A stretch of DNA of 38,853 bases from a virus. Numbering within the stretch: position 1 is the stretch's first letter; the number at the start of each line of letters is the position of its first letter. The stretch lies in the IMG/VR virus record IMGVR_UViG_3300028590_000048, positions 1 to 38,853 of that record; one strand, given 5' to 3'. A model generated the notes under the pieces. It worked only from the letters and a program-made list of their open reading frames with translations. It had not been told where the DNA came from and did no database searches. A program made the translations under genes and the position numbers. This document shows positions 1 to 38,853 of the stretch, piece after piece.

Positions 1-21
1 GGCGGTGGGTAGGGTGGCTGT

Positions 22-54
22 CGAGCCGGGGCGGGTAAGAGCCGTCCCGGCTCG
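22..54 (-). terminator. Hairpin after the leftward regulatory gene
   Basis: A perfect 9-bp stem, CGAGCCGGG (22-30) with CCCGGCTCG (46-54), closes a 15-nt loop. It lies 9 nt beyond the stop of the leftward gene ending at 64, where a terminator is expected. There is no run of T after the stem on either strand, so it would be a GC-hairpin terminator of the kind often seen in actinobacteria, or an RNA-stabilising end. Nothing else is seen in bases 1-63. Confidence 0.5.
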
Positions 55-63
55 CCATATCTC

Positions 64-336
64 TCAGGGGTGGAGCGGGGAGTGGTCCCGGATCTGTTGG
101 AGGGTGGGGACCTGGATGCGGGCGTCGAGTTCCACGGTGTGATCCCAGGCGGCCTCGGTGCGGTCGTTGGAGAGGCAGAGCATCAGCCGCGGGCGGCCGT
201 CGCCGTCGCGGTATTCGCTGACCCATTCGATGCGCCATACGCCGGGGTGTTCGAGTCCGGTGACTTGCATTCCGGCGCGGAGGTCGGTGACGCGGAGGGT
301 GAGTGGGGTGTCGGTTTTGTGGAGTGTGACGGTCAT
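64..336 (-). CDS. Hypothetical protein, 90 aa, divergent from the HTH gene
   Basis: Not recognised. A soluble-looking protein of 90 residues without a membrane segment or cysteine pair. The ATG at 336 is preceded by CAGGAGCCAGAA, a good ribosome-binding site. An in-frame GTG further upstream (403-405) would start inside the operator cluster and is rejected. It is the only gene leaving the divergent control region leftward, so the operators at 358-418 probably control it together with the HTH gene opposite. A Cro-like or immunity-accessory role is suggested by position only; no DNA-binding motif is visible. Confidence 0.7.
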   Translation of the reverse strand: MTVTLHKTDTPLTLRVTDLRAGMQVTGLEHPGVWRIEWVSEYRDGDGRPRLMLCLSNDRTEAAWDHTVELDARIQVPTLQQIRDHSPLHP

Positions 337-357
337 TTCTGGCTCCTGATCTGGCAA

Positions 358-418
358 TACAACTGTTGTTGTAGAGCCAATGTACAACACCGGTTGTATA
401 TCCACAACCCCTGTTGTA
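358..418. promoter_or_regulatory. Three 16-bp dyad operators in a divergent control region
   Basis: Three copies of TACAAC-N4-GTTGTA stand between two divergent genes: 358-373 (spacer TGTT), 383-398 (spacer ACCG) and 403-418 (spacer CCCT, first base C instead of T). Start-to-start spacing is 25 and 20 bp, about two helical turns. The stretch is AT-richer than its surroundings, so both divergent promoters should lie here, but no clean -35/-10 pair can be assigned. The obvious candidate ligand is the small HTH protein encoded from 429, as an autoregulated repressor; that is inference. Confidence 0.8.
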
Positions 419-428
419 CCGTCAGTTC

Positions 429-638
429 ATGCCCATCACCGCCAGCGACCGAGACCAAGCCGCCGCGCGCATCAACGCCCTCAACCGACGCATCGACGAC
501 GGCCTCACCGCCCAACGCGAACGCGACGCCTACGTGCGCAAACTCCACACCCAGGGATGGACACAAGTCGAACTAGCCGAACTGATCGGCATTTCCCAGC
601 AACGCATCTCGCGCATCATCGCGAAGGAGAATCCGTGA
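429..638 (+). CDS. Small helix-turn-helix DNA-binding protein, likely repressor
   Basis: A 69-residue protein. Residues 1-35 look helical and rich in Arg, Asp and Ala; residues 43-65 form a clear helix-turn-helix (GWTQVELAELIGISQQRISR), with the TQ-ELA-GIS pattern of XRE/sigma-like HTH domains. The ATG at 429 is preferred over an in-frame TTG at 414, because 414 lies inside the third operator; no strong ribosome-binding site is visible, so the mRNA may be nearly leaderless. Its stop overlaps the GTG of the next gene by 4 nt. With the three dyad operators directly upstream it is most simply an autoregulated phage repressor or Cro-like switch protein. Confidence 0.8.
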   Translation: MPITASDRDQAAARINALNRRIDDGLTAQRERDAYVRKLHTQGWTQVELAELIGISQQRISRIIAKENP

Positions 639-1234
639 CCGACCACGAGAGCCCAGAGATCTGCGCCGCGCTCGCCACCTGGCTGGCCGCTCGAATGGAG
701 CGCGACATCAGACGCGGAATCGCCGCCGAGCACATGCCGATCCTTCAGACATGGAAGGCCGGAGTATCCGAGGTGCTGTCGGCCGTCGAGTTCTGGAACC
801 CCGACGAGGACGACCTCGAGCGGGTCGACATCGACATCCGCTACCTCGATCGGAACGGCGTCGCCCGGGTCGACCATCTCGCGATGGTCACGCTCGAGGA
901 ACTGCTGTTGCACACCGAGGCGCGGGTTCCGAAGCATCGGCTTCAATGGACGGTTGAGGCCAGTCGATCGTCCGACACAGTGGAGACGCCCGAGGATCTG
1001 GGGCCGCTGCCGATCGATGCCATTGTCCAGCTCAACGACACCGATGGTGGATTCATCGTCCGCGTCTCCGAGGGTGATGCGATGGGCGGCGAAGACTGGG
1101 CACTCCCCGGTGACGACCGATTGCTGAGCATCGCCAGACTCCGCGAGTTGTGGCGCGGCGAAGATCCCTTCACCGACAGCAGTTCGTGGCGGGGAGCCTT
1201 CCCAGCGAAGGTGATCTACCGCCCCGGGATTTGA
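635..1234 (+). CDS. Hypothetical protein, 199 aa
   Basis: Not recognised. An acidic soluble protein. The GTG at 635 overlaps the stop of the HTH gene (GTGA) and has GAAGGAG 6 nt upstream, so the two genes are translationally coupled. It begins with a helical Arg/Glu-rich stretch (about residues 5-45); the middle and C-terminal parts have alternating beta-like segments. No membrane segment, zinc motif or catalytic signature is seen. Co-transcription with a putative repressor suggests an immunity or switch-related role, but this is only context. A strong hairpin follows the stop. Confidence 0.75.
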   Translation: MTDHESPEICAALATWLAARMERDIRRGIAAEHMPILQTWKAGVSEVLSAVEFWNPDEDDLERVDIDIRYLDRNGVARVDHLAMVTLEELLLHTEARVPKHRLQWTVEASRSSDTVETPEDLGPLPIDAIVQLNDTDGGFIVRVSEGDAMGGEDWALPGDDRLLSIARLRELWRGEDPFTDSSSWRGAFPAKVIYRPGI

Positions 1235-1250
1235 CCGGGGCACGACGAAA

Positions 1251-1287
1251 GCGCCCCACCTTCCGGGAGTTCCGGGAGGTGGGGCGC
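1251..1287 (+). terminator. GC-rich terminator hairpin after the repressor operon
   Basis: An 11-bp perfect stem GCGCCCCACCT (1251-1261) with AGGTGGGGCGC (1277-1287) starts 16 nt after the stop of the 199-aa gene. The 15-nt loop holds two CCGG blocks that can extend the structure. There is no strong T run afterwards. It probably ends the HTH operon before the membrane-protein gene at 1333. Confidence 0.7.
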
Positions 1288-1332
1288 TGGTGTTCTGCTG
1301 CGGCAATCACGTTGTGCTGCCACCATGTAGCG

Positions 1333-1629
1333 GTGACACGCAGTCAGCTCGCCCTGGTTCGATCCCTGTTCGTCGTCGGAGTCATCTTGCTGGCGACAGG
1401 AATCGCGCTACTCGCCATCGACGATTCCAAGTCCGGACTGACCTGCACCAAGGAAACGTCGATCACTCGCAAGAGCTGCCACTACGAAGAGGCGTCCGAT
1501 CGCGGGCTCTACGTCGCGGGTGGTGCGGTACTGCTGCTGATCGGTACAGCGGTGGCATGGTCTTCGCTGACTCCGAAGGATGCGAAGAAGGGGCGTAAGG
1601 CGTCACCGAAGGACGAGCCCGCCGAGTGA
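1333..1629 (+). CDS. Small membrane protein with two transmembrane segments
   Basis: A 98-residue protein with two hydrophobic segments (about residues 8-28 and 57-78), a short loop between them containing two cysteines (CTKETSITRKSC) that could be disulfide-bonded outside the cell, and a Lys/Glu-rich C-terminal tail. The GTG at 1333 is chosen because it directly precedes the first hydrophobic segment; upstream in-frame sequence crosses the terminator hairpin and looks non-coding. The ribosome-binding site is weak. Placed beside a putative repressor operon, it could be a superinfection-exclusion protein expressed in lysogens; this is inference. Its stop codon directly abuts the stop of the convergent tail gene. 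Confidence 0.6.
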   Translation: MTRSQLALVRSLFVVGVILLATGIALLAIDDSKSGLTCTKETSITRKSCHYEEASDRGLYVAGGAVLLLIGTAVAWSSLTPKDAKKGRKASPKDEPAE

Positions 1630-2628
1630 TCAGGTGATCCGCAGGTAGGTACCGGTACCGGAGGAGACGGTGCCGAAGTTGTTGCTGGCCTGCACTTCCA
1701 CGGTGAACACATCCCCGTTGGCGATGGTCACGCCGGTAGCCGTGCACGTGGCTGTACCGGATGTGCCCGATACGCCGGTGCCCGTGTTCAACACCGTCGC
1801 GCCGCGTTTGATCCGTACCGTCACCGTTGCCGACAGCGACGAGGTGAACGGAATGTTCGCGGTGATGGTGCCGCCGGTCTTCGCACCTTGGGCGACGATG
1901 CCATTGGACGAGATCGTCGAGCCGGGGTAACCGCCTGTGTCTGCGGTCCATGCCGTGATCTGCCCGTAGGTGGTCGGGAGCGGGAATGTGCCGTTCTTGT
2001 ACATCGACGACGGCAGGAACGTGACCACGGTGTTGGCGACCGAGTGCGTGAAGTCCATCGACACCGGGGCGGTGCGGATCAGGACGGGGACGATCGCGGC
2101 GGCCGGGGTGATGTTCATCGAGACCGGGGCCGTGATCGCCGTGACCGGCACGACGGCCGCGGCGGGCGTGATGTTCATCGAGACCGGCGCGGTCACGACA
2201 GCGACCGGGATCGGCGTCGTCATCCCGGGGACCATGGCCATCACCACCGCCGCGGTGGTCACCCCGACCGGGATCACCGACGCGGCGGGCACGAAGTCCA
2301 TCGAGACAGCGGCGAAGATCTCGTCGTAACTGCGCACCAGGCCGGGCGCGAAGTCCATCGTGGTCGGGGCGGTCGTGATCGCGACCGGCTGCACTACGGC
2401 GGCCGGGACCATCGCCATCGACACCACGGCGTTGCGCCACGGCACCAGCACCCACGTCGCCGACGGCACCATGTTCATATCGACCACGGCCAGCAGCTGC
2501 GGCGTGAACACCGGACGCGGCGGGAAGATGTCCAGCGCCGGACCGACCAAGGGGAACGCGTCCCGCACCGGGACGAGGCCGGGCAGCGGGAACTCCGCGG
2601 CGCTCGCGCCCGGCGGCGGGAAAGACAT
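1630..2628 (-). CDS. Repetitive tail-tip or fibre-like protein
   Basis: A 332-residue protein, last gene of the late operon. Residues 1-45 are Pro-rich. Roughly residues 48-200 consist of eight imperfect 20-residue repeats with consensus PVSMNITPAAAVVPVTAITA, each predicted as short beta strands separated by Pro/Ala. The C-terminal about 110 residues (Gly/Thr/Ser-rich, VTVRIKRG...GDVFTVEVQAS) look like an immunoglobulin-type beta sandwich as found in phage fibres and cell-surface proteins. The ATG at 2628 lies 2 nt after the stop of the preceding gene. Position after the lysis genes, beside other tail-like proteins, suggests a virion adhesin or fibre. No exact family is recognised. Confidence 0.8.
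   Translation of the reverse strand: MSFPPPGASAAEFPLPGLVPVRDAFPLVGPALDIFPPRPVFTPQLLAVVDMNMVPSATWVLVPWRNAVVSMAMVPAAVVQPVAITTAPTTMDFAPGLVRSYDEIFAAVSMDFVPAASVIPVGVTTAAVVMAMVPGMTTPIPVAVVTAPVSMNITPAAAVVPVTAITAPVSMNITPAAAIVPVLIRTAPVSMDFTHSVANTVVTFLPSSMYKNGTFPLPTTYGQITAWTADTGGYPGSTISSNGIVAQGAKTGGTITANIPFTSSLSATVTVRIKRGATVLNTGTGVSGTSGTATCTATGVTIANGDVFTVEVQASNNFGTVSSGTGTYLRIT
2051..2490. repeat. Eight 60-bp tandem coding repeats
   Basis: Plus-strand landmarks of the form (AAGTCCATCG or ATGTTCATCG) recur at 2051, 2111, 2171, 2231, 2294, 2351, 2411 and 2471. Five of the seven steps are exactly 60 nt; the other two are 63 and 57 and compensate each other. The repeats encode the 20-residue units of the fibre-like protein. 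The copies at 2111 and 2171 are nearly identical over the first 16 nt, pointing to recent duplication or gene conversion. Confidence 0.9.
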
Positions 2629-2630
2629 GA

Positions 2631-2981
2631 TCAGACCCAGGCCACGTAGTTCGCGTCGTTGGACGGCGTCATCTTGATCTGGCCGTCCGGGCTGACGCTG
2701 GCATCGGTGATGTCGATGATGTCGCGCAGCGTTCCACCGGAGGACCAGCGGCACGCGTGGGTGTAGGTCGCGGTGACCACGCTGAATGTCAGCTGTGACC
2801 CGGTGACGATGCCACCGGACGCGGACCCCCAGGTCGTTGTCTGGCGCGCGTATCCGCCGCCGCTCGCTTCGTTGGCGGTGCCCGCCGATCCGGGGTTGCC
2901 GGTGTGCAGGGAGTATCGGTCGCCGAGCGATGCCCAGTAGTCGGCGCAGGAATTCGCGGTGGCTGCGACTCGTAGAGACAT
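2631..2981 (-). CDS. Small tail-associated protein, SLHTGNPG...GGGYARQ type
   Basis: A 116-residue protein with the pattern YYxSLHTGxPGxxGxxNExSGGGYARQxxTW, which I know from many small actinobacteriophage minor tail or fibre-associated proteins; the rest is beta-rich (TYTHACRWSSGGTLRDIIDIT). The ATG at 2981 follows GAGGAGTAACTC, a strong ribosome-binding site. It stands between an LtfC-like protein and the repeat protein and is probably part of the baseplate or fibre complex. Family membership is from memory of the motif, not from a search. Confidence 0.8.
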   Translation of the reverse strand: MSLRVAATANSCADYWASLGDRYSLHTGNPGSAGTANEASGGGYARQTTTWGSASGGIVTGSQLTFSVVTATYTHACRWSSGGTLRDIIDITDASVSPDGQIKMTPSNDANYVAWV

Positions 2982-2984
2982 GAG

Positions 2985-3308
2985 TTACTCCTCGTCGATC
3001 GGGGTGCGGTGGGCGTGACCGACTTTCCAGACGATGTCGTCGTCGGTTTCGGTTTCGGAGTTCGGGTAGTGCAGCCACATCTCGTAGGGGGTGCGGTGCG
3101 GGATGATGGCGGCGGTGCAGTCCTCGGACTCCTCGCGCCACGTGACGGTGGTTCCGTCGACGACCGCGGTCCAGGTGACCGGAGTGTCCAGATCCCAGAC
3201 GATCTCGGCGGCCGTGCCCGGCGGGAGCGTGAACGGCGCCGATCGGGAGTAGATGAAATCGCCGTGGGTGAGGTGCAGGATTTCGTAGACCGGTTGCCAA
3301 TTCGACAC
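2985..3308 (-). CDS. LtfC-like beta-sandwich tail protein (tentative)
   Basis: A 107-residue protein. The order of segments (LHLTHGDFIYSR, then LPPGTAAEIVWD, then a Trp-rich strand TWTAVVDG...VTW, then a charged end) resembles the LtfC/p132/Gp6 beta-sandwich domain found near phage tail genes; the match is tentative. The GTG at 3308 is chosen because AAGGAGGT lies 7-8 nt upstream. No Cys pairs or membrane segments. A structural or tail-fibre accessory role is inferred from neighbours on both sides. Confidence 0.7.
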   Translation of the reverse strand: MSNWQPVYEILHLTHGDFIYSRSAPFTLPPGTAAEIVWDLDTPVTWTAVVDGTTVTWREESEDCTAAIIPHRTPYEMWLHYPNSETETDDDIVWKVGHAHRTPIDEE

Positions 3309-3322
3309 GAGTCCACCTCCTT

Positions 3323-4156
3323 TCAGGACAGCGCGTAGTACGGCGCGAAATCGTTCGCGAAAGTCAGTGACGCGTAGGAGACGGTGGACAGCGGCGTCGT
3401 CGAGCCGGGGGTGTAGGCGTAGAGCGCGGCGGGTTTGAATCCCGAGGGCGCGGTCAGTGGCCAGAACTCCAGAGCGCACAGCGAGTTGCAGGTCTGCACC
3501 GACGAGGTCACCTGCAATGTCCCGGCCGCGTAGATGTCGGCCTTCTTCGCGGCGATCGCGGTGTTCAGTCCGACGGTGTATTCGCGGTTGATCGAGGTCA
3601 CCGCGGCTTTGATGTCGCCTGTCTGCGACACCAGCGTGAGATTCCCGGTCGTCGGACTCATCTTGTAAACGACCAGGTAGAACGCGTTGACGCCCAGCGC
3701 TGTCCACGAGTTGCCCGTGATGAACGACATGTTGTAGTACGTGCGGTCTTTCGAGCAGGAGATAAATCCCAGCTCGGTGAAGTTCGCCGCGTGTCCGGCG
3801 GGCTCCATGTCCGGCACGCTGTAGTTGATCGGGTGGGTGTGCCCGGCGTGGGAGTGCGAGGAGTCCGAGCAGGAGTGGCCGCCGGCCGATCCCGTGCTGG
3901 ACGCGACTTCCCGCAAATTGATTCGCGGAAAGGTGCTGTCGGCCTCACGCGTGAAGGTCGCCCACAGCGGGGCGCCGGTAGGGATGACGTTCCCGACCGG
4001 ATTGTTGATGGAAGACTGGAGATTCGTGAACGAGCCGACCGGGCCGACTGATCCCGCCTGGGTGATGGCCTTCACGGTGGCTTCGTCCAGGTCGGAGCCG
4101 AACTCCGAGCCCAGGACGAATGCGTCGGTAGGCGGGGGTATGCCAGGAGTGGTCAC
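3323..4156 (-). CDS. Minor tail or fibre protein with His-rich motif
   Basis: A 277-residue protein. The N-terminal 80 residues resemble tail-fibre N-termini; at about residues 92-110 there is a Ser/His-rich segment (HSCSDSSHSHAGHTH), the sort of His cluster that binds metal in phage tail fibres and collar proteins. The C-terminal half is beta-rich and Thr/Ser/Ala-rich, typical of a receptor-binding or fibre tip domain. The GTG at 4156 overlaps the stop of the preceding membrane-protein gene by 4 nt. It is a likely host-recognition component; the exact family is not recognised. Confidence 0.75.
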   Translation of the reverse strand: MTTPGIPPPTDAFVLGSEFGSDLDEATVKAITQAGSVGPVGSFTNLQSSINNPVGNVIPTGAPLWATFTREADSTFPRINLREVASSTGSAGGHSCSDSSHSHAGHTHPINYSVPDMEPAGHAANFTELGFISCSKDRTYYNMSFITGNSWTALGVNAFYLVVYKMSPTTGNLTLVSQTGDIKAAVTSINREYTVGLNTAIAAKKADIYAAGTLQVTSSVQTCNSLCALEFWPLTAPSGFKPAALYAYTPGSTTPLSTVSYASLTFANDFAPYYALS

Positions 4157-4542
4157 GCGCAGCCCAGCTTTTCGAGTCCCGCCGCGATGGCCGTCGCCGC
4201 GCTGGTGCGCAGTTCGATCTGCTCGGCAGACGCGGTCGGGTTGGGTGGATTCACGCGCAGGCTCAGCGCCAGGAATTGATAGAGCGGGCAAAGGATCTCG
4301 GTGGAGGTCCGGTCCTGGACCGCACGCAGTTCACGGATCGTGGATTGCTGGCGGGCGAACAGAACCCCGCCCGCGATCACGAGCAAGACCACCGCGCCGA
4401 GCGCGATGCGAGTGGACAGCAGGCCACGGCGCTGCTTCTCGATACGGTCGATCAGTTTCTCTGTTGCGTCGAACCGTCGCGACAGATCATCGACAGACCT
4501 GGTCAGCGTCTGTACAGCATCGACCAGTTCCTTCTGATCCAT
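4153..4542 (-). CDS. Coiled-coil membrane protein
   Basis: A 129-residue protein: residues 1-40 are a charged coiled coil (LVDAVQTLTRSVDDLSRRFDATEKLIDRIEK in outline), residues about 45-63 a single membrane helix (ALGAVVLLVIAGGVLF), and the C-terminal part a soluble domain with two cysteines (residues 85 and 128). Proteins of this build are common near lysis genes of actinobacteriophages. It could be a holin partner or spanin-like protein. The start is ATG 4542; the preceding small gene's stop (4543-4545) is directly adjacent. Confidence 0.75.
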   Translation of the reverse strand: MDQKELVDAVQTLTRSVDDLSRRFDATEKLIDRIEKQRRGLLSTRIALGAVVLLVIAGGVLFARQQSTIRELRAVQDRTSTEILCPLYQFLALSLRVNPPNPTASAEQIELRTSAATAIAAGLEKLGCA

Positions 4543-4713
4543 TTACTCTCTACCCTCCTCGGCAGGGGTCGCGGCCTCTGTCGCCGCCCGCAGAATCCGA
4601 ACCTTTTTGGACAGCACATCGATCAGTGCGATCAGCTGCCCGGCGGTCTCGCGCGCATCGGACAAAATGGTCTCGATGTTGTCGTGGTCGCGCGCGTACT
4701 TGTCCGCCGCCAT
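4543..4713 (-). CDS. Small helical protein, 56 aa
   Basis: A short gene with clear operon fit: its ATG shares one base with the stop of the upstream gene (TGATG) and its TAA directly precedes the ATG of the next gene. The 56 residues are helical and charged (AADKYARDHDNIETILSDAR), with heptad-like Leu/Ile in the middle (QLIALIDVLSKKVRIL) and an acidic end. No membrane segment. It may form a coiled coil with the neighbouring membrane proteins. Function unknown. Confidence 0.7.
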   Translation of the reverse strand: MAADKYARDHDNIETILSDARETAGQLIALIDVLSKKVRILRAATEAATPAEEGRE

Positions 4714-5135
4714 CACTGCCGCCTGCGGTCCCGTTGCATCTCCAGCGCCTCCCGAATGGCGTCTGTCGCGTTGGCCAGCGCACCGGCAACGCTGTCTCTG
4801 ACCAGCTGATTGAGGTCACGCAACCCGGCCTCCATGCGGTCGGCGCGTGCCCCTTCGGCGCGATATGCCGCGTCGGCGCGCTCGATCGCGGCCTGATTCG
4901 CCGCCTCGATCCGTTCGATCTCCGCACGGTGAGCGTCTTTGAGCTGCTCCATCTGGGCCTTGTGTTCGGCAACCAGGATGTTGAACAGCTTGTAGACGGC
5001 GTAGAGCGCGAGAGCGAGTCCGCCGCCGATCGCCCCGTACTGCCACCACGGTTCACCCGAGAGAGGCACGGCGGGTTCGCTCTGCGCGTCGACGATCAGC
5101 CACCGCAGCACCACCGCCATCTGCGCCGCGATCAC
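4713..5135 (-). CDS. Membrane-anchored coiled-coil protein, possible second holin
   Basis: A 140-residue protein with one strong membrane segment (about residues 31-50, QYGAIGGGLALALYAVYKLF) and then a long charged coiled coil (residues 55-115, with EHKAQMEQLKDAHRAEIERI and similar). The GTG at 5135 overlaps the stop of the preceding holin candidate by 4 nt; an ATG at 5120 is an alternative. A single-TM protein with a cytoplasmic coiled coil beside the endolysin is typical of accessory holins or antiholins of actinobacteriophages. Confidence 0.75.
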   Translation of the reverse strand: MIAAQMAVVLRWLIVDAQSEPAVPLSGEPWWQYGAIGGGLALALYAVYKLFNILVAEHKAQMEQLKDAHRAEIERIEAANQAAIERADAAYRAEGARADRMEAGLRDLNQLVRDSVAGALANATDAIREALEMQRDRRRQ

Positions 5136-5551
5136 TCCCGAGCGCGTGGCGGGCTGACGATCCGCTGCACGTAGGCGGTACCCGCGGCGACGGCCGCGCC
5201 GACCGCCGCGCCCGCGACCGCCTTCCAGTCACCACCGGAGGTGAAGTCGAACCCGCTGCCGGATATCGCGCCGGACACGGTGAGCGCGACGGCGAGGAAC
5301 ACGGTCGCGACCGCACCCTGAATCGCGGTGCGTCCGGCGCGCTGCTTGGCGTCGCCGCGGGCATCCTCGGGTTCGATCGCGGGCCCGTCGGCGATGATGC
5401 GCGGGGCGTCGGCGATCAGCGCATCCAGATGCGCACGCGCGTCGGCCACGGCCTGTTCGACCGCGGTGCGGGCCGCGTCGTCGGCTTGTCCACGGATCTG
5501 CTCGAGCACCGCCGCCTTGACCAACTCGACAACGTTGTTCGGCGCGCTCAC
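5132..5551 (-). CDS. Holin candidate
   Basis: A 139-residue protein directly downstream of the endolysin (GTGA overlap). Residues 1-65 are soluble and helical (Ala/Asp-rich), followed by two hydrophobic segments (about 73-95, AIQGAVATVFLAVALTVSG, and 108-128, WKAVAGAAVGAAVAAGTAYVQ) and a short basic end (RIVSPPRARE). The RTAIQG...AYVQRIVSPP pattern is like that of holins of actinobacteriophages. It would permeabilise the inner membrane and release the endolysin. An N-terminal soluble domain of this length is longer than in minimal holins. Confidence 0.75.
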   Translation of the reverse strand: MSAPNNVVELVKAAVLEQIRGQADDAARTAVEQAVADARAHLDALIADAPRIIADGPAIEPEDARGDAKQRAGRTAIQGAVATVFLAVALTVSGAISGSGFDFTSGGDWKAVAGAAVGAAVAAGTAYVQRIVSPPRARE

Positions 5552-6990
5552 GACTGCCGCTCCGCGAGCAGGCGCTTGATCTCGGCGACGTCGTTACGGA
5601 GTTCGGCGACCGCCTCGACGACGGTGTTGTCGCGCTTCGGGTCAACCTTCGAGCGGCCGAGGATCGACCAGCCCTTGAATCCGTCGGGGCCGTCTTCACC
5701 GAGGAGTTGGTCGCGGACCTGCGAGGTGTTGCGGTCCATGAACCACAGCACGTCTTTCCAGTTGAGGCCGATGCCTCGGAAGTTCTTGACCTGGGTTTCG
5801 AGCCAGCCCATCTCGTCATCTCCATTCGGCAATACGTCGGCACCGAGAGACCGGCACCGATTCCAGCGAGTGATGCGGTCGGCGAGACCGTTGGTCCCGC
5901 CGTTGACGGCGCGGGTCGCGCCTTCGATGTCGCCCGCGTCGGCGTACGAATTCATGTCGCGGGCGATGAGCCAGTACCAGGTGACGCCCATAAACCCGTA
6001 CCGGTCGGACTCCAGCTGCTGCGGCTCGTCGACGAAGAACGTCGACGTCGGCACGAACCCCATGCCGTGCGCCCACTCCGACAGTCGCGTGTAGTTGTGG
6101 CGGCCGGTGATCTGGATCGGACCGCGGCCAGCGAATCGCACACCGTCGCCGGGCACGGTGTTGCCGAGATCGCGACGTCCCTCGTACGCCTCCCCGGTGG
6201 CGATCTCGCGCATGTACTTCAGGCCTGCGGACTCGTGCCCGACCTGGGCCAGCCACATCGCAGCGCGGTCGACAGTCGTGCAGTCGGCGGCGCGCAGCGA
6301 CTCGACGACCGCGGGGAACAGTTCGCGGTACCGCTCGAGCGCAACCGATCTCCCCATTGCCTCGGCGAGAACTTCCGGCGTCAGGCCAGCCGGTATATCT
6401 GCTGGCATATTTTCCTCGGCCTCGACCGGCACGAATGTGGCGTAGCCCTTAGGCGGGATCAGGGTGGCGAGCTGGTCGAAGCTCATCCAGTAGCCGTACG
6501 GACGGAACCCGCTGTCGGCAATCCACACCGCGCGCTCGGCGTCGTCGAATCCCATGACGGCCATGTAGTGGAAGACGGTCCCGCCGCCGTAGCTCGGGCT
6601 CGACGACCCCTTCACCCCGCGCGGATAGTTCGAGGGCGGGGACACGATGTTCACCACCACGCCCCGCCCGGCGCGGATGCTGGCGACGATGTCGGACCAC
6701 AGCCGCTCCGCCTGCTCGGCGGTCGGCGGGTCGTTCGGCATGGCCCGGGTGACGTATCCGTCGCCGAGGTAGCGGTTCAGGATCGCGGCGATCTGGGTGA
6801 TCGAGTCGGTGCCGTCCTGGTCGTCCCAGCCGATGTTGCCTTCCAGCGCCTCGACCTGTGCGGCGATATCGCGCTCGGCAACGACGATCCCCGCCGAGAC
6901 CAGCACGGTCTGAATCGATGCGGGCCCGCACCACCACCCCGTCTCTTGGCGGACATTGGCCCGGTCGTAGGGCAGCACGATCTCAGCCAT
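5548..6990 (-). CDS. Endolysin (lysin A) with C39 peptidase and GH19 domains
   Basis: A 480-residue cell-wall hydrolase. Residues about 8-190 are a C39-like peptidase (QETGWWCGPASIQ with Cys21, then GGTVFHYMAVMGFDD with the His, then IADSGFRPYGYW). Residues about 205-370 are a GH19 glycosidase (AQVGHESAGLKYMREIATGEAYEGR, RGPIQITGRHNYT), with the Glu of HESAG as acid catalyst candidate. The last 90 residues carry a short domain and a coiled-coil end (VVEAVAELRNDVAEIKRLLA). ATG 6990 is chosen over GTG 6996 because AAGGAG lies 5 nt before the ATG. It cleaves peptidoglycan peptide and glycan bonds at lysis, with the holin genes next door. Confidence 0.93.
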   Translation of the reverse strand: MAEIVLPYDRANVRQETGWWCGPASIQTVLVSAGIVVAERDIAAQVEALEGNIGWDDQDGTDSITQIAAILNRYLGDGYVTRAMPNDPPTAEQAERLWSDIVASIRAGRGVVVNIVSPPSNYPRGVKGSSSPSYGGGTVFHYMAVMGFDDAERAVWIADSGFRPYGYWMSFDQLATLIPPKGYATFVPVEAEENMPADIPAGLTPEVLAEAMGRSVALERYRELFPAVVESLRAADCTTVDRAAMWLAQVGHESAGLKYMREIATGEAYEGRRDLGNTVPGDGVRFAGRGPIQITGRHNYTRLSEWAHGMGFVPTSTFFVDEPQQLESDRYGFMGVTWYWLIARDMNSYADAGDIEGATRAVNGGTNGLADRITRWNRCRSLGADVLPNGDDEMGWLETQVKNFRGIGLNWKDVLWFMDRNTSQVRDQLLGEDGPDGFKGWSILGRSKVDPKRDNTVVEAVAELRNDVAEIKRLLAERQS

Positions 6991-6992
6991 GC

Positions 6993-7583
6993 TCACTCCT
7001 TGAATCTCTTGAGGATGCCGTTGCGCGCCTGGCCTTTTCGCTCGGCGTAGAGCACGCGGCGTCGTTCGACTTCGTCGCTGTCGCCGAGTTCGCGCAGGTA
7101 GGTGTTGACCTCGGTCACGGTGTGCTCGCCGGGCGGGAACCGCGGCGGGTCGTCGATGGCGTCGGCCACCGCGCCCTTCGGCTTCTCCGGCTCGGGTTCG
7201 TTGACCTTGTAGCCGAGGTACCGCAGGCGCTCGACCTGCGCCTCACGCTCGCGCACGGTCATCGACGCCGGGTCCTGGATCCGCACCGGTTCCGGGGCGG
7301 GCTCGGATCCCTTCTCGACCCAGCCGCCCATGCCGTTGAACCGGGACTGCTCACCGCGGTACGGCGCGCGGAACTCGATTTTCGCCAGCTCCGGATCGAT
7401 GGGCGGCACACCGCATTCGGTGAGGTGTTTCGATATCGCGCGGGCGATGGCCTCGGGCCACACCATCCGGTTGCGGCCGCCGGCGTCCGCGCCGAATCCG
7501 AGCGGGATCGATTGCAGCGCGGGCAGGAATCGTTCTTCCGGAATGTCGGGGTCGATATCCTCGAGCCGCCAGATCTTGCCCAC
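6993..7583 (-). CDS. Conserved tail-region protein of unknown function
   Basis: A 196-residue charged soluble protein between the Gp37-like tail gene and the endolysin. The first 90 residues (WRLEDIDPDIPEERFLPALQ, WPEAIARAISKHL) look like a compact alpha/beta domain, then a linker rich in Pro and Glu, then a helical C-terminus (GDSDEVERRRVLYAERKG). Proteins in this slot in related phages are conserved and often called minor tail or DUF2744-like; I cannot confirm the family. GTG 7583 directly follows the stop of the preceding gene. Confidence 0.7.
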   Translation of the reverse strand: MGKIWRLEDIDPDIPEERFLPALQSIPLGFGADAGGRNRMVWPEAIARAISKHLTECGVPPIDPELAKIEFRAPYRGEQSRFNGMGGWVEKGSEPAPEPVRIQDPASMTVREREAQVERLRYLGYKVNEPEPEKPKGAVADAIDDPPRFPPGEHTVTEVNTYLRELGDSDEVERRRVLYAERKGQARNGILKRFKE

Positions 7584-8780
7584 TCAGAGCACTCCCAATT
7601 CTCGTGCGATGGAGGAGATCTCCTGGATCATTTCCATGGCCTTCTGGATGGGGTCTTCGGGTTCGCGGTGGCCGATGACCAGGTCCCAGTGCGGGGTGGT
7701 CTTGCGGTCCCACCACAGAGTCAGCTCGGTGATGCGGTCGACGTAGACCTTCCCGGGCTTGCCCCAGTCCTTGACCGTGGTGCCGATGCGGGTGCCCAGC
7801 CAGGCGTTGCCCTTGCCGCGCTCGCCGACTAGCAGACCCTCGAGCCCGTCGACGACGGTCACCGAGTGCGTGGTCTGCTCGCGGGTCCGCCACATGCCGG
7901 TGCGCAGCGCGATCAGAGCGGACAGGGTGTAGGCGCGGTCGGCGCCCTCGCACCAGGCTTCCTGGTAGTGCGACCAGCCGAGATCGTTGGCGCGCGGTAT
8001 GTCTTGCCACTTCATGAACGCGCCGAACACGTCGGTGTACAGCGGTTTCAGCACGGCATCGGCAGCGCCGCCGACCGGTGGGATGAAGACCGCCGCGGCG
8101 ATGAGGTCGCCGATCATGTTGATGGCGGCGGAGATCGCCTCGTTGATTCCTGGGGCGGAGTGGCCGCCGGTGACGAACTCGGTGTCGGTGGCCGGTTTCC
8201 AGTGGAACGAATTCGACTGGATGCCGGTGTGGTCGCCGTCGCGCAGGATGATGCCGGGCGCGCTCGGGAAGGTGCCGACCCAGCCGGGCTCGCCGTACTC
8301 GGCGGGGAATGTCGGGTCGTCGATGATGTCGATGCCCTGCGTCAATCCATCGGAGGCGATGGAGGTGACCGCGCGGGTGAGTCCGGTGAAAAGGTTTCCG
8401 CCGAAGGAGGTTTCGGTGGCCCAGCCGGAGTTGTCGACGAGATCCCAGACGAGCGTGCCGTGCCGCAGGTCCGCGCCCTCCCAGGGCGGTTCGTCGCCTT
8501 CGAGGTAGCGCCGCGGCACCCACGTGTACTGGCCGTCGGCGGTGACCCGCTTCTGGACGTCGAACATGTATTTGAAGCGGGAGTGCACGACGGCGAGCTG
8601 GGAATTGTCCTCCTCGATCGGGGAGGGCTTCACCACCTGCGACCACTCGGACTGATCGAGGTCGAACCACCCAGCACCGTTTACCGGATCGTCGGGGACG
8701 GTCCAGAGGTTGCCCTCGAGCCGGAGGATGTTGAAGAACAGGGTGGTCTTCAGTGCCCAGATTGCTGGACCGAAGAGGAT
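7584..8780 (-). CDS. Minor tail protein, C-terminal part (ReqiPepy6 Gp37-like)
   Basis: Up to 398 residues of a phage tail protein. The frame opens right after an in-frame TGA (8781-8783) with LFGPAIWALKTTLFFNILRL, which looks like the continuation of the N-terminal part encoded from 9286. Further on: TETSFGGNLFTGLTRAVTSI, an amphipathic region (AAINMIGDLIAAAVFIPPVG) and a C-terminal domain (WDRKTTPHWDLVIGHREPEDPI) typical of the family. No credible start codon exists before GTG 8636, 145 nt into conserved sequence. This part is therefore either joined to the N-terminal part by recoding or is a fragment of a gene broken by a small insertion (see findings). Confidence 0.75.
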   Translation of the reverse strand: MLFGPAIWALKTTLFFNILRLEGNLWTVPDDPVNGAGWFDLDQSEWSQVVKPSPIEEDNSQLAVVHSRFKYMFDVQKRVTADGQYTWVPRRYLEGDEPPWEGADLRHGTLVWDLVDNSGWATETSFGGNLFTGLTRAVTSIASDGLTQGIDIIDDPTFPAEYGEPGWVGTFPSAPGIILRDGDHTGIQSNSFHWKPATDTEFVTGGHSAPGINEAISAAINMIGDLIAAAVFIPPVGGAADAVLKPLYTDVFGAFMKWQDIPRANDLGWSHYQEAWCEGADRAYTLSALIALRTGMWRTREQTTHSVTVVDGLEGLLVGERGKGNAWLGTRIGTTVKDWGKPGKVYVDRITELTLWWDRKTTPHWDLVIGHREPEDPIQKAMEMIQEISSIARELGVL

Positions 8781-8791
8781 TCATGATTGGC

Positions 8792-8837
8792 CTGGGCCTG
8801 ACCCCCCGCCCGCGATGGGGCGGGGGGTCAGGCCCAG
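8792..8837 (-). other. 46-nt perfect hairpin between the two halves of the tail gene
   Basis: Arms 8792-8811 and 8818-8837 are perfectly complementary over 20 bp with a 6-nt loop (8812-8817). In the mRNA sense the 5' arm begins at the last base of a GTC codon and contains TGG GCC and the TGA stop (8830-8828) of the N-terminal half; the 3' arm ends 8 nt before an ATG-like triplet in another frame. There is no T run, so it is not a standard terminator. No second copy was found by eye in this window. Confidence 0.9.
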
Positions 8838-9286
8838 ACGCGGGGGAACTGTATTTCTGGGGGCAGGAACGGGTTGCTGTACGCGATGATGTGCTTGAGG
8901 TGCTCGAAGTCCGATTTGAAGATGGCCTTGACGGTGCGCTCGCCGTCGTCGGACTTGTCCTGACCGAGGTCGTCGAGCATCCACCCGGTGCGCGAGCCGT
9001 CCTTGTCGACGGTCAGGAAGACGTTCTTCAGGCGGTCGTCGTGGTTGGTCAGCCACCGCGACAGGTAGTACTTCGCCGGGAGTTCGATGACGCCCTGGCC
9101 GGTCTCGTTCTCCGGCAGTTGGAACCGCGCGGAGATCTCGTTGTGGACCTCGCCGACGAAGTTCCAGTCGCCGTCCCACAGCCGGACCAAGGGCCGCTGA
9201 ATGCGACGTTCCTCGTCGCGGCGGAGACGCTCGATGATGCCGTCGAATACGGCATCGAAATCGATCTCTTCAGCTATTGCTGGCAT
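8828..9286 (-). CDS. Minor tail protein, N-terminal part (ReqiPepy6 Gp37-like)
   Basis: A 152-residue product: helical start (EEIDFDAVFDGIIERLRRDEE), then RPLVRLWDGDWNFVGEV (residues 31-47), EISARFQLPENETGQGVIELPAKYYLSRWL, and FEHLKHIIAYSNPFLPPEIQ before it stops in a hairpin. This is the N-terminal domain of ReqiPepy6 Gp37-like tail proteins, which are normally about 500-600 residues and continue into sequence seen here in another frame downstream. ATG 9286 follows a GGAG motif 12 nt upstream. The protein should sit at the tail tip, after the distal tail protein. Confidence 0.85.
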   Translation of the reverse strand: MPAIAEEIDFDAVFDGIIERLRRDEERRIQRPLVRLWDGDWNFVGEVHNEISARFQLPENETGQGVIELPAKYYLSRWLTNHDDRLKNVFLTVDKDGSRTGWMLDDLGQDKSDDGERTVKAIFKSDFEHLKHIIAYSNPFLPPEIQFPRVWA

Positions 9287-9293
9287 TTGGGAT

Positions 9294-10232
9294 TTACTCC
9301 AATCCCCATGGCCGCGGCCAAGGTCGCGGGCACTGAACCTGAATCTTGGTTCCGATCGGCGCGCCGCTGACCTTCACCGGATACAGGGCGTTCGGGGTGC
9401 GGCCGGGAATCGGGTAGCACAGACGCCTGCCGCCCATTCGCTGATGGAACTGGGTGTCCAGGCTGCTGACGAACGGGCCGCCGAACGCCATCTTGTCGCT
9501 GCGCACCAGCAGGTGTTCGTCCTCCAGCAGCGGGGCGAGGATCAGCTTGCGCAGCGCGTCCTCTTCGGCGCGCTCGTAGTCGTCGGACCCGTGGGAGTAG
9601 TCGGGGAGTTCGACGACCATGCCTTCGGCCGCGGCCTGGATCCGCCACTCCGGCCAGATCTCGTAATCCTCCGGAAGCGGGTTGCCCATCTTCACGTAGC
9701 CGATTTCGAATCCGGATTCGGTGGTGTCGGTCGTGGTGGTGAACGTGGAGATGAGAGGCTCGCCCATCCACCGCGGATAGGCACCGATCAGCGGTAACAG
9801 GATCAGGCCGTACTGTTCACCCTTCGGATTCCAGGTGGCCTTGATCTTCGTTTTGCCGCCGAGCCGCACCGGCAGGCACCGGCGCGAATCGCCCTCCTTG
9901 ACCCACAGTTTCGAATCCCGCTTCGCCGACCACGACAGCCGGAATTCGGAATCGACATCGCGCCAATTCATCTGCGGCGTGGACATGACGTGCACGGCCA
10001 GGATGAAGTCGTACTTCTCTTCCCTGATCCCGCCGAATCGGGCACCGACCTCGAACGCCGTGCTGTTGTAGATCGCCGTGAACGGCGCGTCGTACATGCC
10101 GTCGAAATCGGTGCCCTCGTCCTCGTCGGCGAGCGCAACACCCTGATCCCACTGGTCCTCACCAGCCAGGGTCCACATCCGGCCGTTGCAGCCCTCGGCC
10201 TCGACCTTGATGTCATCCGGTGGCGTGATCAA
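9294..10232 (-). CDS. Distal tail or first minor tail protein
   Basis: A 312-residue protein immediately after the tape measure, the standard slot for the distal tail (Dit-like) protein. It is beta-rich with many aromatic residues: GRMWTLAGEDQWDQGV near the start, an N-terminal ring-like domain, then KTKIKATWNPKGE and a C-terminal galectin-like part ending PGRTPNALYPVKVSG, which fits actinophage first minor tail proteins. The start is a TTG at 10232 overlapping the tape-measure stop (TTGA), the only initiation triplet giving the usual overlap; no good alternative lies within 60 nt downstream. Confidence 0.8.
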   Translation of the reverse strand: MITPPDDIKVEAEGCNGRMWTLAGEDQWDQGVALADEDEGTDFDGMYDAPFTAIYNSTAFEVGARFGGIREEKYDFILAVHVMSTPQMNWRDVDSEFRLSWSAKRDSKLWVKEGDSRRCLPVRLGGKTKIKATWNPKGEQYGLILLPLIGAYPRWMGEPLISTFTTTTDTTESGFEIGYVKMGNPLPEDYEIWPEWRIQAAAEGMVVELPDYSHGSDDYERAEEDALRKLILAPLLEDEHLLVRSDKMAFGGPFVSSLDTQFHQRMGGRRLCYPIPGRTPNALYPVKVSGAPIGTKIQVQCPRPWPRPWGLE

Positions 10233-13200
10233 CGCTGCACCAGCCTGCGCGCCCGGATGTTGCGGTCGATCTCCAGAGACCGCCATTCACGCCGGAATTC
10301 GGCGTCGCTCATCCCGGTATGGAGGTGCTCGATCTTCGTGGAGTTGTCGACGTTCGACGAACTCGCCGGACGGCTGGTCGCCGCGGCGCGCAGCTGCGCA
10401 CCGTTGAGCACCCATTCGGTTTCGCCGGAGGTGTTGATCGCGGCGAAACCGTTGGGGAGCGGGCCGCCCTGGTCGCGGATGACCGCGGGAATCTTGAGGG
10501 TTTTCATCATCTCCTCGAGCCAGTTCGCCGACCCCGGGACCACGGGCCCCTGCTTGGCCAGTTCCTCTTGGCTCGGTGTCGCAGGGTTGGCCTTGGCCTT
10601 CTGGTCGCGCTTCTGCGCCTTCTCGATCTCCTTGCCCGCGATGCCGATCAGTGCGCCGGTGGAGCCGCCGATATCCCCGCCAAGCCCAGCAACGTTCAGG
10701 ACGTCGGACAGCTGGCCGGTGACGAATGCCTTGGCGGCGTTGCCGAAGAGTTCGACCGGGCTGGAGTAGCTGTCGCTGCCGGATCCGCTGGTGCCTGCGG
10801 CGTCCTCGTTCTGCTTCTTCTGCTCGTTGGCGAGGTTGTTGATCGCCTTGTGTAGATCCAGGTCGGCGGCGCGCTTGTCGTCGTCGGTGGATTCGGGGTC
10901 GTCGTAGACGAGGTCGCGTTCCTCGCGCGCGGACCTGATCGCCATCTGGAGTTGCTCCAGGGAGATCTGGTCGTCGGTGAGGTTGCCTTCCAGCGGCGGC
11001 GCTTCCGGCACTGGACCGCCAGTAGAGTTGGCCTCGTCGCGCTGCTGCTCCAGCTTCTGCACCCGCAGCTGCGCGGTCTGCACGTCGATCTCGGCCTGGC
11101 GTTTGTCGTCCGGCGACTTCTTCGGGTCCTTGAGATCCTCATCCCGCTGGGCCTTGGCCTTGTTCAGCGAGATCCGCGCGGACTCGAGTTGCAGATCGTC
11201 CTCGGCGTCCCATTCGGTTTTGCTGCTCGACGAACGCGACGAACGCGATCCGCTGCCCTTGCTGCTGGATCCGGGCGGATTCCATTGCGACTGCGCGAGA
11301 TAGAACTTCAGCGGCAGGTCACCCGAGGCCGAGGACTTCGCGCCGGAGCCGACGACCACACCGTTCGAGCCGGACTCCAACGGCGTGCCGTTGAGGTCGC
11401 CCGCCATGTGGGAGTACTGGCCGCCGCCGCCGCGGTAGATGCCGACCGACAGACCGCGCCCGGACGGGTCACGGCCGGTGCGGAATCCCAGGGACGGGAA
11501 GTCGCTCTCGGTGGTGAACCAGCGGGTGAACGGGTCCAGCCCTTTGAGCAGGGCGTACGCGGCGGAGATGAAACCCGAGCAGTCCCAGCTGGGGTTTCCG
11601 ACGCCACCGTATTGGTACTGCTTGCCGGACTGGCCGCGCAGGAATCCCATGGCGCGAGCGAGGGCGATGCCTCCGTCGGCCATCTTGGTGAGCCCGAACC
11701 CGAAGTGCCCGGCCACCTCCGACAGGATCTTCGTCGAGCGCGAGCGCTTCGCCGGGGCGAGCGGGATGAAAGCTTCCCCGCCGGTCTCCGGTTCGGACAC
11801 CTGGTAGTAGCGGGTCTTCGCGTCCCAGATCGTTGCCTGACCCGGCAGGTTGTCGATGCCGCCCTCGGCGCGCGGGGTGACCGGCTGGAACTGGTCAGGT
11901 GCACGACCGAATTCGCCCTGGCTGAAATCGCCTTCGTAGACGATGTTGACCTTCTGCGTCTTCGCAGGCAGGTTCTTCGCCACCAGCTTGTCGAGTTCGG
12001 TGAGCACCGCAGGCAGGTCGGGCGCGGTGACCTTGACGATGCCGGGCTTGCCGTTGACCTCGTCGATCTTCGCCCCAGCCTCGATGAGCCGCGCCTTCGC
12101 GTCATCAGTCAGGGCTTCGACCGGGATCGACACGCCCTCGGCATTCGAGCGCAGCAGCCCCTGCATCACGACGAGCTGCTGCTCGACCGAATCGGCGCCG
12201 CGCAGTTGCGCGAGGATCTCGATGTCCTTGGGCAGGTAGCCGAGCTTCTCGGCCATCACCGCGACTTGGTCGGTTGTCAGTCCGGCCGCGGTGGCGAGCG
12301 CCTCGAAGTCACGGGCGTTCTGCGCCATGATCGGCGCCATGTCGCCGCCGCGCTCGGCGACCGCGATCGAGGCATCACGAATAAGGTTCAGGCGCTCATA
12401 GAGCATCTGCCCGTTCTCGGTGGCGGTGTTGACCTGCCCACCCTGCCCGACCAGTTCGGCGCCGAATCCCTGCGTCTTGTCCCACGCTTCGGCGGTGACC
12501 TTTGCGGTCTCGCGCACCTGGGCGTTGTATTTCGACAGCGCCTCTTGGGTGGAGATCGGTTTGCCAGCGAGCACATCCAGGGCGGACTTTATCGCGTCGA
12601 CCCGGTCGGCGGCGGTCGCCGACTCGTCGGACAGCACCTTCACCGCTTGCGACAGCGACGCAAACCCCGGCGTCGTATCCTTCGCTACTGCTTGGGATTT
12701 CACGATCTCGTCGCGCAGCGCCTGCAATTCGGACAGCGCGAACCGGCCGTGCGTGCCCATCCCCTGCAACTTGGTAGCGAGGGTGTCGAACTTCGACTGG
12801 TCAGACAGGGTGGCGGCGAGCTGTTCGGACGACATCTTCAGGTCGTCCATGACCTGCTTGGCGCCCTTCCACTGATCAGCGCGCCAGTTCTTGTCGAACT
12901 CCTCACCGAGCGACCCGGTGAAGAATCCCTTGGTCTTGCCCCAGAACCCGGAGGTGTTCTTCCCCGCGTCCTCCATGGCCTTTTCCATGGTGCCGATCTG
13001 GGCGGTGACGTTGGAGATGGCACGGTCGTCGAACGCTCCCCCGTTGAGGGAGAAGATCTCGGCCAGGGCGGCGCGCTGTTTGCCGATCTCACTCAGCGAG
13101 GTGCGCAGATTCTTCGCGTAGTCGGAACCCTTCTTCATCTCGGTGTAGAGGGTGTAGACGGCGACGGCCGCGGCGAGCACACCGACGACCAGCGGGCCAC

Positions 13201-14764
13201 CGAGCAGGCCGATCAGACCGTTGGTCGCCGAGCGCACACCGACCGTGGCCGCGGCGAGCGCGCCCTGAGTTCGCGCGAGAGTCGACGCTGCGACGGAGGT
13301 GTCCATGAACGCGGACTGCATCCGGGCGACCACCGGCACGTGCGTGCCGAGCTGGGCGATCACCGAACCGAATCGGCCGAGGGCGACCTGCCCGATGGTG
13401 GCGACCTGGATCATTCGGCCGGTCGCGGTCGCCACTCCGACGGCGGCGGTTCCGAACCCGTACAGGGCGGTCGCGGCTGTTCCGATCGCGGCGGCTCCGG
13501 TGGTGAGCCATGTCCCCAGCACCGTGGCGCGCAGCGCCACGAACGCGGCGGTCGCCACGTAGAGGACTGGCGGCAGGTCGGCGAGCTGGCTGACCACTGG
13601 GCCGACGGCGTGCCCGATGCTGATCGCCGCGTCGGCCGCGTCGTGCATGGCGGAAGTGATCTTCGGGGTCGCGTCGCCGATCTTGTCCGCCGCCGATGTG
13701 GCGAATTGTGTGAGCGGGCCCTTGATCAGGTCGTACACGCCGAGGGCAAGTACCTCGGCCGCGTTGGTCGCCATCTGCATGGCGCCGGGCAGCCCCTCCA
13801 TTTTCGCGGCAGCGACTTCGGCGGCGGAGCCCTGCTTGCTCATGGCGTCGTGCAGGCGGTCGTAGCCCTCGACGCCTTTCTCGGCGGCGATGGACGCCAA
13901 CCGCATTGCGTCCGAACCGAACAGCGTCGCGGTGGCGGCCTGGTAAACCTCGGGTGTCATCTGGCCGGACGCGCGCTGTAGCTGCTCGAACATCGTGCGC
14001 AGTCCGGCGAACTTGCCCTGGCTGTCGTAGACGGTGAGGCCGAGTTTGCCGATGGCCTCCTGCGCGGGCTTGCCCTGATCGGTGAGCGCGAGCAGCGCCG
14101 ACTTCAGCAGGGTGCCCGCGTCGGAGCCTTTGATGCCGGAGTTGGCGAGCAGGCCGATCGCTGCGGCGGTGTCCTCGATGGACAGACCGAACTGTTTGGC
14201 GACCGCGCCGCCGGACTGCAACGCCCATGCGACATCGGTGATCTCGGCCGAGCTGGCGTTGGCCGCGTTGGCGAGCACGTCAGCGACTCGGCCAGCGTCC
14301 GCAGCTTTCAGCCCGAACGCCTGCAACGCCTGGGACTGGATGGTCGCGGCCTGGGCGGCGTCGATCTGTGCGGCGGCCGCGAGTTGGAGTGAGCCCTTCG
14401 CCGCGTCCATGGACTGCTTGACCGAGAATCCACCCTTGGCCAGTTCGGTCATCGCCGCCGCGGCGTCATTGGCCGAGGTGCCCGGCAGGGTGACGTCGGA
14501 GCCGAGCTGTTTGGCCCGCTCGGATACCTGCGCCATCTGCTCAGCGGTCGCCTGGCTGACGGCCTTCATCGTGTTCAACGAGGTGGTGAACTCGTTGCCG
14601 ATCGTGATGACCTTGTCGAAGGCGGCACCCGCGCCGACGGCGAGACCGAGCGCCGCGCCGACTGCACCCGCTGCGCCGACGGCGGGAGCGAGCCCGGTCC
14701 GCATCTGGGAGACGAAGTTCCGTAGATCCGGGGCGACGAGGATATCTATCCGTCCACCTGGCAT
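10229..14764 (-). CDS. Tape measure protein with embedded NlpC/P60 hydrolase
   Basis: A 1511-residue protein, by far the longest gene. Residues about 50-330 show the TP901-type tape-measure pattern (TSLNTMKAVSQATAEQMAQV, GTSANDAAAAMTELAKGGFS). Several hydrophobic segments follow (around 370-560), then Ala-rich helical regions. At about 1030-1150 there is an NlpC/P60-like peptidase: YGGVGNPSWDCSGF with Cys1062 and YSHMAGDL with His1119. The C-terminal 350 residues are Ser/Asp/Lys-rich coiled coil. It sets tail length (roughly 0.15 nm per residue gives about 225 nm, an estimate) and the peptidase may open the wall during DNA entry. ATG 14764 follows GGGGAGGTGAGTC. Confidence 0.97.
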   Translation of the reverse strand: MPGGRIDILVAPDLRNFVSQMRTGLAPAVGAAGAVGAALGLAVGAGAAFDKVITIGNEFTTSLNTMKAVSQATAEQMAQVSERAKQLGSDVTLPGTSANDAAAAMTELAKGGFSVKQSMDAAKGSLQLAAAAQIDAAQAATIQSQALQAFGLKAADAGRVADVLANAANASSAEITDVAWALQSGGAVAKQFGLSIEDTAAAIGLLANSGIKGSDAGTLLKSALLALTDQGKPAQEAIGKLGLTVYDSQGKFAGLRTMFEQLQRASGQMTPEVYQAATATLFGSDAMRLASIAAEKGVEGYDRLHDAMSKQGSAAEVAAAKMEGLPGAMQMATNAAEVLALGVYDLIKGPLTQFATSAADKIGDATPKITSAMHDAADAAISIGHAVGPVVSQLADLPPVLYVATAAFVALRATVLGTWLTTGAAAIGTAATALYGFGTAAVGVATATGRMIQVATIGQVALGRFGSVIAQLGTHVPVVARMQSAFMDTSVAASTLARTQGALAAATVGVRSATNGLIGLLGGPLVVGVLAAAVAVYTLYTEMKKGSDYAKNLRTSLSEIGKQRAALAEIFSLNGGAFDDRAISNVTAQIGTMEKAMEDAGKNTSGFWGKTKGFFTGSLGEEFDKNWRADQWKGAKQVMDDLKMSSEQLAATLSDQSKFDTLATKLQGMGTHGRFALSELQALRDEIVKSQAVAKDTTPGFASLSQAVKVLSDESATAADRVDAIKSALDVLAGKPISTQEALSKYNAQVRETAKVTAEAWDKTQGFGAELVGQGGQVNTATENGQMLYERLNLIRDASIAVAERGGDMAPIMAQNARDFEALATAAGLTTDQVAVMAEKLGYLPKDIEILAQLRGADSVEQQLVVMQGLLRSNAEGVSIPVEALTDDAKARLIEAGAKIDEVNGKPGIVKVTAPDLPAVLTELDKLVAKNLPAKTQKVNIVYEGDFSQGEFGRAPDQFQPVTPRAEGGIDNLPGQATIWDAKTRYYQVSEPETGGEAFIPLAPAKRSRSTKILSEVAGHFGFGLTKMADGGIALARAMGFLRGQSGKQYQYGGVGNPSWDCSGFISAAYALLKGLDPFTRWFTTESDFPSLGFRTGRDPSGRGLSVGIYRGGGGQYSHMAGDLNGTPLESGSNGVVVGSGAKSSASGDLPLKFYLAQSQWNPPGSSSKGSGSRSSRSSSSKTEWDAEDDLQLESARISLNKAKAQRDEDLKDPKKSPDDKRQAEIDVQTAQLRVQKLEQQRDEANSTGGPVPEAPPLEGNLTDDQISLEQLQMAIRSAREERDLVYDDPESTDDDKRAADLDLHKAINNLANEQKKQNEDAAGTSGSGSDSYSSPVELFGNAAKAFVTGQLSDVLNVAGLGGDIGGSTGALIGIAGKEIEKAQKRDQKAKANPATPSQEELAKQGPVVPGSANWLEEMMKTLKIPAVIRDQGGPLPNGFAAINTSGETEWVLNGAQLRAAATSRPASSSNVDNSTKIEHLHTGMSDAEFRREWRSLEIDRNIRARRLVQR

Positions 14765-14767
14765 GAC

Positions 14768-15178
14768 TCACCTCCCCGCTTCCGCGCGCGCGGCATTGAG
14801 CTGCGCCAGTTTCGATTTCGGTCGACCCTCGGGCGCGCCGGGCGCCGGGATCTCGTACGGCTTCTGCGCGGCCCGATATCGCTCGACGAGTTCCTTGGTC
14901 ACCGCGGGGTCACGTTGCGCGACCGGCGCTGCCGATCCTGGCGCCGGTGGTTTGATGCCGCGCTTGCGACGGATCGCCCTCTCCCGCACCACATCGGGGT
15001 CGTCGGGATCGGTGACGGCGGAGACGTAGTCGAAGTTCACGTCGAAGTCCGACCGGTCGACCAGCATGGCGAGGTTCTCCGAATCCCTCGCCTGCTGAGC
15101 GTCTCTGGTCTCCGCGTCCTCGATGAGCGCGGCGACGTCCGGGTAGGGCATCGTCGCCAGCGCGATACGGAGGTTTAC
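14768..15178 (-). CDS. Tail assembly chaperone, frameshift extension (T part)
   Basis: This frame encodes the second half of a G/GT-type tail chaperone. It is open without a start codon across the stop of the upstream gene: after the GGGG slip site it reads VNLRIALATMPYPDVAALIEDAE, typical of the start of such extensions. Residues are charged and helical, with a Pro-rich C-terminus. Made by -1 frameshifting it adds 136 residues to the 149 of the first protein (285 in total). An internal ATG at 15151 could give a 127-residue protein alone, but no ribosome-binding site precedes it. Confidence 0.85.
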   Translation of the reverse strand, partial: VNLRIALATMPYPDVAALIEDAETRDAQQARDSENLAMLVDRSDFDVNFDYVSAVTDPDDPDVVRERAIRRKRGIKPPAPGSAAPVAQRDPAVTKELVERYRAAQKPYEIPAPGAPEGRPKSKLAQLNAARAEAGR

Positions 15179-15181
15179 CCC
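15175..15181 (-). other. Programmed -1 frameshift site in tail chaperone genes
   Basis: In mRNA sense the sequence is ACG GGG TAA AC. The P-site Gly tRNA on GGG can slip back one base within GGGG (15181-15178) and keep full pairing, while the A site holds the UAA stop; reading then continues GTA AAC CTC in the chaperone extension frame. This is the standard place for G/GT frameshifting between the major tail protein and tape measure. The exact slip codon is inferred from frame geometry. Confidence 0.75.
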
Positions 15182-15624
15182 GTGGTGTCGGTAGACAGCG
15201 GCGAAGGCTGCGCCCCAGCGGGATTCATCCCGTAGCCCGGCAAGGGCGCGAGGAGGTTTCCCTCATGCAACTCGCTCAGGTTGATGATTTTGTTGAGCAC
15301 CACGGACGCGTACTCGGGGGTGAGACCGCCGACGTACTCCCACAGTGCCGCGCCGTTGGTGGTGATCAGCTCCAGCATCTTGTCGAACTCCATGGCCCCG
15401 ACGAGGCGGTGGAACTCGACAGCCTGCTTGCCTGAATATCCGCGCAGCACATCCGCCTCGACACCGTCGAGCTTGATCGGCACTGGCGGCTTCTCCTCGG
15501 TGCCGAAGTCGGCGAGGAGATCGATAGCGGGATCGGACGCCGCGGCGGACTTCTTCGCGGCCGGGCGGGCACCCGCGGGCGCGGTACGCCGCGCGGGTGC
15601 CTTCCTTGGTGTGGATGCCGCCAT
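15175..15624 (-). CDS. Tail assembly chaperone (G part)
   Basis: A 149-residue protein between the major tail protein and tape measure. Basic Ala/Lys/Pro-rich N-terminus (about residues 1-30), then a domain with PPVPIKLDGVEADVLRGYSGKQ and VEFHRLVGAMEFDKMLELI, which fits actinophage tail assembly chaperones. It binds the tape measure during tail assembly and is absent from mature virions in known systems. ATG 15624 shares its last base pair with the stop of the major tail gene (TGATG). Its last codons contain the slip site for the longer GT product. Confidence 0.88.
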   Translation of the reverse strand: MAASTPRKAPARRTAPAGARPAAKKSAAASDPAIDLLADFGTEEKPPVPIKLDGVEADVLRGYSGKQAVEFHRLVGAMEFDKMLELITTNGAALWEYVGGLTPEYASVVLNKIINLSELHEGNLLAPLPGYGMNPAGAQPSPLSTDTTG

Positions 15625-16439
15625 CAGACCGGCGTCACCACGACCGCGCCGGACGGGGTCAGCGCCGCGCCGGTGGACGACAGGATGCCGGGCAGGGCGA
15701 TGGTGACGACGTAGTTGCCCGGCGTACCCGTGACATCCACGTTTCCGGCGCCGATGGTCGACAGCCCTTCGAGCGCGGTCTTCACCGCGCTGGTCGCCGC
15801 GTTGTAGGCGATGCCGCCCGCGGTCTGGCCGTTGAACGACAGCGGCCAGGTGCCACCGGTCGGGGAGCCGGTGATGGCCACGGTGAAGATGACCTGGAGC
15901 GGATTGAACGAGGTGAGCGGAATGAACGGCTCGAGGGCGAGGAGTTCGAACTCGAACCCGTCCAGGTCCTCACCGCCGAAGGTGCGCGGCGGCGGGGTGG
16001 TCAGCGTGACCCGCTTCGAATAGAAGGTCTGGCTGTCGTCCTCGTCGCGCAGCTGCAACAGCACGGCGAAGTCCTCGTCGTCTCCGGTGTTCCACTGGAA
16101 CACACCCGGGGACAGGACCGAGATCGACCCGCCTTGCAGCGCGGTGAGCACGGTCGCGGGCGAGTAGTCGACCGGGCGCATCTTCATACGTTCCTCGGTC
16201 GGCGACTTGATCACCTTGTACGGGGACTTGCGACGGTTCCACACCTTCTTCGGGTTGACGTCGCGGGTGGCGTTGACCTCGAACCCGGCTTCGATACCGC
16301 CGTAGGCGAGCCACGGGATACCGCTGGTGACAGGGTTCTCACCGAACGGGTCGGTCGGGATGCCGGTTCCGGCCGGGGCGCGGAATCCGTCACCGTCCAG
16401 CCAGATATAGGCCTTCTCGGGATTGGCATGATCGGACAC
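15624..16439 (-). CDS. Major tail protein with C-terminal Ig-like domain
   Basis: A 271-residue tail tube protein. Residues 1-175 are the tube domain (KAYIWLDGDGFRAPAGT, FGGEDLDGFEFELLALEPFI). Residues about 185-271 form a decoration domain with the pattern GTWPLSFNGQTAGGIAYNAATSAVKTALEGL...GAGNVDVTG...YVVTI, a repeat type often fused to tail proteins of actinobacteriophages. GTG 16439 is used because GGAGGCACATC precedes it. It polymerises around the tape measure into the tail tube. Confidence 0.92.
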   Translation of the reverse strand: MSDHANPEKAYIWLDGDGFRAPAGTGIPTDPFGENPVTSGIPWLAYGGIEAGFEVNATRDVNPKKVWNRRKSPYKVIKSPTEERMKMRPVDYSPATVLTALQGGSISVLSPGVFQWNTGDDEDFAVLLQLRDEDDSQTFYSKRVTLTTPPPRTFGGEDLDGFEFELLALEPFIPLTSFNPLQVIFTVAITGSPTGGTWPLSFNGQTAGGIAYNAATSAVKTALEGLSTIGAGNVDVTGTPGNYVVTIALPGILSSTGAALTPSGAVVVTPV

Positions 16440-16482
16440 GATGTGCCTCCAAACTTGATGTGCCCACGCGGGGCGGAATGGT

Positions 16483-16932
16483 TCAAGCGCGCGCGGCGCG
16501 CAGCTTCATCTCGACGCGAATCAGCGCGCGATACAGCGGCTGGTCCTTGCCACGGGTGGTGTCGATGTCGCAGATAGGGCCGTCGGTCCAGCGCGCATTC
16601 CACGCCGACCCACGGAACTCTTGAGCCTTGGCCCGACAGAGCAGGGTGCCCGCCATCGCGGCGATATCCCATGCGATCTCTTCGGGATCGGTGGTGCCGC
16701 CGAGGATTTCCAGTTTCGGCACCCATGCGTCGACCTGGATCAGCGGCTTGCGCAGCAGCGGGTCCGTGCCGACATTGCCCGGCGCGCGGATGGTGACGAA
16801 CGGGCCGGTGATCGGATCGGGCGCTTCGCGCGTCGTCACCGAGGATGCGGGCACGAGTGCCGTGAACTCTGCCTGCCCGATCAGGAACAGTCGTGCCGCG
16901 CCGGGAGCGAAGGGCACCGGACGGGTGGTCAA
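16483..16932 (-). CDS. Tail terminator-like protein
   Basis: A 149-residue protein in the tail terminator slot, between the HK97 gp10-like protein and major tail protein. Pattern FLIGQAEFTALVPASSVTT, then PFVTIRAPGN, then PLIQVDAWVP and a C-terminal helical part (AWDIAAMAGTLLCRAK) with ending YRALIRVEMKLRAARA, as in tail terminators that cap the tail tube and join it to the connector. The TTG at 16932 overlaps the upstream stop (TTGA); a GTG at 16917 is an alternative start. Family assignment rests on layout and segment order. Confidence 0.78.
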   Translation of the reverse strand: MTTRPVPFAPGAARLFLIGQAEFTALVPASSVTTREAPDPITGPFVTIRAPGNVGTDPLLRKPLIQVDAWVPKLEILGGTTDPEEIAWDIAAMAGTLLCRAKAQEFRGSAWNARWTDGPICDIDTTRGKDQPLYRALIRVEMKLRAARA

Positions 16933-17285
16933 TCCGCACCGAGCCCGGTGTTGTGACGGAACGCGCCTTCTTGGTTGTACTGACCGAGGATGCGGGAGGC
17001 GTCGGACAATATCGCGTGCGCCGGGGTGTCGATCGTGCCGAATTCCTTCATGAACGCCAGCGGGTCGTTGTCGACGAGGAACACCTTGTCGCCCTCGACC
17101 TCGACGTCCACACCGTCGCGGTAGGCACCGGAAACCACGGGGGCGATCTGGCGTGCCTTCGCGGCGGCCTTCTTCGCCATCGTGATCCGATCCGGCGTCG
17201 ACCCGGCCCGCGCCTCGCGGTAGGTCTGGCCTTCGAAGATCTCCAGCCGCGCGCGGCCGCCGGATACCTCGTTCGCCGATGCCAT
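16929..17285 (-). CDS. HK97 gp10-like head-tail connector protein
   Basis: A 118-residue protein with the pattern of the HK97 gp10 family: helical start, MAKKAAAKARQIAPVVSGAYRDGV (the AP-x-x-S-G-x-Y-R step), a beta hairpin, FMKEFGTIDTPAHAIL (the conserved E-x-G-T...H/P), and a C-terminal helix. Such proteins sit at the neck of siphovirus particles. ATG 17285 shares a base with the upstream stop (TGATG). Confidence 0.85.
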   Translation of the reverse strand: MASANEVSGGRARLEIFEGQTYREARAGSTPDRITMAKKAAAKARQIAPVVSGAYRDGVDVEVEGDKVFLVDNDPLAFMKEFGTIDTPAHAILSDASRILGQYNQEGAFRHNTGLGAD

Positions 17286-17533
17286 CAGCTCGGCGATTCC
17301 TCAGCGGATCTACCGGTCGCACGGGGACGCGGAGCCTTTTTGTCAGCCGGTGCCGTATCGACGGGCGGAACGAAATCCGGCACGTCGCCGAGCGCCTGAC
17401 TGTGCGCGCCGTCGCTGTCCGGGCTGTGGTCCGGCGTCTCCGGCTCACGCTCGGTGCGCTTGAGGTACGCCTTCGAATGTTCGTCGGCGTACTGACGGAC
17501 GCCGTCCTTGTCGATCCAGGATTTGATCGCCAT
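17285..17533 (-). CDS. Small charged neck-region protein, 82 aa
   Basis: Not assigned to a family. A compact N-terminus (IKSWIDKDGVRQYADEHSKAYLKR) is followed by a disordered Pro/Asp/Ala-rich tail. ATG 17533 has GGAG 5 nt upstream and lies 2 nt after the stop of the head-tail stopper. Small proteins with a similar N-terminus occur in this slot in actinophages and are usually left hypothetical. A role in neck assembly is inferred only from position. Confidence 0.7.
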   Translation of the reverse strand: MAIKSWIDKDGVRQYADEHSKAYLKRTEREPETPDHSPDSDGAHSQALGDVPDFVPPVDTAPADKKAPRPRATGRSAEESPS

Positions 17534-17535
17534 GA

Positions 17536-17928
17536 TCACTCCTTCATGTCGCTGGAATGCCGCACGATCGCGGCGATGTAGGCGGGGCGCCGGGAGCCGA
17601 TCGCGGGCCGCCGGACGCGGGGGGTGCCTTGCACGGTGACCGTGTCGCCCACCTGGAGCAGGTCGGACACTTCGGCAGGGCCGTCGAACCGCCAGACATC
17701 GCGTCGGCCGGTTCCGCCCGGAAGGCCGGGCATGAGCAGCAGGGTCAGACGTTGCGAGGCGTGACCGTCCTCGAACTCCTCGGCCTGCTCGGCTACGAGG
17801 TCCCGTTTCTGTAGCAGTCCCCGCCACGGCACCAGAACCGGATCGCCCGGAATCTGGTTGCCGGTCAGCGGGTCTCGGGTCGTCGGGCCGGGGCGCACGC
17901 GCGTCCACTGCTCGGGCAGACGGTTCAT
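17536..17928 (-). CDS. Head-tail stopper protein
   Basis: A 130-residue beta-rich protein in the stopper slot: RVRPGPTTRDPLTGNQIPGDPVLVPWRG, VLVPW and a middle barrel strand ending LQVGDTVTVQGTPRVRR, the SH3-like barrel pattern of stoppers such as SPP1 gp16/HK97-type neck proteins. It closes the connector after DNA packaging and gives the docking site for the tail. ATG 17928 overlaps the upstream stop by 4 nt (ATGA). Confidence 0.75.
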   Translation of the reverse strand: MNRLPEQWTRVRPGPTTRDPLTGNQIPGDPVLVPWRGLLQKRDLVAEQAEEFEDGHASQRLTLLLMPGLPGGTGRRDVWRFDGPAEVSDLLQVGDTVTVQGTPRVRRPAIGSRRPAYIAAIVRHSSDMKE

Positions 17929-18317
17929 GCGGGCCCGATACGGATAGTGAATGCGTCACCCGTTTCTGGAGTGTCGATCAGGTCTTCGACATCGGCGGCG
18001 GAGACGTACACCAGCGGTCGCCCGGAATCGCTCACGGGCTCGTACTCGGTGGACCATTCCGGGTATTCGGTGCGTCGCACACCGATGCCCCGCTCGATGA
18101 CGGTGAGGGCGCGCAGCACGATCTCCGCGCCGATGCCCGCGACCAGTTCCGGATCGAGTGCGCCGGAGGCGATCCGGTCATCGATCTTGGAGACCTTGTT
18201 CCGGATCTTGGCCGACGCGATCGTGATGAGCTTGTTCACTCGCGCGAGATCGCCGTCGGTGTAGGTCACACCGGACAACCCCTCGACGTCGGTGTGATCA
18301 AACAGCGGGGTTGCCAT
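17925..18317 (-). CDS. Head-tail adaptor protein
   Basis: A 130-residue mostly helical protein following the capsid genes. DLARVNKLITIASAKIRNKV and GIGAEIVLRALTVIERGIG give the helical bundle expected for adaptors that bind the portal; the end returns to short strands with YEPVSDSGRPLVYVSA. ATG 18317 is chosen since the sequence further upstream is the coding region of the previous gene in another frame (20-nt overlap); the ribosome-binding site is weak. Confidence 0.78.
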   Translation of the reverse strand: MATPLFDHTDVEGLSGVTYTDGDLARVNKLITIASAKIRNKVSKIDDRIASGALDPELVAGIGAEIVLRALTVIERGIGVRRTEYPEWSTEYEPVSDSGRPLVYVSAADVEDLIDTPETGDAFTIRIGPA

Positions 18318-18600
18318 CGCCTGCTTCGGCAGCCTTGATCGCGACCAAGACGTCGGCCTTCTTCGTCGCCTCGCCCAGATCGATTTCGTGATCCTTGGCG
18401 TAGGCCACCAACTGCGGGACCGTCCACGCCTCGGACGGCGACCCATCCGGCTCCGCCTCTTCCTCGGGCTTGGCCCAGGCGTCCGGGTTGGTGATCTGCT
18501 TGGCGTAGCGCTCCGGCACGACATCGTCCGGACCGAACACCTTCGACGTGCCGTCGGGCTCGTGGACGTGCACGAACCCGGCGAGCTTGCGCGCGGCCAT
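18298..18600 (-). CDS. HeH/SAP-like small protein behind the capsid gene
   Basis: A 100-residue protein. N-terminus with beta strands (AGFVHVHEPDGTSKVFGPDDVVP), then an acidic linker, then residues about 60-92 WTVPQLVAYAKDHEIDLGEATKKADVLVAI, which fits a HeH/SAP-type helix-extension-helix nucleic-acid-binding motif. Such short proteins often follow capsid genes in actinophages; a role in DNA contact at the head or neck is possible. ATG 18600 shares a base with the capsid stop (TGATG). Confidence 0.78.
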   Translation of the reverse strand: MAARKLAGFVHVHEPDGTSKVFGPDDVVPERYAKQITNPDAWAKPEEEAEPDGSPSEAWTVPQLVAYAKDHEIDLGEATKKADVLVAIKAAEAGDGNPAV

Positions 18601-19628
18601 CAGGACAGCACCGTCGCGACCATGGTCGCGTTCGCGTTGAGCAGCAACGGCAGGCCGATGCCGCTGGCCTTGGTCCAGCGCTGGGTGGCGTCGGGGGTGA
18701 TGAACGAACCCACCACGATGCCCGGCGCCTCGGTCGCATCGATCCCGTACAGCGGTTCCAGCGCTTCCGCGGTGGTGCCCCACTCGGTCTGGCCGAGTTT
18801 GGACGCGCCGATATAGAGGATCTTGTTGTCCGGGAACAGCCGGGTCGCTGTGCCGGTGTAGTCCTCCACCTGGGCGTCGAAGATCTCGAACGGCGGATGA
18901 CCGAACGCCGTGAACAGTGCGTTCACCGCGTCCATGGTGACGATGCCCGGCACGGTGCCGACGGGCGCGGCGGCCGCGCGGACCTTGTCGTTGCGCATCA
19001 GCGCGCTCATCACTCGACGGGAGGTGATCGCCCGCACCGGATTACCGGACTGGGTGACCCGGAAGGTGGAGAACCACGACTCCTGATCGATGAACGGATC
19101 CGCCGCCGAGCCGCCCGTGACGGACCACAGGGTGCTCGCGGTGACGGAGTGGCCGGCCAGCCGCAGGAAGTCCGCCTCGAGTTCGAGGTTGTTCTCCGCG
19201 AGGGTGACCTTGCCGGTCATCAGAACCTGCGCCTTGGCCATGATGAGGCGGGTACGGATGGCCTGCGCGAGTTCGACCGCGTCGTTGAGGATGACGTCGC
19301 GGATCGCGTTGTCGGCCCTGCGCAGGCGCAGCCGGTCGTACTCGCCGAGCAGCCGCTTCTCGGACAGCGGAGGGAGTTCGCCGTTGATCCGTGCGATTCC
19401 CTTGCGGCCCGAGATCTGCGCCTCGGTGTCCCATGCCCGGAACTGACCCGCCCGGCGCAGACCGCGCTGGGTGATGTTGGCCCGGAACTCGATGTCATCG
19501 CTGAGGACATCGGGCAGGAGATCATCGACCAACTGCAGGTCGTTGATCGGGTTGTCCGCCAACGCTTCCCGGACATAGCCGGTCAGCTCGGGCGGGGTGA
19601 TGTAATCCGAGTTCACTACGAGTGCCAT
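18600..19628 (-). CDS. Major capsid protein, lambda gpE type
   Basis: A 342-residue capsid protein of the phage major capsid protein E family: N-terminus ITPPELTGYVREAL, then RAGQFRAWDTEAQISGRKG and GELPPLSEKRLLGEYDRLRLRR, and C-terminal PDNKILYIGASKLGQTEWGTTAEAL. These features, the length and the position behind scaffold and decoration genes all agree. It forms the HK97-fold shell. ATG 19628 has GAGGAGGTG 8 nt upstream, the strong site expected for the most abundant virion protein. Confidence 0.95.
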   Translation of the reverse strand: MALVVNSDYITPPELTGYVREALADNPINDLQLVDDLLPDVLSDDIEFRANITQRGLRRAGQFRAWDTEAQISGRKGIARINGELPPLSEKRLLGEYDRLRLRRADNAIRDVILNDAVELAQAIRTRLIMAKAQVLMTGKVTLAENNLELEADFLRLAGHSVTASTLWSVTGGSAADPFIDQESWFSTFRVTQSGNPVRAITSRRVMSALMRNDKVRAAAAPVGTVPGIVTMDAVNALFTAFGHPPFEIFDAQVEDYTGTATRLFPDNKILYIGASKLGQTEWGTTAEALEPLYGIDATEAPGIVVGSFITPDATQRWTKASGIGLPLLLNANATMVATVLS

Positions 19629-19643
19629 GGGTTACACCTCCTC

Positions 19644-20021
19644 TCAGAAGTAGCTGATGGCCTTGGCCGTGGCCTGGCCTGCAGCGTTGACGGAGTGCGG
19701 CAACTTCGCGGTCTTCACCGCGCCGTGCCACAGCAGGGCGGCGGCGACCTTGGTCGCGCCGGTCTTGATCTTCACGGCGGTGAAGAGGTGTCCGGCGATC
19801 ACCGCGGCGGACTCGTCGCCGTTGGTCCACAGCCCGTATTTGCCGGAGCCGAGCTTCTTGAGCGCGAATCCACTGGGCAGGTAGCCGTTCGGATAGTGGG
19901 TGCCTGCGGTGAACGTGGTCAGGTCGATGGTGATCGTCCTGCACCGATCGGTGCCCTCGGCGCTGGCCAACCAGTCCTGGTTGTCTACGCCGAAAGTCTC
20001 GGTCGTTACGGAGATGTCCAT
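19644..20021 (-). CDS. Head decoration protein, lambda gpD-like
   Basis: A 125-residue beta-rich protein just before the gpE-type capsid gene, the usual place for capsid decoration proteins. Segments TITIDLTTFTAGTHYPNGYLPSG and ESAAVIAGHLFTAVKIK fit the gpD/HDPD family, which trimerises on the capsid surface and stabilises it after expansion. ATG 20021 follows GAAGGAGGGGAGAC. The start of the protein (DISVTTETFGVDNQDWL) is also typical. Confidence 0.88.
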   Translation of the reverse strand: MDISVTTETFGVDNQDWLASAEGTDRCRTITIDLTTFTAGTHYPNGYLPSGFALKKLGSGKYGLWTNGDESAAVIAGHLFTAVKIKTGATKVAAALLWHGAVKTAKLPHSVNAAGQATAKAISYF

Positions 20022-20057
20022 GTCTCCCCTCCTTCGTTGGGGATAGGTGGTGACGTG

Positions 20058-20660
20058 CTATTTCTTGCGAGACGCGTAGAGCGCCTTGCCCGCGGCCATC
20101 GATCCGCCCTTGTCGGACTCGCCGCCGCCTTGGCGTCGGTCGGGCTTCGGGGTGGGCGGAGCCGGAGGTGTTGCCGGGTCGACAGGCGCCGCGCCGGGCA
20201 TCTGCGTCTTCAGCACCTCGGCGTCGGCGAGCAGCTCGTCGAGCGTGCTGCCGTTGAGTCGGGCGGCCAGAGACAGTGACAGGCCGGCTTGCTCGGCCGC
20301 CTCGTATCGGAGTGCCTTCGCGGCGTCCTTTTCGAGTGCGGCGATCCGCTCGGCCGTCTTGTCGGCTTCGGACTTCTGAGCGTCCTCGAACGCTCGAACC
20401 TTGGCCTCGGCGGCGTCCTTCGCCTTCTCTGCTGCCGCGGCGCGCCGACGTTCCGCTTCCAGCGCCTTTTTGCCGCCCTCGCCGAGGGGTTCGTCGCCGG
20501 GCGCGATTGCCGGGTTGGCCGGGTTCGGCGGCGTGGCCGGGTCGGTGGTGGGAGGGTCGCCCTCCGCTGCTCCACAGATCGACCAGATCGGTGCACCGTT
20601 GCGGCGTATGCCGATCGCGGTGCCGAAGATCGGATGCTCGGGCAGGCTCGCTGTTTTCAC
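20058..20660 (-). CDS. Capsid scaffolding protein
   Basis: A 200-residue protein with a short N-terminal motif (GTAIGIRRNGAPIWSICGA) that I know from scaffolds of actinophages, a Pro-rich linker, a long charged coiled coil (about residues 65-140, rich in Ala, Glu, Lys) and a basic C-terminus (ending YASRKK) suited to binding capsid subunits. It lies between the MuF-like and decoration genes. The GTG at 20660 is preferred to the ATG at 20675 because GGAGG is spaced 8 nt before the GTG, while nothing precedes the ATG. It guides prohead assembly and is removed before packaging. Confidence 0.85.
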   Translation of the reverse strand: MKTASLPEHPIFGTAIGIRRNGAPIWSICGAAEGDPPTTDPATPPNPANPAIAPGDEPLGEGGKKALEAERRRAAAAEKAKDAAEAKVRAFEDAQKSEADKTAERIAALEKDAAKALRYEAAEQAGLSLSLAARLNGSTLDELLADAEVLKTQMPGAAPVDPATPPAPPTPKPDRRQGGGESDKGGSMAAGKALYASRKK

Positions 20661-20725
20661 TCGGATGTCCTCCATCGCGGGGGATAACTCCGCTGGGCCT
20701 CGCGCCGAGCGGGGGTCTGGGAGGG

Positions 20726-21706
20726 CTACGCGATGTAGCCGTATTTGCGGAGCAACTCGATAGCTTCCGCGCGGTTGGCGGCGATCTCGTAGATCGCTTC
20801 CGGCATGAGGCGGGGCGTCGGCTTCGCGCCGCGCATCCGGCGTCCGGCGTGGCCGCGGCGAGTGGTGCCCTCGGTGGTGGTCAGCCCGTACTCCTCGGTG
20901 CGCTGCGCACGGGCCCCCAAGCGCACGCCGTCGCGGACGATGCCGCCCGCGATAGTCAGGCCACGGCGGGCGTTGACAACCTGGCCGATATCGGCGCCGT
21001 CTCGGATCGCCTGTGCGCCAGCGACGGTGAACGCCCGGCGCTGCTCGGCCTCGGTCAGGGACTCGAAGTACGCCTTCGGGTCGGTGGTCTTGTCGCCCGC
21101 GCGGTCCTCGCGCGAGGGGATGTGCTTGCAGTTGCAGCCGGGGTGGCGGCGGAACCCGTTGGACCAGTGGTAGTAGCGGCCCGCGAGGATCACGCACCGC
21201 GAGCACGACGGCGGGACGAGCATCCGGACGTATCCGACACCGAGGCGGGATGTGATCCCTACGCCGGTGGCAGCGCGGCCGGCGTCGGCGAACTCGTTCT
21301 GGATGACGCGGCGCACCTCGAGCCCGGCCGCCTGCCACGCCTGATATGCGGGCATCCCCTCGGCGATCCGGGCCCGCGCGCCGATCACACTCTGTGCGAG
21401 CAGACCGTCGATGGTGCGCCCGTCGGCGGTCACACCGACCAGGCGTGCCGGATTCGGTTCGGCCACCTTCGGTGCCTTGATGTTCTGCTCATCGAGGGCG
21501 TCGCCCACATAGCGGTCCGCACCGCGCACCGCCGCGGTCTGCCCGCCCTCGACGGTTCGGACGAGGCGGTCGACGTTGCGGGCGAACCAGGCGTCGAAGT
21601 CTTTCGGCGGCGTGCTGGCCCACTGCTTGGCGATCTCCTCGATCGCATCCACTGAGGCTCGCCGCTGCGCCTGGTCGAACTCGACTGCGGATTGCAGCTG
21701 CGCCAT
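20726..21706 (-). CDS. MuF-like minor head protein
   Basis: A 326-residue protein after the portal. N-terminal two-thirds are helical; at about residues 168-193 there is a Cys/His cluster CSRCVILAGRYYHW and HPGCNCKH (Cys168, Cys171, His188, Cys191, Cys193), the hallmark of the MuF/VG15 domain found next to portals. It is a minor capsid component likely co-packaged inside the head. The C-terminal 120 residues are basic and Arg-rich. ATG 21706 lies 3 nt after the portal stop. Confidence 0.9.
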   Translation of the reverse strand: MAQLQSAVEFDQAQRRASVDAIEEIAKQWASTPPKDFDAWFARNVDRLVRTVEGGQTAAVRGADRYVGDALDEQNIKAPKVAEPNPARLVGVTADGRTIDGLLAQSVIGARARIAEGMPAYQAWQAAGLEVRRVIQNEFADAGRAATGVGITSRLGVGYVRMLVPPSCSRCVILAGRYYHWSNGFRRHPGCNCKHIPSREDRAGDKTTDPKAYFESLTEAEQRRAFTVAGAQAIRDGADIGQVVNARRGLTIAGGIVRDGVRLGARAQRTEEYGLTTTEGTTRRGHAGRRMRGAKPTPRLMPEAIYEIAANRAEAIELLRKYGYIA

Positions 21707-21709
21707 CGG

Positions 21710-23158
21710 TTACGCGTTGAGGTCGACGCCGGGGAGCGCGTCGCCCGTTGGCTCGGGCTGGGATTGATCGGCGGCCAACTGCTGCTGGATGCGCGCCTGC
21801 TCGTTCGCGATGCGGTTGATCTCGGGTTCTTCCTGCTCCGCGAAGTACTTCCGCTCGCGCGCCTTGCGCGGCTCGTCCCAACCCATCTCGTCCCAGGAGC
21901 CCTCACGCGACAGCACGGGAGTGCCGCCGTTGAGTTTCTGGATCGCGTCGGCCTCTTCGGCTTTCGTCGGGGTCGCGGGATTGACCCACTCCACCGCTAT
22001 CGGCTCGCGCGCGTCCGGCCATTTGCCGGTGCGGAATCGCTGGTAGATGGCCATGGTCCAACTGAGGGCGTCCCCGAGGTGCTCGTTGGATTCCTCAACG
22101 TTGGTGATGACCCGGGATTCGTCGGCCCGGATCGAGCCCTCGGTGGCCGGATTGGCGGTGCTCTTACCGAAGTAGCGGAACGGTAGGCCGGTCACCGAGG
22201 AGGCGAGTTCGCCGTACAGCCGCACCGTGTCGTGGAAGTTCCGCAGGTCGGTCGCCGAGAACTGGCCGAGCGCGGCGTCTTTCGGACCCTTCTGGCTGGC
22301 CCAGATCGCCTGGTAATAGGACTGCCAGACCGGCAGCTGGTTGCCGTCCTTGTCGACAAAATCGCCCTTGGAGACGCCGAGCGCCCAGCGCGGCGGGACA
22401 GCGTGAGTTTCGACACCGAGTGCCATATTGGTCAGCGTCCGGGCGCACGCGTCGGTGATGCCCATGATGTCGGCCATCTCGGAGCCTCCACCCCACTGCC
22501 CCAATCGCTGGCCGTTCAGCGTCATGACGACGGGCAACCGACCGAGTTTGTGCTCGTCGATACCGGTGTCGTTACCGACAGCGTCGATCTCCCAACCGCC
22601 GCGCCCGGCGACGATCTGGAGGGTCTTGTCCGGCAGCAGCAGCGTGCCGACCCGCTCGCCGTTGTCGTCACGAAACTGACGCAGCACTGCGGCGAGACGC
22701 CGTCGTCGACGGTCTACCAGAACCGAGATCTCGCGCGGGGATTCGGCGGTGATCAGCGGGTGGTCGGGATCTTCCTCATTCGCACCGACCACAAGGAAGC
22801 AGCGGCCGAATACGCGGTTCTCCTTCGCCAATAGCGGCACCTGGGAGTTCAGGTTGTTGGCGGTGAACGCCTCGCGCATCTCGGTGTCGATGCCACCTTC
22901 CTGGCCAGGCCGGAAGATCGCCTTCAGCTTCTGCCGTCGCGCGAGTTCGTTCACGTACATCCGCGGCCAGTTAGCCACCAGCTCGAATATCCGAAGATCT
23001 TCCGGCACTGCCAGGCCCATGTGCTTGAGTCGCTGCGCGCCTTCGAAGTAGGCGTCCAGGCGCTTGTCGTTCTGCTCGGTCTTGTGATGCTTGGCGTTGA
23101 GCTTGCCGACGATATCCCGATCATCATCGTCGAGTTTGGTGCGCAGAATGACGGCCAC
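21710..23158 (-). CDS. Portal protein, SPP1 Gp6-like
   Basis: A 482-residue portal. Characteristic regions include FELVANWPRMYVNELARRQ, LLAKENRVFGRCFLVVG, a central region WGGGSEMADIMGITDACARTLTN that fits the portal crown/stem, and TGLPFRYFGKSTANPATEGSIRADE. It forms the dodecameric ring at one vertex, used for DNA entry and exit. GTG 23158 has AGGAGGTGACC upstream; a GTG two codons earlier is too near the ribosome-binding site. The C-terminal Gln/Ala-rich tail is probably disordered. Confidence 0.95.
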   Translation of the reverse strand: MAVILRTKLDDDDRDIVGKLNAKHHKTEQNDKRLDAYFEGAQRLKHMGLAVPEDLRIFELVANWPRMYVNELARRQKLKAIFRPGQEGGIDTEMREAFTANNLNSQVPLLAKENRVFGRCFLVVGANEEDPDHPLITAESPREISVLVDRRRRRLAAVLRQFRDDNGERVGTLLLPDKTLQIVAGRGGWEIDAVGNDTGIDEHKLGRLPVVMTLNGQRLGQWGGGSEMADIMGITDACARTLTNMALGVETHAVPPRWALGVSKGDFVDKDGNQLPVWQSYYQAIWASQKGPKDAALGQFSATDLRNFHDTVRLYGELASSVTGLPFRYFGKSTANPATEGSIRADESRVITNVEESNEHLGDALSWTMAIYQRFRTGKWPDAREPIAVEWVNPATPTKAEEADAIQKLNGGTPVLSREGSWDEMGWDEPRKARERKYFAEQEEPEINRIANEQARIQQQLAADQSQPEPTGDALPGVDLNA

Positions 23159-23168
23159 GGTCACCTCC

Positions 23169-23792
23169 TCAGCTGAAACAGAACATTCGACCGTCCACGT
23201 CGTCCCAGCCCGCCTCGCGCATATCCGACGCGGCTTCGTGGGACAGGATGGACGCGATCGTGACGTCGATCTTCTGGTGGTCCGTTGGCTTGCCGAGGAC
23301 GTACTTGTCGCCCGGCTTCGGTACTTTCCGGCAGTTGGCCATGTGCTGCTCTGCGATCGGGCACCCGTCTTGGGTGATCCGGGTCCGCAGGTCGATCTCG
23401 AATCGGCGGATCGCGGCGTACATCGGCACGATCCGGTTCGTGGCCCATTCGAAGATGTGCTCCTCGCCGTACTCCTGCGCCCATTCCCCGCCCTCGGTGC
23501 GCCAGTCCTGCGGGTCGAAGTACAGGCGCGCGCATGAGTAGAAGGTGAAGATGTGGCTGATCGCGGCGTGGACTTCCCCGCGGGGGATCTGGCCATTGAA
23601 TTCGGCGGGATCCCAGATGGCCGGTCGGCGGTCGGGACCGTACCGCGGAGTGAACTGGAACCCGGCGCGGGTCTCGCAGCGCAGCGCTGACCAGTCGTTG
23701 TTCTCGCTGCCGTCGAACCCCGCGCAGATCGCGGTGTCCTTCGGCGGGTTAGGAAGCCACAGTTTCGGCATATCGGCTGTCCCACAGTCCAT
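23169..23792 (-). CDS. terL: Terminase large subunit, nuclease part
   Basis: A 207-residue reading frame carrying the RNase H-fold nuclease of TerL: ICAGFDGSENNDWSAL (first acidic residue, Asp27), RLYFDPQDW (second), and HQKIDVTIASILSHEA (third). It overlaps the ATPase frame by 44 nt and lies in the +1 frame to it. ATG 23792 and ATG 23771 are possible starts, but neither has a ribosome-binding site, and the coding match to TerL proteins begins only around residue 15 (NPPKDTAICAGFDG). So it is either produced by +1 frameshifting on the ATPase mRNA or by coupled reinitiation. It cuts concatemers at packaging. Confidence 0.85.
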   Translation of the reverse strand: MDCGTADMPKLWLPNPPKDTAICAGFDGSENNDWSALRCETRAGFQFTPRYGPDRRPAIWDPAEFNGQIPRGEVHAAISHIFTFYSCARLYFDPQDWRTEGGEWAQEYGEEHIFEWATNRIVPMYAAIRRFEIDLRTRITQDGCPIAEQHMANCRKVPKPGDKYVLGKPTDHQKIDVTIASILSHEAASDMREAGWDDVDGRMFCFS

Positions 23793-24813
23793 CCGGGAGC
23801 CAGGAACCAGCTCGAGCGACCAACCTGTTACCGAAGAATCGTTCGGCTTGCGCCGGGTCGGTCTCGTTCAGTTCCATGGCCTCGGCCTCGACGCTGTCCA
23901 GGATCACCCACGGCGAACCCTCGTAGACGTACTTAAGGATCCGACGCCGGTCGCGCTTGTTCTTCCAGCTCAGACCTACCGGGGGGATCCGGTAGAACTT
24001 GAAGATGTCCTTGGCCTGGGACTGGTAGGTGCGTTGAGCGGTCGAGTTCTCCGCCGGATCCCAGGCGTTGGTGGTCTCCATGGTGCGGCCGTTCATGCCC
24101 GCCGCGCCGCGGCGCTGGTGCTCGGCGATCTCGACCATCTTGTTGCGCTTGGTGTACAGGCCGGTCTCGTCCTGCATGGCGAAGCTGATCGGGTTGCCGA
24201 CACGTCCCCGGGCGCTCGAGGTGACCGCGTCGATGCGGTCGAAGTCCTCGCCGCCGTCACTGCCCAGGATCCGAATGAAGTTGTCGCGCACCGCCATCAG
24301 GTCGGACAGGCGCCCGAGCTTGATCATCGCCGACAAGGGCCGGTAAACGTTTCCGACTTGGTCTTCGTTGTTCGCGGTCAGCTGGATCACCGGCGAGGGG
24401 TGCCGCGCACCCATCGGCTCACCGGGCAGGTATTCGTACTCCCATCCGCAGCCGCAGCCGTGCTCGGAGCAAGCCCAGCCGTCGCCTTCTTCGGCCCAGC
24501 CAGCGAACTGTGATGGTCCGGCGGCCTCCAGGCAGACTACCGACGCGCTCCACGGGCCCTTCCCTGTCTTCTGGGGGGCCACGACCTGGGAGCGGCGATA
24601 TACGAACGCCTGATTCCAGAGAGGTTCGTCGTCCCAGACCAGCCTGGGGCGGATCCGGTAATGGTTCGCGCCGCACCAGAACTGCCAGTCGCTCCAGATG
24701 AACGGCTCGCCGCGGTGCTGCTTGTCCGGGATGACGCAGTGCCGCTTGACCCACGCCTCGCCGATGTCGGCGAGGGTCGGGAAGTCGACAACGAATCCGT
24801 CAGTTGCCCCCAC
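23749..24813 (-). CDS. terL: Terminase large subunit, ATPase part
   Basis: A 354-residue frame with the packaging ATPase: Walker A-like QKTGKG (residues 81-86), Walker B AMQDE with Asp215/Glu216, and a coupling region around 225-260 (GRTMETTNAWDPAENST). A four-Cys cluster WACSEHGCGCGW (114-124) may bind zinc. It ends ...GSWLPDGLWDSRYAETVAS and stops at TAA, just where TerL proteins normally go on into the nuclease. The fused product would have about 547 residues, normal for TerL. GTG 24813 overlaps the small terminase stop by 14 nt. Confidence 0.92.
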   Translation of the reverse strand: MGATDGFVVDFPTLADIGEAWVKRHCVIPDKQHRGEPFIWSDWQFWCGANHYRIRPRLVWDDEPLWNQAFVYRRSQVVAPQKTGKGPWSASVVCLEAAGPSQFAGWAEEGDGWACSEHGCGCGWEYEYLPGEPMGARHPSPVIQLTANNEDQVGNVYRPLSAMIKLGRLSDLMAVRDNFIRILGSDGGEDFDRIDAVTSSARGRVGNPISFAMQDETGLYTKRNKMVEIAEHQRRGAAGMNGRTMETTNAWDPAENSTAQRTYQSQAKDIFKFYRIPPVGLSWKNKRDRRRILKYVYEGSPWVILDSVEAEAMELNETDPAQAERFFGNRLVARAGSWLPDGLWDSRYAETVAS

Positions 24814-25354
24814 CGGCCGCCGGCCTCATTCGTCGCACCGGCGGCGCCGGTTTCTCCTGCACCGCTTCGACTTGGGCGGCTCTGGCTTCGCGGGCGGGGG
24901 TGACCTCGTCGACGGCGATCGCCCAACCGTTCTCGCGCAGCCCGGCCGGGGTCAGGCCGATCTGATCGGCGAACCGGTGCAGCGATCCTCGGTCGGAGGC
25001 GGTGGCCTCGTCGGTCTCGCAGAGGACCGAGGTGCGTACCCAGTGCGCAACGGCCTGCCAGCGCCAGGGCTCACGGTCCCAGGCCACGGCCTGCGGTGTG
25101 CGCCATGCCCATTTCCACAGCTCGGCCTCGCGGTCGCGGACGATCTCGGTCGACTCCGCGTCGAAGACCTGCCTGCGGATCTTCCCCTCGACCTCCCAGC
25201 GGTACACGCGCCGGTCGGTGAGCGGGAACTTCGGCACCCGGCCGGTTCGACCACCCGATGGTAACTGAGTGAATGCCAGGTTGCGCCGGTCAGAGCGTCC
25301 CGAGTTGGGATCGCGCTGCGGGCCACTGCGGTTGCGTGCTCCTCCACTCGGCAT
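24800..25354 (-). CDS. Terminase small subunit
   Basis: A 184-residue protein directly upstream of TerL. Basic, flexible N-terminus (PSGGARNRSGPQRDPNSGRS), then a helical Trp-rich middle (EAELWKWAWRTPQAVAWDREPWRWQAVAHWVRT) typical of small terminases of actinophages, and a Pro-rich C-terminus that may contact TerL. It recognises the packaging site. ATG 25354 has GAGGAGGTGCGGCT upstream. The gene-free stretch with repeats and hairpins to its right is a candidate binding region. Confidence 0.88.
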   Translation of the reverse strand: MPSGGARNRSGPQRDPNSGRSDRRNLAFTQLPSGGRTGRVPKFPLTDRRVYRWEVEGKIRRQVFDAESTEIVRDREAELWKWAWRTPQAVAWDREPWRWQAVAHWVRTSVLCETDEATASDRGSLHRFADQIGLTPAGLRENGWAIAVDEVTPAREARAAQVEAVQEKPAPPVRRMRPAAGGGN

Positions 25355-25390
25355 AGCCGCACCTCCTCTACGGCGTCGCGCCGCTCCGCG

Positions 25391-25458
25391 CCCTGGCATC
25401 GCGCCAGGGTCAGGCACTGCCCAGCAAACATCTCGGCATCGCGCTAGATGTTTGCTGG
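25391..25458. repeat. Two tandem hairpins sharing one loop sequence
   Basis: Hairpin 1: CCCTGG (25391-25396) with CCAGGG (25404-25409). Hairpin 2: CCAGCAAACATCT (25421-25433) with AGATGTTTGCTGG (25446-25458), a perfect 13-bp stem and 12-nt loop. Both loops carry the same 10 bases GGCATCGCGC (25395-25404 and 25435-25444). The pair lies 36-104 nt before the small terminase start, in its 5' leader if transcription starts further right. It could be an RNA control element or part of a cos/pac site. Confidence 0.7.
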
Positions 25459-25466
25459 AAACTTCG

Positions 25467-25802
25467 AATGTTGAACATCAGCTCTTTCGCGGGGTCGTTA
25501 CCGGGGGCAACGAAATTTTTGAACCCTCCGCGCGGGTCAGCGCCCTCCCCGAAGGTGGCTGTCCGGCCCCTGTCAAGGGGTACCCCCCTGGGTATCTCAG
25601 TTATTTTTTCGCAAACAAGCAGATGTTGAACATCACCTAAATAGTGGTTATCTTTTGGCTACCGCTTGACAACGGGCGGCCGGTGTGAGTGTCACCAGGA
25701 GTTAACTGGCTCTGCGCGCGCCGTCACCCGACCGACCGCGCGCTACCCAGTTACCGATCGGCACTCCCGAAAGAGCAGATGTTCAACATCAGCTTTTTCG
25801 CG
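25467..25802. repeat. Three evenly spaced 13-bp palindromes upstream of terminase
   Basis: ATGTT-G/C-AACAT palindromes at 25467-25479, 25622-25634 and 25778-25790 have centres 155 and 156 bp apart. The first and third are followed by the same 18-bp direct repeat apart from one base (AACATCAGCTCTTTCGCG type, 25474-25491 and 25785-25802). The half-sites AACATCT and AGATGTT also occur in the arms of the neighbouring hairpin. The stretch 25355-25814 has no gene; its middle (25595-25660) is AT-rich and may hold the late promoter, but no clear -35/-10 pair is seen. Candidates: operators of the late operon or packaging sites. Confidence 0.75.
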
Positions 25803-25814
25803 CTGACCTCGGGA

Positions 25815-26156
25815 TCAGCGCGCGCCCTTCGACGCGTTGCACCCTCGGCACAGCACCCGCAGCGGGCCGCGCGCGTGCCCACCTGCCGCTACAGCGTCCC
25901 TGTGGTCGGCGGTCAGGTCAGAGGAAGGGTGAGCGGCTCTGCGGCCCCAGCCGGGGCACCAGTCGCCGTGCTGCGCGCGGTGAGCCGCGACAGCTGCGGC
26001 GCGACGCCGGCGCTCGTCGGTGTCGCGGGTGACCTTGGTTGGGGTGGTCGTGCGGTAGTGCCGCTCTCGCTCGCGATGGTGGGCGGAACAGCGGGACTCG
26101 GGTTGGACGGCGGGACAGCCGGGCTCGGCGCAGACACGCATCCGAGCGCGGGCCAT
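25815..26156 (-). CDS. HNH endonuclease
   Basis: A 113-residue protein. Cys9, Cys14 and Cys23 with His26/His27 can bind one zinc; the HNH core is DLTADHRDAVAAGG (His85) and RVLCRGCNASKG (Cys103, Cys106, Asn107). HNH proteins next to terminase genes are needed for cos-type packaging in several siphoviruses, cutting DNA together with TerL. ATG 26156 follows the upstream stop after 1 nt. The stop at 25815 is followed by the repeat-rich gene-free stretch. Confidence 0.9.
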   Translation of the reverse strand: MARARMRVCAEPGCPAVQPESRCSAHHRERERHYRTTTPTKVTRDTDERRRRAAAVAAHRAQHGDWCPGWGRRAAHPSSDLTADHRDAVAAGGHARGPLRVLCRGCNASKGAR

Positions 26157-26157
26157 G

Positions 26158-26535
26158 TCACATCAGGCGGAACGTGGCCGTGAGCACTCGGGTCTGACAG
26201 TGCTCGCACTGCGGGCATGGGCCGCTCGGCTGGTTGATGATCCGCGTGAGTACGCCGCACCAACGGGTGCCACCGTCCTCGATCGTTGCGTACACCATCA
26301 CCGCGCTGTCGTCGCCCATGAGCCATTCGGCGGCCGGGTGATCGACGGGCAGGCTGAACGATCGGGGCTCGCCGTCCTCGCACGCCACCTGTGTCACGAA
26401 CTCGCGGCGCGGCTGCCAGTTGCTGTCCCACAGGCGCACACGGGCCGCGAGCAGGGCGAGCGGTTGAACGGCCCTCTCGTACGCCAGGCGGACATCGTCG
26501 GCCAGAGGCGCGAGGATCTGATCAGAAGCGCTCAT
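26158..26535 (-). CDS. Hypothetical protein with Gp37-like N-terminal motif
   Basis: A 125-residue protein. Residues 32-40 read RVRLWDSNW, followed by PRREFVTQVACEDGEPRSFSLPVDHPAAEWL, the same order of elements as in the N-terminal domain of the Gp37-like tail protein (RLWDGDW...IELPAKYYLSRWL). The C-terminus has CPQCEHC, a possible zinc site. It may be a stand-alone relative of the tail domain. No function can be given. ATG 26535 overlaps the upstream stop (ATGA). Confidence 0.7.
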   Translation of the reverse strand: MSASDQILAPLADDVRLAYERAVQPLALLAARVRLWDSNWQPRREFVTQVACEDGEPRSFSLPVDHPAAEWLMGDDSAVMVYATIEDGGTRWCGVLTRIINQPSGPCPQCEHCQTRVLTATFRLM

Positions 26536-26732
26536 TCGGTGTGTACCTCGAATCGGGTCAGCCGGGTGGCCGGCGTGTAGTTGAGTCCAGCCGTCGGCAC
26601 CACGTGGATGATGGTCTCGCCCTCGGGGGTGACCTGCCTGCCGATCTCGCTGTACCGCTCGCCGTCGGGCATGAGCCAGTCGCCGTGGGTCTGCGGGTTG
26701 TGTCCGGTTGCGAGTGCGGGCCCGTCGATCAC
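26532..26732 (-). CDS. Hypothetical protein, 66 aa
   Basis: Not recognised. Small soluble protein with a central beta-like part (ETIIHVVPTAGLNY). GTG 26732 overlaps the upstream stop by 4 nt and AAGGAG lies 10 nt before it, so translation is probably coupled. Situated between the Ntn hydrolase region and the HNH gene; no motif indicates a function. Confidence 0.65.
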   Translation of the reverse strand: MIDGPALATGHNPQTHGDWLMPDGERYSEIGRQVTPEGETIIHVVPTAGLNYTPATRLTRFEVHTE

Positions 26733-26923
26733 GGCTCCGGCTCCTTCGGGATGATCTCGACGGTGGTCGCGTAGATCGACAGCATGACCGAGCAGGTGTC
26801 CTCGCGGTCGGTGAGCCACTGGAACAGCGGGCCCTCGCCGGTGATCTCGTAGGGGAACTCGACGTCGTCGATGTAGAGCTTGCCGTCGTTGAGGTCGTAG
26901 GTGATCTTCGCCGGGGTGGCCAT
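26729..26923 (-). CDS. Hypothetical protein, 64 aa
   Basis: Not recognised. Beta-rich start (KITYDLNDGKLYIDDVEFPYEI) and an acidic Pro-rich end. ATG 26923 with GGAG 9 nt upstream begins a four-gene cluster (this gene, the 66-aa and 125-aa proteins and HNH) after a 164-nt gap that contains inverted repeats, so a promoter or leader for the cluster is likely in that gap. Confidence 0.65.
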   Translation of the reverse strand: MATPAKITYDLNDGKLYIDDVEFPYEITGEGPLFQWLTDREDTCSVMLSIYATTVEIIPKEPEP

Positions 26924-26953
26924 CAGGCTGCTCCGTGAGGTTCGGGGCGTCGT

Positions 26954-27017
26954 TCAGAGGTGTTTGCCTCCTCGAAACGCTCTGACCTGCACTTATCCAT
27001 TCGTTGTGAATAAGTGC
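26954..27017 (-). promoter_or_regulatory. Structured leader before the HNH gene cluster
   Basis: Within the 164-nt gene-free gap 26924-27087 there are two inverted repeats. TCAGAG and CTCTGA enclose an inner GTTT...AAAC pair (about 26954-26986); GCACTTAT (26989-26996) pairs with ATAAGTGC (27010-27017), 8 bp with a 13-nt loop. Further right, GAGAG/CTCTC (27034-27050 region) can form a weak third stem. They would lie in the 5' part of the leftward transcript. No convincing -35/-10 pair was found. Function: promoter/operator or leader RNA, undecided. Confidence 0.45.
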
Positions 27018-27087
27018 TGGCCAGGGGGTTTTGAGAGACGAAACTCTCGTCCAGACACAGATTTTCGCGTGTGGTCTGCTCCATTTG

Positions 27088-27822
27088 TCAGCAGATGTCG
27101 AATTCGCCCGCGTTGGCGCGCCGCAGTCGAATCTCCGCGTCCCTGATGTCCAGTGGGTCGCCGGATGTTTGCGCAGCTGCGAGCCGCTGCTTAGCGGTCT
27201 CGACCGCGATCGAACGCGCCGCCTGCTGGGGCACCAGTGGGTCGACTGTGTAGTGCATGAGCGGCCCGCGGTCGTCCATGCCGCACCCGCTCGCATGACG
27301 GCAGGCCAGGCGCACGGCGAGCTGTACGGCCTCCTCGGGGTCCATATCGGCCTGCGCGGCGGTGTGGAGACTGCCGAGAGCTACCTCGACGCCCGATCCG
27401 ATGGCGAGGACGCCGCCAGCGGGGCGCACGGCGCTGTGAGTGAAGATCCACCAGAGATGCTGTCGCCACGCCAGGATGAGCGTGCCGTCGATACTGGACG
27501 CCTCGTCGCCTCCGCTATTCACCACGGCTGGCTTCGAATCGGCGAGCAGGTCGGTGATTGCCACAGCGACGGCATCGGCCCACAGGTCGGCGGCAGTGTC
27601 GTCGGATGCGTCGGGGGTGTCATCGATCTTCAGGCCGCGCTGGACGACCCGCTGCATCGCGGCGTTGCCACTGGACGCGATGAGCACCCTGTCGCCGTTG
27701 GGGGCGATCAGGGTGCCGATCTTGCTGTCCTGGATGAGCATCCCCGTGCCGCTGTAGTCGGTGCGGGTGTCGCAACCCATCACGACGCGATGCGGGGTGC
27801 GTACGGCGGCTATGACGGTCAC
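27088..27822 (-). CDS. Proteasome/HslV-like Ntn hydrolase
   Basis: A 244-residue protein whose start TVIAAVRTPHRVVMGCDTR aligns with the HslV/proteasome beta fold. If the initiator residue is removed, the nucleophile is Thr1, with Asp17 (GCDTR) and Lys33 (QDSKIG) at exactly the canonical positions; LIASSGNAAMQRVV corresponds to the next helix. The mature protein is longer than HslV (about 175), with a C-terminal charged helix ending in FDIC. GTG 27822 has GGAG 8-9 nt upstream. No HslU or ARC/Mpa-type ATPase is present in the window, so it may act alone, on small peptides, or with host unfoldases. Role in infection unknown. Confidence 0.85.
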   Translation of the reverse strand: MTVIAAVRTPHRVVMGCDTRTDYSGTGMLIQDSKIGTLIAPNGDRVLIASSGNAAMQRVVQRGLKIDDTPDASDDTAADLWADAVAVAITDLLADSKPAVVNSGGDEASSIDGTLILAWRQHLWWIFTHSAVRPAGGVLAIGSGVEVALGSLHTAAQADMDPEEAVQLAVRLACRHASGCGMDDRGPLMHYTVDPLVPQQAARSIAVETAKQRLAAAQTSGDPLDIRDAEIRLRRANAGEFDIC

Positions 27823-27896
27823 AGGCGAACTCCAGCGATCCTGGCGAGCCCACGGACGACCCACAGCGTCAGGGTGTCCAGGAGGTTGCTTACCAC
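27819..27896 (-). CDS. Tiny amphipathic peptide, 25 aa
   Basis: A possible mini-gene, GTG to TGA: SNLLDTLTLWVVRGLARIAGVRL after the start. GGAG is 6-7 nt before the GTG, the start overlaps the previous stop and its own TGA overlaps the GTG of the Ntn hydrolase, so at minimum it couples translation. The peptide is hydrophobic with three Arg, as expected for a membrane-active helix. Coding status is uncertain. Confidence 0.35.
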   Translation of the reverse strand: MVSNLLDTLTLWVVRGLARIAGVRL

Positions 27897-27988
27897 TCGC
27901 TACTCCAGAGGATGTGCAGCGGAATGGCTTTCAGGACCGGTGCGCAGCCGATGGGCCAGTGCAGCCACATGGCGATCAATTCTCGCAT
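27890..27988 (-). CDS. Small hydrophobic peptide, 32 aa
   Basis: ATG 27988 shares a base with the stop of the preceding gene (TGATG), and the peptide MRELIAMWLHWPIG then CAPVLKAIPLHILW is strongly hydrophobic and Trp-rich, likely a single membrane helix. Position in a tightly overlapping series supports real translation. Function unknown; a membrane effector or leader peptide are the options. Confidence 0.5.
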   Translation of the reverse strand: MRELIAMWLHWPIGCAPVLKAIPLHILWSSEW

Positions 27989-28218
27989 CACGGCTCCTCG
28001 GGGTCTTCCGGATCCGGTTCGGGCTCCGGGGGCGGGGTATTGAGCCAGTTGAGGTATCCGGCCGCCACATCCTCGTAGTGGGGCCGCAGGATGCGATCCA
28101 CGGTGTTGGCGATCGAATCGACGTGCAGCGAGGCGCACATGGTGTCCACGACGTCATGGACGGCCGCGCGTACCGTTTCGGCGACCGATTCGATGGTGGG
28201 CGGCTCGGGTGCGCTCAC
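27988..28218 (-). CDS. Hypothetical helical protein, 76 aa
   Basis: Not recognised. Residues 8-50 form a helix (IESVAETVRAAVHDVVDTMCASLHVDSIANTV), followed by a Pro/Glu/Asp tail. GTG 28218 has AGGAGGCCATC upstream, a strong ribosome-binding site. A perfect hairpin lies 38 nt upstream of the start. Seems to be the first gene of the set leading into the Ntn hydrolase. Confidence 0.65.
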   Translation of the reverse strand: MSAPEPPTIESVAETVRAAVHDVVDTMCASLHVDSIANTVDRILRPHYEDVAAGYLNWLNTPPPEPEPDPEDPEEP

Positions 28219-28255
28219 GATGGCCTCCTGGGGCTCTGGGCGGCTCTGAGGTGGT

Positions 28256-28291
28256 GCCGTAGCGCGCGGAGCTCGGAACGCGCGCTACGGC
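28256..28291 (-). terminator. Perfect 13-bp hairpin between small genes
   Basis: GCCGTAGCGCGCG (28256-28268) pairs with CGCGCGCTACGGC (28279-28291) around a 10-nt loop. It starts 28 nt after the stop of the 38-aa membrane peptide gene and ends 38 nt before the GTG of the next gene. No T run follows in either direction, so it may be a factor-assisted terminator, attenuator or mRNA-processing/stability element. Confidence 0.6.
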
Positions 28292-28318
28292 GGCAGCGGG
28301 TGACTAGCCCGCGCCCGA

Positions 28319-28435
28319 TCAGAAGATGCCGCGGATGAAGGCACCCGCGGCGGCGCCGAGGACGTCCACCCAGTCCACCGCACTCAGGGCGGCGGATCCG
28401 GCGGCGGACAGACTGGACAAAAGGATCGACATCAT
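28319..28435 (-). CDS. Small membrane peptide, 38 aa
   Basis: MMSILLSSLSAAGSAALSAV then DWVDVLGAAAGAFIRGIF, ending in TGA: hydrophobic, Gly/Ala/Ser-rich, one or two short membrane helices. AGGAGCGCTCC precedes the ATG at 28435. The size and composition resemble small phage membrane proteins and class II bacteriocin-like peptides. Flanked by a perfect hairpin downstream. Function unknown. Confidence 0.6.
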   Translation of the reverse strand: MMSILLSSLSAAGSAALSAVDWVDVLGAAAGAFIRGIF

Positions 28436-28512
28436 GGAGCGCTCCTGGAGATGGAGTGGAGGGAGGCGGGATTCGCCAGCCCCGCCGCTTCCCCGCGGCG
28501 GGGAGCACTAGG

Positions 28513-28758
28513 TCAGTCCAGGACGATGCCGGGACCGATGACCGCTCCGTCCGGCTCACGCTGCGCCCAGAACATCTGTGGCGATCCCTCGGCGTCCATG
28601 AACATGATCCAGGTGGATCCGTCGTCGCGGACGCCCTCGATCCATCCGGCGTGCGGCTCGAAGGTCTCGCGGGAGACCTCGTTGCCGTCGTTGTCATGGT
28701 GGACGCGGGTAGCGGTGAGCTGGCCGGGCTTGTAGCGGCCGATGGTGATGTTCTGCAT
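28513..28758 (-). CDS. Hypothetical protein, 81 aa
   Basis: Not recognised. Beta-rich small protein (QNITIGRYKPGQLTATRVHH, STWIMFMDAEGSPQMFWAQ) that could be a single small barrel. ATG 28758 with AGGAG 8-9 nt upstream is preferred to an ATG 15 codons earlier that lacks one. The 105-nt gap to the right contains a palindrome and a short hairpin. Confidence 0.65.
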   Translation of the reverse strand: MQNITIGRYKPGQLTATRVHHDNDGNEVSRETFEPHAGWIEGVRDDGSTWIMFMDAEGSPQMFWAQREPDGAVIGPGIVLD

Positions 28759-28812
28759 GACGGAGACTCCTGGAAATGAGGTGGGAGTGTCCGGAACATC
28801 CATCCGGGAATG

Positions 28813-28852
28813 AGGGCATAGCTTCGCCCTGATGTGCAGGTTACACGTAACC
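28813..28852. promoter_or_regulatory. Palindrome and hairpin at an operon boundary
   Basis: In the 105-nt gap 28759-28863, AGGGC (28813-28817) pairs with GCCCT (28826-28830), and GGTTACACGTAACC (28839-28852) is a perfect 14-bp palindrome 11 nt beyond the stop of the long early operon. The first may be its terminator; the second looks like an operator for a dimeric regulator acting on the next gene set. No promoter hexamers are clear. Confidence 0.5.
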
Positions 28853-28863
28853 CGGCCTGTTGA

Positions 28864-29226
28864 TCACGCTGTGCGCTCGAGGCGTGTCCGGGCCTGATAG
28901 TCCAGAACGTCGCGCAGGCGGTATCGGGGCTTGCCGTCGTCGTCGAGCCGTTCGATGTGGCCGCGGTAGCCCCACATCCGCACGGTGCGCGGTTCGACGA
29001 ACAGGATGCCCGCTATCTGCTCGGCGGACAGCATCTCGTCCAGGTCGGCGATATCGGTCTCCAACGGCTTCACCCAGCCCTGCCCGAGTTCCACGGCTTT
29101 GGCGTCGAGCTGGGCGCACAGGTCGGGGGCGACCGACAGCAGTGCGGTCCGGTACGAGGCGGCGATGCGGCGAGCGCGCTCCAGCTGGGTGTCGGCGGGC
29201 CAGGGCCAGGGGTCGTTCTTCTTCAT
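28864..29226 (-). CDS. MerR/excisionase-type helix-turn-helix protein
   Basis: A 120-residue protein, last of the early operon. Residues 1-60 are helical with Trp near the start (PWPWPADTQLERARRIA). Residues 66-110 form a winged HTH of the HTH_17/MerR-excisionase type: MLSAEQIAGILFVEPRTVRM, GHIERLDDDGKPRYRLRDVLDY. In phages such proteins are excisionases or transcription regulators. No integrase is in view, so a regulator is more likely here. ATG 29226 overlaps the upstream stop (ATGA). Confidence 0.85.
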   Translation of the reverse strand: MKKNDPWPWPADTQLERARRIAASYRTALLSVAPDLCAQLDAKAVELGQGWVKPLETDIADLDEMLSAEQIAGILFVEPRTVRMWGYRGHIERLDDDGKPRYRLRDVLDYQARTRLERTA

Positions 29227-29951
29227 GCTCTGGCGACCTTCCGTTCGAAGTCGAGGATGTTGTAGAGCTGCGCGAAGTGCGCCGAGTCCCAGGTGATCCC
29301 ACAGCCTTTGCAGGACACGTACTCCTGGTCTTTCGACGCGGCGAGCGCCTTGCGTCCGCAGTGCGGGCAGGGGTCGCGCTGCCAGGTGATCGTCTCCACC
29401 TCGCCCATGAGCGTCTGCGCGCGATGGTGGAACGAGGCGAGGCGTAACACCGCGTCGACGCCGTCCATCTCCTCCAGGCCGAGAAAGTCCCCGCCGTCGG
29501 GATGCGGCAGCAGTGTGGGCAACCGGCGCTTCGGCAGGTCCACGAGGGTGCCCAGATTCGCGCCCAGGGTCGCCACACACGCCCTCACGCGCAGAACGTG
29601 ATGGTCGGGCACTGGGTCGCCCCTGGTGATCCGCAGAGCCCACCGCAGGGTCTCGTCGTCGATACGGGCCATGAGCGCGTCCACACCGAGGGCGACCGGG
29701 ATGGACGGGTTCGGGTTGGTGCCGCCGACTTTCGGGCCCTGACTCTGTGAGCGGTCCTCGAATCGGTAGCAGCACAGACCGGCGTAGTCCTCGCCCAGTT
29801 CGCGGATCGCCTCGAACGCGCTGTCCTCGCAGAGACGGCACAGCGCGTCGGGGCGGTCGATCAGCGCGCCGTGGAATGTGCCAGCGGCGGTCTTTACGCG
29901 CGACTTGCATCGGCGGCCGCGGCGGCACTCGTGGTTGGGGTTGTCGCTCAC
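29223..29951 (-). CDS. Zinc-ribbon protein of unknown function, 242 aa
   Basis: N-terminal Cys/Arg-rich segment (CRRGRRCKSR, then CRLC), a central helical region with VDALMARIDDETLRWALRIT, and a C-terminal zinc ribbon DPCPHCGRKAL...YVSCKGCG followed by WDSAHFAQLYNIL. Proteins of this build are widespread in early operons of actinophages and often annotated only as hypothetical or HTH partners. Likely binds DNA or RNA together with the following HTH protein. GTG 29951 overlaps the upstream stop by 4 nt. Confidence 0.78.
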   Translation of the reverse strand: MSDNPNHECRRGRRCKSRVKTAAGTFHGALIDRPDALCRLCEDSAFEAIRELGEDYAGLCCYRFEDRSQSQGPKVGGTNPNPSIPVALGVDALMARIDDETLRWALRITRGDPVPDHHVLRVRACVATLGANLGTLVDLPKRRLPTLLPHPDGGDFLGLEEMDGVDAVLRLASFHHRAQTLMGEVETITWQRDPCPHCGRKALAASKDQEYVSCKGCGITWDSAHFAQLYNILDFERKVARA

Positions 29952-30634
29952 CGGTCCGCCTCACTGTCCTCTGCGAACGATTCGACGAATTCGACGAGCC
30001 CCGACAGGAGCGCGCCCGCCGTGACGACCGGATCGGTGGCCGAATCCGTGCCGACCGTCTCGACGTGCACCCTGCCGTCGGAGTCCTCCCACCCGACCCG
30101 GTCGCCGGGGACGAAACCGAGGCGTCGCATCTGCTCGGTGAATCCCGACGTGTCGATCGGCGCGAGGTCGAGCACCAGGCTCGGGCTGCCGAGGGGATCG
30201 TTCGGGTCTGCGGGCAGGAACGGATTCGACATCGTACGGATCGGGTACAGGTACTCGATCTCGCTGACCAGATCCCCGGCGCTGACTCGCCAGCTCTGCC
30301 GGAATCCGCTCGGATGATCCACCGTGACGTGATGACCATCGGTGAGCGCGGTCGGCCGCTCGGCGTCGTCGGCGATCAGGTTGTAGTTCTCATCCCAGGT
30401 CCGCCACCGTGCGGTGGGGACCGGCGGTGGTGTGGACGCGCCGACCGTCACCTGCCACAGGGGCGCGGGCTCGCGGCTCCACCGGCCGAACAGCCCATGT
30501 AGGCCACCGGACGTCGGGGGCAGGTACTCACCACTTCGCCTGCCCTGCTCCAGTTGCCAGTCGACCAGTTCGCCGATCTCGTCGCGCTCGAGGCCGTCGA
30601 TCGCGTCGATGACAGATTGCTCCGGATTGGTCAT
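29948..30634 (-). CDS. Hypothetical protein, 228 aa, with RxWDxxY motif
   Basis: Not recognised. Helical N-terminus (QSVIDAIDGLERDEIGELVDWQLEQG), then WQVTVGA...ARWRTWDENYNL (about residues 60-86), beta-rich middle, and an acidic helical C-terminus. The RTWDENYN element recalls the RLWDGDWN motif of the Gp37-like tail protein. ATG 30634 shares a base with the upstream stop (TGATG). Confidence 0.7.
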   Translation of the reverse strand: MTNPEQSVIDAIDGLERDEIGELVDWQLEQGRRSGEYLPPTSGGLHGLFGRWSREPAPLWQVTVGASTPPPVPTARWRTWDENYNLIADDAERPTALTDGHHVTVDHPSGFRQSWRVSAGDLVSEIEYLYPIRTMSNPFLPADPNDPLGSPSLVLDLAPIDTSGFTEQMRRLGFVPGDRVGWEDSDGRVHVETVGTDSATDPVVTAGALLSGLVEFVESFAEDSEADR

Positions 30635-31008
30635 CAGGACACTCCGATCGGGATCTTGAACCGTGGGTCAATGACGGGGAAATAGAACCGCTCCCCGCGC
30701 GCGGCGCTGTCCCACGTGCACCGGAACTCCGCGTCCCACACACGCATCCGCGGTGCCTGCGTGGCCGCCCGGATGGCGTGGTCGAGCACCGCGCCGTCGG
30801 ACTCATCGAGGATCGGAGCGAGCGTCGGGTGCGCTACCTCCCGACACCGGTCCCGGGGGATCGCGCGCGCGTTCGAGATCTCGCCGTACGGGTGCCAGCC
30901 TTGATCCGCGAACGGATCGGTCGGCACATCCCAGGGGTGTAGCTCGGCGAGCCGGGTGATCAGGATCTCCCTGGCCGCCCGCTGAGCCGGGCCGAGGTGC
31001 TCGATCAT
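30634..31008 (-). CDS. Hypothetical protein, 124 aa
   Basis: Not recognised. Helical start (LGPAQRAAREILITRLAEL), then WDVPTDPFADQGWHPYGEIS, and a C-terminal element MRVWDAEFRCTW (residues 88-99) that again has the RxWDxxF pattern seen in neighbouring proteins. No zinc or catalytic motif. ATG 31008 overlaps the upstream stop (ATGA). Confidence 0.68.
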   Translation of the reverse strand: MIEHLGPAQRAAREILITRLAELHPWDVPTDPFADQGWHPYGEISNARAIPRDRCREVAHPTLAPILDESDGAVLDHAIRAATQAPRMRVWDAEFRCTWDSAARGERFYFPVIDPRFKIPIGVS

Positions 31009-31703
31009 CGCGGCTCTCCGACGACATCGAGGTGGGCACGGCGCACGCGCAGGAGGAAGTCCTCGATCGGCACCTCGTGCGGTTCGTCGGGTAGCGCGGT
31101 CACCGCGCCGTTGAACTTGGCTTCGTACTCCTCGATCAGCCGCTTCGCGCACTTCGCCTCGGGGTCGGCGAGCACCTGCTCACCGAATGCGAAGAACGGG
31201 GCGGGGTCCGGCGCGCGGATGGGCAACTCGCCCGTCGTGTACAGCTCGTACCCCTGCCACAGCACGCGCATTGTGTGGCGGGCGTGCTTCTCGCGGCGGG
31301 TCTCCAGGCTGCCCTGGAACCGGCCGCGCTCGATCAGTCGATGGAACTGGGACACCGCGTAGCCGAAGAACGCGTTGCGGACACGGTGGGCGGACAGGAA
31401 ACACTCACGCAGCGACACGAGTTCGAGTCCCTCGTCACTGGCGTGGGTCCACTCGTCGAGCCACAGCACCTCCGATGCGGTCGGGTTGCACGACAGCATC
31501 AGACTCAGCGCCTTGCCGATCTCGTGGTAGGTCGCGTCGGCACCGTTGCGGCCCTTCTTCGTGGCGCGCTCACGCGAGGGCGGGTGCAGCCCGAGCAGGA
31601 TCTCGGTGGGCTCGACGTATATCCCGGTGTAGTCGATATCGGAGGTGGGCGTGTTGAGGCCGTAGGCGGTTGAGCCGACCACGCCTTCGAGGAGCAGGTT
31701 CAC
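31005..31703 (-). CDS. RlaP-like nucleotidyltransferase
   Basis: A 232-residue protein beginning with the pol-beta nucleotidyltransferase signature: GSTAYGLNTPTSDIDYTGIYV (Gly10-Ser11, Asp22, Asp24). Conserved features of the RlaP family follow: ATYHEIGKALSLMLSCNPTASEVLW and a helical C-terminal half with RREKHARHTMRVLWQGYEL. RlaP proteins are often linked to RNA ligases, and may process RNA ends; no ligase is seen in this window. GTG 31703 has AAGGAGGCACCCG upstream and overlaps the upstream stop. Confidence 0.85.
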   Translation of the reverse strand: MNLLLEGVVGSTAYGLNTPTSDIDYTGIYVEPTEILLGLHPPSRERATKKGRNGADATYHEIGKALSLMLSCNPTASEVLWLDEWTHASDEGLELVSLRECFLSAHRVRNAFFGYAVSQFHRLIERGRFQGSLETRREKHARHTMRVLWQGYELYTTGELPIRAPDPAPFFAFGEQVLADPEAKCAKRLIEEYEAKFNGAVTALPDEPHEVPIEDFLLRVRRAHLDVVGEPR

Positions 31704-32164
31704 CGGGTGCCTCCTTCGGGATGGGTGAGGAAGTGGTCGATGGTTCGGGCCATGTCCCGCATCGCCTCTCGGTCGCGGCGCACGCGCTCCAGCTCGGCCT
31801 GCCACCACTGGCTCACCGGCGTGGGCGGGGAGGGCTCGACGAGCGACACCACCACGTGCCCGCCGCCGGGGATCAGCAGGTCGGCCTGAGTGGACTGATC
31901 GACGAACACCTGCCCGCCACTGCCCGGCGCGTGCTCGAACCCGTGGACCCGCACGTAGGTGCCGCTGAGCACCGCCCAGATGGTGCGGGCATGGAACACA
32001 CTGGCGAGCGGGGCGAGCTGGGTGCAGTCGCCCAGCAGGATCCGGCCCGCGAGGTAGGGCTTGGTCTCCGACCAGTAGGTGCCGACCTCGGGACGCGCGC
32101 CGGTCAAGGTGGTCAGATGCTCGACGCCGCCCGGCGTTTCGATGACGATCTCTACATCGATCAC
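31700..32164 (-). CDS. Hypothetical protein, 154 aa
   Basis: Not recognised. Beta-rich N-terminal domain (DVEIVIETPGGVEHLTTLTG, then a hydrophobic middle FHARTIWAVLSGTYVRVHG), C-terminal helix ending in DHFLTHPEGG. GTG 32164 has GGAGGTGCCCG upstream and overlaps the upstream stop (GTGA). Nothing indicates a function. Confidence 0.68.
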   Translation of the reverse strand: MIDVEIVIETPGGVEHLTTLTGARPEVGTYWSETKPYLAGRILLGDCTQLAPLASVFHARTIWAVLSGTYVRVHGFEHAPGSGGQVFVDQSTQADLLIPGGGHVVVSLVEPSPPTPVSQWWQAELERVRRDREAMRDMARTIDHFLTHPEGGTR

Positions 32165-32463
32165 CGGGCACCTCCGGTGAAGAACTCGCGTGCCGCGGCG
32201 AGGGTGGCGGTCCCCATCTCCCGGATCCCGGCGGCGATCTCGCGGGCGAGGGATTGACGGGTCGGCATCCGCTTCGGCAGCGACCTGAACTCGTGGCCGA
32301 ACTCGCTGTCGGGGTGCAGCTCTCGCCACGCGTCATCAGCCGCCCGATAGCGCTCGCTGAATCGAGGGTGCGGTTTCCGTGCTTCCGCCGCCTCGGCGAT
32401 CATCCGATTCGCGTAGCGGTTGATGAATTCGAGGTAGCTCTCTCGGGTCTCGACATCGGCCAT
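32161..32463 (-). CDS. Hypothetical helical protein, 100 aa
   Basis: Not recognised. All-helical appearance with many Arg/Glu (ESYLEFINRYANRMIAEAAEARK, ERYRAADDAWRELHP). No zinc or membrane segment. ATG 32463 lies 3 nt after the upstream stop. Could be a small nucleic-acid-binding or adaptor protein; composition alone does not decide. Confidence 0.68.
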   Translation of the reverse strand: MADVETRESYLEFINRYANRMIAEAAEARKPHPRFSERYRAADDAWRELHPDSEFGHEFRSLPKRMPTRQSLAREIAAGIREMGTATLAAAREFFTGGAR

Positions 32464-32466
32464 GGG

Positions 32467-32913
32467 TCAGCCCTCCTTGGGGGTGTTGGCGATCTCCAGC
32501 AGGACGTCGGCGTGGCACGCGCGATCGAGCGGACACCAGCAACACAGGTCCCGATCTGCCAACGGCGCCAGCCACTCGCAGAGTCGGTCGGACTCCTCGC
32601 GCAGACGAATCTCCATCAGGCTGCGGAACTGTGCGACCGCCTCGGCAACGGTCGCCCCGGTGCTCCGTGTCACGTACGCAGCGGTCGCCCGATCGGCGGG
32701 GATGTGGGTCCAGGTCTCACGAGCGACGGACCACGGCGGGCCGATGAGCGTGTGCCCCTGGTGGATGCGAAACGGATTGCCCCATCGACTGGGTCGCGCC
32801 ACAACGATCGCGCCCTCGGGTTTGCGCCATCCGGCGATGCGGCGCAGTTGGATTCGGACAGGCTTGCGGTCGGCGCCGATCATCGCGCGATCGGAGTAGG
32901 TCTCAGCGGCCAT
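32467..32913 (-). CDS. DUF4326 family protein
   Basis: A 148-residue protein with the two hallmarks of DUF4326: RIQLRRIAGWRKPEGAIVV followed by RPSRWGNPF, and the C-terminal DRDLCCWCPLDRACHADVLLE. The Cys/His cluster at the end may bind metal. The family is common in phages and plasmids; its biochemical function is unknown to me. ATG 32913 overlaps the upstream gene by 11 nt; an internal ATG at 32883 is an alternative nearer the conserved start. Confidence 0.9.
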   Translation of the reverse strand: MAAETYSDRAMIGADRKPVRIQLRRIAGWRKPEGAIVVARPSRWGNPFRIHQGHTLIGPPWSVARETWTHIPADRATAAYVTRSTGATVAEAVAQFRSLMEIRLREESDRLCEWLAPLADRDLCCWCPLDRACHADVLLEIANTPKEG

Positions 32914-33271
32914 CGCGCGCCACCTTGAGATCGTGGGCGATGACCTCGGTCCGGCCGAAGATCACATCGTGCAGGTTCACGCCGAAGGGCACGAACCACG
33001 CGCGGTGATGGGTCTCGCCGTTGACGAAACGCAGCGCCTCGACCTCGGTCGGGAACGGGATCACGTGGTCACCACCTTCGGAGTTGTAGGTGACCAGCCA
33101 GACGCCGGGTGAATTGCTCGCAGGCCACTTGAGGGCGCCGCCGTCGCTCCTGCTCGCGTAGTGCATACCGAGGTGACCGGCCGGGAGTTCGCACCAGACA
33201 CAGGAGGTGGGCGGGCGGCCCACTGGATCGACCGTCGTGATCTGGCACCGCGGATTGGCCTGCTCGCTCAT
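32903..33271 (-). CDS. Small Cys/His protein, 122 aa
   Basis: Carries a CVWCELPAGHLGMH motif (residues 24-37), a C-x-x-C...H...H pattern found in many small actinophage proteins and likely a zinc knuckle. The rest is beta-rich with WLVTYNSEGGDHVI and a C-terminal FGVNLHDVIFGRTEV. Function unknown. ATG 33271 overlaps the upstream stop (ATGA). Confidence 0.7.
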   Translation of the reverse strand: MSEQANPRCQITTVDPVGRPPTSCVWCELPAGHLGMHYASRSDGGALKWPASNSPGVWLVTYNSEGGDHVIPFPTEVEALRFVNGETHHRAWFVPFGVNLHDVIFGRTEVIAHDLKVARDGR

Positions 33272-33477
33272 CCGTGTCTCCTCTTGCAGATGTAGTCGCC
33301 GTACTCGGTGCGGGCGATCTTGTCGCCGCGGTCGATGGTCTTGCCGCACTGCGCGCAAAACCCCGCGTACTGGGCCGGGAACCAGTGCAGCGGTTCAGGT
33401 TTCGGCAGATCCTTGCCCTGACAGTGCGCGCACTGGGGCCGGATCAGCTCGGTTACCGGACAGCGATCCTCAGCCAC
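33268..33477 (-). CDS. Zinc-ribbon protein, 69 aa
   Basis: Four cysteine positions in two pairs, CAHC (16-19) and CAQC (41-44), plus a late Cys (YICKRRHG), spaced like a zinc ribbon or beta-ribbon knuckle. GTG 33477 has GGAGGCCGACC upstream and overlaps the previous gene by 8 nt. Likely nucleic-acid or protein binding; no specific role can be named. Confidence 0.7.
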   Translation of the reverse strand: MAEDRCPVTELIRPQCAHCQGKDLPKPEPLHWFPAQYAGFCAQCGKTIDRGDKIARTEYGDYICKRRHG

Positions 33478-34036
33478 GGTCGGCCTCCTCGAGCGGGACC
33501 GCGCGCTGCCCGAGGTATCCGGCTGCGCGGCGCAGAGCGCGTGGCTGGTCGGCGCGCAACAGGTCCACGCACTTCATGCAGAGCACCGCGTCGCCCGCAC
33601 GGCGGGTCGCTACCCGGGCGCAGTACACGCACTCGGGGGGCGGCTCGTCGGCGGGCGGGGCCGGATGGATGACGCCGACCGGTTCGAACCCGGGCGGGAT
33701 GTGGCCGGGTATCGCCGGACTGTCCGCCGGGCCGATGTACACCACCCCGTCGGCACGGAGTTCGGCGGCGCGCTGGACGATCGCCTTGCCCACCTCGGCG
33801 GGTACCGACTCGCGCAGCCGCTTCGCCGCCGGGGTGCCGAGCGAGGATGCCTCGATCAACTCGTCCATGTGACCGGCCAGCGTGAACACGGTGCAGATGC
33901 ATCGCTGGTCGTTCTCGTCGCGGCCCATGCACTCACCTCTCTCGCCGTTCGGCCCGGCCGGACCGCGGTGGGTTGCGCGGCGGTGGCCACAGCGGCAGCG
34001 GACGGGAATGGTGGGTTCCGTCTGCATCTCAGGCAT
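33470..34036 (-). CDS. Cys-rich protein with two putative zinc sites, 188 aa
   Basis: N-terminal CRCGHRRATH...C segment (first 50 residues: C14, C16, His18, His23, then C36, C46, C48) and a C-terminal CVYCARVATRRAGDAVLCMKC zinc ribbon; between them a helical region with AAELRADGVVYIGPADSP. The double Cys arrangement suggests two independent metal sites. Function unknown. ATG 34036 overlaps the upstream gene by 8 nt. Confidence 0.72.
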   Translation of the reverse strand: MPEMQTEPTIPVRCRCGHRRATHRGPAGPNGERGECMGRDENDQRCICTVFTLAGHMDELIEASSLGTPAAKRLRESVPAEVGKAIVQRAAELRADGVVYIGPADSPAIPGHIPPGFEPVGVIHPAPPADEPPPECVYCARVATRRAGDAVLCMKCVDLLRADQPRALRRAAGYLGQRAVPLEEADRG

Positions 34037-34280
34037 TGGGCTTCACCGCCTCGGCGCGAGCATTGGCGCGCTCCCGCGCCCGCTGACCCTGGTCGCGCTG
34101 ACGCTCTTGGGTCGCACCGTCTTTCACGCCGAGCGCGTACACCTCGCGGGCGAGGGCGTGCAGATCCCAGACCGTGTCCTCGCTGAACGGGGGGTAGTCG
34201 TACTGTCGCGCGGTATCGGCTTCCCTACGCACGAACCGCTCGACGAGTTCGATCACCGGCTGAGGTTCGATGTCGCTCAT
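34029..34280 (-). CDS. Hypothetical protein, 83 aa
   Basis: Helical, charged: PQPVIELVERFVRREADTAR, then TVWDLHALAREVYALGVKDG and a basic Arg/Gln/Ala-rich tail (ATQERQRDQGQRARER). No known family. The spacing of Leu suggests a helical hairpin. ATG 34280 overlaps the upstream stop (ATGA), so it is co-translated with the MazG-like gene. Confidence 0.68.
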   Translation of the reverse strand: MSDIEPQPVIELVERFVRREADTARQYDYPPFSEDTVWDLHALAREVYALGVKDGATQERQRDQGQRARERANARAEAVKPNA

Positions 34281-35014
34281 CGGTCCGCGCCCATCCGCTC
34301 AGCGGCGTACGCCATCAGGTCCGCAGCGGCGATCAGGTGCTCGCGCGCGAACGCTTCGCGGCCCTGCTCGTTTTCGACGTAGGTCCGTGCCGTCTTCACG
34401 GCCGCGTCGACGATGTTCTGGATGACCACCCCGTCGGGCATGTGTAGGTGCGCGGTGCAGGCGGCTACGTCGGCGAGGGCCTTCTCTCGCGGCGACTCCG
34501 GTTCCCCGACGAGGCTACGAATCCACACCTCCCGGTCGTGGTCGTAGATCCATCGGCTTCCATCGAATGCGGTCCAGGGATCACGCGGAGGGCAGTGCGG
34601 CGGGAATCCGAGATGCTTGGCCGCCCAGTCGTGCTCGAGTTCCCAGTACGCGCGCGGTGACAGGATCGTGTCGCCGCGCGCGATATCCGTTGCCAAGGCT
34701 GTGTCCAGTTCCGCGTAGCGCTGCGCCATCACGGCGACCTTCTCGCCCAGCACCCGCTCGGGGTCGCGGTCGAGTCGGGCGATGCCGACCAGCGCGGTGA
34801 TCGCCACGTCCGCGAGTTCGGACATGACGTCCTCGAGCGTGTGGGTCACGCCCTTGCGGGGGTTCTGGCCGATGTAGCCGATCCAGGCCTGCGCGACCTC
34901 GCCCACCTCCTCGGAGAGCTTGAGCATCTGGGCGGTCATCTCGGCCCGGCCGTCACCGTTGCGGGCGGACAGGACGCTCGCCAGCTCGGTGATGTGGGCG
35001 AAGGTGTCGGTCAT
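34277..35014 (-). CDS. MazG-like nucleotide pyrophosphohydrolase with C-terminal extension
   Basis: Residues 26-95 are a MazG-type all-alpha NTP pyrophosphatase: LKLSEEVGEVAQAW (Glu35, Glu36, Glu39) and EDVMSELADVAITAL (Glu66, Asp69), the EExxE...ExxD metal-binding set. Residues about 110-245 form an extra domain with WELEHDWAAKHLGFPPHCPP and DGSRWIYDHDREVWI, not part of known minimal MazG. Phage MazG proteins may alter nucleotide or (p)ppGpp pools during infection. ATG 35014 overlaps the upstream stop (ATGA). Confidence 0.85.
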   Translation of the reverse strand: MTDTFAHITELASVLSARNGDGRAEMTAQMLKLSEEVGEVAQAWIGYIGQNPRKGVTHTLEDVMSELADVAITALVGIARLDRDPERVLGEKVAVMAQRYAELDTALATDIARGDTILSPRAYWELEHDWAAKHLGFPPHCPPRDPWTAFDGSRWIYDHDREVWIRSLVGEPESPREKALADVAACTAHLHMPDGVVIQNIVDAAVKTARTYVENEQGREAFAREHLIAAADLMAYAAERMGADR

Positions 35015-35208
35015 CGACTGCCTCCGAACGGGATCAGATCCGACGCGGGCAGTCCCCGGGTAACCGCGGTGACGTGCGCCTGACTGGCGGCCACGCAGGC
35101 GCGGCAGGTGACCACCGAGCAGAACGCGCCGCCGAACAACTGGCCGGCCTCGACGAATCCCTCGGGGTCGTGATCGCAGGGCAGGGGCGGGAGGACGAGT
35201 TCACTCAT
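35011..35208 (-). CDS. Small Cys-containing protein, 65 aa
   Basis: Not recognised. Cysteines at residues 11, 30, 35 and 38 (LPCDHD, FCSVVTCRAC) with His13 could form one zinc site; hydrophobic Gly/Ala/Phe-rich middle (AGQLFGGAF). ATG 35208 overlaps the upstream stop (ATGA). One of several small Cys-rich products of this operon. Confidence 0.65.
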   Translation of the reverse strand: MSELVLPPLPCDHDPEGFVEAGQLFGGAFCSVVTCRACVAASQAHVTAVTRGLPASDLIPFGGSR

Positions 35209-35534
35209 CGCAGCGGCCCGCCCTCGTAGCTCTTGCCGAGAGCGGCTTCCCATCCTGCGATGAATGCCCTGTGTGCCTCGCTCATGGCCGATTCGGATAC
35301 GCCGTAGTCCTTGCGGTAGTCCGACCACTCGGCGGCCTGCCGGTTCTTCACCATCTGGCGGCGCAATGCCGCCGTGCCCTCATAGAACTCATCGACCGCG
35401 ATCGGGAATCCGTCCCCGTTCAGCACCTGCTGACGAGCCATCGCGTCCGTGATCGCGAGAGCCTCGGACATCTGCTCGTTGGTCAGGGCGCCGAACGGGT
35501 CATCACCCACGCGGAGTTTTCGATATTCGGTCAC
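35205..35534 (-). CDS. Hypothetical helical protein, 109 aa
   Basis: Not recognised. Mostly helical, with LTNEQMSEALAITDAMARQQ and VSESAMSEAHRAFIAGWEAAL. No zinc, membrane or enzyme signature. GTG 35534 overlaps the upstream stop (GTGA). The name of no family comes to mind; it is kept because of its place in the overlapping series and normal codon use. Confidence 0.68.
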   Translation of the reverse strand: MTEYRKLRVGDDPFGALTNEQMSEALAITDAMARQQVLNGDGFPIAVDEFYEGTAALRRQMVKNRQAAEWSDYRKDYGVSESAMSEAHRAFIAGWEAALGKSYEGGPLR

Positions 35535-35719
35535 TGGCTTCCCTCTCGGTCTTCGTCTTCGCTCTTGGGGGCGAGGTGGCCCAGGCCCGTGCCGGGTTGC
35601 GGTGGGCGATGCTTCGGGCAGGCACGCATCACGTCGGCATCGCGCGAGGACAGCCAGCCTTTGGTGCACCCGTACGGGCAGACGTCGGGGTCACGCTCTC
35701 CGTAGCGGTCAGGGCTCAT
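35531..35719 (-). CDS. Small zinc-knuckle protein, 62 aa
   Basis: PDVCPYGCTKGWL and MRACPKHR give a C-x3-C...C-x2-H set that probably binds one zinc. Acidic C-terminus. ATG 35719 overlaps the stop of the glutaredoxin gene (ATGA). Function unknown. Confidence 0.65.
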   Translation of the reverse strand: MSPDRYGERDPDVCPYGCTKGWLSSRDADVMRACPKHRPPQPGTGLGHLAPKSEDEDREGSQ

Positions 35720-36021
35720 GCCGCACCGTCCTCGGGCAGCATCTCGACGGCCGCCGCTGGTTCGCACTCCTCGATCCCGGCGGCCGGGAGAAGTCGTGCC
35801 ACCTCGTTGAGCCAGTCCGGTCGATACCCCTGCCGGTGCTGGTCTCCCGCGACCACCACGGGCACACCGGAGTAGCCCAGGGACTGCACGTGCGCTTTGG
35901 CCGCCTCGTCCCGAGTCACGTCGAGGTAGGCGTAGGACACCTTCAGGCGGTCGAGGTGACGCTTCACGGTGTCGCACTGGGGACACTGAGGTTTGCCGTA
36001 GACGATCAGAGTGAGGCTCAT
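35716..36021 (-). CDS. NrdH-like glutaredoxin
   Basis: A 101-residue protein: LTLIVYGKPQCPQC with the redox pair Cys13-Pro-Gln-Cys16, then RHLDRLKVSYAYLDV, then the cis-Pro segment YSGVPVVVAGD. This is the NrdH/glutaredoxin fold. NrdH feeds electrons to class Ib ribonucleotide reductase; no nrd genes are visible, so it may work with the host enzyme, or reduce another protein such as the PAPS-reductase-like enzyme further right. ATG 36021 overlaps the upstream stop (ATGA). Confidence 0.9.
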   Translation of the reverse strand: MSLTLIVYGKPQCPQCDTVKRHLDRLKVSYAYLDVTRDEAAKAHVQSLGYSGVPVVVAGDQHRQGYRPDWLNEVARLLPAAGIEECEPAAAVEMLPEDGAA

Positions 36022-36221
36022 CGCGCACTACCCCAAGCCTCGACGGCGCCCGCGCACCTGCACCGCACCATGCCGTCGCCCGGGAGCGCTTTGCCGCAGA
36101 ACACACAGTGGATCTCGCGGCAGGTGCCGCCGTGGCCCTGGGAGCACCGCGAGTGGTCGAGGTCGGCGAGCCACGCCTCGGTGGTCGGGTACGCGGATTT
36201 CGGCTTTACGTGGTCACTCAT
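36018..36221 (-). CDS. Small Cys-rich protein, 67 aa
   Basis: DLDHSRCSQGHGGTCREIHCVFCGKALPGD and RCRCAG contain seven Cys/His ligand candidates, in line with one or two zinc sites. Such proteins, with the CVFCGKAL pattern, are common in actinophage early operons. ATG 36221 overlaps the upstream stop (ATGA). Function unknown. Confidence 0.65.
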   Translation of the reverse strand: MSDHVKPKSAYPTTEAWLADLDHSRCSQGHGGTCREIHCVFCGKALPGDGMVRCRCAGAVEAWGSAR

Positions 36222-36553
36222 CGCAGCACCGCCGACTGCTCGCACTGGCAGGGCTTCTGGCCGCACCGCGGGCACTCGCCGCAGTAGTCGACGCAGGGCA
36301 GGCGGTCCTCGTCGCCGCCGTGATGGATCCAGGACAGCGACGCGATGCCGTAGGTGGCGTGGCCGTAGTCGTCGATCTCGGCGAACACCGCGTGATCGCC
36401 GTCGATGTAGTTCGCGACCGTGCGGCGATCGTGGTGAGAGACCGCGAAATCCGATGGGTTGATGGGCGACTCGACACCGTGTGCCTTCGCGAATTCGACG
36501 GCCTCGGCGAGGGCGGTGGCGGTGCAGGTCGGGCAGGGGTCGCGGTCAGGCAC
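36218..36553 (-). CDS. Cys-rich protein with C-terminal CxxC pair, 111 aa
   Basis: Starts with DPCPTCTATALAEAVEFAKA and ends with CGECPRCGQKPCQCE, giving at least four ligand cysteines at the C-terminus plus a CPTC at the start. The middle is beta-rich (VANYIDGDHAVFAEIDD). GTG 36553 has GGGAGAGCGCC upstream and overlaps the previous gene by 8 nt. Function unknown; metal binding likely. Confidence 0.68.
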   Translation of the reverse strand: MPDRDPCPTCTATALAEAVEFAKAHGVESPINPSDFAVSHHDRRTVANYIDGDHAVFAEIDDYGHATYGIASLSWIHHGGDEDRLPCVDYCGECPRCGQKPCQCEQSAVLR

Positions 36554-36794
36554 GGCGCTCTCCCTCGATCAGATCCGCGATGGCCCGCAGCGCCGTGGGC
36601 GTGAGTCCGTACGCCGCGAACGGCACCGGTTGGAACCCGCCTTCGATCACCCGCCCCGCCTCGCAGTGCCGCATGCCCTCGGGGGCATCGGGGTGGTCGA
36701 GGACGACCATGGTCTCCCCGCCCTTGTCGGTGAGGCTGATCGTGCTGCCGGTGTCGGTGGTGATGGTGCGATCGGTTGGGGTCTGCTCGGTCAT
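36546..36794 (-). CDS. First gene of the early operon, hypothetical, 82 aa
   Basis: Not recognised. Beta-rich N-terminus (TITTDTGSTISLTDKGGETMVVLDH), then a helical end (LTPTALRAIADLIEGERR). ATG 36794 is the first start after the gene-free iteron stretch and begins the 19-gene overlapping operon that runs to 28864. The ribosome-binding site is weak (GAAAGCCGC). As the first gene behind a probable promoter, it should be among the earliest expressed. Confidence 0.65.
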   Translation of the reverse strand: MTEQTPTDRTITTDTGSTISLTDKGGETMVVLDHPDAPEGMRHCEAGRVIEGGFQPVPFAAYGLTPTALRAIADLIEGERRA

Positions 36795-37228
36795 TGGCGC
36801 GGCTTTCCGTGCTGGTCGGTCGGTCTGGGACAGGTGTGCGGATTCGGAGTGGTGGTTCGGTAAGCGAACTTTTCTCAACCGGTCCGGGAATCGCGGCGCG
36901 GGATCCGCTCGCTCGTACACACCTCGGAGGAGATTCGGTTTTATCCACAGGCGTCGCGCGGGCGCTGGTGAGGTTGCGTCGAAAGCCGGGGACGCGCATG
37001 TGGTTGGTGTGTGGTTGGTAAGTAATGGTTGGTGGGGTGACACCCATGGCCCATAGACACGCTCGAAATGGCCCCCAGACATTGCTGAGATGGCCCCCAG
37101 ACTTATCGGCGTTTCACATGTCCAGGTGACATCCATGTCCCCCAGACCGGTTGAGCCGGTGGAAGTCTGGGTGACATGGGCGGCCCCCAGACTTGCCAGC
37201 CTGTGGATAACTCCAGGGGACACTGATG
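36795..37228. other. Putative replication origin: DnaA boxes and iterons
   Basis: A 434-nt stretch without genes. It contains two perfect DnaA boxes TTATCCACA (36941-36949, and reverse 37202-37210), three copies of TGGTTGGT (37001-37008, 37012-37019, 37026-37033) and the 13-bp repeat array listed separately. The stretch is flanked by a winged-HTH gene and the first gene of the early operon. By layout it resembles iteron-type plasmid or phage origins, but it must also hold the early promoter, so the repeats could be operators. A short stem GTTCG-GTAAG-CGAAC (36855-36869) followed by TTTTCTC is a weak rightward terminator candidate. Confidence 0.6.
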
Positions 37229-37238
37229 TCACCCAGAC
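37046..37238 (-). repeat. 13-bp iteron-like repeats GTCTGGGGGCCAT
   Basis: Leftward copies: 37226-37238 (GTCTGGGTGACAT), 37180-37192 (ending CCGC), 37135-37147 (GTCTGGGGGACAT), 37090-37102, 37068-37080 (both GTCTGGGGGCCAT) and 37046-37058 (GTCTATGGGCCAT). Start-to-start steps are 46, 45, 45, 22 and 22, i.e. multiples of about 22.5 bp. One copy is inverted (37165-37177) and one is degenerate (37118-37130). The first copy overlaps the last codons of the winged-HTH gene. Same-face helical phasing points to a protein-binding array. Confidence 0.88.
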
Positions 37239-37615
37239 TGCGGTGGCGGATACTCCTTCTCGTCCGGATCCAGCATCGGCAAATCCATCAGATTCGACGG
37301 CACCGTCAGCCGATACACGTCCGCCTGCTTCGCGTGCCGGTTCCCCTGCTTCGTCCGCTGGAGAAATCCCCAGTCCCGCAGATCCGACAGGGACCGCTTC
37401 ACGGTCCGCTCCGAGATGCACATCACCCGCGCCAGACGCTCCACGCCCGGCCGCACGTTCGATCCGTCCGCGTCGCCGTACTGCGCCGCGATGGCACCCA
37501 GATACTTCAGCGGGGCAGGCATCTTCACCCGCCGCAACCACCGCTCCCACTCGAAGCGGTCGACCGGTTGCAGGTTCGACACATCGACGTACACCTCTAT
37601 CTCGGCCGAGACCAT
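37229..37615 (-). CDS. Winged-HTH protein, possible replication initiator or array-binding regulator
   Basis: A 128-residue protein. Residues about 30-100 are a winged helix: LKYLGAIAAQYGDADGSNVR, then GVERLARVMCISERTVKRSL and LRDWGFLQRTKQG, the form of HTH_36/replisome-organiser N-terminal domains (phage replication proteins O/DnaD type). The N-terminus has EVYVDVSNLQ, the C-terminus is acidic and Pro-rich. It stops inside the repeat array it may bind. ATG 37615 is preceded by GGAAGGCGAGCGCG. It could be a replication initiator or a repressor; the sequence alone does not decide. Confidence 0.75.
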   Translation of the reverse strand: MVSAEIEVYVDVSNLQPVDRFEWERWLRRVKMPAPLKYLGAIAAQYGDADGSNVRPGVERLARVMCISERTVKRSLSDLRDWGFLQRTKQGNRHAKQADVYRLTVPSNLMDLPMLDPDEKEYPPPQSG

Positions 37616-37645
37616 CGCGCTCGCCTTCCACCACCCTTGCCCCGG

Positions 37646-38803
37646 TCATGACATTGCTCCGAAATCCGCATCGGCCACTGGCAGTACGTACTGCGGGCCG
37701 CACTCGCTCGGTACCGCCGTCTCGCCGAATTCGAACAATGGATCCATGGAGTCGAACAGCGGATCAGGACCGCAGTTGGTGGAGCACAACGAGGTGCGTG
37801 CCATCTCTTCGACCGTGTCGGGGTCGTCCACTGTGCCGCCCCATCCCCATTTCTTGCGATGCTTGGGGATATCGGGGCGGTCGGCGATCTCCGCCTCCAC
37901 CTGATCGACCATCTGAATGAACGGGTCGTGCGGATATGCGCAGCGCCAACGGTCCGGCTCGCCCGCTGTGGCGTTCGCCAGGCACCCGCACTCCCCGGAC
38001 ATGCCCAACTTCTGAGCCACCGGGTTGACGGGGATGTCCGGGAACATCAGTCGGTAGGCGATCAGGTCGGCCTTGTGCCACACCGCCAACGGCGAGACCC
38101 ATAGGGTGGTGCCGCGTGCGTCGGCGTACGGGATGGTGGTGCGGGTCTTGGACTCAGAGCGGCGGCGCCCAGCAATGAACACCACGCGGTGATGCTTTGA
38201 TCCGCTGATCCCGAAGTGATGCGGAACCTTCTCCAGCGCACGTTCCTTGAGTCGCTGATACATGACTCCATGCGCGGCCGGGCCCGGGAACCCGCCCGGC
38301 CATGCCCGCACCAGCTCTCCCGTCGCGCGGCTGCGCGCCATCACCGTGCCCCGCACCAGGTCGAAATAGCCTTCTCCCGGTTTCGGGGTGTGCTCGATCA
38401 ACGGCACGCCCCACCGCGACGCGGTGGCGCGCACAAAATCTCGCGTCGCCTCGATTCCGGTTTGAGTGTTGGCATGCACCTGATGGGTGGCTACGTCACG
38501 AAAGATATGCGCGACGGTGTAGGAGTCGTTGCCGCCGGACACCAGCGAGCAGAACCCGACGACCTCTTTGCCGGAGGCGTGCTCATCGATCGCCCGGTCG
38601 AACTTGTTCTGCGCCAACCGGATCAACGCATGTACACGAGACTCACGCTCGGAGCGGGTCAGGCGCACAACTAGATCCAGTGGCGTCGGATACTCCGGAT
38701 GTGGGTCCAGAGGGTTCGGATCAATGGGGACGTCGGAGTCCAGGCCCAGCGGCAAGGTCGCCGCAGATGGGCGATGACGAGACTCGCGCGCGCTGCCAGT
38801 CAT
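37646..38803 (-). CDS. PAPS reductase/DndC-like enzyme
   Basis: A 385-residue protein of the adenine nucleotide alpha-hydrolase (PP-loop) type: SLVSGGNDSYTVAHI with SGGNDS at residues 89-94, then VHANTQTGIEATRDFV (the TG-E step of PAPS reductases), GVPLIEHTPK and a conserved WVSPLAVWHKADLIAY. Cys272, Cys274, Cys288, Cys340 and Cys344 could bind an iron-sulfur cluster, as in DndC-type proteins. Possible roles are DNA phosphorothioation-like or base thiolation chemistry, or sulfur supply; no Dnd partners are in view. ATG 38803 overlaps the upstream stop (ATGA). Confidence 0.85.
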   Translation of the reverse strand: MTGSARESRHRPSAATLPLGLDSDVPIDPNPLDPHPEYPTPLDLVVRLTRSERESRVHALIRLAQNKFDRAIDEHASGKEVVGFCSLVSGGNDSYTVAHIFRDVATHQVHANTQTGIEATRDFVRATASRWGVPLIEHTPKPGEGYFDLVRGTVMARSRATGELVRAWPGGFPGPAAHGVMYQRLKERALEKVPHHFGISGSKHHRVVFIAGRRRSESKTRTTIPYADARGTTLWVSPLAVWHKADLIAYRLMFPDIPVNPVAQKLGMSGECGCLANATAGEPDRWRCAYPHDPFIQMVDQVEAEIADRPDIPKHRKKWGWGGTVDDPDTVEEMARTSLCSTNCGPDPLFDSMDPLFEFGETAVPSECGPQYVLPVADADFGAMS

Positions 38804-38853
38804 GACACCCCCAGCGATTCGGCTACGACCCCGACGAGATCGCGGGCGGCGGG
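38800..38853 (-). CDS. Partial upstream gene, C-terminal end
   Basis: Only the last 17 residues are inside the window (ending AARDLVGVVAESLGVS, then TGA). The stop overlaps the ATG of the PAPS-reductase-like gene by 4 nt, so the two are co-transcribed. Nothing can be said about its function; the operon clearly continues to the right of the window. Confidence 0.6.
   Translation of the reverse strand, partial: PAARDLVGVVAESLGVS

Follow-up and report, generated by a model that had tools for sequence, protein, structure and literature searches.

The window considered here is the whole of a 38,853-nt stretch of viral DNA (IMG/VR record IMGVR_UViG_3300028590_000048), and on its minus strand, from 9286 to 7584, it carries a gene for a Gp37-like minor tail protein (PF14594 and phrog_110 by profile matches) whose reading frame is broken by a hairpin, which raises the question of whether, and by what route, one tail protein is still made from it. 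Its surroundings are those of an otherwise unremarkable late region of a siphovirus, with genes for capsid, portal, protease, tape measure and tail. The first-pass annotation had described a tail gene split by a hairpin, and the split proved real: the stem, the two halves and the single profile to which both belong were all recovered. The N-terminal part (8834-9286, minus strand) comprises 151 codons, from the ATG at 9286 to Trp151, matches PF14594 (E = 4e-27) and phrog_110 (E = 1.5e-45), and aligns without gaps to intact relatives; the C-terminal part (7584-8780, minus strand) comprises 398 codons, resumes at the ATC at 8780, matches PF14594 (E = 1e-58) and is 76-79% identical to intact relatives. 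As an open reading frame the N-half runs from 9286 to 8828 and ends in ...FPRVWA-stop, and the C-half frame is open from 8780 to 7584. In profile searches the N-half covers positions 35-184 of phrog_110 and 2-114 of PF14594 and the C-half positions 185-579 and 115-369, respectively; because these positions are contiguous, no residue of Gp37 is missing.

Intact relatives read FPRLW-ILFGP at this junction within one uninterrupted gene, and no relative was found in which the region forms two genes, the second with its own start. Aligning both halves with Gp37-like proteins, a check proposed in the annotation, placed the junction at W/ILFGP with no residue lost and left the Ala codon before the stop outside the joined protein. 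The C-half frame has no start codon before codon 49, in agreement with the earlier remark that no usable start lies near its beginning, and 48 conserved codons are thus left without one. Relative to intact genes (L003-L005 and L009, which lack it), the insert spans 8781-8833 (minus strand), a putatively untranslated gap of 53 nt that includes its last triplet, and the reading frame changes across it; the gap of 50 nt given previously is correct when counted from the Ala codon but falls short of the full insert (8833-8781).

The insert forms most of a hairpin at 8790-8839 (minus strand), which on the mRNA strand has a 22-bp stem with one G.U pair and a 6-nt loop. The perfect 20-bp stem reported within it (8792-8811/8818-8837, with the 6-nt loop) is present, and no other hairpin in the window has a perfect stem of at least 15 bp. 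Its predicted RNA fold has a z-score of -6.1, and none of 200 shuffles was equally stable. The 5' arm starts three nucleotides ahead of TGG, the last codon of the N-half, and so includes the putative take-off codon (TGG, Trp151; 8834-8836, minus strand), the residue that precedes the insert in comparison with relatives and the unique best junction. A TGA stop in the original frame is the second codon after it (8828-8830, minus strand), a feature that other elements do not conserve, and a block of C residues occupies gap positions 8-11 (8823-8826, minus strand), about 11-14 nt after the first nucleotide of the take-off codon. The candidate landing triplet is TGA (8781-8783, minus strand), which could re-pair with tRNA-Trp at two of three positions. 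It had been suggested instead that the ribosome hops from TGG-GCC to TGG-GCA (8761-8755); we rejected this landing because it would delete ILFGPAI(W), which is conserved in relatives.

No copy of the exact 20-nt arm of the window hairpin was found elsewhere in the viral contigs; what unites such inserts as a family is structure and not sequence. The first relative found to be interrupted (L008, with a longer copy in L026) carries a different hairpin at a different place from that in the window. We searched viral and genomic contigs together with 150 Nocardia genomes, 18 from the genus to which Rhodococcus sp. HM1 belongs and 401 from the wider family. These yielded 27 different hairpin inserts, distributed over five positions in gp37 and carried by 26 gp37 genes of prophages or viruses. 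Site A (NPF/LPPE) is occupied in seven genes and by the first element of L024, site A' lies a few codons upstream of it, site B (W/ILFGP) holds the window element, site C (PGV/NELIS) supplied the 14 elements of our covariation set, and site D (WCL/KTT) includes the second element of L024. The gp37 gene of L024 (IMGVR_UViG_2802429328_000003, 9835-10000) thus contains two elements, at sites A and D and about 120 nt apart, and two consecutive skips would be needed to read it; the first of them is 54 nt long and in frame, yet contains a TAG. Insert length is 46-55 nt in 26 of the 27 and 72 nt in the remaining one, and all three frame classes are represented. Two broken gp37 copies without a hairpin (L084 and L095), which are likely true pseudogenes, and a natural in-frame extension (L088) were set aside.

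The hosts of the carriers are mostly Nocardia, together with Rhodococcus (L014), its genus group (L085 and L086) and one other genus of the family (L110), and further carriers are viral records such as L023 and L165. A gp37 homologue occurs in 76 of the 150 Nocardia genomes, and most of these are uninterrupted. Presence and absence of the elements are scattered over the gp37 tree, which requires at least six changes for site A and at least seven for site C (gains or losses); this pattern suggests that the elements have been gained repeatedly or are mobile. In 148 Nocardia genomes, covariance-model matches below about E = 1e-7 fell in gp37 only, and the idea of a mobile repeat with copies throughout the host genome was rejected. 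No element was evident in other phage genes across 735 kb of (pro)phage and flanking sequence examined for perfect stems of at least 15 bp, nor outside gp37 in 17 viral records searched with the covariance model. Among cultured phages, the 60 records sampled across the ranking, and in addition the top-ranked lists, out of about 2,400 records, were all intact, and no plaque-forming carrier is therefore known. The 20 weaker covariance-model matches that we opened in Nocardia genomes resemble intergenic terminators and were discarded as elements. One very conserved, apparently intergenic terminator-like hairpin, ACTGTGCCCCAACCGG...CCGGTTGGGGCACAGT, recurs in many Nocardia genomes (L141, L142, L147-L149, L151-L153 and similar loci) with a weak score under the same model; such a hairpin could be a source of the type found in gp37.

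Two other genes of the window may be recorded here. An RlaP-family gene (RNA repair-associated nucleotidyltransferase, PF10127) lies at 31005-32336 (minus strand), and RlaP also occurs in the record of L008 and in one intact relative. It is absent from the other element-bearing viral records searched and is therefore not linked to the hairpins; it was rejected as their partner. A PAPS-reductase-like gene (PF01507, phrog_424) at 37646-38803 (minus strand) is possibly a DNA-modification or auxiliary gene.

We then compared the two edges of each insert, with the take-off defined as the final conserved codon ahead of it and the landing as its own last triplet. In all 27 elements, at least two positions of the landing triplet can pair with the take-off tRNA; the background is 19%, and when the comparison is offset by up to 9 nt the count is 0-13 of 27. 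Junctions were ambiguous by one or two codons in several genes, where the matched option was chosen; in ten elements the protein alignment allows a single junction, and all ten match at two of three positions. The match is often just two of three, the triplets being identical in only 2 of the 27 elements. Identity at codon positions 1, 2 and 3 was 24, 19 and 10 of 27, or 25, 27 and 21 of 27 when C and T are counted as equal, and at each of the six positions upstream of the codon it was at background level (0-6 of 27). What is repeated is precisely a single codon, in register and relaxed at its third position, a pattern that is predicted by anticodon re-pairing and not by target-site duplication.

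The identity of the landing triplets suggests that they are not decoded. Two are UGA, in the separate TGG-to-TGA elements of the window and of L074; eight site C elements land on GCC or GCG (Ala), whereas of 43 intact homologues 37 have Val at this position, 6 have Ile and none has Ala; and the landing triplets at site A are Leu codons where an otherwise conserved Phe would be needed. In the window, the TGA at 8783-8781 would accordingly be passed over, with ATC at 8780 as the probable resume codon. The take-off codon at site A is UUU in every case (the seven site A genes and the first L024 element), whereas intact genes at this codon have UUC in 25 cases and UUU in 9; this preference is consistent with a weak wobble pair that would favour release.

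The inserts also share features of structure. Every one of the 27 elements has G at gap position 1 and C at positions 9 and 10 (C also stands at position 8 in 23 and at position 11 in 26), a C block at about +11 to +14 from the first nucleotide of the take-off codon that we take to be near the usual placement of the ribosomal helicase. Stems are about 16-23 bp, GC-rich and very stable, and in most elements the stem base lies 4-8 nt ahead of the landing triplet. A stop directly adjacent to the take-off on its 3' side occurs in none; it is the second codon in the window and in L086, and comes later or is absent elsewhere. Upstream peptides vary among sites, and a shared nascent-peptide signal is not evident. 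Across the 14 site C elements, 13 of 21 pairs show two-sided changes, 97.3% of stem cells are paired (77.8% when shuffled), and the covariation score is 0.588 against 0.205 for shuffles, none of 500 of which reached it; the shuffles leave the effect of relatedness in place, but sliding the partner by one column lowers the score to 0.14. Non-Watson-Crick pairs on the mRNA (coding) strand are G.U in 31-38 cases and A.C in 2-3 under three symmetric scorings. Since the stems covary and tolerate G.U but not A.C, selection appears to act on the structure of the mRNA strand, and the strand bias argues against a DNA palindrome maintained by arm-to-arm correction, for which no bias is expected.

Taken from these comparisons of sequence, it is highly probable that the inserts are programmed translational bypass elements that yield one continuous tail protein, and the bypass option raised in the first-pass annotation is strongly favoured by the related gp37 genes. 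We infer that joining takes place on the ribosome. In the window, the ribosome would decode gp37 up to Trp151 (UGG), the hairpin presumably contributing to a pause; the peptidyl-tRNA would release the mRNA and some 53 nt would go by undecoded, until the tRNA re-paired with the UGA triplet 6 nt past the stem base; decoding would then restart at AUC, now in a different frame, and a single full-length tail protein would result. The predicted junction peptides are FPRVWILFGPAIWALK for the window and NPFLPPE for site A.

The joining could also be achieved before translation, if the hairpin were excised from the mRNA, as a tiny intron or by RNase III cleavage and ligation, and the spliced message were translated normally. 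RNase III recognises duplexes such as perfect stems of about 20 bp, the same joined protein would result, and structure selected on the mRNA strand fits this account too. We nonetheless regard it as improbable, given that inserts of 46-55 nt are far under the size of known self-splicing introns and that the window yields no Rfam hit at or above the gathering score of its family; on the hairpin, sub-threshold matches are to chance-level microRNA or cis-regulatory models, and neither the catalytic core nor the size of a group I or II intron was found. Nor would excision explain why the final triplet resembles the codon ahead of the insert, in register and with wobble, and the RNA-repair gene RlaP, which one intact record has, is missing from most records that carry an element.

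Selection on the downstream half bears on a different possibility, that a palindromic DNA insertion inactivated gp37 and left a pseudogene in decaying prophages. The scattered distribution fits this, the carriers are mostly prophages and not isolated phages, and the matched triplets could be target duplications. However, the C-half of every element-bearing gene is open to its natural stop, and dN/dS is 0.05-0.24 between the closer element-bearing pairs listed. The downstream halves thus appear to be under purifying selection in the 26 genes, with no relaxation found between element-bearing sisters, and this selection in turn suggests that a joined protein is made. Site C elements, moreover, persist over deep branches of the gp37 tree with compensatory changes. 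Synonymous sites next to the junction point the same way. GC3 in the first three codons after landing is 0.43, whereas the corresponding codons of intact genes have 0.85, and GC3 is raised, to 0.93, over the five codons that precede take-off; over all 27 elements the dip covers the first 3-10 codons after landing, with recovery by about codon 16, and over six post-landing codons it gives p = 3e-13, a value that is too small and only indicative because elements within a clade are not independent. Such A/U-ending codons are the signature expected of an unstructured zone in which decoding would resume. This synonymous shift, the one-strand excess of G.U and the codon-phased repeat are not expected of a dead insertion, so that inactivation seems very improbable and, as a general account, already contradicted; the palindrome that broke the gene, an option in the earlier reading, is rejected on this comparative evidence.

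Still less probable is the production of two polypeptides, the second by reinitiation downstream of the hairpin, that would then assemble. Several site C genes do have an in-frame ATG nine codons past the resume point, but the window has no start for its 48 conserved C-half codons, the residues right after the landing triplet are as conserved as in intact homologues, and the matched triplets would be left unexplained. That the element is removed or skipped at the level of DNA or transcription, by precise excision or by polymerase slippage between short repeats, is scarcely credible: replication slippage can delete perfect palindromes flanked by short repeats, but the repeats here are of 2-3 nt, always in codon register and with a wobble-like third position, and the excess of G.U over A.C pairs speaks for structure in the RNA.

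If programmed bypass is accepted, a more tentative proposal can be made, to which we give somewhat less than even weight: that the elements are mobile, self-contained cassettes in which a hairpin and a cognate triplet at its far end suffice for actinobacterial ribosomes to skip about 50 nt almost anywhere in a gene, that one gene can hold two in series, and that they have spread through phage tail genes, perhaps because they abolish target sites of inteins or homing endonucleases. Gp37 of Nocardia prophages also carries inteins, of roughly 130-180 aa (L016/L017, L089-L094): those of L090 and L091 adjoin site B, those of L016, L089, L092 and L093 are some 10 residues or less from site C, and that of L094 lies further downstream. 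Inteins and hairpins interrupt the same conserved stretches of the protein. The inteins are, however, long in-frame inserts with splice motifs, whereas the hairpins either shift the frame or include stop codons and are much too small; the window insert, of 53 nt with a stop codon, does not qualify as an intein. In T4, the gap has been connected with protection against a homing endonuclease (PMC5009743), and with inteins at neighbouring gp37 positions a similar origin of the hairpins is possible.

Automated annotation treats genes of this kind as split or broken. For decades, long programmed bypass in bacteria and their phages has been well established for one T4 gene only; reviews note that counterparts were long presumed and have hardly been found (PMC5009743, PMC3014915), and in the open-access literature our searches returned no bypass described for phages of Nocardia or Rhodococcus. 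The 27 natural elements, varied in sequence, codon pairs, frames and sites, would be a first comparative data set of bacterial bypass signals, and they suggest testable rules: a hairpin over the take-off codon, a C block near the helicase position, a two-of-three landing and an A/U-rich resume zone.

The closest known parallel is T4 gene 60, whose 50-nt gap joins two frames of a phage protein (PMC11194080, PMC5009743), much as a gap of about 50 nt would do here with no residue lost. In both, the take-off codon lies within a stem-loop and the landing triplet can pair with the take-off tRNA, and decoding resumes, or in gp37 would resume, at the next codon. Sliding in T4 is highly processive up to 56 nt (PMC11194080), a range that takes in 26 of the 27 gaps, and the title of a T4 study cited in PMC3014915 states that minimal peptidyl-tRNA:mRNA pairing can suffice for resumption. 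Unlike gene 60, to which we saw no sequence relation, the gp37 elements have very stable stems of about 16-23 bp, no conserved stop after take-off, a landing that often matches at two of three positions and no evident shared nascent-peptide signal, and they recur at five sites of one gene family; with no adjacent stop and relaxed codon matching, we therefore do not file them as members of the gene-60 family. The terminase of Streptomyces phage Hau3 is a suspected case of bypass in another actinobacterial phage, with a proposed joining of ORFs (PMC5009743), but its gap is much shorter and UUA-dependent, and both the gene and the signal differ. The byps of Magnusiomyces capitatus mitochondria resemble the gp37 elements in being many short untranslated inserts that are bypassed with two-of-three matches between take-off and landing (PMC5009743). 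They are mitochondrial, however, occur in many genes and are said to be independent of mRNA context, whereas the gp37 elements belong to one phage gene family, carry long GC-rich hairpins and would be read by bacterial ribosomes.

Follow-up and report, generated by a model that had tools for sequence, protein, structure and literature searches.

A putative phage replication origin beside the gene of its predicted winged-helix initiator in a temperate actinobacterial phage

In bacteriophage lambda and the Stx phages, the gene of the initiator O is associated with iterons and a tract of low stability (treated in part of PMC7466680). In iteron plasmids such as RK2, F and R6K, direct repeats are read by a Rep protein that has at least two winged helices, according to the section on these plasmids in PMC10797057. 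In the extrachromosomal RepA/parABS mycobacteriophages the origin lies beside an HTH protein; in the portion of PMC7157519 concerned with these phages, RepA is 320–350 aa in length, parABS is present and no repeats are identified. A further group is formed by long-form actinophage initiators, e.g. gene 15 of the M. abscessus prophage prophiGD34-2, where iterons lie inside a gene of ~285 aa that has a cysteine-rich, zinc-finger-like tail.

The sequence analysed here (termed the window) is an entire virus record of 38,853 bp. Positions 36941–37238 very probably constitute the origin from which a temperate actinobacterial phage of the Nocardia type is replicated, with the adjacent winged helix-turn-helix (wHTH) protein as its initiator. 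As in lambda, iterons and a tract of putatively low stability accompany an initiator gene, and PHROG matches tie the wHTH protein to O-like initiators. Unlike lambda, the iterons are outside the reading frame, which stops in the first dyad, and there is no C-terminal half. The DnaA boxes are inside the module, the tract is A/C-rich rather than AT-rich, and no P-like partner was identified (DnaB_C alone was searched for, in 22 records). The long-form actinophage initiators share a related wHTH (32–40% identity by tblastn), iterons and DnaA boxes with the present locus. As in the iteron plasmids, direct repeats are proposed to be read by the initiator, but with one winged helix in place of two or more (a single relative, L149, has two in tandem). 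With the RepA/parABS phages the locus has in common that an HTH protein is encoded next to the putative origin in an actinobacterial phage, whereas ParA and ParB were not detected in the 22 records.

The repeat array and its surroundings

The features of the region are as follows, in the order of minus-strand transcription:

37229–37615, minus strand: wHTH gene, predicted initiator, 128 aa; resembles the N-terminal DNA-binding half of O-like initiators
37211–37238, minus strand: first dyad; the wHTH gene has its stop codon (37229–37231) within it
37202–37210, minus strand: DnaA box TTATCCACA, between copies 5 and 6 of the 13-mer
37163–37194, minus strand: second dyad
37120–37147, minus strand: third dyad
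37090–37102, minus strand: iteron 1, GTCTGGGGGCCAT
37068–37080, minus strand: iteron 2, GTCTGGGGGCCAT
37036–37058, minus strand: iteron 3, GTCTATGGGCCAT, which with an inverted arm forms the closing dyad
36993–37037, minus strand: candidate unwinding element, an A/C-rich block poor in G (3 of 45 nt) that contains ACCAACC repeats
36966–36979, minus strand: conserved distal box ACGCAACCTCACCA / ACGCAACTCAC
36941–36949, plus strand: second DnaA box TTATCCACA
36546–36794, minus strand: first gene beyond the putative origin; opens the early operon; 82 aa, no family assigned
Starts at 37046, 37068, 37090, 37135, 37180 and 37226: six direct 13-mers, spaced 22, 22, 45, 45 and 46 bp
37165–37177: inverted copy of the 13-mer

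The repeat array is real and lies far above chance. Taking the best count of copies with two mismatches or fewer within 300 bp, positions 36801–37400 contain 6 copies, as against 1–2 in each of 40 shuffles; the 61 other 600-bp tiles of the window show 5 copies in one case, 3 in 16 and 1–2 in 44. Most of the apparently single copies are halves of dyads (37211–37238, 37163–37194, 37120–37147 and the arm at 37036–37058). Thus the array is made up of dyads and three 22-bp iterons in tandem, arranged on a lattice of about 22/45 bp. The six direct repeats, their spacings and the inverted copy had been described in an earlier note on this DNA and are borne out by the repeat positions, and the interval given there, 36941–37238, proves to be the whole conserved module. 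The neighboring wHTH gene is likewise where that note placed it; its TGA stop codon falls within the last 13-mer copy. Two perfect DnaA boxes on opposite strands are also present, and the exact TTATCCACA sequence occurs nowhere else in the 38,853 bp; however, they do not flank the array on both sides as had been claimed, since one of them is between copies 5 and 6.

Scattered, stoperator-like operators were considered and rejected: the window has 17 matches to the 13-mer at three mismatches or fewer, where 14.4 are expected, and all matches with one mismatch or fewer are within the array. There are no Rfam families or tRNA genes in the window and no terminators near the array.

On the minus strand the order of transcription is a PAPS-reductase-like gene, the 128-aa wHTH gene, the array and then small early genes. 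The capsid protein shows 69%–80% identity to those of 14 of 16 related viral contigs and 34% to the other two; no near match to the record was found in the phage collection, nor a shared end repeat by which it could be closed as a circle. Elsewhere in the window, all on the minus strand, are a gene similar to HslV/proteasome-type peptidases (27088–27822; phrog_1040, 1.6e-11; PF00227, 8.1e-6), a probable lysin (5548–6990) that combines a C39-like peptidase part with a weak match to GH19 chitinases, and, in the early operon, an RlaP-type nucleotidyltransferase (31005–31703, seen on the longer frame 31005–32336).

The wHTH protein has a single wHTH domain in 128 aa (structure model with pLDDT 86.5). 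Its PHROG matches (1.2e-7 to 5.7e-6) are to the N-terminal parts of phage families annotated as “replication initiation O-like” (phrog_391, 1.2e-7) and “replication initiation” (phrog_1032, phrog_270 and phrog_4617). Foldseek searches with the model returned generic winged helices (best E-value = 0.009), with the plasmid initiator entries 4pt7 and 5kbj at E-values of 0.02–0.06. A VIA structure search also gave generic winged helices (Z up to 7.9), and 4pt7 and 5kbj were absent among the best 50 matches listed. The best reading of these similarities is that the protein is a predicted phage origin initiator, resembling the DNA-binding half of lambda O-like initiators.

The A/C block is 44% AT against a background of 34% and ranks at 5.7% for instability in the window. 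It is not the weakest stretch there by the stability ranking, and across 14 representative relatives the rank is 0.5%–11.5%, i.e. the block is only modestly unstable. The idea that the GGTTGG pair of the opposite strand forms a G-quadruplex is weakened, as the CCAACC pair is absent in L098, L099, L107, L110, L115 and L119. GC skew, which the earlier note had put forward as a check, gave no support: in the relatives G007 and G010 the extremes are elsewhere than the array, and the skew shifts locally at the array in the direction opposite to that of the standard bidirectional origin.

A conserved module outside or inside the gene

A first scan of genome contigs using a narrow alignment gave no match. 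When viral contigs, bacterial genomes and a plasmid collection were scanned at the protein level, wHTH relatives at 30%–71% identity were obtained, besides the contig of the query itself. Named hosts are Nocardia species and Micromonospora sp. NBC_00855. Thirty-three loci were compared for layout, 25 of the short form (the window included, many being near-duplicates) and 8 of the long form; L103, L104, L105, L108, L109, L116 and L117, which lie on contigs already represented by earlier loci, were dropped before these counts. After removal of near-identical copies, 14 representatives of the 25 short forms were used in comparisons of covariation, stability, stop codon and module, and DnaA boxes.

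The array is found 3′ of the gene in all 25 short-form loci and in none of the 8 long-form relatives. The order following the short-form gene is a first dyad, DnaA box(es), in most cases further dyads, 3–4 iterons at a pitch of 21–23 bp, a closing dyad arm and the G-poor A/C block. In all 14 representatives the gene stops within or right at the first dyad, and the A/C block is present. A box similar to “ACGCAACTCACGACCGC” follows the block in most short forms (degenerate or absent in L052 and L053), and an 18-bp probe of the distal box picked out 9 viral contigs, 8 of which have an iteron module upstream of it. The letters of the iterons vary between phages while the layout is constant. The short forms are one group in the tree (support 96).

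Short-form or related wHTH proteins are present in 16 of 150 genomes of the genus Nocardia and in 16 of 401 genomes of a family sample, two sets that overlap. In the Nocardia set, the array is accompanied by one or more DnaA boxes in every new locus read (L139–L150; ten distinct and two duplicates). Of the 10 new loci in the family set, 9 have repeats surrounding the stop codon; L159 belongs to the long forms. The initiator of L149, encoded by a single 255-aa frame next to a similar array, contains a tandem pair of wHTH domains.

DnaA boxes of the type [TC]T[AG]TCCACA number 22 in 4.9 kb of origin sequence versus 1 in 126.3 kb elsewhere and are present in all 14 representatives. Of 10 more distant, family-level loci, 9 lack a DnaA box near the array; L156 alone has one. 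Thus DnaA cannot be a universal part of this type of origin, and in the wider family the initiator would have to do more of the work.

The long-form relatives (~216 aa or more) have repeats in the reading frame directly after the wHTH part in 8 of 8 cases. Gene 15 of prophiGD34-2 carries five iterons and two TGTGGACAA boxes in frame; in-gene DnaA boxes with one mismatch or fewer are also present in L059, L111, L112 and L113, and L112, L113 and L167 have a similar distal A/C block and an ACGCAAC box. Iterons within the gene, i.e. an origin within O, are the lambda arrangement in the pertinent part of PMC7466680. The short forms give the impression of being this same origin, the reading frame ending at its edge. 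No description of such an origin family was found in the open-access literature (subscription journals were mostly outside the scope of the search); the family is apparently undescribed, although the mechanism is not new.

Covariation of wHTH residues with iteron letters

Residue 70, in the recognition helix of the wHTH protein, is the protein column best associated with iteron position 9. Among the 14 representatives, R/K versus P/A at residue 70 pairs with G versus A at position 9, and K versus I/L at residue 73 pairs with G versus T at position 8, both with no exception. Residue 17 matches positions 6 and 8 equally well as residue 73, and the link of residue 73 is thus less specific. In a tree built without the helix, residue 70 and position 9 each undergo 4 changes, a number as low being reached in 600 of 2000 label shuffles. 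Thus inheritance alone does not explain the covariation.

The recognition rule was frozen in writing before the ten new distinct Nocardia loci were read. With the exact letter, position 9 was right in 8 of 10 and position 8 in 8 of the 9 loci covered. In a binary wording made afterwards, a basic residue 70 versus G held in 10 of 10; in the further family set it held in 8 of 9, the exception being L156. Altogether the pairing of basic residue 70 with G at position 9 is seen in 32 of 33 loci (Fisher p = 1.8e-8, relatedness ignored). The exact rule for position 9 failed in L147, L148 and L158, which have C and not A, and that for position 8 failed in L149. The duplicates L140 and L150 and the long form L159 were left out. 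For the test loci, iteron letters were copied by hand from printed sequences, and a script confirmed that they occur there; the 13-mer register of L148, L155, L157 and L160 was set after looking, and a single copy was used for each of L155 and L157. The comparison of relatives, in which relatedness is only partly controlled, suggests which wHTH residues read which DNA letters. According to the section of a 2024 review dealing with lambda O (PMC10797057), there is no solved structure of that protein bound to iterons.

Proposed initiation and lifestyle

From the sequence comparisons we infer the following course of initiation. The wHTH protein would bind the dyads and the iterons of 22-bp pitch through its recognition helix, with host DnaA binding the DnaA boxes in the Nocardia branch of the family. 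The initiator complex would then open the adjacent A/C block. Host helicase would be loaded there, because no phage DnaB-type helicase was found. The earlier note's reading of the array as an origin that binds an initiator is strongly supported by the relatives.

Alternatively, the array may be only a transcriptional operator, with the wHTH protein as repressor of its own gene and of the early operon that follows. In favor of this, the array precedes that operon, its first dyad extends into the end of the wHTH gene, and winged helices of the same fold are common in repressors. However, a scan of 36600–37800 limited to sigma-70 type promoters found none, the repeats of long-form relatives are in the middle of a reading frame, DnaA boxes belong to the conserved module and the family matches are to replication initiators; this explanation is therefore unlikely. 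An operator of the early operon, as the earlier note had also suggested, may still be a second function of the origin, although no promoter-like site was found for it, and through the dyads that overlap with the end of the gene, feedback on expression could also occur.

A parS-like partition site combined with the origin of a phage-plasmid is very improbable: one relative was deposited as a linear plasmid and the present record has no integrase, but Pfam models for ParA (AAA_31, PF13614) and ParB_N (PF02195) match in 0 of 22 records, a tyrosine integrase is found in 17 of 22, the linear “plasmid” included, and the right edge of the window cuts an open reading frame. That relative, L119 (CP108834.1, 58.7 kb, Micromonospora sp. 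NBC_00855), is a phage with integrase, YqaJ, RecT and terminase genes and the same origin type. Among the short-form records 13 of 17 have the integrase. The lack of an integrase in the present record is of uncertain weight, since an open reading frame is cut at its right edge and other records extend to 33–59 kb. The plasmid-like maintenance proposed in the earlier note thus finds no support. Among other relatives, G007 carries genes similar to RecE/RecT and to RuvC, and in G010 one gene matches RusA-like and clamp families.

As to the origin reading, there is no match to DnaB_C, AAA_31 or ParB_N in the 22 records, and 17 have an integrase. The phage thus most likely integrates, excises and replicates from the array by means of host helicase, and in the Nocardia branch host DnaA would assist.

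It is possible, if somewhat short of probable, that in these detached lambda-like origins a one-domain initiator of ~115–130 aa, which lacks the helicase-recruiting half, suffices together with host factors. Specificity would then have been re-set repeatedly by exchange of two recognition-helix residues, 70 (paired with iteron position 9) and 73 (paired with position 8, where K goes with G and I, L, V or M with T), accompanied by change of every iteron. The outcome would be numerous distinct origin specificities able to coexist within a host. The family shows that a phage origin can lie inside or outside its own initiator gene. Its natural variation predicts base contacts for O-like winged helices, and it would offer small origins for Nocardia and relatives.
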